From an uncultured Lachnospiraceae bacterium (GTDB taxonomy: Bacteria > Bacillota > Clostridia > Lachnospirales > Lachnospiraceae), in contig CACYWQ010000024.1 of assembly GCA_902778165.1 (NCBI GenBank), positions 1 through 36,597 of the forward strand: a DNA stretch of 36,597 nt. Reading direction: 5' to 3'. This document shows positions 1-36,597 of the stretch, in pieces. Within the stretch, counting starts at the first letter, position 1. The number at the start of each line of letters is the position of its first letter. The notes under the pieces are model-generated. The model ran no database searches. It had not been told where the DNA came from and saw only the letters and a list, made by a program, of their open reading frames with translations. The position numbers were made by a program, and so were the translations under genes.

Positions 1-1443
1 GATGTTTGTACGCCCATACAGGCGCTTAAGAGACTTAAGGCGGTAAGCGATCACGTGTTTATTCTTGAAAGTGTTGAGAATCAGGAGAACTGGGGCAGAT
101 ACACGTTCCTTGGATTTAATCCGAGGCTGTGCATCACCTGCGTGGACGGGCATCTGACCGTTAATAACGATAAGAATGCCACGATCGATGATCTGCAAAT
201 CAAGCATCCAGGCGAGTATATCAAAGAGATCATCGGTGAATACAGAAGTCCCAAGCTTAAGGATTTCCCGTCTTTTACCGGCGGACTTGTGGGTTATTTC
301 TCTTACGATTACATCAAATATGCCGAGCAGGGACTTAAGCTTAAGGCCAATGATGATGAGAATTTCAAGGATGTGGACCTTATGTTATTTGATAAGGTCA
401 TAGCATTTGATAACGTTAAGCAGAAGATTGTGATCGTTGCCAACGTGTCGGTGGCTGACAGAACCATGATGCTTAACAGGGGTACGACATCATTTAAGCC
501 GAATGAGGATTATATAAGCGGTGAGTATGACAAGGCCGTTAAGGAAATAGACAATATAGTTGATATCATATGCAACGGCAAGGAGGTGGAGCCTTGCAAG
601 GGCGTGCTTAAGTCTGAGTACAGGCGGCTTTTTAATGAGCAGGAATACTGCGATATGGTAAGACGCGGCAAGGAATACATCAAGGAAGGCGACATCTTCC
701 AGGTCGTATTAAGCAACAGACTTGATGCTGATTTCGAAGGCAGTCTTCTTGATACATACAGAGTATTACGTACAATAAATCCCTCTCCCTATATGTTCTA
801 TTTCTCGGGAGACGACGTCGAAGTGGCGGGCGCTTCTCCCGAGACATTGGTTAAGCTTGAGGGTGATGTACTTCACACATATCCCCTTGCCGGAACCAGA
901 AGGCGAGGCAAGGATGAGAAGGAAGATGAGGCGCTTAAGGCCGAACTTCTTGCGGATGAGAAAGAGTGCGCGGAGCATAACATGTTAGTTGACCTTGGCC
1001 GTAACGACATTGGTAAGATCAGTGAGTTTGGCACGGTTGAAGTCGAGAAATATATGGATGTTGTGAAATTCTCCCATGTAATGCACATAGGCTCAACCGT
1101 AAGGGGAACACTTAGAAGTGATCTATGTCAGCTTGATGCGATAGATTCCATCTTACCTGCAGGTACATTGTCGGGTGCTCCCAAGATAAGAGCCTGCGAG
1201 ATCATAGATGAGCTTGAGAACAATAAACGCGGAATATACGGCGGTGCCATCGGCTATATCGATTTCATGGGCAACCTTGATACATGTATAGCTATAAGAC
1301 TTGCTTATAAGAAGAACGGCCGCGTATTTGTCAGAAGCGGAGCCGGAATTGTTGCGGATTCCGTGCCGGAGAATGAGTACAAGGAATGCCTTGCCAAGGC
1401 AGGTGCGGTAATGGATGCGATCAAAGCGGCATCGGAGGTTTAG
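1..1443 (+). CDS. trpE: Anthranilate synthase component I, 5' end missing
   Basis: Converts chorismate to anthranilate with ammonia supplied by TrpG, the first committed step of tryptophan synthesis, in the cytoplasm. The frame is open from base 1 and reads DVCTPIQALKRLK before FILESVENQENWGRYTFLG, which matches the N-terminal domain with the LLES-type tryptophan feedback site. The GTG at 55 is therefore an internal valine and the true start lies outside the window. The chorismate-binding domain is complete: PSPYMFYF, GASPETLVKL, LAGTRRRG, the ECAEHNMLVDLGRND stretch, and LPAGTLSGAPKIRA near the C-terminus. A GGAGG at 1434-1438, inside the 3' end, serves as ribosome binding site for trpG one base downstream of the stop, so the two subunits are translationally linked. 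PabB is the main alternative; the LLES-like motif and adjacent TrpG-type amidotransferase favour TrpE. Confidence 0.93.
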   Translation, partial: DVCTPIQALKRLKAVSDHVFILESVENQENWGRYTFLGFNPRLCITCVDGHLTVNNDKNATIDDLQIKHPGEYIKEIIGEYRSPKLKDFPSFTGGLVGYFSYDYIKYAEQGLKLKANDDENFKDVDLMLFDKVIAFDNVKQKIVIVANVSVADRTMMLNRGTTSFKPNEDYISGEYDKAVKEIDNIVDIICNGKEVEPCKGVLKSEYRRLFNEQEYCDMVRRGKEYIKEGDIFQVVLSNRLDADFEGSLLDTYRVLRTINPSPYMFYFSGDDVEVAGASPETLVKLEGDVLHTYPLAGTRRRGKDEKEDEALKAELLADEKECAEHNMLVDLGRNDIGKISEFGTVEVEKYMDVVKFSHVMHIGSTVRGTLRSDLCQLDAIDSILPAGTLSGAPKIRACEIIDELENNKRGIYGGAIGYIDFMGNLDTCIAIRLAYKKNGRVFVRSGAGIVADSVPENEYKECLAKAGAVMDAIKAASEV

Positions 1444-1444
1444 T

Positions 1445-2113
1445 ATGAATAAGATATTATTAATTGATAATTATGATAGCTTTTCCTATAACCTGTATCA
1501 GTACATCGGAGAGTTGGCTGCGCAGCTGTGGGGTCCGGCCGGCGCAGCCGGCTTGTCCGGCGTAGCCGGTGCGGCTGATGGCAGCGGCTCTTTGGCCGGC
1601 GGTAGCGGCGAGTATGAAATCAAGGTCATTCGTAATGACGCGATGACAGTCGAGGGCGTTAAGAAATATGCGCCGAGCCACATCATCATCTCTCCAGGTC
1701 CCGGAAGACCTGCGGATGCGGGAATATGTGAAGAGCTTATTAAGGAACTTGCAGGCAGCGTGCCAATCTTGGGCGTATGTCTCGGTCATCAGGCAATCTG
1801 CGAGGCTTTTGGCGCTACGATCACATATGCAGGTACGCTTATGCACGGCAAGCAGTCCGTGGCATCCCTTGACTTAAGTTGTCCGATATTTAACGGACTT
1901 GTAAGTGAGATAGAAGTAGCAAGATATCATTCGCTTGTAGCGGATGCTTCGACGATGCCCGACTGTCTTAAGGTGGTCGCTCGCACAGCAGACGGCGAGA
2001 TAATGGCTGTGGCACACACTTCGGCGCGGGTGTACGGACTTCAGTTCCATCCGGAGTCGATACTAACGCCTGCCGGTAAGACGATTCTGAGCAATTTCTT
2101 CAGGTTCGGCTGA
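1445..2113 (+). CDS. trpG: Anthranilate synthase component II (glutamine amidotransferase) with a Gly-X-Y insert
   Basis: Class I glutamine amidotransferase that hydrolyses glutamine and channels ammonia to TrpE. The start is the ATG at 1445 (MNKILLIDNYDSFSYNL), preceded by GGAGG at 1434-1438. The catalytic cysteine lies in GVCLGHQ, the oxyanion region in ISPGPGRP, and the His-Glu pair in QFHPES near the C-terminus. The protein is 222 residues against about 190 for the family. The excess is a GC-rich insert at roughly residues 25-55 (1517-1609), between the first helix and the strand KVIRND, containing consecutive Gly-X-Y triplets. The fold and catalytic motifs either side are intact, so the enzyme is probably active. 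No trpD follows: the operon appears to end here or be split, with a terminator-like hairpin about 90 bp downstream. Confidence 0.93.
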   Translation: MNKILLIDNYDSFSYNLYQYIGELAAQLWGPAGAAGLSGVAGAADGSGSLAGGSGEYEIKVIRNDAMTVEGVKKYAPSHIIISPGPGRPADAGICEELIKELAGSVPILGVCLGHQAICEAFGATITYAGTLMHGKQSVASLDLSCPIFNGLVSEIEVARYHSLVADASTMPDCLKVVARTADGEIMAVAHTSARVYGLQFHPESILTPAGKTILSNFFRFG

Positions 2114-2204
2114 TGCTGGATGCCTCCTATACTGTGCGTTATACCTGGCCCGACACAGGGCGCAGTACCGAGCATCGAGAGAAATATCATAGTATGACTT
2201 ATTC
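2114..2204. other. Gene-free spacer after trpG
   Basis: Between the trpG stop and the first palindrome I see no supported gene, promoter or hairpin. It is the first part of a 589-bp gene-free region whose remaining content (palindromes, operators and promoter) is annotated separately. Confidence 0.5.
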
Positions 2205-2249
2205 TACGGAACTTTTGGTCGATTTCGGCTATAGTTCCGTAATTTTTTT
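2205..2249 (+). terminator. Terminator-like hairpin, inverted copy of the palindrome family
   Basis: A 9-bp perfect stem, TACGGAACT with AGTTCCGTA, encloses an inner stem TGGTCG/CGGCTA (two G-T wobbles) with an ATTT loop. It is followed by seven T residues at 2243-2249, so it looks like the trpEG terminator. Its reverse complement resembles the three palindromes just downstream (2276-2464), so it is the same element in opposite orientation. Confidence 0.7.
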
Positions 2250-2275
2250 ACTAACACGTGCTTGATTATATAAAA

Positions 2276-2464
2276 TTTACGGAAGAAAGAGCTATTTTGG
2301 CCAAAAGTTCCGTAAATTGAATTCAAGAAAGGACCAAGAGCAGCAAGATTTTACGGAAGAAATAGCTGTTTTGGCCAAAAGTTCCGTAAATTGAGTTCAA
2401 GAAAGGACCAAGAGCAGCAAGATTTTACGGAAGAAAAGCCAAATTTGGCCAAAACTTCCGTAAA
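2276..2464. repeat. Tandem array of three palindromes with exact 74-bp period
   Basis: Three 41-bp palindromes lie at 2276-2316, 2350-2390 and 2424-2464. Each begins TTTACGGAA and ends TTCCGTAAA, with an inner GGCC-containing part. They are separated by two 33-bp spacers that differ at one base and start TTGA[A/G]TTCAAGAAAGG, giving an exact 74-bp period. The last copy is the most symmetric: outer arms TTTACGGAAG/CTTCCGTAAA and inner palindrome GCCAAATTTGGC, where the other copies have weaker inner pairing. The array holds no supported coding frame. Function unknown: it could be a repeated regulatory RNA hairpin, a REP-like palindrome, or a protein-binding site cluster. Confidence 0.9.
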
Positions 2465-2506
2465 ATATGGAATTGCACCTTAGGGGAGGAGTAATTCCCA
2501 CGAATA

Positions 2507-2529
2507 AATTTGAGAATTGTTATCAAATT
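2507..2529. promoter_or_regulatory. Operator 1, Fur/Zur-type palindrome
   Basis: A 23-bp imperfect palindrome with half-sites AATTTGAGAA and TTATCAAATT, just upstream of a -35 box. A second near-identical copy begins exactly 50 bp downstream. The position in front of a Fur-family gene and the zinc transporter genes makes it the likely binding site of that regulator. This is inferred; the binding protein is not shown by the sequence. Confidence 0.75.
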
Positions 2530-2531
2530 AC

Positions 2532-2560
2532 TTGACAGGGGATGGCGGCAGTATTATATT
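2532..2560 (+). promoter_or_regulatory. Promoter of the zur-znu operon
   Basis: TTGACA at 2532-2537, a 17-bp spacer, and TATATT at 2555-2560: a near-consensus vegetative sigma promoter. Operator 1 ends three bases before the -35 box and operator 2 overlaps the -10 box. A repressor bound at either site would block RNA polymerase. The leader to the first ATG is about 135 bases. Confidence 0.8.
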
Positions 2561-2579
2561 TGAGAATGGTTATCAAATT
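2557..2579. promoter_or_regulatory. Operator 2, Fur/Zur-type palindrome over the -10 box
   Basis: Same motif as operator 1, with TATTTGAGAA and TTATCAAATT half-sites differing at two of 23 positions. It covers the -10 box and the expected transcription start. Paired sites flanking a promoter this tightly suggest metal-dependent autorepression of the downstream Fur-family gene and the zinc transporter. Confidence 0.75.
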
Positions 2580-2702
2580 CATCACACCGGAGATGGCCGT
2601 GCGCCATGCAAGAAATGTTTGATGTGTCACGAAGGAAGCGACCGACGCGCCGCATAATCAGGCGAAACAATATCGCACGGGACGCAGTAAGAGAGGATTG
2701 AC

Positions 2703-3113
2703 ATGGGATACAAGACTAAGCAGCGTGAGATTATGATGGAGTATCTTAAGGGAATGCCCGGCAGACATATCACCGCGGGAGATGTTACCGAGCACTTAAG
2801 AAGTAAGGGACAGACTATAGGTCAGGCTACAGTGTACAGGCAGCTTGAGCGACTGGTTGATGAAGGTATAGTCGGTAAGTACATAATTGACGGAACCAGC
2901 CCGGCATGCTTCGAATACATGGGCGAGGATGTCCATAAAGACAAAGAAGTGTGCTTCCACTGCAAATGTGAGAAATGCGGTAAATTGATCCATATGCACT
3001 GCGAGGAACTTGAAGGAATCGGGGAGCATCTTTATGAGCACCACGGTTTCATTCTAAATCCCTTAAGAACTGTGTTCTACGGAGTGTGCGACGAGTGTGC
3101 AGCCGCAATGTAG
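2703..3113 (+). CDS. zur: Fur-family metalloregulator, Zur-like
   Basis: A 136-residue Fur-family DNA-binding repressor. The winged helix occupies about residues 1-75, with recognition-helix sequence QATVYRQLERLVDEGIV. The C-terminal metal and dimer domain has two CxxC pairs (C89/C92 and C129/C132) that form the structural zinc site of the family, and extra candidate ligands H86, C84, C87, H97, H99, C100, H113 and H114. The start ATG at 2703 is preceded by GAGAGGATTGAC. Zinc-uptake genes follow directly and two Fur/Zur-like operators lie in the promoter, so zinc sensing with autoregulation is the best reading. Iron (Fur) or peroxide (PerR) sensing cannot be excluded from sequence alone; the neighbouring ZnuABC genes are the main argument for zinc. 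Confidence 0.82.
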   Translation: MGYKTKQREIMMEYLKGMPGRHITAGDVTEHLRSKGQTIGQATVYRQLERLVDEGIVGKYIIDGTSPACFEYMGEDVHKDKEVCFHCKCEKCGKLIHMHCEELEGIGEHLYEHHGFILNPLRTVFYGVCDECAAAM

Positions 3114-3242
3114 AGTTCGAGTGAAGCAGGCGAAAAGCGAAAACACATAGGTGCGCAGCAAAGCACGAAGCCGCAATGTAGGGGGAAGCGGCATAAGATA
3201 ACCGGCCATATTTAAGGAGAAGTAGAAATGAGGAGATGCATT

Positions 3243-4271
3243 ATGAGCAAAGCAAAGAGATTATTAGCAGCAGTTTTATCCGTTATATTCATTGTCCCTG
3301 CCTTGGCAGGCTGTGGCAATAAGGCAGCATCGGCAGGAACGGATGTGGCAGCTAATAACGGAGCAGACGATGGTAAGATTAGTGTGGTAACAACCATATT
3401 CCCGGAGTATGATTGGGTAACAAATATAATCGGCAACAGAACTGATAAGGCGAATGTGACAATGTTGCTTGATAACGGTGTGGATCTTCACAGTTTCCAG
3501 CCAACGGCACAGGATATTATGAAGATCGCAGATTGTGATGTATTTATATATGTTGGCGGAGAGTCTGATGAGTGGGTAGAAGATGCACTTGCAGAAGCAG
3601 TCAATAAGGATATGGTCGTGATCAATCTGCTTGATGAGCTCGGTGATTCTGTTAAGGAAGAAGAGCTTGTAGAGGGCATGCAGGGCGAAGAAGAGGAAGA
3701 AGAGGGCGAAGAAGAAGAGGAAGAAGGCCCTGAATATGATGAGCATGTATGGCTTTCTCTTAAGTGCGCTGCTAAGTTATGCGATTCCATTGAAAAGGCC
3801 CTTGAGACCGTTGATCCTGAGGGAGCAGAAGAGTATAAGGCTAATCTTGATTCTTATAAGAGTGAACTTGCCGCATTGGATTCAGAGTATGAGAAGGCTG
3901 TAGCGGATGCCAAGGTTAAGACCTTGTTATTCGGAGACAGATTCCCTTTCAGATATATGGTTGACGATTACGGACTTGACTATTATGCTGCATTTGTGGG
4001 ATGCTCAGCTGAGTCGGAAGCAAGTTTTGAGACAGTTATATTCTTAGCGAACAAAGTAGATGAACTTAGTCTTCCTACTATTCTTACAATAGAAGGAGCA
4101 GAGCATAAGATTGCCGAGACCGTACTAGATAATACAACTAGCAAGGATGCGGCGATATTGACTATGAATTCGATGCAGTCTGTAACATCTAAAGATGTTG
4201 AAGCAGGCGTATCATATATTAAGATTGTGAATGATAATCTCACAACACTTAAGGCAGCGTTGGGAGAATAA
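3243..4271 (+). CDS. znuA: Zinc/manganese ABC transporter substrate-binding lipoprotein
   Basis: Cluster A-I metal-binding lipoprotein that captures metal outside the cell and delivers it to ZnuBC. A lipoprotein signal peptide ends at ALAGC with Cys24, counted from the ATG at 3243. An alternative ATG at 3228 would add five residues and has an AAGGAG eight bases upstream, so either start is possible. Candidate metal ligands are H83 (VDLHSF) and H168 (DEHVW). Where ZnuA proteins usually carry the third ligand in a HxAFxY motif, this one reads GDRFPFRY with Asp near residue 232. The flexible loop that is His-rich in most ZnuA proteins is poly-Glu here (about 149-162, EEEEEEGEEEEEEG, a 21-bp duplication). 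The gene lies 45 bp upstream of znuC in the same operon. Confidence 0.88.
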   Translation: MSKAKRLLAAVLSVIFIVPALAGCGNKAASAGTDVAANNGADDGKISVVTTIFPEYDWVTNIIGNRTDKANVTMLLDNGVDLHSFQPTAQDIMKIADCDVFIYVGGESDEWVEDALAEAVNKDMVVINLLDELGDSVKEEELVEGMQGEEEEEEGEEEEEEGPEYDEHVWLSLKCAAKLCDSIEKALETVDPEGAEEYKANLDSYKSELAALDSEYEKAVADAKVKTLLFGDRFPFRYMVDDYGLDYYAAFVGCSAESEASFETVIFLANKVDELSLPTILTIEGAEHKIAETVLDNTTSKDAAILTMNSMQSVTSKDVEAGVSYIKIVNDNLTTLKAALGE

Positions 4272-4316
4272 GCCGGCAGCCCTGCAAGGGCAAGCCGAAG
4301 GTTTAAGGAGAATTAA

Positions 4317-5084
4317 ATGGCGTTAATTACGGTAAAAGATCTGTCACTTGGATATGATCAGCAGTCGATTTTGGACGGGCTTAATTTCACGGTAAATGAA
4401 GGAGACTATCTGTGCATAGTCGGTGAGAACGGCTCGGGCAAATCTACGCTTATGAAGACCTTACTTGGACTTAATGAGCCACTCGGCGGCGAGATCATCA
4501 TGGGTGACGGTCTTAAGCAAAACGAGATAGGCTATCTGCCGCAGCAGACCCAGATACAGAGAGATTTCCCTGCGTCCGTCAAGGAGATCGTGCTCTCCGG
4601 ATGCCAGGGACATCAGGGACTCAGACCTTTCTATTCGGCTGAAGATAAGCGTATAGCCAAAGAGAATATGCAGCGAATGGATATTATCTCGCTTGAAGAC
4701 CGTTGCTACAGAGAATTGTCGGGCGGTCAGCAGCAGAGAGTATTGCTTGCAAGAGCCCTGTGTGCCACCAGAAGAGTGCTTCTGCTTGATGAGCCGGTAT
4801 CGGGACTTGATCCCCTTGTGACCACGCAGATGTATGAGTTAATCGCAGGCATCAACCACGGATGTGGCGACAACTGCCACAAAGAGCACAGATATATGTT
4901 AGGGCACGGCCACTACGGCAAGACTACTATCATCATGATATCCCACGATGTGGATGCAGCCGTAAAATATGCGAGCCACATACTTCACATAGGAAGTGAG
5001 GTATTCTTCGGAACCAAGGAGGAATATCTTAACAGTGAGATTGGCAAAGATTTCATCACAGCAGCAGATGGGAAGGAGAGGTAA
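4317..5084 (+). CDS. znuC: Zinc ABC transporter ATPase with Cys/His-rich insert
   Basis: Cytoplasmic ATPase powering metal import through ZnuB. Visible motifs are Walker A GENGSGKST (residues about 38-46), Q-loop YLPQQTQ, signature LSGGQQQRV, Walker B VLLLDEP, D-loop SGLD and H-loop SHD. All catalytic elements are present. Between the D-loop helix and the strand IIMISHD there is an unusual insert at residues 181-202 with three separated Cys/His clusters: HGCGDNCH, KEH and GHGH. Typical ZnuC proteins have only a short turn here. The ribosome binding site is AAGGAG just before the ATG at 4317. The gene is two bases from znuB, so the pair is co-translated. Confidence 0.92.
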   Translation: MALITVKDLSLGYDQQSILDGLNFTVNEGDYLCIVGENGSGKSTLMKTLLGLNEPLGGEIIMGDGLKQNEIGYLPQQTQIQRDFPASVKEIVLSGCQGHQGLRPFYSAEDKRIAKENMQRMDIISLEDRCYRELSGGQQQRVLLARALCATRRVLLLDEPVSGLDPLVTTQMYELIAGINHGCGDNCHKEHRYMLGHGHYGKTTIIMISHDVDAAVKYASHILHIGSEVFFGTKEEYLNSEIGKDFITAADGKER

Positions 5085-5086
5085 AT

Positions 5087-5926
5087 ATGTTTGATAATCT
5101 TTCTCTGTATCTTCAATATCCATTTGTAAGATATGCATTTATTGTGGGAATACTGATAGCTCTATGCTCATCACTGCTTGGTGTGACGCTTGTACTTAAG
5201 AGATTCTCTTTCATCGGTGACGGATTGTCGCATGTGGCATTCGGTGCAATGTCAATCGCAGCCGTTGTCGGATTAAGCAATGATATGTTAATAGTGCTTC
5301 CGATTACAGTGATAAGTGCGATATTGTTACTCAGGACCGGTTCAAACACTAAGATCAAGGGTGATGCGGCCATAGCAATGATATCGGTTGCGGCACTTGC
5401 TTTCGGTTATCTGTTAATGAACCTGTTCTCAACATCTGCCAATATCTCGGGTGATGTATGTACGACACTTTTCGGTTCTACATCGATACTGACATTATCC
5501 AAGGCTGAGGTTGTATTATGCATAATTCTGTCAGTTGCGGTACTGATAATATTTGTTCTGTTATATAACAAGATATTTGCCGTGACATTCGATGAGAATT
5601 TTGCCAAAGCAACAGGAGTCAATGCGGACAGATACAATCTTCTGATCGCAGTGATCATTGCCGTGATAATCGTGCTTGCAATGAATCTGGTAGGTTCGCT
5701 GCTTATCTCAGCACTTATTATATTCCCGGCATTGTCGGCGATGAGAATATTTAACAGCTTTAAGTCAGTCACGATATGTTCGGCGATACTCTCGGTTATA
5801 TGCTCATTCATCGGTATCCTGATATCAATACTTGCAGGTACTCCGGTGGGCTCAACAATAGTGGCTGTGGATGTTGTCGCTTTCGGAATATGCTATCTGA
5901 TAGGAAGAATTAAGAAGGGTGAATGA
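5087..5926 (+). CDS. znuB: Zinc ABC transporter permease
   Basis: Integral membrane permease of the ABC-3 (metal uptake) family, 279 residues with about eight hydrophobic segments. The family landmark FSFIGDGLSHVAFGA lies near residues 40-54, and the C-terminal AMNLVGSLLISALIIFPALSAMRI stretch matches the cytoplasmic coupling region that contacts the ATPase. It begins two bases after znuC with GGAGAGG as ribosome binding site. With ZnuA and ZnuC it forms a complete high-affinity zinc importer; manganese as substrate is less likely given the Zur-like regulator. Confidence 0.93.
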   Translation: MFDNLSLYLQYPFVRYAFIVGILIALCSSLLGVTLVLKRFSFIGDGLSHVAFGAMSIAAVVGLSNDMLIVLPITVISAILLLRTGSNTKIKGDAAIAMISVAALAFGYLLMNLFSTSANISGDVCTTLFGSTSILTLSKAEVVLCIILSVAVLIIFVLLYNKIFAVTFDENFAKATGVNADRYNLLIAVIIAVIIVLAMNLVGSLLISALIIFPALSAMRIFNSFKSVTICSAILSVICSFIGILISILAGTPVGSTIVAVDVVAFGICYLIGRIKKGE

Positions 5927-5952
5927 TATAAGTCTTCGGAAGGTATATATAA

Positions 5953-6558
5953 ATGAGCAGAAGTTACAAAAGGCATGAACTTAAATACAGAAGTTCATAT
6001 AAGAAAGCAGCAGCTGTCACGATGTGTGCGGCGATGTTATTATCATCGGCAGGTTGCGGTGATAAGGGTGCTGACAGCAGAATAAATAACGGAACAAACA
6101 GTGTTGAGGATGTGCTTAATCAGGGAATGGAAGCTGCGGATTCGACAGAGAATACAGATGCAAATGCTCCGGTGCCTGAAGTCAGTGAGGATAAGCCGGT
6201 ACTAAGCAATACCGAAGGAGTGGATGTAGATCTTACCATATTATCAAGTACGCTTGTATACTCCGAGGTCTACAACATGATGACTCTGCCTGAGGAATAC
6301 ATAGGAAAGACGGTCAGGATGGAGGGCATGTTCTCATATTATCATGATGATACAACGGGCAAAGATTATTTCGCCTGTATTATCCAGGATGCAACGGCAT
6401 GTTGCGCTCAGGGTATTGAATTTGAACTTGAGGGCGATCACAAATACCCCGATGATTATCCGGAAGATGGCGGATATGTGAAAGTAGAGGGAGTCTTTAC
6501 AACCTACAAAGAAGGAGAATATGAGTACTGTACGCTTAAGAATGCGCACATGCTCTAG
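5953..6558 (+). CDS. Small lipoprotein of the zinc operon, function unknown
   Basis: A 201-residue exported lipoprotein. A basic N-terminus and hydrophobic core end at the lipobox SSAGC (Cys35). An acidic, low-complexity linker (about 36-90) follows, then a compact domain (about 95-201) with the pattern YIGKTVRMEGMF, FACIIQDATACCAQGIEFE and YVKVEGVFTTYKEG. Alternating beta-rich segments of this kind resemble an OB-fold. The paired cysteines in ATACCAQG are candidate metal or redox residues. It lies 26 bp downstream of znuB and immediately before the operon terminator, so it probably works with zinc uptake at the cell surface. No specific function is recognisable. Confidence 0.8.
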   Translation: MSRSYKRHELKYRSSYKKAAAVTMCAAMLLSSAGCGDKGADSRINNGTNSVEDVLNQGMEAADSTENTDANAPVPEVSEDKPVLSNTEGVDVDLTILSSTLVYSEVYNMMTLPEEYIGKTVRMEGMFSYYHDDTTGKDYFACIIQDATACCAQGIEFELEGDHKYPDDYPEDGGYVKVEGVFTTYKEGEYEYCTLKNAHML

Positions 6559-6571
6559 AATACAAAAGCCC

Positions 6572-6603
6572 AAAGGCCTTACGGTTATCCGTAAGGCCTT
6601 TTT
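6572..6603 (+). terminator. Rho-independent terminator of the zinc operon
   Basis: A perfect 12-bp stem, AAGGCCTTACGG with CCGTAAGGCCTT, around a TTAT loop, followed by TTTTT at 6599-6603. It begins 14 bp after the lipoprotein stop and closes the zur-znu operon. Confidence 0.93.
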
Positions 6604-6893
6604 GTGTGCAACCACGGTTTTGACAATTTCGCGCATGCCCTGTTCACTCGGTCGACTGTTCGACCTGCCTTGGGTTTCGCCGCGTGCGCAGACTGCCTCT
6701 TTTATTGCATTATGTACAAAACCCATAGGTTAGGCACGGCTAACTTTGTGAAAAACGAATATGGTACTTTATTAATACATTTTTTATTATGATAATCAAG
6801 TAACATATGATATTATGTTAATACACTTTAGCGTATTAACGTGCAGTCGCGGAGAAATGCGAGGACGGCGCAGACAGCCGTTTTGGAGGATAT
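6604..6893. other. Gene-free spacer before the RND exporter
   Basis: No supported gene. It holds three short inverted repeats: GGTCGA/TCGACC at 6650-6665, GTTAG/CTAAC at 6729-6744, and the stronger one at 6817-6840 listed separately. The first 120 bp are more GC-rich than the following AT-rich 100 bp, which probably hold the exporter promoter. I could not find a convincing -35/-10 pair. A TTGGAGGA ribosome binding site lies before the ATG at 6894. Confidence 0.5.
6817..6840. promoter_or_regulatory. Inverted repeat, candidate operator upstream of RND gene
   Basis: GTTAATAC at 6817-6824 and its perfect complement GTATTAAC at 6833-6840, with an 8-bp centre. A further TTAATACA half-site lies about 45 bp upstream near 6773. 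It sits about 55 bp before the exporter start in AT-rich DNA, a usual place for a repressor site of the TetR or MarR kind. No regulator gene is adjacent, and a short RNA hairpin is an alternative. Confidence 0.5.
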
Positions 6894-9800
6894 ATGTCGA
6901 AGTTCAGTGTTAAGAAGCCCTTTACGGTGCTTGTGGGAATTATAATTGCCATAGTTCTCGGTGTGGTAAGCCTTATGAAAATGCAGCTTGACTTACTTCC
7001 CGAGATTTCTTTACCGTATCTTATGGTCTTGACGACCTATCCGGGTGCCAGTGCAGAGAAGATTGAGACAGAGATATGTGAGCCTATGGAAGCGGCGCTT
7101 GGTACGATCAATGGTGTCAAGAACACCTATAGTGTGTGTAACGAGAATTACGGCCTGGTGGAACTTGAGTTCCAGGACGGAACCGATATAGACAGCGCTA
7201 TGGTCAAGGTATCGAGTGCGATAAACACCATCGAGTCGTCACTCCCCGATGATGCAGGTACTCCTTCAATCATTGAATTGTCTACCGACATGATGGCCAA
7301 TGTCTATCTTGCGATTGGCATGGAAGGCATGGAGATGGATGAACTCTCACAGTTTATCAAAGATGACATCCAGCCTCAATATGAGAAGCAGAACGGTATC
7401 GCATCGGTAACAAGCAGGGGTATGGTTGAGAAGACCATCCAGGTGGAACTTAATCAGGAGAAGGTTGATGCGTTAAATGACAGGATATTGGCTACTGTTG
7501 ACGGGGCTTTTGCCAAGGCGGTCGACCAGCTTGATGATGCGAAGAAGCAACTTGCAGATTCCAAGAAGACCATAGATAAGAACAGGGATAAACTTATCGA
7601 CAGTCAGAATGACCTTGAAGAGAGTAAGCAGGATCTTATAGACGGTCAGAAGGAACTTGATGAGAATAAGACCGATTATTATAAGAACTTATCCGACTAT
7701 GAAGAGGGCAAGGAAGAGTTAGAAGATAATAAGAAGAAGATGGAGGATGCCGAGAGCGAGCTTAAGAGCAAGAAGAATGAAGCTAACTCCAGACTTGCCA
7801 GCGCCAGTCTTGAACTTGAGAAACTCCAGGGACAGATAGATACTGCAAGAGGAACACTTTCAACACTTCAGTCAGCCAAGGAAGCAGTTGATGCTGCAGC
7901 GGATGATTCAGCTGCTATGACCGAATTTAATAGCGTTTCATCCGTGTTAAGCGGTATGGGTATAGATACTTCAGGTATATCTACTCAGACTGAAGCGAGT
8001 GCGGCAATAGCAGTTGCAATCTCAGGTGTTCAGTCCGGCATCAGTGAATACGAGAGTAACTATAAGGCAGTTGAAGAAGGCAAGTTATCCGCAGCTGAGG
8101 AACTCGGAAGTGCGGACGCTCAGCTTAAGATGGGCAAGCAGCAGCTTGAATCTGCAGACAGCCAGCTTGAGTCAGCAGAGAAACAGCTTGATTCGGCTAA
8201 GAAGCAGCTTGATAAGGCGCAGGATCAGATCACAGACGGTTGGGAGTCAATTGCCGACGGTCAGGACCAGATCAACGACGGCTGGGAGTCGCTTAGAGAC
8301 GGAGAGAAGCAGTTAAGCGATGGCTGGGATGATTACAATGATGCGGTTAAGTCATATGAGAAGCAGCGTGCAGAGGCTGAGAAGAAGGCCAATGCGGATC
8401 AGCTGCTTACGCTTGATGCGCTTACGGGCCTTATATATGCACAGAACTTTGAGATGCCCGCGGGATATGTCGACGATAAACTTGACAATTCATGGCTTGT
8501 TAAGGTGGGTCAGAACTATGAGGAAGTTGATGAACTTAAGGATATAGTTCTTACCAATATCCATAATGTAGGAGATGTTAAACTCGGCGATGTTGCGGAT
8601 ATAACTATAATCGATAATTCGATGGACAGTTATGTGCGACTTGGCGATAAGCCCGCCGTAGTCCTCTCTATATTTAAGAGTTCAACGGCAGGAACCAATG
8701 ATGTCAGTGAAGTCGTACAGGCAACAAGTGATGAACTTATGGAGAGATTCCCGGGACTTGAAGTCGTTAAGCTTGTGGATATGGGCGACTATATCAACAT
8801 AATAGTTAAGAGCGTACTTCAGTCTATGATCATCGGAGCTGTACTTGCGATAATCATCCTTGCCATATTCCTTAAGGATGTTAAGCCTACATTGGTCGTG
8901 GCGATCAGTATACCGCTTTCGGTTATGACTGCCTTAATCTGCATGTATTTTTCGAAGATATCACTTAACATGCTCTCGTTATCGGGCTTAGCCCTCGGTA
9001 TAGGAATGCTTGTTGATAACTCGATAGTTGTTATTGAGAATATATACCGACTGCGAAGTAAGGGAATAGCGGCGCCGAGAGCTGCCGTTCAGGGTACCAA
9101 ACAGGTGGCGGGTGCGATCATTGCATCGACGCTTACGACGGCCTGTGTGTTCTTACCTATGGTTTATACGACGGGTCTTGTCAATGACCTGATGGCACCT
9201 ATGTGTCTGACCATAGTCTACTGTCTGTTGGCATCACTGCTGATAGCCATGACGGTAGCACCCGCGGCAAGTTCTACAGTACTTAAGAATGCCGTGGAGA
9301 AAGAGCATCCTCTGTATGATAAGATAAGGGACGCTTACGGCAAGGCGCTTTCATTCTGCCTTAGGGTTAAGATCGTTCCCATAGCGACCGCGATAGGCTT
9401 GCTCATTCTTTCCGTATTGCTCGTCCTTAAGATGGGTATAGTCGTAATCCCGGATATGACGATGAACCAGATAGAAGCTACGATAGAGTATCCTGAGGAC
9501 ATGACCAAGGAAGAGGCTTATGCACTTACGGATGAAGCGATAGAACGTATGCTTAAGATAGAGGGATTAGGCTCGATCGGCGTTATGTCGGGCGGAGATG
9601 AGGCGCTTATGGTGGATGCGATGTCCGAAAACCCGGATAATTTCAGGACCATGTCATTCCTTATGCTTACCGAGAATCCCGATGCCGGTGATGCCGAGAT
9701 AAGAAGGATAATGAAGGATATCGAAGATTCCGTTGCCGATATGGATATAGATTTCAAGCTTGACACAGCGGCTTCCGAGATGGATGACCTTACCGGCGGT

Positions 9801-10970
9801 TCGGGACTTTCCATCACCGTATACGGATCCGATCTTGATACTTTGACCGATATAACTCATGACATAATGGATATGGTCGAATCGATAGACGGATTTAAGG
9901 ATGTAAGTAACGGGGAAGAGGATGCGGACAAGATCCTGCATCTTAACATCGATAAGAATGCCGCCATGAGCAAGGGACTTAACGTGGTACAGATCTATCA
10001 GGCCATAAATGAGAAACTTAAAGGATCTAAGAGTGCGGTCAAGATAACTGTTGACGGCATCGAAATGGATATCAAGGTCGTCAATGAGCTTGAGCCGCTT
10101 ACCAAAGAGAATATCTTAGACTATACATTCACAACGGAAATAACGGATGATGATTATGATACCGTTACAGAAGAGCATAAGCTCGGTGAATTTGCCAAGA
10201 TCGAAGTACGTGACGGTGTGACGAGCATCAACCGTAAGAATCAGTCAAGATATATGACTGTTACGGCAAATGTTGAGGACGGTTATAACGTAACACTGCT
10301 TACAAGACAACTTAAGCCCATGGTGGATGCATACAAGGTGCCCGGCGGATACAGCATAGATATGGGCGGTGAGTACGATTCGGTAATACAGATGATAGAG
10401 CAGATGGCACTTGTTGCAGGCTTAGGACTTCTGATGGTATACCTTGTCATGGTTGCCCAGTTCCAGAGCTTACTTAGCCCGTTTATCGTGTTGTTCACGG
10501 TGCCGCTTGCATTTACCGGCGGATTCCTATCACTGCTTATAATGAGAGAGAATCTCTCCGTTATAGCTATCATGGGTCTTATAGTGCTAATGGGAACCGT
10601 CGTTAATAACGGTATAGTGTTCGTTGATTATACCAATCAGCTGCGTAAGGGAGGATTAAGCCGCCACGAGGCACTTATTGCCACGGGTAAGACACGTATG
10701 CGTCCTATCCTTATGACGGCGCTGACCACGATTCTTGCCGAGTCCAACTTAATAATCGGTGATGATATGGGTACTCAGCTTGGACGAGGCATGGCTCTTG
10801 TAATCGCCGGAGGTCTTGCTTACGCAACGCTTATGACATTGTTCGTAGTCCCGGTTATGTATGACATTATGTTTAAGAAACAGCCTCTTGATATAGATAC
10901 GGGTTCGGATACGGAACTTGACGATATCCCGGATGATGCGGCAGAGTTCATGCAACCGGCCGAAGCATAA
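6894..10970 (+). CDS. RND-family exporter with long coiled-coil insert
   Basis: A 1358-residue proton-driven exporter of the HAE1/AcrB-like RND superfamily in the cytoplasmic membrane. The N-terminal membrane helix (about 8-30) is followed by DLLPEISLPYLMVLTTYPGAS, the RND signature. The first bundle of helices spans about 636-800, with GIGMLVDNSIVVIENIYRL in TM4 (Asp followed by Asn, where AcrB has Asp-Asp). The second bundle spans about 1165-1335, with MGTVVNNGIVFVDYTNQL. About 295 extra residues (about 205-500) interrupt the first extracytoplasmic loop. They are Lys/Glu/Asp/Gln-rich heptads in two halves around a central non-heptad segment, as expected for an antiparallel coiled coil. No adaptor or outer-membrane gene is adjacent. 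The substrate is unknown; drug, lipid or peptide are all possible. Confidence 0.9.
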   Translation: MSKFSVKKPFTVLVGIIIAIVLGVVSLMKMQLDLLPEISLPYLMVLTTYPGASAEKIETEICEPMEAALGTINGVKNTYSVCNENYGLVELEFQDGTDIDSAMVKVSSAINTIESSLPDDAGTPSIIELSTDMMANVYLAIGMEGMEMDELSQFIKDDIQPQYEKQNGIASVTSRGMVEKTIQVELNQEKVDALNDRILATVDGAFAKAVDQLDDAKKQLADSKKTIDKNRDKLIDSQNDLEESKQDLIDGQKELDENKTDYYKNLSDYEEGKEELEDNKKKMEDAESELKSKKNEANSRLASASLELEKLQGQIDTARGTLSTLQSAKEAVDAAADDSAAMTEFNSVSSVLSGMGIDTSGISTQTEASAAIAVAISGVQSGISEYESNYKAVEEGKLSAAEELGSADAQLKMGKQQLESADSQLESAEKQLDSAKKQLDKAQDQITDGWESIADGQDQINDGWESLRDGEKQLSDGWDDYNDAVKSYEKQRAEAEKKANADQLLTLDALTGLIYAQNFEMPAGYVDDKLDNSWLVKVGQNYEEVDELKDIVLTNIHNVGDVKLGDVADITIIDNSMDSYVRLGDKPAVVLSIFKSSTAGTNDVSEVVQATSDELMERFPGLEVVKLVDMGDYINIIVKSVLQSMIIGAVLAIIILAIFLKDVKPTLVVAISIPLSVMTALICMYFSKISLNMLSLSGLALGIGMLVDNSIVVIENIYRLRSKGIAAPRAAVQGTKQVAGAIIASTLTTACVFLPMVYTTGLVNDLMAPMCLTIVYCLLASLLIAMTVAPAASSTVLKNAVEKEHPLYDKIRDAYGKALSFCLRVKIVPIATAIGLLILSVLLVLKMGIVVIPDMTMNQIEATIEYPEDMTKEEAYALTDEAIERMLKIEGLGSIGVMSGGDEALMVDAMSENPDNFRTMSFLMLTENPDAGDAEIRRIMKDIEDSVADMDIDFKLDTAASEMDDLTGGSGLSITVYGSDLDTLTDITHDIMDMVESIDGFKDVSNGEEDADKILHLNIDKNAAMSKGLNVVQIYQAINEKLKGSKSAVKITVDGIEMDIKVVNELEPLTKENILDYTFTTEITDDDYDTVTEEHKLGEFAKIEVRDGVTSINRKNQSRYMTVTANVEDGYNVTLLTRQLKPMVDAYKVPGGYSIDMGGEYDSVIQMIEQMALVAGLGLLMVYLVMVAQFQSLLSPFIVLFTVPLAFTGGFLSLLIMRENLSVIAIMGLIVLMGTVVNNGIVFVDYTNQLRKGGLSRHEALIATGKTRMRPILMTALTTILAESNLIIGDDMGTQLGRGMALVIAGGLAYATLMTLFVVPVMYDIMFKKQPLDIDTGSDTELDDIPDDAAEFMQPAEA

Positions 10971-10978
10971 GGGGGCGG

Positions 10979-11020
10979 AACCCTAAAGAGCCAAGGCTGT
11001 TTTGCCAATAGGGTTGTTTT
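10979..11020 (+). terminator. Weak terminator after RND gene
   Basis: AACCCTA (10979-10985) pairs with TAGGGTT (11009-11015) around a loop that itself can form GGC/GCC, followed by GTTTTG. It starts nine bases after the exporter stop. The short T tract makes this a moderate call. Confidence 0.5.
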
Positions 11021-11026
11021 GCCAAC

Positions 11027-11055
11027 TTGCTTATTATCCGATAATAAGATAGAAT
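11027..11055 (+). promoter_or_regulatory. Promoter of the diguanylate cyclase gene with internal palindrome
   Basis: TTGCTT (11027-11032), 17-bp spacer, TAGAAT (11050-11055). A perfect palindrome, TTATTATC-C-GATAATAA (11031-11047), fills the spacer, so a dimeric regulator could bind directly between the boxes. The expected start of transcription falls near 11062. Confidence 0.6.
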
Positions 11056-11057
11056 AG

Positions 11058-11099
11058 TACCTACGCAACAGAAATGCTTGCGTAGGTATTACTGTTTTT
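11058..11099 (+). terminator. Hairpin with T tract just before the cyclase start
   Basis: Perfect 11-bp stem TACCTACGCAA/TTGCGTAGGTA around a 9-base loop, then TTACTG and TTTTT at 11095-11099, only 11 bases before the ATG at 11111. It may be the main terminator of the upstream exporter or a 5' leader attenuator of the cyclase gene. If transcription starts near 11062, part of the left arm would be missing from the transcript, which favours the first reading. Confidence 0.65.
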
Positions 11100-11110
11100 G
11101 TGAGGGAATC

Positions 11111-13255
11111 ATGCATAAATATATGCAGAGTTATTTTAGATTTAAATACTTTCTTGCAGGCATTATTGCGCTCTTAATGGGGTTGGCAATGATGCTTACG
11201 ACTTCTTTTTTCGATAAGGAACGTGTTGCGGTGTCCGATTTCTCTGACGGTTGGACTGTTGAGTCCACGGGTGAGACAGTTATGGCGGATCTGGTCAATA
11301 CGACTGATTACGGCTGCGGAACCGTAACTATCACTAAGCAACTTCCCGAGAACATACAACTGTATACAGGTCTGTGCTTTATCTCCAACAACTCGGCGAT
11401 GCGTATATTTGTTAATGGCACACAGATATACGGATATGACCAGCCGGAGAACTTCACCGGAAGAGGCTATGGTACGGCATATCATACCATCAATCTCAGA
11501 CCGGAATTTGCCGGACAGACTGTGAGGATTGAATTCAGGTCCGTATTTAGGAACGGAAAAGGCGGACGCATAAGAATGTTATCCCTTGAGAAGCCGCAGG
11601 AATATCGTAACAGACTGGCTAAGGGACAGTTGCTTCCCTTTAATATCTCGGTTGGTGTGACATTAATCGGATTTATTCTTATATTCTTCCGAATAATCAT
11701 GCCTTATAAGAAGAGTCAGCCGAATCTGTTCTACCTTGGCATTAATGCATTCACAACCGGTGTATGGCTTGCGGTAGATACGGGATTCTTACGTCTTATA
11801 ATGGGAGCGGTAATAGTATCACGAGTTGCGGACTATGTTTGTATGCATTTATGGCCACTTCCGCTTATATTGTTCTTATACTCAATGACTAAGCAGCGTA
11901 AGGCGTTATTCCGTAATCTGACATTAGCATTTGCTGCAGTGGATGCCTCATTCTTTGTCATAATGAGATATGTATTTGATATTGACATGAGTTCGCTTAC
12001 ATGGGCTTTTGCAATATACATTATGCTGATGATAGTCTTAATGACCGTTATGCTCATATCCGATGCTAATTACTGCAGAAAGCATGGCGTGTACCGTGAC
12101 AGGAAGTTATTTAACTTAGGCATTGTGCTGCTTGCAGCATGTGGCCTTACAGATATGTTGATATATTTATCCGGAGTAAGAAGCGTAACCGGAAGGGGAA
12201 GTTTCTCAAGACTCGGTTTCTGTGTATTCTTCGTACTTATGGCAATTGAAGCCATTAATTCTTGGGTAAGCGAGCAGACTAACATAAGCCGTGACCGTTT
12301 CATTAATAAGATGCTGCGCTTTGCGGTATCTGCCAATGATCCGGAGGTAAGGATACGTGCGATAATAGAGAGTTTCGGAGCGGAGTTCGGAGCCGACCGC
12401 GCATACATATATGAGAACAGACATGACGGAACATTCCACAATACGTATGAGTGGTTTGCAGAAGATGCCGTCAGACCGGATACCGTGAATGTTGATGATA
12501 TACCTTATGTCGGGCTTATAGATGAATTGTCCGGTGTGTTTAAGGCAGAACACAGGCTCATAGCGGAGAATAACGAGGAAACACGTAAACTTAATAAAGT
12601 GTTATACGACATAATACACGGTCTTAGACTTAAGAGACTTATCGTGGCACCCCTTGAATTAAACGGCGAGATCATAGGAGTGTTCGGAGTTGATAATGTA
12701 CCAAGGGATGAAGCGGGTGAAGTTGCCGAGCTTATATGGCTTATGTCATATTTCGTTACTCAGCTTCTGCTTCAGCGTGATGAGAAGAGGGACCTTGTAC
12801 GTTACAGCTATGTGGATTCACTTACCGGAGCCCGTAACAGAAGGGCCATGGGTGAGTTTGAGCAGAAGAATGCGGATGTATCTCCTTACGGATTTATTAT
12901 GTGCGACATCAACGGCCTTAAGAGACTTAATGATATACAGGGTCATGATGCCGGAGATATGCTTATTATCGATGTGGCACACAGTTTTATAGACGTACTT
13001 GGTGAGAACAATGTATTCCGTCTTGGCGGTGATGAATTTGCGGCATATTCACTTGCAGACAGCAAGGAAGAATTTGAAGCACAGGTAGAGCATGTCAGAG
13101 CACTTATTAAGGCCAAGGGCAGAAGCGTATCAATCGGTGCGGTATATGTTACGGATGCCGCTGCAGACCGCAAGGATATTAAGGAAGAAGCGGATTCATT
13201 GATGTATAAGGAAAAAGAAGAGTACTACAGAGGCCGCAACGACCGAAGAAGATAA
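11111..13255 (+). CDS. Membrane 7TM-GAF-GGDEF diguanylate cyclase
   Basis: Predicted to make cyclic di-GMP in response to an external signal. The start ATG at 11111 follows GAGGGAATC; an in-frame TTG at 11078 lies inside a hairpin and is unlikely. The N-terminal helix (about 10-30) is followed by an extracellular beta-rich domain of 7TMR-DISM type (about 35-175), then about seven membrane helices (about 185-390). A GAF-like domain (about 405-560) and a GGDEF domain (about 570-705) follow. The active-site loop is RLGGDEF at residues 637-643, with the substrate site DINGLKRLNDIQGHDAGD upstream. No RxxD inhibitory site is visible five residues before GGDEF, so product inhibition may be absent. 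It is transcribed alone. The ligand is unknown. Confidence 0.88.
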   Translation: MHKYMQSYFRFKYFLAGIIALLMGLAMMLTTSFFDKERVAVSDFSDGWTVESTGETVMADLVNTTDYGCGTVTITKQLPENIQLYTGLCFISNNSAMRIFVNGTQIYGYDQPENFTGRGYGTAYHTINLRPEFAGQTVRIEFRSVFRNGKGGRIRMLSLEKPQEYRNRLAKGQLLPFNISVGVTLIGFILIFFRIIMPYKKSQPNLFYLGINAFTTGVWLAVDTGFLRLIMGAVIVSRVADYVCMHLWPLPLILFLYSMTKQRKALFRNLTLAFAAVDASFFVIMRYVFDIDMSSLTWAFAIYIMLMIVLMTVMLISDANYCRKHGVYRDRKLFNLGIVLLAACGLTDMLIYLSGVRSVTGRGSFSRLGFCVFFVLMAIEAINSWVSEQTNISRDRFINKMLRFAVSANDPEVRIRAIIESFGAEFGADRAYIYENRHDGTFHNTYEWFAEDAVRPDTVNVDDIPYVGLIDELSGVFKAEHRLIAENNEETRKLNKVLYDIIHGLRLKRLIVAPLELNGEIIGVFGVDNVPRDEAGEVAELIWLMSYFVTQLLLQRDEKRDLVRYSYVDSLTGARNRRAMGEFEQKNADVSPYGFIMCDINGLKRLNDIQGHDAGDMLIIDVAHSFIDVLGENNVFRLGGDEFAAYSLADSKEEFEAQVEHVRALIKAKGRSVSIGAVYVTDAAADRKDIKEEADSLMYKEKEEYYRGRNDRRR

Positions 13256-13262
13256 AAAGCAC

Positions 13263-13291
13263 TTGCATTAATTGCACAACAGTGCTAGAAT
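13263..13291 (+). promoter_or_regulatory. Promoter of the rimP-nusA-infB operon
   Basis: TTGCAT (13263-13268), 17-bp spacer, TAGAAT (13286-13291), starting eight bases after the cyclase stop. The expected transcript start is near 13298, upstream of the leader hairpin. Confidence 0.75.
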
Positions 13292-13312
13292 AACATACGT
13301 TGATAGAGTTAG

Positions 13313-13339
13313 AGGTGAACCGGCGAGGTTCACCTTTTT
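13313..13339 (+). terminator. Leader terminator/attenuator before rimP
   Basis: Perfect 9-bp stem AGGTGAACC/GGTTCACCT with a GGCGA loop, followed by TTTTT at 13335-13339. It lies downstream of a good promoter and 25 bp before rimP, so it would act in the leader. In Bacillus subtilis NusA limits its own synthesis by promoting termination in the rimP leader. The same arrangement here suggests conserved autoregulation. It could also simply end the upstream cyclase transcript. Confidence 0.75.
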
Positions 13340-13364
13340 CATGCGTTAAATTTAGGAGTGGTTT

Positions 13365-13826
13365 ATGAGCAGGAAGGATATCGAGAGTCGCACCGAGCAG
13401 CTCCTTGAGCCGATTGCAGCTTCAAACGGAGTATCGATATACGACGTTGAGTATGTCAAAGAGGGCAGCGACTATTATCTAAGAGCTTATATCGATAAGG
13501 AAGGCGGAGTCACGATTGATGACTGTGAGGCGGTAAGCAGAGCACTTAACGATATGCTTGATAAGGAAGATTATATCGACGAAGCCTATATATTAGAGGT
13601 CAGCAGTCCCGGCCTTACACGTAAGCTTACCAAGCCAAGGCACTATCTTAACAGCTTAGGCAACGAAGTCGAGATCAAGACATTTAAGCCTATAGACGGA
13701 AGCAAGGAATTCTCAGGAACATTAACGCAATATGACAATGGTGTCATAACGATAGAGTCCGAGGGAAATAAACTGAACTTTAAGGAAGAAGATGTAAGCG
13801 TTGCTAAGCTTGCATTCATCCCGTAG
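13365..13826 (+). CDS. rimP: Ribosome maturation factor RimP
   Basis: Assists assembly of the 30S subunit in the cytoplasm. At 153 residues it has normal family length. The N-terminal alpha/beta domain (about 1-85) contains GVSIYDVEYVKEGSDYYLRAYIDKEGGVTIDDCE and VSSPGLTRKL, and the C-terminal SH3-like domain covers about 88-153. The ATG at 13365 has AGGAG upstream. It is the first gene of the translation-factor operon, and nusA follows after 73 bp. Confidence 0.95.
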   Translation: MSRKDIESRTEQLLEPIAASNGVSIYDVEYVKEGSDYYLRAYIDKEGGVTIDDCEAVSRALNDMLDKEDYIDEAYILEVSSPGLTRKLTKPRHYLNSLGNEVEIKTFKPIDGSKEFSGTLTQYDNGVITIESEGNKLNFKEEDVSVAKLAFIP

Positions 13827-13899
13827 AAGCTAAGTATCAATATAGATAATCAGATTACGACGCAATATTACGAAGAGTAATTAAGAGAAAGGAAGAGAA

Positions 13900-15078
13900 A
13901 TGAACAAGGAATTAGTTGAAGCACTGAATATGCTTGAGAGCGAGAAGGAGATAAGCAAGGAGACATTATTCCTCGCAATAGAGGATTCGCTTCTTATAGC
14001 ATGCAAGAATCACTTCGGCAAGGCTGACAATGTCAAGGCTGAGGTTGACAGAGAGACAGGAGATTTCCACGTATACGCCGAGAAGGAGATCGTTAAGGAT
14101 CCCGAGGATGTAGTTGATAAGATCGAGCAGATCTCACTTGCCGATGCCAAAGAACTTGATAAGAAGGCCAAGGTCGGAGGAACGATCAAGGTGGAGATCC
14201 AGAGCAAGGAATTCGGCCGTATCGCCATTCAGATCGCCAAGAACGTTATCTTACAGAAGATCCGTGAGGAAGAAAGAAACGTGATCTTTAACCAGTTTAA
14301 CGACAAGGAGAAGCAGGTCGTAACAGGTATCGTTCAGAGATTTGTGGGTGATAACATCTCCATTAACTTAGGAAGAGCCGATGCACTTCTGTCTAAGAGC
14401 GAACAGGTTCCTACAGAGCATTTCAGATCCAATGAGCGTATTAAGGTATATATAATCGAAGTTAAGAATACCAACAAGGGTCCCAGGATTCTTGTCAGCC
14501 GTACACATCCTGAACTTGTTAAGAAGTTATTCGAATCAGAAGTTGCAGAGATCGCTGACGGAACAGTTGAGATCATGTCGATTGCCAGAGAGCCAGGCAG
14601 CCGTACCAAGATGGCAGTATGGAGCAACAACCCCAATGTTGATCCCGTGGGTGCATGTGTCGGCATGAACGGAACAAGAGTTAATTCAATCGTTGATGAG
14701 CTTAAGGGCGAGAAGATAGATATCGTATGCTGGGATGATAACCCGGGTGTGCTTATTCAGAACGCACTCTCACCGGCTAAGATCGTTGCCGTATTCGCAG
14801 ATCCCGATGAGAAGACAGCCAAGGTAGTCGTTCCTGATTATCAGCTCTCACTTGCTATCGGTAAGGAAGGTCAGAACGCAAGACTTGCAGCAAGACTTAC
14901 GGGATATAAGATCGATATCAAGTCTGAGACTCAGGCTAAGGATGCTCCCGGATTCCGTTATGAGGACTATGTTGATGAGTTCGAGGATGATGAGGAGTAC
15001 GAATACGAGTATGAAGAGGGCGAGTATGTTGAAGATGAGAATGTATCGTCCGAGGAAGATGCCGCTGTCGAAGAATAA
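13900..15078 (+). CDS. nusA: Transcription termination/antitermination factor NusA
   Basis: Binds RNA polymerase and modulates pausing and intrinsic termination. The N-terminal polymerase-binding domain covers about 1-125, the S1 domain about 135-200 (VTGIVQRFVGDNISINLGR), and two KH domains about 200-345. KH motifs include VGACVGMNGTRVNSIVDELKGEKID and LAIGKEGQNARLAARLTG. The last 40 residues are very acidic (EDDEEYEYEYEEGEY), a tail seen in some Clostridia. The ribosome binding site is AAAGGAAGAG. It probably controls its own operon through the leader hairpin at 13313-13339. Confidence 0.97.
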   Translation: MNKELVEALNMLESEKEISKETLFLAIEDSLLIACKNHFGKADNVKAEVDRETGDFHVYAEKEIVKDPEDVVDKIEQISLADAKELDKKAKVGGTIKVEIQSKEFGRIAIQIAKNVILQKIREEERNVIFNQFNDKEKQVVTGIVQRFVGDNISINLGRADALLSKSEQVPTEHFRSNERIKVYIIEVKNTNKGPRILVSRTHPELVKKLFESEVAEIADGTVEIMSIAREPGSRTKMAVWSNNPNVDPVGACVGMNGTRVNSIVDELKGEKIDIVCWDDNPGVLIQNALSPAKIVAVFADPDEKTAKVVVPDYQLSLAIGKEGQNARLAARLTGYKIDIKSETQAKDAPGFRYEDYVDEFEDDEEYEYEYEEGEYVEDENVSSEEDAAVEE

Positions 15079-15093
15079 GGAGCATGAGATTGC

Positions 15094-15366
15094 ATGGAAC
15101 CACTCAGAACCTGCATAGGGTGTATGGGAGTATTTGAACAGAGTAAGCTTATCAGAGTATCCAAGAATAAGGACGGTAAGATAAGCGTTGACCCCGATAA
15201 GCACAGGTCAGGACGCGGTGCTTACATATGCAGCAACACGGAGTGCTTAGACAAGGCGATTAAGTCAAGACGCCTTAACAGAGCGTTTAAGTGTGAAGTG
15301 GAGGAGCAATCTTACGAACTCATCCGTAAGAGTATAGAAGAAATAATCAAACAGCGCGAAAGCTAA
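15094..15366 (+). CDS. rnpM: YlxR/RnpM RNA-binding protein
   Basis: A 90-residue DUF448 protein. The family signature RTCIGC (residues 5-10) is followed by LIRV and GRGAYIC. Homologues bind RNase P RNA and reduce its activity (RnpM), which would tie tRNA maturation to this operon. It starts 15 bp after nusA with AAGGAG upstream and sits in its standard position between nusA and the L7Ae-like gene. Confidence 0.93.
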   Translation: MEPLRTCIGCMGVFEQSKLIRVSKNKDGKISVDPDKHRSGRGAYICSNTECLDKAIKSRRLNRAFKCEVEEQSYELIRKSIEEIIKQRES

Positions 15367-15401
15367 ACAGCGTTAAACGCAATATCGAAACGAGGTAAAT
15401 A

Positions 15402-15713
15402 TTGAAAGACGACAAAGTATTATCAATGCTTGGTCTGGCCGCCAAAGGAGGCAACCTTCTAAGCGGTGAATTCCAGGTGGATAAGTCAATCAAGGAAGGC
15501 AAAGCCAAGCTTGTGATTGTTGCCGCGGATGCTTCGAAGAATACGAAGAAGGATTTTAACGATGCCTGCAATTACTACAAAGTACCCTACATGGAACGAG
15601 GTACGAAGGATGAATTGGGACATCGGATCGGCAAGGATTACAGAGCGGTGATTGCCGTAACGGATGAGGGTTTGGCAAAGGCATTATTACGTAAGGAGGA
15701 TATAGATGGCTAA
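15402..15713 (+). CDS. ylxQ: L7Ae/L30e-family ribosome-associated protein YlxQ (TTG start)
   Basis: A 103-residue kink-turn RNA-binding protein of the L7Ae family, with [24 protein letters not shown] and [12 protein letters not shown] typical of the fold. The best start is TTG at 15402, preceded by GAGG at 15392-15395. No ATG in the first part of the frame would keep the complete domain. Its 3' end overlaps infB by eight bases, implying translational coupling. Its exact RNA partner is not known in detail. Confidence 0.9.
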
Positions 15714-18468
15714 ATTAAGAGTACACGAGCTCGGCAAGGAGCTGGGTATAGAGAGTAAGGAAATAATCGCTTTCCTTCAAGGCAAGGGCTTGGAGATCAA
15801 GTCCGCACAGTCAGGCCTTGAGGAAGATCAGGTAGAGCTTGTCCGTAAGGGATTAGGTAAGAAATCGGCCGCATCTAAGACAGAGGCAGCTCCCAAGGCA
15901 GCCAAGGCTACTAAGGCGAACACCGAGGAGCCCAAGGCGGAAGCCAAGAAGCCGGCCAAGGCAGAGGCAAGTGAAGATAAGCCCGCTAAGGCAGAGGCAC
16001 CCAAGGCAGAGGCACCTAAGGCTGCTAAGAGTGCAGATAACGGCGTGACTAAGTCAGCAGAGGCAGCAGGAGAGCCTGTTAAGAAGAAGAAGAAAATCAT
16101 CTTCGTAAGCAGCCCCTCTAATTCCAAGATGCCCGGAGGCAGACCCCCGGTATCACAGAATACTCCGACGCACAGACCTCCCGTTACCAATCAGGGAAGA
16201 CCCGTGCAGCTTGGACCCAATCAGATAATCAATAAGGCTACAGGTAAGATAATTGAGAAGCTTCCTCCCAGAGTTAAGGAAGAAGAAGTTATACCCGAGC
16301 AGACAGTAGTCAAGGAGCCGGAGAACGGAGTTACAACAAATGCGCAGAGCAGGGATGATAGAAACCGTGAAAGCGGAAATACGAGCGCTAAAGAGCCTCG
16401 CAAAGATAGGAACCAGAGTATCGTTATTAACCAAAATAACGGCAGGTCTGGCGGTAATTCTGATCGCGGTCAGAGGGGAAATGAAAGACAGGGAGATAGA
16501 TTCGGACAAGGTAGACCGAATCAGAACCAAGGCAGAGGATTCCAGGCACCGGATGTCCCGTCATCTAAGCCAAATGCAGGAGACAAGCGCAGAGGCAATC
16601 AGGACAAGGACAGAAGATCTAAGAAAGACGCTATCTACGAAGAAGAAGATATAAAGGCTAAGAACAAAGCCGGCAGATTCATCAAGCCCGAGAAGAAAGA
16701 AGAGCCTGTTGAGGATATCAAGGTGATTACACTTCCCGAAGTTCTCACTATCAGAGAACTGGCTGATAAGATGAAGATGCAGCCTTCGGCCATTGTTAAG
16801 AAGTTATTCTTAAAGGGCCAGGTGGTAACCGTTAACCAGGAGATATCTTATGAAGATGCCGAGAACATCGCCATCGAATTCGATATTATGTGTGAACAGG
16901 AAGTCAAGGTCGATGTCATCGAAGAGCTTCTTAAGGAAGAAGAGGATGCAGCAGAGACACTTGTAGAACGTGCTCCCGTTATCTGTGTAATGGGTCACGT
17001 CGATCACGGTAAGACATCACTCCTTGATGCCATACGTAAGACCAACGTTACAGACAGAGAGGCCGGCGGTATCACACAGCACATCGGTGCTTATACCGTT
17101 AAGGTGGGAGATCGTAAGATTACCTTCCTTGATACACCCGGTCATGAAGCATTCACAGCCATGCGTATGCGTGGTGCCAATGCTACGGATATAGCTATCC
17201 TTGTGGTAGCAGCTGACGACGGCGTTATGCCTCAGACTGTTGAGGCCATTAACCACGCCAAGGCAGCAGGTATTGAGATCATCGTCGCAGTTAATAAGAT
17301 CGATAAGCCCAATGCCAATATAGATAAGGTTAAGCAGGAACTTGCAGAATACGAGCTCATTCCCGAAGATTGGGGCGGAAGCACGGTATTTGCTCCCGTA
17401 TCTGCTAAGAGCGGTGAAGGTATCAAGGAATTGCTTGATATGGTATTGCTTACTGCAGATATCTTGGAGCTTAAGGCTAATCCCAAGCGTAAGGCAAGAG
17501 GTCTTGTTATCGAGGCCGAGCTTGATAAGGGACGCGGTCCCGTGGCAACAGTACTCGTACAGAAGGGTACTCTTAAGGTCGGTGATTTCATCTCCGCAGG
17601 AGCAAGCCACGGTAAGGTTCGTGCGATGATAGACGATAAGGGCAGAAGAGTTAAGGAAGCAGGCCCGTCTATCCCTGTTGAGATCTTAGGTCTTAGTGAT
17701 GTTCCGGGTGCAGGTGAAGTATTCATCGCACACGAGTCAGATAAGATGGCTAAGCAGTTTGCCGATACATTCCTTGCTCAGAGTAAGGTTAAGAAGCTTG
17801 AAGAGACCAAGTCTAAGATGAGTCTTGACGATGTCTTCGCTCAGATCAAGGAAGGTAACCTTAAGGAACTTAACTTAATCGTTAAGGCTGACGTTCAGGG
17901 TTCAGTTGAGGCGGTTAAGCAGAGTCTTACCAAGCTTAGCAATGAAGAAGTTGTCGTTAAGTGCATCCACGGCGGCGTAGGTGCGATCAACGAATCGGAT
18001 GTATCTCTTGCAGCTGCATCCAATGCAATTATCATAGGATTTAACGTACGTATAGATGCTCTGGCCAAGGAGACTGCAGACCACGAGGGTGTGGATGTAA
18101 GACTCTATAAGGTCATCTATCAGGCTATCGATGATGTAGAGGCAGCCATGAAGGGTATGCTTGATCCCGTATACGAGGAGAAGGTCATCGGTCATGCCGA
18201 GGTACGTCAGATATTCAAGGCATCGGCTGTGGGCAATATCGCAGGTTCATATGTGCTTGACGGTATGTTCACAAGAGGATGTAAGATACGTATCAGCAGA
18301 GAAGGCGAGCAGATATACGAAGGTGCTCTGGCTTCCCTTAAGAGATTTAAGGATGATGTCAAGGAAGTTAAGGCCGGATTCGAGTGCGGTCTTGTATTCG
18401 AAGAGTTCGACGGAATGCAGGAACTTGATATCGTAGAAGCATATGAGATGGTAGAGGTACCCAGGTAA
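15706..18468 (+). CDS. infB: Translation initiation factor IF-2
   Basis: GTPase that brings initiator tRNA to the ribosome. At 920 residues it has a first IF2_N module (about 1-50), then a long disordered linker (about 50-340) rich in Lys, Ala, Glu and Pro with repeated [14 protein letters not shown]-type units, followed by an Arg/Asn/Gly-rich stretch. A second IF2_N module lies near 345-395. The G domain starts near residue 425: G1 [13 protein letters not shown]2 [11 protein letters not shown]3 DTPGHEAF, G4 NKID and G5 SAKSG. Domains II to IV follow to the end. The gene overlaps ylxQ by eight bases and shares one base with rbfA. Confidence 0.98.
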
Positions 18469-18857
18469 TGCGTAAGAGTAGTATCAAATACGAACAGGTC
18501 AATGAGGAAGTAATGCGCGCATTGGCCGACATCATAAGAAACGAAGTGAAGGATCCGAGAGTTCCCGAGGTTACATCGGTTCTCTCGGTGGAGGTCACTC
18601 CCGACTTAAGCAACTGCAACGCTTATATAAGCGTATTTGGTGACGAAGAAGTGGCTAATGAGGCCATCAAAGGCCTTAACAGCGCATCAGGCTATATAAG
18701 AAGTCAGCTTGCAAGAACACTTAACTTAAGACATACTCCCGAGCTTAGATTCTGCTTAGACAGATCAATCGCATACGGAGTGGACATGATGAGCCGCATA
18801 GATGAAGTAATAGGCAAGGATGACGAAGCCAGGAAAAAGCGCGGCGACTTGGAATAA
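18468..18857 (+). CDS. rbfA: 30S ribosome-binding factor RbfA
   Basis: Small KH-like assembly factor (129 residues) acting on the 5' end of 16S rRNA. The family pattern is clear: ALADIIRNEVKDPRVPEVTSVLSVEVTPDLSNCNAYISVFG, then LNLRHTPELRFCLDRSIAYG. Its ATG overlaps the infB stop by one base (TAATG), so translation is coupled. Confidence 0.96.
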   Translation: MRKSSIKYEQVNEEVMRALADIIRNEVKDPRVPEVTSVLSVEVTPDLSNCNAYISVFGDEEVANEAIKGLNSASGYIRSQLARTLNLRHTPELRFCLDRSIAYGVDMMSRIDEVIGKDDEARKKRGDLE

Positions 18858-18867
18858 GGCTGTATCA

Positions 18868-19818
18868 ATGCAGAAGATAACCGAAGAGATTATTGGAGCT
18901 AAGAGCATAGGTATCACAGGACATATCAGACCCGACGGAGATTGCGTGGGGTCTACTCTTGGTATGTATTTATATCTTAAGAAGGTATGTCCGGCAGATG
19001 TAGAGATAGAGGTAATACTTGAGAATCCTCCTCAGATATTTGACTGTATCAAGGGATTTGATGAGATAAGACCTTATCCCAGAAGGCAGCCATATGATGT
19101 ATTTATCGTCATAGATACCTCTGCAGACAGAATAGGTAATTCAGAGCCCGGATTAAAGAAGGCTCATAAGACTATCAATATCGATCATCATATATCCAAT
19201 CCCGGATCGTGTGAGATCAATTACATCGATCCCGATGCAAGTTCGGCTTCTGAACTTGTATACAGATTAATAGATGAAGATAAGATAGATACAGACATAG
19301 CGACGGCCATATACATAGGAATAGCTCATGATACAGGTGTGATGCAGTATTCCAATACATCACCCGATACCTTACGTATCATGGCTAAGCTTATAGAATA
19401 TGGCTTTGATTTTCCTGCGCTTATCGATAAGACATTCCATGAGAAGACATATGTGCAGAATCAGGTGCTTGGAAGAGCACTTACAGAGAGCATCTTATTC
19501 ATGGAGGGTAAGTGCATAGTCAGCAAGATGAGTCTTGATATGATGCATTTCTATGGTATCACGAGCAAGGATATGGACGGAATCGTCAATCAGCTTCGTT
19601 ATACCAAGGGTGTGGAAGTATCTATATTCATGTATGAGCTTGAGCCCATGAAATGGAAGATAAGTCTTCGTTCATGCGGATTGGTCAACGTAGCCAAGGT
19701 AGCCGAATTCTTCGGCGGCGGCGGTCACGTACGTGCTTCCGGATGCAATATGGTAGGCTCATTCCACGACGTGGTTAATAACCTCTCGGCACAGATTGCA
19801 CTGCAGATTTATGTATAA
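18868..19818 (+). CDS. nrnA: DHH-family phosphoesterase, NrnA-like nanoRNase
   Basis: Degrades short oligoribonucleotides, and in relatives also pAp or pApA. DHH domain motifs are HIRPDGDCVGS (residues about 18-28), VIDTSADRIGN and the diagnostic IDHHISN. The DHHA1 domain has the C-terminal FGGGGHVRASGC. I prefer the ATG at 18868; an earlier in-frame ATG at 18820 would add 16 residues overlapping rbfA. Length is then 316 residues, normal for NrnA. The stop overlaps the truB start by eight bases. Confidence 0.92.
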   Translation: MQKITEEIIGAKSIGITGHIRPDGDCVGSTLGMYLYLKKVCPADVEIEVILENPPQIFDCIKGFDEIRPYPRRQPYDVFIVIDTSADRIGNSEPGLKKAHKTINIDHHISNPGSCEINYIDPDASSASELVYRLIDEDKIDTDIATAIYIGIAHDTGVMQYSNTSPDTLRIMAKLIEYGFDFPALIDKTFHEKTYVQNQVLGRALTESILFMEGKCIVSKMSLDMMHFYGITSKDMDGIVNQLRYTKGVEVSIFMYELEPMKWKISLRSCGLVNVAKVAEFFGGGGHVRASGCNMVGSFHDVVNNLSAQIALQIYV

Positions 19819-20695
19819 CGGAATCATTAATGTATATAAAGAAGCCGGCTTCACCTCATTTGATGTAGTGGCGAAGATGCGCGGAATACTTGGCCAGCGT
19901 AAGATCGGACACACCGGGACTCTTGATCCTGATGCAACCGGTGTGCTTCCCGTGGTAGTCGGTAATGCCACGAAGCTTGTGGATATGCTGACTGATAAGA
20001 AGAAGGAATACGTAGCCGAACTTAAGCTTGGCATGCGAACCGATACATTGGATGCTTCGGGAAATGTGCTTGAGACTAAGGAAGTCACGTGTAATGAGGA
20101 ACAGATCCGTGAGGTTGTGATGTCATTTGTAGGTGATATCATGCAGATACCTCCGATGTATTCGGCACTTAAAGTAGACGGTCAGAAACTATGCGACCTT
20201 GCAAGACAGGGTAAAGAGGTTGAACGTAAGCCCCGCCCTGTAACGATACATGAGATAGAGATACTTAATATAGACATGGAAGGCGGCCCGACAGTTAAGA
20301 TTCGCGTGTTATGCTCCAAGGGCACATACATCCGTACATTATGCGATGATATCGGAACTAAGCTTAACTGCGGCGCAGTGATGATAAGCCTTATACGTAC
20401 GATGTCAGGAGCCTACAGCTTAGATACTGCCCATACTCTTACAGAACTTCAGTCACTTAAGGATGAGGGGCGCTTAGATGAAGTGATCATCCCTGTTGAC
20501 TCGGTATTTGCCGATTACCCCAAGTATGAAGCCAAGGGTGAGACATTACGTCTTATACGAAACGGTAATCAGGTGCAGATAAACGGAATGAATACTGAGA
20601 AGATACGAATGTATGATGGGGATGAGTTTATTGCACTCTATGAAGTGAAAGATAAGAAGAAATATATATATAAAGTTCAGACTATGTTCCTGTAG
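19811..20695 (+). CDS. truB: tRNA pseudouridine-55 synthase
   Basis: Makes pseudouridine 55 in the T loop of tRNAs. The start is the ATG at 19811 (MYNGIINVYKEAGFTSFDVV); an upstream in-frame TTG at 19796 adds five residues that do not resemble the family. Motif GHTGTLDPDATGVLPV carries the catalytic aspartate, and CSKGTYIRTLCDDIG and the C-terminal RNA-binding part are present. It has 294 residues, normal length. Confidence 0.96.
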   Translation: MYNGIINVYKEAGFTSFDVVAKMRGILGQRKIGHTGTLDPDATGVLPVVVGNATKLVDMLTDKKKEYVAELKLGMRTDTLDASGNVLETKEVTCNEEQIREVVMSFVGDIMQIPPMYSALKVDGQKLCDLARQGKEVERKPRPVTIHEIEILNIDMEGGPTVKIRVLCSKGTYIRTLCDDIGTKLNCGAVMISLIRTMSGAYSLDTAHTLTELQSLKDEGRLDEVIIPVDSVFADYPKYEAKGETLRLIRNGNQVQINGMNTEKIRMYDGDEFIALYEVKDKKKYIYKVQTMFL

Positions 20696-20750
20696 TCTGA
20701 ATGTCGGCGCGGTTGCCATTTAGCCGAATGATCCGCCGGCAGAGAGAAGT

Positions 20751-21305
20751 ATGGAAGTAATAAGAGATACAACAGAATTTCAGATATTGAGGCCGACGGC
20801 GGTATGTATCGGCAAATTCGACGGGGTGCATATGGGTCACAGGAAGCTTATTGAGAAGGTCGTGGCCAAGAGGTGCTTAGGCCTGATTCCTACGGTGTTT
20901 ACCTTTAATCCGTCACCTGAAGAACTCTTCTCAGGTGTGCAGAATAATGAACTTTGCACACGTCATCAGAAGCAGGAAATGCTTGAGAAATTGGGCATTG
21001 AATTAATAATCGAGTTCCCGCTTACACTTAAGACGGCAGCCATAGATCCCTTGGATTTTATTGAAGATATACTGGTGGGCAGAATGCATATGAGATACAT
21101 CGCGGCAGGCCCTGATATATCATTTGGTGCAGGGGGTAAAGGCGACAGGGAACTTATAGAAGTCATGGGAAGACGCTTCGGTTATGAGGCTGAGATCATA
21201 GATAAAGTGCGGTTTGACAATGCTGATATCAGTTCAAGCCGTATAAGAGAGGCAATTAATAGCGGTAATATATCCTTAGCGGAAAGGATGCTTGGAAAAA
21301 TATGA
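20751..21305 (+). CDS. ribF: FAD synthetase domain of RibF without riboflavin kinase domain
   Basis: Nucleotidyltransferase that joins FMN and ATP to FAD. It has GKFDGVHMGHRKLI near the N-terminus (the family form of the HxGH motif), FTFNPSPEELF, and SSSRIREAI near the end. It stops at residue 184 (LAERMLGKI). Bifunctional RibF proteins are about 305-315 residues and continue with a riboflavin kinase domain from this point. The TGA overlaps the ATG of the next gene in ATGA form, so this looks like a settled gene boundary and not a fresh break. I see no kinase domain in the following frames; the cell would need a separate riboflavin kinase, or this is a relic. Confidence 0.88.
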   Translation: MEVIRDTTEFQILRPTAVCIGKFDGVHMGHRKLIEKVVAKRCLGLIPTVFTFNPSPEELFSGVQNNELCTRHQKQEMLEKLGIELIIEFPLTLKTAAIDPLDFIEDILVGRMHMRYIAAGPDISFGAGGKGDRELIEVMGRRFGYEAEIIDKVRFDNADISSSRIREAINSGNISLAERMLGKI

Positions 21306-22942
21306 ATGCAGATATCTTATTATCATTGTCAGGAGGTTTAGGCTTATTCTTATTCGGCATGAGCCTTATGAGTAACGGAATAGAGAAGGCGGCAGGTGCC
21401 AAGCTTCGTAATATCTTAGAGGTATTTACATCCAATAGATTTACGGGCTTAATAGTCGGTATATTATTTACCGGTATCATTCAGTCATCAAGTGCCTGTA
21501 CGGTCATGGTAGTCAGCTTCGTTAACTCAGGTCTTATGAATCTGTATCAGGCTGCGGGTGTTATCTTCGGTGCCAACATCGGTACAACCGTTACTTCACA
21601 GCTTGTATCTTTTAACTTATCCAAGATTGCTCCTTTATTCGTATTGCTCGGAATAATCGTTGTGATGTTTGTTAAGAATGAAACGGCCAAGAAGGTCGGT
21701 GACATAGTGCTTGGCTTCGGCGTATTGTTCATGGGTTTGTCACTTATGAGCGGCGCTATGGGTCAGATGAAGGAACATCAGGAAATAGTTGATTTATTAT
21801 CCAAGCTTCATAACCCTATAGTTGCGATATTATTAGGTACCGTAGTGACATCGGTAATCCAGAGTTCATCCGTTACGGTCAGCATACTCTTACTTATGGC
21901 CAATCAGGGCTTGCTTGGTCTTGATATGGTTCTGTACGTTATCTTAGGTTGTAACATCGGTGCCTGTGCTTCGGCTACCTTAGCATCCATGTCAGGTAAG
22001 AAGGATGCCAAGAGAGCGGCAATGATCCATCTGTTATTTAACGTAATCGGTACCATAATCATATTCATAATATTCTTAATTGCGATGCCTCAGGTGATCG
22101 AATTACTCAGTCGTATCTCGGCTGATAACGGTCGTTTCGTAGCTAATGCACATACGATCATTAAGATATTCCAGGTTATCGTGCTTTTCCCCTTCCTTAA
22201 GCTTATAGTCAAGCTTACATATCTGTTGGTTCCCGGCGAAGATAAGAAAGTCGGTTACAGAGACAGCTTCACGCTTAAATATATCGGAGATAAGGTCGTA
22301 TTTAATCCCGCAACGGCAGTTGTTGAAGTTATACGCGAGATCGAGCGTATGGCAGATCTTGCAAGCGAGAATCTTAACCGCGCCATGAATGCGCTGATAA
22401 CTCTTGATAAGGAAGATATAGATGAGGTATATGAGGTTGAGAAGAATATCAACTTCCTTAATCACTCCATAACGGATTACCTGGTTAAGATCAACCAGAC
22501 CAACCTTCCTATCGAGGACTTAAAGAGCATCGGTGCACTGTTCCATGTGGTTAATGATATAGAGAGAATCGGTGATCATGCGGAGAATGTGGCTGATGAT
22601 GCAAGAAGCAGAGCCGAGAAAGGCTTAACCTTCTCTAAGGATGCTCAGAAAGAACTCGGTATAATGCTTGATAAGGTCAATGACATCGTCAGATTCTCGG
22701 TTGAGATGTTTGCTCAGGGCAAGATTGAGCACATGACTCATATCACCAAACTTGAAGAAGAGATAGATGAACTTGAGCGCTTATATCAGAAGCGTCATAT
22801 AGAGAGACTTACACGTAACGAATGTACTCCCGAAGCCGGAATGATATTCTCGGATATAGTATCGGGACTTGAGAGAGTGGCAGACCACGCTGTCAATATC
22901 GCATTTGCCATTCAGGAAAGCGAGGAAGAACAGAATGCGTAA
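21302..22942 (+). CDS. Na+/phosphate cotransporter with PhoU-like C-terminus
   Basis: Sodium-driven phosphate importer of the NptA/PNaS family, 546 residues. Two repeated transport units contain the hallmark QSSSACTVMVVSFVNSG (about residues 60-76) and QSSSVTVSILLLMANQG (about 186-202), within about nine membrane segments (1-320). The C-terminal part (about 350-530) is helical and PhoU-like, with repeats VVNDIERIGDHAENVADDA and IVSGLERVADHAVNIA. Its ATG overlaps the ribF stop (ATGA) and its end overlaps the next gene by eight bases, so it is part of a continuous transcript. Confidence 0.93.
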   Translation: MNADILLSLSGGLGLFLFGMSLMSNGIEKAAGAKLRNILEVFTSNRFTGLIVGILFTGIIQSSSACTVMVVSFVNSGLMNLYQAAGVIFGANIGTTVTSQLVSFNLSKIAPLFVLLGIIVVMFVKNETAKKVGDIVLGFGVLFMGLSLMSGAMGQMKEHQEIVDLLSKLHNPIVAILLGTVVTSVIQSSSVTVSILLLMANQGLLGLDMVLYVILGCNIGACASATLASMSGKKDAKRAAMIHLLFNVIGTIIIFIIFLIAMPQVIELLSRISADNGRFVANAHTIIKIFQVIVLFPFLKLIVKLTYLLVPGEDKKVGYRDSFTLKYIGDKVVFNPATAVVEVIREIERMADLASENLNRAMNALITLDKEDIDEVYEVEKNINFLNHSITDYLVKINQTNLPIEDLKSIGALFHVVNDIERIGDHAENVADDARSRAEKGLTFSKDAQKELGIMLDKVNDIVRFSVEMFAQGKIEHMTHITKLEEEIDELERLYQKRHIERLTRNECTPEAGMIFSDIVSGLERVADHAVNIAFAIQESEEEQNA

Positions 22943-23951
22943 TCGCATCCTTATTACCTTGGGTGCGGCGTTTGCACTTGCGCTTATCCCCGGTATATAT
23001 TCGAATGCGGCCACGATATCGGAAAGTATCGCGGGTGCGGGTTCATATGAAGTATTAGATGAGCCCCATACGGAAGATGAATATAAGGAAGCCGCCAAAG
23101 GGGTGGAAGCCTTCGGATACAGTAACTTAGGTATTGCCAATGTTGATAATCACTTAAATGTCAGGGAGTCGGCAAGCGAAGACGGCAAACTCATCGGTAA
23201 GATGACCAACAATGCCGCCTGTGAGATCTTAGGCAGAGACGGCGACTGGGTCCATATCAAATCAGGTGATGTTGAAGGGTATTGCCATTCGGATTATCTG
23301 CTTACGGGCCAGCTTGCCCTTAAGAGGGCAGAATCAGTTATTACCCTTGAGGCTGAGTCAACATCAGGCGGACTAAGAGTAAGAGAGAATCCCAGTACGG
23401 ATGCCGCTATCCTTACCACCATGGGTGAAGGTGAGAGACTTGAGGTGGTTGAAGAGGAGAAGGATGGCTGGATCAAGGTCATGGTAGATGATCAGGAAGG
23501 CTATATCTCGGCTGAATATGCGGTCATCAAAGAAGAACTTGATACGGCCATGACTATAACCGAACTTCTTTATGGTCAGGGTGTGTCGGATGTAAGAGTC
23601 GATCTGTGTGAATATGCCAAGCAGTTTGTGGGTAATAAATACGTTTGGGGTGGAACAAGCCTAACCAAAGGTGCCGACTGTTCGGGATTCGTATTAAGCG
23701 TATTTGCCAAGTACGGAATCTCACTGCCACATTCTTCGGCAGCACAGTCTAAGATGGGAACCAAGATAAGCCTGTCGGAGGCAAGACCGGGAGATCTGAT
23801 CTTCTACAGTAACGGCAAACGTGTTAACCACGTGGCGATATATATAGGCGGAGGAATGATCGTTCATGCTTCCAATCCCAGAACCGGAATCAGGATCCAG
23901 AACGCTTCTTATCGATCGATATCGACTGTACGCAGATTGATTCAGGACTGA
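22935..23951 (+). CDS. Secreted SH3b-NlpC/P60 peptidoglycan endopeptidase
   Basis: Cell-wall hydrolase that cleaves peptide stems. The start is the ATG at 22935 with GAGGAAGAACAGA upstream; an in-frame ATG at 22869 would put 22 residues before the signal peptide. The signal peptide is about residues 1-26. Two bacterial SH3 domains follow (about 70-115, LNVRESASEDGKLIGKM; and about 140-187, LRVRENPSTDAAILTTM). The NlpC/P60 domain spans about 220-338, with catalytic C249 in GADCSGFV, H299 in VNHVAIYIGGG and H311 in IVHASN. All three catalytic positions are present. Overlap with the phosphate transporter implies coupled expression. Confidence 0.93.
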   Translation: MRNRILITLGAAFALALIPGIYSNAATISESIAGAGSYEVLDEPHTEDEYKEAAKGVEAFGYSNLGIANVDNHLNVRESASEDGKLIGKMTNNAACEILGRDGDWVHIKSGDVEGYCHSDYLLTGQLALKRAESVITLEAESTSGGLRVRENPSTDAAILTTMGEGERLEVVEEEKDGWIKVMVDDQEGYISAEYAVIKEELDTAMTITELLYGQGVSDVRVDLCEYAKQFVGNKYVWGGTSLTKGADCSGFVLSVFAKYGISLPHSSAAQSKMGTKISLSEARPGDLIFYSNGKRVNHVAIYIGGGMIVHASNPRTGIRIQNASYRSISTVRRLIQD

Positions 23952-23965
23952 TAGTGTGATACAAT
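23937..23965 (+). promoter_or_regulatory. Promoter of the sensor kinase gene
   Basis: TTGATT (23937-23942), 17-bp spacer, TACAAT (23960-23965) with an extended TG at 23957-23958. It overlaps the last codons of the NlpC/P60 gene and lies about 35 bp before the kinase ATG at 24000. Confidence 0.7.
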
Positions 23966-23999
23966 GAAATTTGCGTATATCTTATGAGAGGGTAACTGA

Positions 24000-25841
24000 A
24001 TGTTCGAGGTATTTTCGTTTGATGAATTTAAAGAATTTTTCAAGAAACGCAGCTTTATTGAGTACTCTATCATGGTTGCGGTCACGATAATATCCATATG
24101 GCTTCTTCATGACAGGCTTGAGAACAAAGCCTTACTTAAGGAGTACTCTACACAGTTATCCATTACGGGTGAATACAGCACGGACGGCGGTAAGTCATAT
24201 ACACCCTTTGACTCATACAGCGATATACCTCTTACCAGAATCGATGATCTGACCATTCGGGGCACTTTCAATCAGGATATCAAAGCGGGTCATAAGATAT
24301 ACTTATTCCTCAATTACATAGACGCAACGGTCTATGCCAATGAGAATATAGTATATACATCGGATCCTTCGGTTGCTTATTGTTGGGATGCGATTGATTC
24401 GGTGGCCTTCGGCCCTTATGACGAAGTTAAGATAGAACTTAAATCCAGAAGAGCAACGATATATAACGTTGCGTTTAAGCAGTTCCTTGACAGGATGTGC
24501 GATTCGACCAAGAACGAAGTCTTGCATCGCATGCTTCGTAAGGACATAGTCAAGCAGATCGGAGAACTGATCCTTCTTGTTATAGGCGTGTTGGTGATAC
24601 AGAGTTATTTCGAGACACAGCGTAACGAAAGAGTAGGTTCCGGAATCCTATCCTGCGGCTTATGTATCATAATCGGAGCGATATCATGCTTTATCAATGC
24701 CGATTATATAACCTTACTGCTTCCGCAGTTTGAACTTCTTGAGTATATAGATTCCCTTACACAGATATACATGGTGGTATTTGCCATGTCCTATCTTAGA
24801 AGATATATGCAGGAGAAGACCAGTAAGACATATTCGGGTGTTGTACTTGTAGTTGCTTATAACATCACCCTGATATATATGATATGGAGAACTTTCTCCA
24901 CGGTATCGGGAAGCGTATCGATGATCCCGATTGCCATCTTGGGTGTTGTGACAATACCCTATTATGTGTTGCTGCTTGCCAATGACTTTAAGTCACATCG
25001 GGATAAGACCACAAGAAATGTCGGAGTAAGTGCGGCATTCTTGCTTCTGTGTGTCGTAATAGAACTTATATATTATCTGATTACGGGTACATACATAATC
25101 AATATTCTTGAGATAGGAATGTTTGGATTCGCAGTAACTCAGTATATAGTTATCACGGTTGAGAATCTTAAGGTTAAGAGGGATGCTTCAAGAGCAAGAG
25201 AACTTGAGAATGAACTGATGCAGGGCAAGATCAATGTTATGGTCAGCCAGATCCAGCCGCATTTCATGTACAATGCCTTAAGCACCATAAGGGCATTGGT
25301 AAATAAGAATCCCGAAGAAGCAAGGACGGCAATCGATTTCTTCACCAAATACCTGCGAGCCAATATGGATTCGTTAGCGGTTAAGGGATGTATCCCATTT
25401 AGGAAAGAGATGGAACATGTGGAGAGTTATCTCTACATAGAGAAGTTAAGGTTTGGCGACAAGCTTAAGATAGAGTATGACATAGAGGCGGAGGCATTTG
25501 CCATACCTGCCATGACGGTGCAAACCCTTGCCGAGAATTCGGTTAAGCATGGACTGCTTGCCAAGGAAGACGGAGGTACACTTATAATAAGAAGCCGTGA
25601 GACGGCTAATTGTTATGAGGTAATGATAGAGGATGACGGTGTGGGATTTGACACCAACGCAAGACAGGATACGTCAAGGACTCACGTTGGAATAGAGAAT
25701 TCCCGTAAGAGACTTGCAGCCATGTGTGGCGGTACATTATCAATAGGCAGCAAGATCGGAGCTGGTACGACGATTACAATAACGATCCCCAAACAGACTA
25801 TCAGAGACAGCTCGGGTATCATAGAGATGATGCAATCATAA
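24000..25841 (+). CDS. LytS/YesM-type sensor histidine kinase
   Basis: Membrane sensor kinase, 613 residues. A first membrane helix lies near 20-38, then an extracytoplasmic sensing domain (about 40-185). Seven hydrophobic segments follow (about 190-390), arranged like a 7TMR-DISM sensor. The His_kinase domain has QIQPHFMYNALSTIR with phosphoacceptor H421. The ATPase domain shows AENSVKHG, DDGVGFD and GIENSRKRL. It has its own promoter and lies 21 bp upstream of the response regulator, which should be its partner but is broken. The signal is unknown. Confidence 0.92.
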   Translation: MFEVFSFDEFKEFFKKRSFIEYSIMVAVTIISIWLLHDRLENKALLKEYSTQLSITGEYSTDGGKSYTPFDSYSDIPLTRIDDLTIRGTFNQDIKAGHKIYLFLNYIDATVYANENIVYTSDPSVAYCWDAIDSVAFGPYDEVKIELKSRRATIYNVAFKQFLDRMCDSTKNEVLHRMLRKDIVKQIGELILLVIGVLVIQSYFETQRNERVGSGILSCGLCIIIGAISCFINADYITLLLPQFELLEYIDSLTQIYMVVFAMSYLRRYMQEKTSKTYSGVVLVVAYNITLIYMIWRTFSTVSGSVSMIPIAILGVVTIPYYVLLLANDFKSHRDKTTRNVGVSAAFLLLCVVIELIYYLITGTYIINILEIGMFGFAVTQYIVITVENLKVKRDASRARELENELMQGKINVMVSQIQPHFMYNALSTIRALVNKNPEEARTAIDFFTKYLRANMDSLAVKGCIPFRKEMEHVESYLYIEKLRFGDKLKIEYDIEAEAFAIPAMTVQTLAENSVKHGLLAKEDGGTLIIRSRETANCYEVMIEDDGVGFDTNARQDTSRTHVGIENSRKRLAAMCGGTLSIGSKIGAGTTITITIPKQTIRDSSGIIEMMQS

Positions 25842-25862
25842 GAGGGATAATAAGAGAGAAGT

Positions 25863-26587
25863 ATGAGAGTAATTGCAGTAGATGATGAACAGATAATCTT
25901 GGATGATTTCGTGGAGATGCTTAAGGGCATGGGTGAGGTATCAACGGTTGAGGGCTTCACCAGTTGTGACAAGGCCCTTAAATATATAAGCGAGAATGAA
26001 GTGGACGTGGCATTCCTTGATATTCATATGAGAGGAATGGACGGTATTACACTTGCCAAGAGGGCCAAGGTGATTCGCCCTTCGCTTAATATCATATTCT
26101 TAACGGCATATCCGGAATATTCCCTTGATGCCATGAAGATCCATGCTTCGGGCTATCTTGTTAAGCCGGCCATCGAAGAGGATGTCAGAAGAGAATTAAG
26201 AGACTTAAGAGTTCCACCGGTACCTGAGGGAGGCAGCAGGCTTAAGGTTAATTGCTTCGGCAATTTCGAAGTCTATATAGATACATATCCCTGTCCATTC
26301 AAATACATCAAGACTAAGGAACTCTTCGCTTATCTTGTAGATAGAAGAGGGGCGTTCTGTTCTAACGGTGAGATCTTAGCGACCTTATTAAAGAGAATAA
26401 GCTTGAAGACGTCATCAATAAGAAGAAGGGTATGATACGTATCGTACCGGAACTTATAGAATGCGATTATTACAGGTGGATAGAGGGTGATCCCGTAGCG
26501 ATCAATGCCTTTGCCGGCGAGTATATGAGTCAGTACAGTTGGGCTGAGGCGACTCTTGCGGGCATAGAGAGCAAGAATATCCAATAA
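25863..26587 (+). pseudogene. Response regulator with SARP-like output, frameshifted and internally deleted
   Basis: The receiver domain is complete: D7/D8, phosphoacceptor D53 (FLDIHMRGMDG), T81 and K101 (YLVKP). After a linker, the DNA-binding domain starts LKVNCFGNFEVYI and runs to FCSNGEILAT. The frame then goes out of register and stops at 26433-26435, after 190 residues. The lost frame resumes from 26381 to the TAA at 26585-26587, reading DLIKENKLEDV and then the family-like ending ECDYYRWIEGDP, GEYMSQYSWAE. The middle of the HTH-containing domain (roughly 20-30 residues by comparison with intact relatives as I remember them) is absent. A deletion whose length is not a multiple of three would explain both. 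A sequencing error alone would not explain the missing helices. Confidence 0.8.
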
Positions 26588-26593
26588 TAGGGC

Positions 26594-26622
26594 TTGCATA
26601 GTACTTATTCCTGTGTTAATAT
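26594..26622 (+). promoter_or_regulatory. Promoter of rpsO
   Basis: TTGCAT (26594-26599), 17-bp spacer, TAATAT (26617-26622), seven bases after the response regulator remnant. It gives a leader of about 80 bases before rpsO. Confidence 0.75.
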
Positions 26623-26628
26623 AGTTCA

Positions 26629-26700
26629 GTATGCGGCTCTCGCTCAGACTGAGGCTACTCCGGCCCGGGCTTGGTGAGAAGCTAGGTAGATTATATAAAG
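26629..26700 (+). promoter_or_regulatory. rpsO leader, candidate S15 autoregulatory RNA
   Basis: The leader contains CTCA/TGAG and GCCC/GGGC hairpin possibilities and a GGTGAG run before the AAAGGAG ribosome binding site. S15 mRNA leaders in several bacteria fold to mimic the 16S rRNA site bound by S15 and repress translation. The position fits, but I cannot establish the fold by eye. Confidence 0.35.
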
Positions 26701-26710
26701 GAGATCAGAA

Positions 26711-26977
26711 ATGATAGCAAAAGAGAAGAAGACAGACATTATCAACCAGTATGCAAGAAAGCCCGGCGACACAGGTTCACCGGAAGTACAGATAGCTGTA
26801 CTTACAGCTCGTATCGCAGAGCTTACAGAGCATCTTAAGAGCAATCCCAAGGATCACCACTCAAGACGTGGTATGTACAAAATGATAGGTAAGAGAAGAG
26901 GACTTCTTGATTACCTTATGAAGACAGACCTTGAGGGATACAGAGCGCTTATCGAGAAGCTTGGTATCAGAAGATAA
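26711..26977 (+). CDS. rpsO: 30S ribosomal protein S15
   Basis: An 88-residue primary binding protein of the 16S central domain. The family sequence is clear: [25 protein letters not shown], the H-D-H-H-S loop KDHHSRRG, and [16 protein letters not shown] lies before the ATG. It is followed by its own terminator and then pnp, the order conserved across bacteria. Confidence 0.98.
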
Positions 26978-26989
26978 TTGTGTGCAAAT

Positions 26990-27021
26990 ATGGGGACGGA
27001 ATTAATCTGTCCCCATTTTTT
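26990..27021 (+). terminator. rpsO terminator
   Basis: ATGGGGACGGA (26990-27000) pairs with TCTGTCCCCAT (27006-27016), 11 pairs including one G-T wobble, with a 5-base loop and a TTTTTT tail ending at 27021. It lies 12 bases after the rpsO stop. Confidence 0.92.
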
Positions 27022-27025
27022 CGCT

Positions 27026-27157
27026 TGATAGATATACCCCGAGACCACTTATAAGCACATGGGGAAACGGCCGCGACTTACATGCATTAAGTCCTAAGCG
27101 CGCCTACGACCTGGGGCGAACACCGTGTCCTTATAAGTAGTTTCGGTTCTTCTATCA
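27026..27157 (+). ncRNA. Large structured leader element upstream of pnp (unassigned)
   Basis: Long-range arms pair across 132 bases: TGATAGA (27026-27032) with TCTATCA (27151-27157), and the 27039-27055 arm with 27130-27146, including an identical CTTATAAG core and one G-T wobble. Inside, CAC (27056-27058) can pair with GTG (27125-27127). A second hairpin at 27069-27104 has the perfect stem GACTTA/TAAGTC extended by CGC/GCG and GGC/GCC. The interior is conserved-looking and GC-rich, unlike a random spacer. A weak promoter (TTGATA at 27025-27030, TTATAA at 27049-27054) overlaps the left arm. It may be a regulatory RNA for pnp; I do not recognise a known family. Confidence 0.55.
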
Positions 27158-27162
27158 GGCGA

Positions 27163-27179
27163 GTTATAAGATTTATAAC
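27163..27179. promoter_or_regulatory. Short palindrome before pnp
   Basis: GTTATAA and TTATAAC, perfect 7-bp inverted repeat around GAT, 24 bases before the pnp ATG. It could be a small hairpin next to the ribosome binding site (GGAGG) or a protein site. Confidence 0.45.
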
Positions 27180-27203
27180 AGTATAGAAGAATGGAGGAAT
27201 TGT

Positions 27204-29294
27204 ATGTACAAGACATTCACAATGGAACTGGCCGGACGTACATTAAGTGTAGACGTAGGCCGTGTAGGCAAGCAGGCTAACGGATGTGCATTCATGCACT
27301 ACGGTGATACCACTGTACTCTCTACAGCAACAGCTTCAGAGAAGCCCAGAGACGGTATCGATTTCTTCCCCTTAAGCGTTGAGTACGAGGAGAAGATGTA
27401 CGCTGTAGGTAAGATGCCCGGCGGATTTAACAAAAGAGAGGGTAAGGCTTCAGAGAACGCAGTTCTTACAAGCCGTGTTATCGACAGACCCATGCGTCCC
27501 CTCTTCCCTAAGGATTATCGTAACGACGTAACTCTTAACAATATGGTTATGTCTGTTGATCCTAACTGCAGACCTGAGCTTGTAGCAATGCTTGGTGCCG
27601 CTATATCAACATGTATCTCTGATATACCTTTCGACGGTCCCTGCGCTACCACACAGGTAGGTATGATAGGCGGTGAACTTATCATCAACCCCACTCAGGA
27701 GCAGTGGAAGGTAGGCGACCTTAACCTTACGGTTGCTTCTACCAAGGAGAAGGTCATCATGATAGAGGCAGGTGCCAACGAGATACCTGAAGCTAAGATG
27801 ATCGAGGCTATATATAAGGCACATGATGTCAATCAGGAGATCATCGCATTCATCGACAAGATCGTTGCAGAGTGCGGTAAGCCTAAGCATGAGTATGTAA
27901 GTTGCGCTATGCCTGATGAGCTCATGGCTAAGATTAAAGAGATCGTACCTCCCGAAGAGATGGAGACAGCGGTATTTACCGATGAGAAGCAGGTACGTGA
28001 AGAGAACATCAGAAATATCAAGGAAAGACTTACAGAGGCATTTGCAGATAACGAGGAGTGGCTTGCACTCATCGATGATGCCGTATATCAGTATGAGAAG
28101 AAGACAGTACGTAAGATGATCCTTAAGGATCACAAGCGTCCCGACGGAAGAGAGATCACACAGATTCGTCCTCTTGCAGCCGAGGTTGATATCGTACCCA
28201 GAGTACACGGTTCGGCTATGTTTACAAGAGGTCAGACACAGATCTGTAACGTTGTCACTCTCGCTCCTTTATCAGAGATGCAGAAGATCGACGGACTTGA
28301 TCCTAACGAGACTTCTAAGAGATATATTCACCAGTACAACTTCCCTGCATATTCTGTAGGTGAGACTAAGGTAAGCCGTGGTCCCGGACGTAGAGAGATC
28401 GGTCACGGAGCACTTGCTGAGAGAGCACTTATCGCAGTGCTTCCTTCAGAGGAAGAGTTCCCTTACTCAATCCGTGCCGTATCAGAGACTTTCGAGTCTA
28501 ACGGTTCAACATCAATGGCTTCTACATGTGCATCTTGTATGTCACTTATGGCAGCCGGTGTGCCGATTAAGAAGATGGTTGCAGGTATCTCTTGCGGACT
28601 TGTAACAGGTGATACAGATGATGATTTCGTACTTCTTACAGATATCCAGGGACTTGAGGACTTCTTCGGAGACATGGACTTCAAGGTAACAGGTACTACA
28701 GATGGTATTACAGCTATCCAGATGGATATCAAGATTCACGGTCTTACAAGACCTATCGTTGAGGGTGCCATCGCAAGATGTAGAGAGGCAAGACTCTTTA
28801 TCATGGATAACTGCATGAAGCCTGCTATCGCAGAGCCTCGTAAGGAAGTCGGCGAGTACGCTCCCAAGATCATCAGCTTGTCTATCGATCCTGATAAGAT
28901 CGGTGATGTTGTCGGCCAGAGAGGTAAGACAATCAACGAGATCATCGCTCGTACAGGCGTTAAGATCGATATCACTGACGACGGTAACGTATCTGTATGC
29001 GGAACCGAGGCAGAGAAGATGGACGAAGCAGTCAAGATGATCAAGACTATCGTTACAGACTTCGAGCAGGGTCAGGTATTCACAGGTAAGGTAGTAAGCA
29101 TCAAGGAATTCGGTGCTTTCATAGAGTTCGCTCCCGGCAAGGAAGGTATGGTACATATTTCTAAGATTGCCAACGAGAGAATTAACCGTGTTGAGGATGT
29201 ACTTACACTCGGTGACACAGTCACAGTTGTATGCCTCGGCAAGGACAAGATGGGCCGCATCAGCTTCTCAATGAAGGACGTAGCTCAGCAGTAA
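27204..29294 (+). CDS. pnp: Polyribonucleotide nucleotidyltransferase (PNPase)
   Basis: Phosphate-dependent 3'-5' exoribonuclease, 696 residues, acting as a trimer. It has two RNase PH domains separated by a helical domain. The second carries catalytic-site sequence TDIQGLEDFFGDMDFKVTGT. The KH domain follows (IGDVVGQRGKTINEIIARTG, about residues 568-590), then the S1 domain (GQVFTGKVVSIKEFGAFIEF to the end). The length is normal. ATGGAGGAATTGT precedes the ATG at 27204. The gene is downstream of rpsO as in most bacteria, but with an unusually elaborate spacer. Confidence 0.98.
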   Translation: MYKTFTMELAGRTLSVDVGRVGKQANGCAFMHYGDTTVLSTATASEKPRDGIDFFPLSVEYEEKMYAVGKMPGGFNKREGKASENAVLTSRVIDRPMRPLFPKDYRNDVTLNNMVMSVDPNCRPELVAMLGAAISTCISDIPFDGPCATTQVGMIGGELIINPTQEQWKVGDLNLTVASTKEKVIMIEAGANEIPEAKMIEAIYKAHDVNQEIIAFIDKIVAECGKPKHEYVSCAMPDELMAKIKEIVPPEEMETAVFTDEKQVREENIRNIKERLTEAFADNEEWLALIDDAVYQYEKKTVRKMILKDHKRPDGREITQIRPLAAEVDIVPRVHGSAMFTRGQTQICNVVTLAPLSEMQKIDGLDPNETSKRYIHQYNFPAYSVGETKVSRGPGRREIGHGALAERALIAVLPSEEEFPYSIRAVSETFESNGSTSMASTCASCMSLMAAGVPIKKMVAGISCGLVTGDTDDDFVLLTDIQGLEDFFGDMDFKVTGTTDGITAIQMDIKIHGLTRPIVEGAIARCREARLFIMDNCMKPAIAEPRKEVGEYAPKIISLSIDPDKIGDVVGQRGKTINEIIARTGVKIDITDDGNVSVCGTEAEKMDEAVKMIKTIVTDFEQGQVFTGKVVSIKEFGAFIEFAPGKEGMVHISKIANERINRVEDVLTLGDTVTVVCLGKDKMGRISFSMKDVAQQ

Positions 29295-29304
29295 TTGACT
29301 TTAA

Positions 29305-29341
29305 AGCCCCGGAGTACCTATGTACCCGGGGCTATATTTTT
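29305..29341 (+). terminator. pnp terminator
   Basis: AGCCCCGG (29305-29312) pairs with CCGGGGCT (29326-29333). Inside, GTAC pairs with GTAC across CTAT. ATATTTTT follows. It begins ten bases after the pnp stop. Confidence 0.85.
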
Positions 29342-29345
29342 GTCC

Positions 29346-29479
29346 GTATGTGTTTGTGTAAGCATTCGCGGGCACGCTCTCGCTAGGAGTTTTGCGTAGC
29401 GGTACATAAGTCAGCAAAAGACGCTGACTAAGTACCAACGCAAAACAACTACCCGCAAATTGCTTACACAAACGCATAC
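29346..29479 (+). repeat. 134-bp near-perfect inverted repeat upstream of prfC
   Basis: The outer arms GTATGTGTTTGTGTAAGCA (from 29346) and the complement ending GCATAC (29479) form 19 consecutive pairs with one T-G wobble. Pairing continues through GCGGG/CCCGC, GTTTTGCGT/ACGCAAAAC, GGTAC/GTACC and GTCAGC/GCTGAC to a 7-base loop at 29416-29422. One 16-base bulge on the left arm (near 29373-29388) faces about five bases on the right. It lies between the pnp terminator and prfC, ending 25 bases before the prfC ATG. The wobble pairs only in + strand RNA, which supports a transcribed hairpin. A MITE-like palindrome is the alternative; I see no clear target-site duplication. Confidence 0.85.
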
Positions 29480-29504
29480 AATAACAATATAGAGGTACAT
29501 TATA

Positions 29505-31097
29505 ATGTCCGTGATTAAAGACGAAATAAACAAACGACGTACATTCGCCATTATCAGTCACCCGGATGCGGGTAAGACGACATTGACGGAGAAGTTCTTA
29601 TTATACGGAGGGGCGATTAATCTCGCGGGTTCCGTTAAGGGTAAGGCTACGGCCAGACATGCGGTCAGTGACTGGATGGAAATAGAGAAGGAACGTGGTA
29701 TCTCGGTTACGTCATCCGTGCTTGAATTTGAGTACGACGGATACCATATCAATATATTGGATACTCCGGGACATCAGGATTTCTCGGAGGATACTTATCG
29801 TACACTTATGGCTGCGGATTCTGCCGTGATGGTGATAGATGCATCCAAGGGTGTCGAGGCTCAGACAAGGAAGTTGTTCAAGGTCTGCGGTATGAGAGGT
29901 ATACCGATATTTACCTTTATCAATAAACTTGACCGTGATGCCAATGATACATTCGAACTTCTGGATGAGATTGAGAAGGAACTGGGTATTGCCACATGTC
30001 CCGTTAACTGGCCCATAGGATGCGGTAAGAATTTCAAGGGTGTGTATGACAGACAGAAGAGGGAAGTCATCACTTATTCCGATACTCAGAAGGGTACTAA
30101 GGAAGGTGAGACGACAGTCATACCTATAGAAGATGACACAGCTGTCATAAATGCTATAGGACAAGAGAGACACGATATATTAAGCGATGAGATAGAATTA
30201 CTTGACGGAGCGAGCGCAGAATATGATCTTGATGCCGTTCAGGCAGGTAAGCTTACTCCCGTGTTCTTCGGTTCGGCTCTTACTAACTTCGGTGTGGAGG
30301 TGTTCTTACAGTACTTCCTTAAGATGACGACTACTCCGCTGCCAAGAAAGAGCGGCGAGGAGATGATAGACCCTGTTACCCATGATTTTTCCGCATTCGT
30401 ATTCAAGATCCAGGCCAATATGAATAAGGCTCACAGAGACAGGATCGCATTCATGCGCATATGCAGCGGTAAGTTCGAGGCAGCCAAAGAAGTAAAGCAT
30501 ATACAGGGCGGAAGGACACTTAGATTAAGTCAGCCCCAGCAGATCATGGCCGATTCACGTAAGATACTTGATGAAGCCTATGCCGGAGATATAATCGGAG
30601 TATTTGATCCGGGTATATTCTCAATCGGTGATACTGTATGTGCCCCGAGTGAAGATATAGTATATGAGGGAATACCTACATTTGCCCCGGAGCATTTCGC
30701 CAGGGTAAGACAGGTCGATACCATGAAGAGAAAACAGTTCGTTAAGGGTATCGAACAGATCGCCAAAGAAGGTGCGATTCAGATATTCCAGGAGTACAAT
30801 ACAGGTATGGAGGAGATCATTGTGGGCGTTGTAGGCGTGCTACAGTTTGATGTCCTTAAATACAGACTTGAGAATGAATATAACGTAGAGATCAAGCTTG
30901 AACCTCTGCCATATGAGCATATAAGATGGATCACATCAGAGGGTACGGATCTTGATAAGATCACGGGTACAAGCGATATGAAGAAGATCAAAGACCTTAA
31001 GGACAGACCACTTCTTCTGTTTATCAATGCATGGAGTGTCGGCATGGTGCTTGACCGTAATCCGGGTCTTGAACTTGCCGAGTTTGGTACAGACTAA
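29505..31097 (+). CDS. prfC: Peptide chain release factor 3
   Basis: GTPase that removes RF1 or RF2 from the ribosome after termination. At 530 residues the length is normal for RF3. G1 SHPDAGKTTLTEKFLLYGGAI (split here from residue 19), G2 ERGISVTSSV, G3 DTPGHQDFSEDTYR and G4 NKLDRDANDT are present. The C-terminal QFDVLKYRLENEYNVEI region matches RF3 and not EF-G. AGAGG lies nine bases before the ATG at 29505. It has no close downstream partner except the transglutaminase-like gene 18 bp later. Confidence 0.97.
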   Translation: MSVIKDEINKRRTFAIISHPDAGKTTLTEKFLLYGGAINLAGSVKGKATARHAVSDWMEIEKERGISVTSSVLEFEYDGYHINILDTPGHQDFSEDTYRTLMAADSAVMVIDASKGVEAQTRKLFKVCGMRGIPIFTFINKLDRDANDTFELLDEIEKELGIATCPVNWPIGCGKNFKGVYDRQKREVITYSDTQKGTKEGETTVIPIEDDTAVINAIGQERHDILSDEIELLDGASAEYDLDAVQAGKLTPVFFGSALTNFGVEVFLQYFLKMTTTPLPRKSGEEMIDPVTHDFSAFVFKIQANMNKAHRDRIAFMRICSGKFEAAKEVKHIQGGRTLRLSQPQQIMADSRKILDEAYAGDIIGVFDPGIFSIGDTVCAPSEDIVYEGIPTFAPEHFARVRQVDTMKRKQFVKGIEQIAKEGAIQIFQEYNTGMEEIIVGVVGVLQFDVLKYRLENEYNVEIKLEPLPYEHIRWITSEGTDLDKITGTSDMKKIKDLKDRPLLLFINAWSVGMVLDRNPGLELAEFGTD

Positions 31098-31115
31098 GAA
31101 TCGGTAGTTAAGCCT

Positions 31116-32435
31116 ATGAAGAAATTATTAGGTGTACTGGGCATATCCATAGCCGTATTGGCGGGATTGCTCGGATACTCTGTATATCAAATGAATAATG
31201 CAGATCCTGCGGCACTTGCGCAGGAAGAGGTTGCGCCTATGATCACGCCCATCCCGCCTATAACGGAGACTGAGCGTAAGAGCGATACCGTTGCATCCTT
31301 GCCTGCAGGTGAGGAACTTGTGGCGGATAATATCGTCGAAGAACAGGAACAGCAGTGGGATGAGACCGAACTTAAGGAACTTGAAGAGATAGAGCAGGAC
31401 ATCGTCGGTAATATACTTACTCATGATGATTACTGTTATGCCTACAGCAGATTAAACGATTCGGAGCGTCAGGTATATGATGAGATATATACGGCAGTAG
31501 TTAAGTATGCTGATAAGATGCCCGTATCCACAACAAGCCCTGAGACTCTTGATAAGGTATTTAACAGCGTGATGATAGACCATCCGGAGATATTCTATGT
31601 CAACGGATATCGCTATACCAAGTATACGGTGGGTGATGTCATTAAGCGCATGGCTTTCGTGGCCAATTACACCTATTCACAGAAAGAAGCGGATGCGATC
31701 TCAGAGGATATAGATACAATTGCAACCGGCATACTTATGAATGTCAATCCGGGGGCTTCGGATTATGACAAGATCAAGTTTATCTTCGATACGATAGTAT
31801 TGCAGACCGAGTATGATGTGAATTCGCCGGATAACCAGAACGTGATATCGGTGCTTATCAATAAGCGAAGCGTCTGCCAGGGATATTCCAAGACAATGCA
31901 GTTGCTGCTTAACAGATTAGGCATCCCCTGTACACTCTGTAACGGTGTGGTGATAGGCGGTGAGAGACATGCCTGGAATGTGGTCAATGCTGACGGCAAC
32001 TGGTATTATCTGGATGTTACATGGGGCGATGCATCTTACAGATTAAGTGATGAATCCGATCCCGGAACGGAGGCCATAGTGCCTGATGTTAATTACGATT
32101 ATTTCCTGGTTCCATACTCAGACCTAATTAAGACTCATGAGGTAAGAACCGTTATAGATATGCCGAATGCAACATCGCTTGATGATAACTACTATGTGCA
32201 TGAAGGATTGTACTTTACGCAATTTGATGACGGGCAGTTAAGAGGCGTATTTGATAATGCCATTGCAAACGGTCAGAACTATGTGGCATTAAAGTGCAGT
32301 GATGCCGGTGCATACAATGAAATGTATTCGCAATTGGTGGATAATCAGCGCATATTTGATTATGTTGCAGGTAAGAATATTGCTTACTCATATAATCCCG
32401 ATACCTATAAGTTATTATTCGCATTAAAGCGCTAA
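31116..32435 (+). CDS. Exported transglutaminase-like protein
   Basis: A 439-residue protein with an uncleaved or cleaved N-terminal signal (KKLLGVLGISIAVLAGLLGYSVYQM). An acidic low-complexity linker (about 35-100) follows, and a transglutaminase-like cysteine domain in the second half. The catalytic triad is visible: C254 in SVCQGYSKTMQLLL, H285 in GERHAWNVV and D300 in YLDVTWGD. Bacterial members act as proteases or cross-linking enzymes on the cell surface; the substrate is unknown. It starts 18 bp after prfC, perhaps co-transcribed, and no terminator is evident between them. Confidence 0.88.
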   Translation: MKKLLGVLGISIAVLAGLLGYSVYQMNNADPAALAQEEVAPMITPIPPITETERKSDTVASLPAGEELVADNIVEEQEQQWDETELKELEEIEQDIVGNILTHDDYCYAYSRLNDSERQVYDEIYTAVVKYADKMPVSTTSPETLDKVFNSVMIDHPEIFYVNGYRYTKYTVGDVIKRMAFVANYTYSQKEADAISEDIDTIATGILMNVNPGASDYDKIKFIFDTIVLQTEYDVNSPDNQNVISVLINKRSVCQGYSKTMQLLLNRLGIPCTLCNGVVIGGERHAWNVVNADGNWYYLDVTWGDASYRLSDESDPGTEAIVPDVNYDYFLVPYSDLIKTHEVRTVIDMPNATSLDDNYYVHEGLYFTQFDDGQLRGVFDNAIANGQNYVALKCSDAGAYNEMYSQLVDNQRIFDYVAGKNIAYSYNPDTYKLLFALKR

Positions 32436-32447
32436 ATGTGGTATACT
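32418..32447 (+). promoter_or_regulatory. Promoter of the Asp23-nusB-xse-isp operon
   Basis: Extended -10 TG-G-TATACT (TATACT at 32442-32447) with a weak -35 TTCGCA at 32418-32423, 18-bp spacer. The -35 lies inside the preceding gene's last codons. Confidence 0.6.
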
Positions 32448-32457
32448 GATAGACGGT

Positions 32458-32472
32458 ATGTAATCATTACAT
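32458..32472. promoter_or_regulatory. Palindrome ATGTAAT-C-ATTACAT at the transcript start
   Basis: A perfect 7-bp inverted repeat around one base, just after the expected transcription start and directly before GGAGG. It resembles the TAATNATTA core of Gram-positive Zur or PerR sites, but differs from the operators at 2507 and 2557. It may be an operator or a hairpin affecting the ribosome binding site. Confidence 0.5.
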
Positions 32473-32487
32473 GGAGGATTCGTATTT

Positions 32488-32865
32488 ATGGATAAGGACG
32501 GTATGGAGTACACACTTAACGGAGATAACGCACTTGGTTCAGTACAGATAGCTGATGATGTTGTAGGCATTATAGCAGGTCTTGCAGCTACTGAGGTTGA
32601 CGGTGTTTCTGCAATGGCAGGTAATATCACCAACGAACTTATGAGCAGAGTAGGATACAAGAGCCTTACCAAGGGTGTTAAGACCGAGATCATTGCAGGT
32701 CAGGTATCCGTTGAACTCTCACTGACAATGGATTACGGATACAATATACCCGATACCTGTGCCAAGGTTCAGGATAAGGTTAAGACTACAATTGAGAATA
32801 TGACAGGTCTTATTGTTACGGATGTCAACATCCGTATTGCAGGCGTGGACCTGAAGAAAGATTAA
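32488..32865 (+). CDS. Asp23/Gls24-family envelope stress protein (YqhY-like)
   Basis: A 125-residue Asp23 domain protein: GSVQIADDVVGIIAGLAATEVDGVSAM followed by KGVKTEIIAGQVSVELSLTMDYG and the C-terminal NVRIAGV-like VNIRIAGVDL. The position directly before nusB matches YqhY of Firmicutes, which affects fatty-acid synthesis regulation through acetyl-CoA carboxylase in Bacillus. It is probably cytoplasmic, with no membrane segment. It is the first gene of the operon, with TGGAGG upstream. Confidence 0.93.
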   Translation: MDKDGMEYTLNGDNALGSVQIADDVVGIIAGLAATEVDGVSAMAGNITNELMSRVGYKSLTKGVKTEIIAGQVSVELSLTMDYGYNIPDTCAKVQDKVKTTIENMTGLIVTDVNIRIAGVDLKKD

Positions 32866-32883
32866 GATACATTAGAAGGTTAT

Positions 32884-33294
32884 ATGACCAGAAGAAAGCT
32901 CAGAGAACAGATATTTAAGCTCTTATTCCGTATTGAATTCAATGACGCAGACGAGATGGACGAACAGATTAGGTTGTTCTTTAACGATGTCGATGAGACA
33001 TATGATGCGGAAGATACGGAATACATACAGGGCAAATACGATGCCATACTTAAGTTGTTGCCGGATATAGATAAGGCAATCAACGAACGAACCAAGGGGT
33101 GGACTACGGAGCGAATGAGCAAAGTAGATCTAACCATTATAAGACTCGGAGTATACGAGATACTATACGATGAGAACGTACCGGACAGCGTAGCGGTCAA
33201 TGAGGCCGTGGAACTGGCCAAGAAGTTCGGACAGGATGAGTCTTACAGCTTCGTTAACGGAGTACTGGGCAATTTCGTAGATAAGAACGGATAG
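32884..33294 (+). CDS. nusB: Transcription antitermination protein NusB
   Basis: RNA-binding protein that joins NusE (S10) at boxA sites for rRNA antitermination. 136 residues, all helical: the N-terminal RRKLREQIFKLLFRIEF, the middle WTTERMSKVDLTIIRLGVYEILY and the family ending DESYSFVNGVLGNFV. It begins 18 bp after the Asp23 gene. Confidence 0.96.
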   Translation: MTRRKLREQIFKLLFRIEFNDADEMDEQIRLFFNDVDETYDAEDTEYIQGKYDAILKLLPDIDKAINERTKGWTTERMSKVDLTIIRLGVYEILYDENVPDSVAVNEAVELAKKFGQDESYSFVNGVLGNFVDKNG

Positions 33295-33298
33295 AGAA

Positions 33299-34519
33299 TT
33301 GGGTAGTATATATACTGTAGGTCAGGTCAATCAATATATCAAGAATATGTTCTCCCAGGACTATCTGCTACACTCGATCTCCGTAAGAGGAGAAGTGAGC
33401 AACTGCAAATATCACTCTTCGGGACACATATATTTCACCTTGAAGGATAAGCTTGGTGTGATATCCTGTATAATGTTTGCAGGCAATCGCAGAGGCTTAT
33501 CTTTTTCCTTAACTGAGGGAATGCAGGTAGTGGTAACGGGCAAGGTCGACGTGTATGAACGAGACGGTCGTTATCAGCTGTATGCAAGCTCCATAGCAAG
33601 AGACGGAATGGGGCAGTTGTATGAGAAGTTCATACAGCTTAAGGAAGAACTTGAGGACATGGGATTATTTGCCCCTGAGTATAAGAAACCTCTTCCTACA
33701 GCACCTAAGGTGATAGGTGTAGTCACGGCCTCAACAGGTGCCGCAATAAGAGATATCATAAGTGTTGCCAAAGGCAGAGACCCTTATGTACAGATTATCT
33801 TATATCCTGCCATAGTACAGGGCGATGCAGCCCCGGCCAGCATATGCAGGGGAATCAAGTTATTGGAAGATAAGGGCGTCGATGTCATGATAGTAGGCAG
33901 AGGCGGAGGATCCCTTGAAGATCTGTGGGCATTTAATGATAAGGATGTGGCTCAGGCGATATTTGACTGTTCGGTGCCCATAATATCAGCCGTGGGACAT
34001 GAGACTGATACTACCATCGCAGACTTCGTCGCTGATGTAAGAGCAGAGACCCCCACAGCGGGAGCAGCCCTTGCAACAGCCGACAGGCTTAAGCAGGATG
34101 AGCTTATAGGACAGTATAAGGCAGCACTTGATAGGAATATAACAAGAAGCCTTGATACATACAGACAGAATATTGCTAACAGACAGACGGTTCTGACATC
34201 TAAGAGTCCCGCCAACAGGATAGTATCCTACAGGCACAGGGCCATGTTATTAGAAGAACATCTAAGAGATCGGATGTCAGATGCCATAGATGACAGACGA
34301 AGAAGGCTTGCACTTATATCAGCCGGACTTGACGGAATATCACCGGTACTTAAGCTGACACAGGGCTATTCATATACCGAATCAGATACCGGGGCAAACG
34401 TCAGAAGCATTAAGGATGTTAAGGTGGGCAAACCGGTTACTATACACGTATGTGACGGCATAATAGAAGCGGATGTAACGGCTACAAAGCCTGTAAATAC
34501 GGGCTTATCGGAGGATTGA
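33299..34519 (+). CDS. xseA: Exodeoxyribonuclease VII large subunit (TTG start)
   Basis: Single-strand DNA exonuclease with XseB. The N-terminal OB-fold (about 1-100) has SIYTVGQVNQYIKNMF, VRGEVSNCKYHSSGHIYFTLKD and the catalytic domain follows with GVVTASTGAAIRDI, GRGGGSLEDLWAFND and SAVGHETDTTIADFVAD. 406 residues, normal. The best start is TTG at 33299, four bases after the nusB stop, with only a weak GGATAGAG site, so translation probably depends on coupling to nusB. Confidence 0.95.
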   Translation: MGSIYTVGQVNQYIKNMFSQDYLLHSISVRGEVSNCKYHSSGHIYFTLKDKLGVISCIMFAGNRRGLSFSLTEGMQVVVTGKVDVYERDGRYQLYASSIARDGMGQLYEKFIQLKEELEDMGLFAPEYKKPLPTAPKVIGVVTASTGAAIRDIISVAKGRDPYVQIILYPAIVQGDAAPASICRGIKLLEDKGVDVMIVGRGGGSLEDLWAFNDKDVAQAIFDCSVPIISAVGHETDTTIADFVADVRAETPTAGAALATADRLKQDELIGQYKAALDRNITRSLDTYRQNIANRQTVLTSKSPANRIVSYRHRAMLLEEHLRDRMSDAIDDRRRRLALISAGLDGISPVLKLTQGYSYTESDTGANVRSIKDVKVGKPVTIHVCDGIIEADVTATKPVNTGLSED

Positions 34520-34520
34520 G

Positions 34521-34754
34521 ATGGCTTCGAAGAAAGAGCTGACAATAGATGAGAAGATGGATCTGCTTGATGAGATAATCGATAAGATGGAGGGTAATGA
34601 AGTGACCCTTGAGGAATCATTTAATCTCTATAAGCAGGGAGTGGGACTTATCAAAGAATGTAACGATTCAATAGACAGAGTTGAGAAAGAAGTGCTTAAG
34701 CTTAATGAGGATGGAAGCTTGGAAGCACTGGACGGAGAAGACGATGGATTTTAA
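34521..34754 (+). CDS. xseB: Exodeoxyribonuclease VII small subunit
   Basis: A 77-residue helical partner of XseA: MDLLDEIIDKMEGNEVTLEESFNLYKQGVGLIKEC matches the family core. It starts one base after the xseA stop, with CGGAGGATTGAG overlapping the xseA end, and its 3' end overlaps ispA by 11 bases. Confidence 0.94.
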   Translation: MASKKELTIDEKMDLLDEIIDKMEGNEVTLEESFNLYKQGVGLIKECNDSIDRVEKEVLKLNEDGSLEALDGEDDGF

Positions 34755-35640
34755 TGCAGAACTCGCCGCAAGGTCGGCTGAGATAGAAGAGATAATTTCG
34801 AGTTTCTTACCCGAGACGGAAGGTTATGCATCTACCGTTATCGAGGCTATGAACTACAGCCTTATGGGCGGCGGTAAGAGAATAAGACCGATGCTTATGA
34901 ATGAGACATATAAGTTATTCGGCGGAACATCGGTTGCTATTGAGTATTTCATGGCAGCCATTGAGATGATCCACACATATTCACTTGTGCATGACGATCT
35001 TCCCTGTATGGATAATGATGAATACAGAAGAGGCCGCAAGACCACTCATGCCGTATACGGTGATGCAATAGCTACTCTTGCGGGTGACGGATTACTTAAC
35101 TTCGCGGCAGAGACGGCGCTTGGTGCATTCGATACCGATATTGAGAAGGAACGTGTGGGTAAGGCAGTTCGTATAATGTTTAACAAAAGCGGTATATACG
35201 GAATGATAGGCGGACAGACTGCCGATGTACTGGCAGAAGGTAAGCCCGAAGAAGAGATAAGCGAAGATATGCTTGACTACATCCATAAGAAGAAGACGGC
35301 TGCATTAATAGAAGCAGCTATGATGGCAGGCGGAGTCTTGGCAGGTGTTGATAACGTAATACTTAATACCCTTGAGAAGATTGCGCGTAATGTGGGACTT
35401 GCTTTCCAGATTCAGGACGATATCTTGGATGTCACGGGTACATTCGAAGAACTGGGTAAGCCCATCGGAAGTGATGAGCGTAACGGCAAGGCCACCTATG
35501 TCTCTATACACGGTCTTGAGAAAGCCAAGGCTGATGTAGAGGAACTCTCCAATGAAGCGATAATGTTACTTCATACATTCGAAGGCGACAATCCCTTCCT
35601 TGAAGAGTTATTAAGAAGTATGATATATCGAAGGAAATAA
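34744..35640 (+). CDS. ispA: Farnesyl/geranyl diphosphate synthase
   Basis: Short-chain polyprenyl diphosphate synthase building FPP from IPP and DMAPP. The start is the ATG at 34744 (MDFNAELAAR), inside the end of xseB. The first aspartate-rich motif is DDLPCMDND and the second is FQIQDDILD. GGGKRIRPML, GDGLLNFA and GGQTADV are also typical. 298 residues, normal. Its position between xseB and dxs is the usual one in Clostridia and links isoprenoid precursor supply to chain elongation. Confidence 0.95.
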   Translation: MDFNAELAARSAEIEEIISSFLPETEGYASTVIEAMNYSLMGGGKRIRPMLMNETYKLFGGTSVAIEYFMAAIEMIHTYSLVHDDLPCMDNDEYRRGRKTTHAVYGDAIATLAGDGLLNFAAETALGAFDTDIEKERVGKAVRIMFNKSGIYGMIGGQTADVLAEGKPEEEISEDMLDYIHKKKTAALIEAAMMAGGVLAGVDNVILNTLEKIARNVGLAFQIQDDILDVTGTFEELGKPIGSDERNGKATYVSIHGLEKAKADVEELSNEAIMLLHTFEGDNPFLEELLRSMIYRRK

Positions 35641-35644
35641 AGGG

Positions 35645-36597
35645 ATGTTAGAGAGAATAACAGCACCTAACGATATCAAGAATATCGATAAGAAGGACTA
35701 TCCCTTACTAGCAGAAGAGATAAGACAGTTCTTAATAGAGAAAATATCAGTATCCGGCGGACACTTAGGTTCTAACTTAGGTGCGGTTGAGCTTACAATG
35801 GCTCTGCACCTTACCCTTAATCTGCCCGAAGATAAGATAATCTGGGACGTCGGACACCAATCATATACACACAAATTATTGACCGGCAGAAGAGACGGTT
35901 TCAACAGTCTTCGCAAATACCACGGTATGAGCGGATTCCCCAAGCGTAAGGAATCGGACTGTGATGCCTTCGATACCGGTCATTCGTCTACTTCCATATC
36001 CGCAGGCTTAGGTCTTGTTAAGGCAAGAGATCTTAAGGGTGAGAATAATACCATCGTATCCGTGATCGGAGACGGTTCGCTGACGGGCGGTATGGCATAC
36101 GAGGCACTTAATAACTGCGCCAAGATGAACTCGAATTTTATCATAGTGCTTAATGACAACAATATGTCCATATCCGAGAATGTGGGCGGTGTCAGCAAGT
36201 ATCTTAACAATATTCGTACCAAGACAGGTTATATCAATCTAAGAGACAATATCTATTATTCGATGCTTGATAAGCCTCACGGTAATGCCATCATAGGTGC
36301 CGTGCGTAAGACCAAGAATGCGATCAAGCAGATGGTGGTGCCCGGAATGTTCTTTGAGGATATGGGTATCACGTATTTAGGTCCCGTGGATGGTCATAAC
36401 GTCGAAGAGATGGTCAAGGTCTTAAATGAGGCCAAGCGTGTCAATAAGGCCGTGCTTGTGCATGTGATCACCGAGAAGGGCAGAGGCTATGAGCCCGCTA
36501 TTAAGCATCCGGCCAGATTCCACGGTGCGGAGCCTTTCGATATCGAGACAGGCCTTCCCGTGAATAAGAAGGAAAAAGCAAATTATACTGACGTATT
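35645..36597 (+). CDS. dxs: 1-deoxy-D-xylulose-5-phosphate synthase, 3' end cut by window
   Basis: Thiamine-diphosphate enzyme making DXP from pyruvate and glyceraldehyde 3-phosphate, the first step of the MEP isoprenoid route. The ATG at 35645 is four bases after the ispA stop, with AAAGGG upstream. Visible: SGGHLGSNLGAVELTMALH, IWDVGHQSYTHKLLTGR, the TPP motif GDGSLTGGMAYEALNN with NDNNMSISENVGG, and GPVDGHNVEEM. About 317 of roughly 620 residues lie in the window, and the frame is open to the last base. Confidence 0.96.
   Translation, partial: MLERITAPNDIKNIDKKDYPLLAEEIRQFLIEKISVSGGHLGSNLGAVELTMALHLTLNLPEDKIIWDVGHQSYTHKLLTGRRDGFNSLRKYHGMSGFPKRKESDCDAFDTGHSSTSISAGLGLVKARDLKGENNTIVSVIGDGSLTGGMAYEALNNCAKMNSNFIIVLNDNNMSISENVGGVSKYLNNIRTKTGYINLRDNIYYSMLDKPHGNAIIGAVRKTKNAIKQMVVPGMFFEDMGITYLGPVDGHNVEEMVKVLNEAKRVNKAVLVHVITEKGRGYEPAIKHPARFHGAEPFDIETGLPVNKKEKANYTDV

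Follow-up and report, generated by a model that had tools for sequence, protein, structure and literature searches.

A leader hairpin with a near-invariant core before pnp in Lachnospiraceae, a candidate for RNase III-family cleavage and PNPase feedback

In E. coli, RNase III cuts a hairpin in the pnp leader, PNPase degrades the new 3′ end and pnp mRNA falls, according to excerpts of PMC7866481 and PMC9032294. An excerpt of PMC5872136 describes for Streptomyces, too, a hairpin that follows the rpsO terminator, precedes pnp and is cut by RNase III, and for Actinomycetales the excerpted part of PMC2864571 presents Actino-pnp (RF01688) as a conserved structured RNA of pnp that is cis-regulatory and not a switch. 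The locus analysed here suggests that Clostridia share the control of pnp by a leader hairpin that has been proven for E. coli and reported for Streptomyces.

The window, meaning the whole stretch of 36,597 nucleotides that was analysed, belongs to an uncultured Lachnospiraceae bacterium and contains an rpsO-pnp spacer at 26978-27203. From its 5′ end, this spacer runs through an intrinsic terminator, a long hairpin (27021-27162) and a small hairpin to GGAGG and the pnp start (Table 1). On the + strand, the 143-nt element 27021-27163 has a folding energy of -61.0 kcal/mol, its shuffles averaging -35.2 (z = -6.7; 0/200 shuffles as good), while the - strand reaches z = -3.4; the covariance model R1 scores the element at 60.3 bits on the + strand and 28.7 bits on the - strand. 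Within the window's genome the element occupies a single locus, directly 5′ of pnp, the sole second R1 match being the antisense of the same palindrome. A first-pass annotation had described long arms with a wobble that pairs only in + strand RNA, an inner hairpin, a closing pair and a downstream palindrome. All are present. The arms are slightly longer than it claimed (27021-27055 with 27130-27162), and their pairing is broken by an internal loop (6/4) and by the 1x1 mismatch C27046/A27139; the wobble is G27043-U27142; GACTTA/TAAGTC lies at 27075-27080/27088-27093, CAC/GTG at 27057-27059/27126-27128 and GTTATAA/TTATAAC at 27163-27169/27173-27179. Its proposal of a structured RNA in the pnp leader stands for the arms and fails for the GC-rich multi-stem interior as a significant fold, since 27056-27129 folded alone gives z = -0.27 and is equalled or bettered by 69 of 200 shuffles. 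The hairpin before pnp in the window is real, and only its arms exceed chance.

Table 1. Features of the rpsO-pnp region of the window
Feature	Position	Strand	Basis or score
rpsO, 30S ribosomal protein S15, upstream neighbour	26711..26977	+	TIGR00952, 127.7 bits, cut-off 63.65
rpsO intrinsic terminator, 11-pair stem (26990-27016) then T run, abuts element	26990..27022	+	
P1 5′ arm, basal stem, pairs with 27151-27162	27021..27032	+	fold
Internal loop, 5′ side, 6 nt against 4 nt on the 3′ side (27147-27150)	27033..27038	+	fold
P2 core CCGAGAC, pairs with 27140-27146 (GTTTCGG), wobble G27043-U27142	27039..27045	+	
C of the 1x1 C/A mismatch, partner A27139	27046	+	step 8 unpaired in 81/87 rows
P3 5′ arm ACTTATAAG, pairs with 27130-27138	27047..27055	+	covariation
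Variable apical region (GC-rich interior), lineage-specific expansion	27056..27129	+	
3′ strand: P3, A27139, P2 (CTTATAAGT A GTTTCGG)	27130..27146	+	more conserved core strand
P1 3′ arm	27151..27162	+	fold
Small GTTATAA/TTATAAC hairpin, between element and Shine-Dalgarno	27163..27179	+	
GGAGG, pnp Shine-Dalgarno sequence, outside the hairpin	27193..27197	+	
pnp, polynucleotide phosphorylase, 696 aa	27204..29294	+	TIGR03591, 904 bits, cut-off 525

Around the element, the small hairpin recurs at the same place in several relatives and in E. coli K-12, and terminator-like hairpins recur in the rpsO-pnp spacers of relatives. No promoter was found in the window between the rpsO terminator and the element; one promoter-like match lies within pnp. 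Further upstream, at 25863-26587, an ORF of 190 aa that resembles a response regulator overlaps the 51-aa ORF coming after it in a different frame; read by eye, the two are possibly a frameshifted regulator or an assembly error, and they adjoin a histidine-kinase-like ORF at 24000-25841.

The element is new to Rfam as far as the searches of the window and the scanned relatives extend. With Infernal, at gathering and relaxed thresholds, no family reaches its cut-off, in agreement with the annotation, which recognized no known RNA family; the sub-threshold matches, among them a terminator-like one to the L20 leader in the window and some to miRNA precursors in L012, fall far below the cut-offs. 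Literature searches found no description of a Lachnospiraceae pnp leader RNA. The words pnp and polynucleotide are absent from the main texts of PMC8040213, PMC8632094 and PMC11109978, and PMC8040213, by its title concerned with thousands of human-microbiome candidates, could include such a leader. This would be a widespread, apparently undescribed RNA family of dominant gut anaerobes, placed before the gene of a central RNA-decay enzyme.

Relatives were collected with an S15 query in 61 genomes (59 with matches), which yielded 30 loci including the window; pnp follows rpsO in all of them, and a regular expression for the core finds the hairpin in 28 of the 30 spacers, the window's included, and not in L025 and L026. 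The first alignment, A1, has 27 rows, 26 of them distinct, and leaves out L027 with its long apical end. In A1, changes on both sides are seen in 15 of the 25 named pairs, and 91.5% of cells are paired; none of 500 shuffles and no slid control reaches the observed value on any of five measures. The annotation had proposed covariation across Lachnospiraceae spacers as a check, and substitutions breaking both stems as contrary evidence; pairing is kept, and the substitutions preserve both stems. In the basal stem P1 all nine pairs change on both sides and 82.5% of cells are paired, with P1 misaligned in some rows of A1, including that of the window. Of 16 core pairs, six change on both sides and seven never vary, the latter being for that reason uninformative on pairing. 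A wider alignment, A2, comprises 59 of 60 listed rows (L023 dropped), only two of them from the window's genus, while a few other genera contribute several rows each; here 97.9% of core cells pair, seven of 16 pairs changed on both sides and five never vary (0/500 shuffles). These substitution patterns indicate that the pairing of the pnp leader hairpin is under selection.

P1 differs widely in sequence between genera and forms at least five pairs in 65 of 65 folds. Arms from the same sequence pair with a mean of -15.7 kcal/mol versus -8.8 when swapped between sequences; many leaders resemble one another in their P1 letters, which is why the best of all partners is the leader's own arm in only 24 of 65 cases. 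Of the 65 folds, 51 have the larger side of the loop that joins P1 to the core on the 5′ strand. The sequences show an element in which P1 is kept only as pairing, followed by an asymmetric loop, a near-invariant core of P2, mismatch and P3, and a variable apical end.

The near-invariant core reads CCGAGAC-C-ACUGA / UCAGU-A-GUUUCGG and ends a median of 45 nt before the pnp start codon. Defined by at most 6 of 26 letters off, mismatch letters counted too, it is present at 88 of 109 loci, in a set that left out duplicate genomes, L088, loci from other families and all loci chosen by pattern; row counts over 87 exclude L087, a dubious case with a 292-nt loop. A G-U wobble occupies step 5 or the neighbouring step 6 in 87/87 rows. 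A mismatch falls within steps 7-9 in 84 rows, and none of the 87 lacks both a mismatch and a wobble there; in the six rows where step 8 is paired, the irregularity has moved one step (L031, L075, L086) or become neighbouring wobbles (L079, L083, L245). A fewest-changes count on a quick PNPase tree (108 sequences, of which 87 have the core) gives at least 18 changes of the step-8 pair and 16 of core presence. From C/A, either transition restores a pair, U-A or C-G, yet C/U and U/U account for 14 of 88 rows and U-A and C-G for 6 of 88, under a core rule that penalizes C/U or U/U at least as heavily as U-A or C-G and so does not favour mismatch states. Because mismatches outnumber the pairs that an easy transition would produce, we read the pattern as selection that maintains an irregular step rather than given letters. 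The 3′ strand of the core is the more conserved, with 19 changes versus 50 on the 5′ strand (12 pairs, 87 rows). An obligatory irregular step in an otherwise regular helix would make it possible to ask directly which features of a natural mRNA an RNase III-family enzyme recognizes. As a separate observation by eye, two unrelated leader hairpins upstream of pnp in another family (L261 and L263, family f17) also carry a mid-helix wobble and a C/A mismatch.

The apical end behaves differently from the core. The distance between the 13-nt core arms ranges from 25 to 252 nt (median 31, 87 rows); it is 82 nt in the window, with five rows longer, and 39 nt in the closest relative. Three loci upstream of pnp, L229, L241 and L245, have very long apical expansions, with 163, 199 and 252 nt between core arms, and that of L229 is built from repeats that are nearly identical. 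Insertions in the apical end appear to be freely tolerated. Among the collected relative loci no sequence similar to the window's interior was found, and a search of the genome with the 202-nt spacer returned only the window's own copy. The interior is, on these comparisons, a lineage-specific apical expansion and the least conserved part of the element, whereas the annotation, which had set conservation of the interior as a test beforehand, had suggested a riboswitch-like, multi-stem plan. The high conservation in a leader and the multi-stem interior of the window would suit a riboswitch or other ligand-binding regulator, but an interior that is unconserved and folds at chance level, the lack of a conserved junction or apical loop in what is a continuous helix with small irregularities, and the failure to find behind the hairpin a terminator, a Shine-Dalgarno-masking switch or any other expression platform make such a regulator exceedingly improbable. 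The striking interior of one sequence can be what matters least.

R1 detects the element in 201 of the 299 family genomes searched (E <= 0.001; 200 of 298 genera), a lower bound since scans of more than 40 genomes apply stricter filters. The order scan gives 33 matches in 295 genomes, 31 from the same family and two others that are weak and not beside pnp; the class scan gives nine in 291, six from the same family and three others that are weak, with no pnp hit in the surrounding stretches. The matches outside the family, in two genomes of the order scan and three of the class scan, score at most 35 bits with no convincing pnp nearby and were set aside; one pair of them is a repeated palindrome. 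In a genome of the same class and another family (G668), a repeated palindromic element occurs in two copies (L280, about 1938-2118, and L282, about 1223-1414), with GACAGGTAC-like flanks and arms CCACTGACAAAG ... TTTTTCAGTAGTCTCGG that resemble the pnp leader core, C/A mismatch included, and no adjoining pnp. It is possibly a MITE-like repeat, and the resemblance may be chance or the source of the core.

About a third of the family genomes score no match. In 30 of these pnp was sought and located in 27, of which six have the core in an expanded or altered hairpin and 21 are without it by the letter rule; some of the 21 carry other long hairpins at the same place. This weighs against the autoregulation proposed below: with 21 of 27 located leaders lacking the core, control through the pnp leader can presumably be lost or replaced in the family. 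The exact pattern occurs in named genomes at 120 loci or more among the matches listed, and 108 of the 120 lie 31-372 nt (median 49) before pnp. Among 80 of the 120 loci classed by title, the pnp-linked ones are mostly Lachnospiraceae and include Blautia, Coprococcus, Dorea, Mediterraneibacter and Eisenbergiella, which we take to be genera of that family. Twelve pattern loci among the matches listed are not pnp-linked: in L199 the sequence ends beside rpsO, and of the 11 others nine are non-Lachnospiraceae and were taken as chance. Viral contigs gave 12 pattern matches, none with pnp and none above 24.6 bits, also taken as chance.

The gene that the element accompanies is pnp. Among the matches listed, 10 of the 108 pnp-linked loci have no rpsO within 500 nt, with at least 910 nt upstream covered, five more being too near an edge to judge; rpsO stands about 1.2 kb away in L047 and about 0.6 kb in L084, and no rpsO match was found in the 1.5 kb covered at L067, L073 and L075. 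The element travels with pnp, also where rpsO is distant. This bears on the idea that it is a target through which ribosomal protein S15 regulates the rpsO-pnp transcript. The element is often located behind rpsO, and S15 leaders can use stacked G-C/G-U pairs, as an excerpt of PMC7247131 reports; its step-5 G-U, however, is flanked by A-U pairs, unlike the stacked G-C of S15 sites, and it lies behind rpsO and the rpsO terminator, not before rpsO. As it also stays with pnp where no rpsO is found nearby, an S15 function is very improbable.

The element is probably a cis-acting pnp leader hairpin of Lachnospiraceae through which PNPase would regulate its own synthesis after an RNase III-family cut in the core. 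The window's genome encodes two RNase III-domain proteins, of 235 and 144 aa, both over the PF00636 cut-off, and one of the two is RNase III (261 bits, cut-off 166). In the proposed sequence of events, RNase III or the Mini-III-like protein would cut the hairpin in the core and the apical part would be discarded; a variable apical end is what is expected of a discarded piece. P2 and P1 would keep the upstream RNA base-paired with the 5′ end that the cut creates on the pnp mRNA, leaving an accessible 3′ end from which PNPase would digest the paired upstream strand, exposing the pnp mRNA to decay; a rise in PNPase would then lower pnp mRNA, as it does in E. coli. The wobble and the mismatch, both obligatory, may fix the place of the cut or the number of strands cut, or may be read by the protein. 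Against this feedback, an excerpted account of Rhodobacter reports that an rnc mutant left pnp mRNA unchanged. In the order's other families, stems reaching 29 pairs, a threshold chosen after the values were known, form in 11 of 25 pnp upstream regions, two of them (L260, L272) with the stem at the far end of the stretch, versus 1 of 24 rpsO upstream regions. Long pnp leader hairpins therefore look general in these folds, the Lachnospiraceae form being one lineage's version. Individual leaders in other families (L255, L260, L272, L275) have very long imperfect hairpins upstream of pnp, with 38-54 folded pairs and unrelated sequence.

An excerpt of PMC5141509 describes the consensus of E. coli RNase III sites as weak at most, and an invariant core is thus not explained by RNase III alone. 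The near-invariant letters on both strands, with their irregular steps, resemble a helix read by a protein, and the window's PNPase has an S1 domain (615-695). The element could then be a binding site for PNPase, via KH/S1, or for another factor, serving to protect the leader or to control translation with no cut in the core. We consider this unlikely: the KH and S1 domains of PNPase bind single strands, and the Shine-Dalgarno sequence lies outside the hairpin, where simple blocking of the ribosome is not obvious.

A further account of the invariant letters concerns Mini-III (MrnC), for which we know of no role besides 23S rRNA end maturation. The core might be a sequence-specific Mini-III site, cut or bound at GACC^A in the 5′ arm with the mismatched C in the central dinucleotide, and Mini-III in place of RNase III would then gate PNPase feedback, a possibility that we entertain only tentatively. 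According to an excerpt of PMC4357697, the phi6 dsRNA site UCGAGACC^UCGCUC, chosen for its high read counts, is cleaved well in vitro by B. subtilis Mini-III; it shares CGAGACC with the core in register, and the cut would fall at the core's irregular step, where the window has ACCA with the C/A mismatch in its centre. Excerpts of PMC5141509 report that ACCA is tolerated by three of the four Mini-III enzymes tested on variants: those of B. subtilis and C. thermocellum retain more than half of their activity, that of F. prausnitzii is about as active on it as on ACCU, or more so, and that of S. epidermidis cuts it poorly. The 144-aa protein of the window's genome, with an RNase III domain only (PF00636, 82.5 bits; 21 bits against the RNase III cut-off of 166), is taken as Mini-III by its size and domain, and no model names it so. 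Of 40 family genomes, 39 encode it irrespective of the element, a profile that does not discriminate. In five family genomes the 23S end stems carry ACCA (four) or ACCU (one), but GAGACC in none. The likeness was moreover found after the fact, the tetranucleotide is short, and core variants in relatives (ACCG, GCCA, ACUU, AUUG) depart from ACCA. The in vitro sites are fully paired dsRNA, unlike the mismatched core, and the sole native substrate named in the excerpts of PMC4357697 and PMC5141509 is 23S precursor RNA. A core dedicated to sequence reading by Mini-III, in which a built-in mismatch limits the cut to one strand or slows it, seems doubtful; if it were true, Mini-III would set PNPase levels in Lachnospiraceae and the leader would link the capacity for RNA decay with the maturation of ribosomes. 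The likeness of CGAGACC to a Mini-III site is offered as a testable lead.

For the cis-acting pnp leader hairpin, which we favour, the E. coli leader chosen for comparison by the annotation proves apt, as the K-12 region has the same layout: a terminator, a long imperfect hairpin with basal stem, asymmetric loop and wobble, a small hairpin, a Shine-Dalgarno sequence and pnp. The two differ in sequence, R1 finding no match in the K-12 region (best score 8.1 bits, E 0.15, inside pnp), and in standing, cleavage and feedback being proven in E. coli and proposed for Lachnospiraceae. The K-12 spacer (L294, 234-449) is also annotated with the antisense small RNA SraG. Streptomyces is a distant lineage and is likened here by description; Actino-pnp belongs to a different lineage too and has no Rfam match in the window or the scanned relatives. 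By its place, by the selection seen on its pairing and by the presence of an RNase III-family enzyme, the Lachnospiraceae element nevertheless is, as judged from these comparisons, a pnp leader hairpin of the E. coli and Streptomyces kind.
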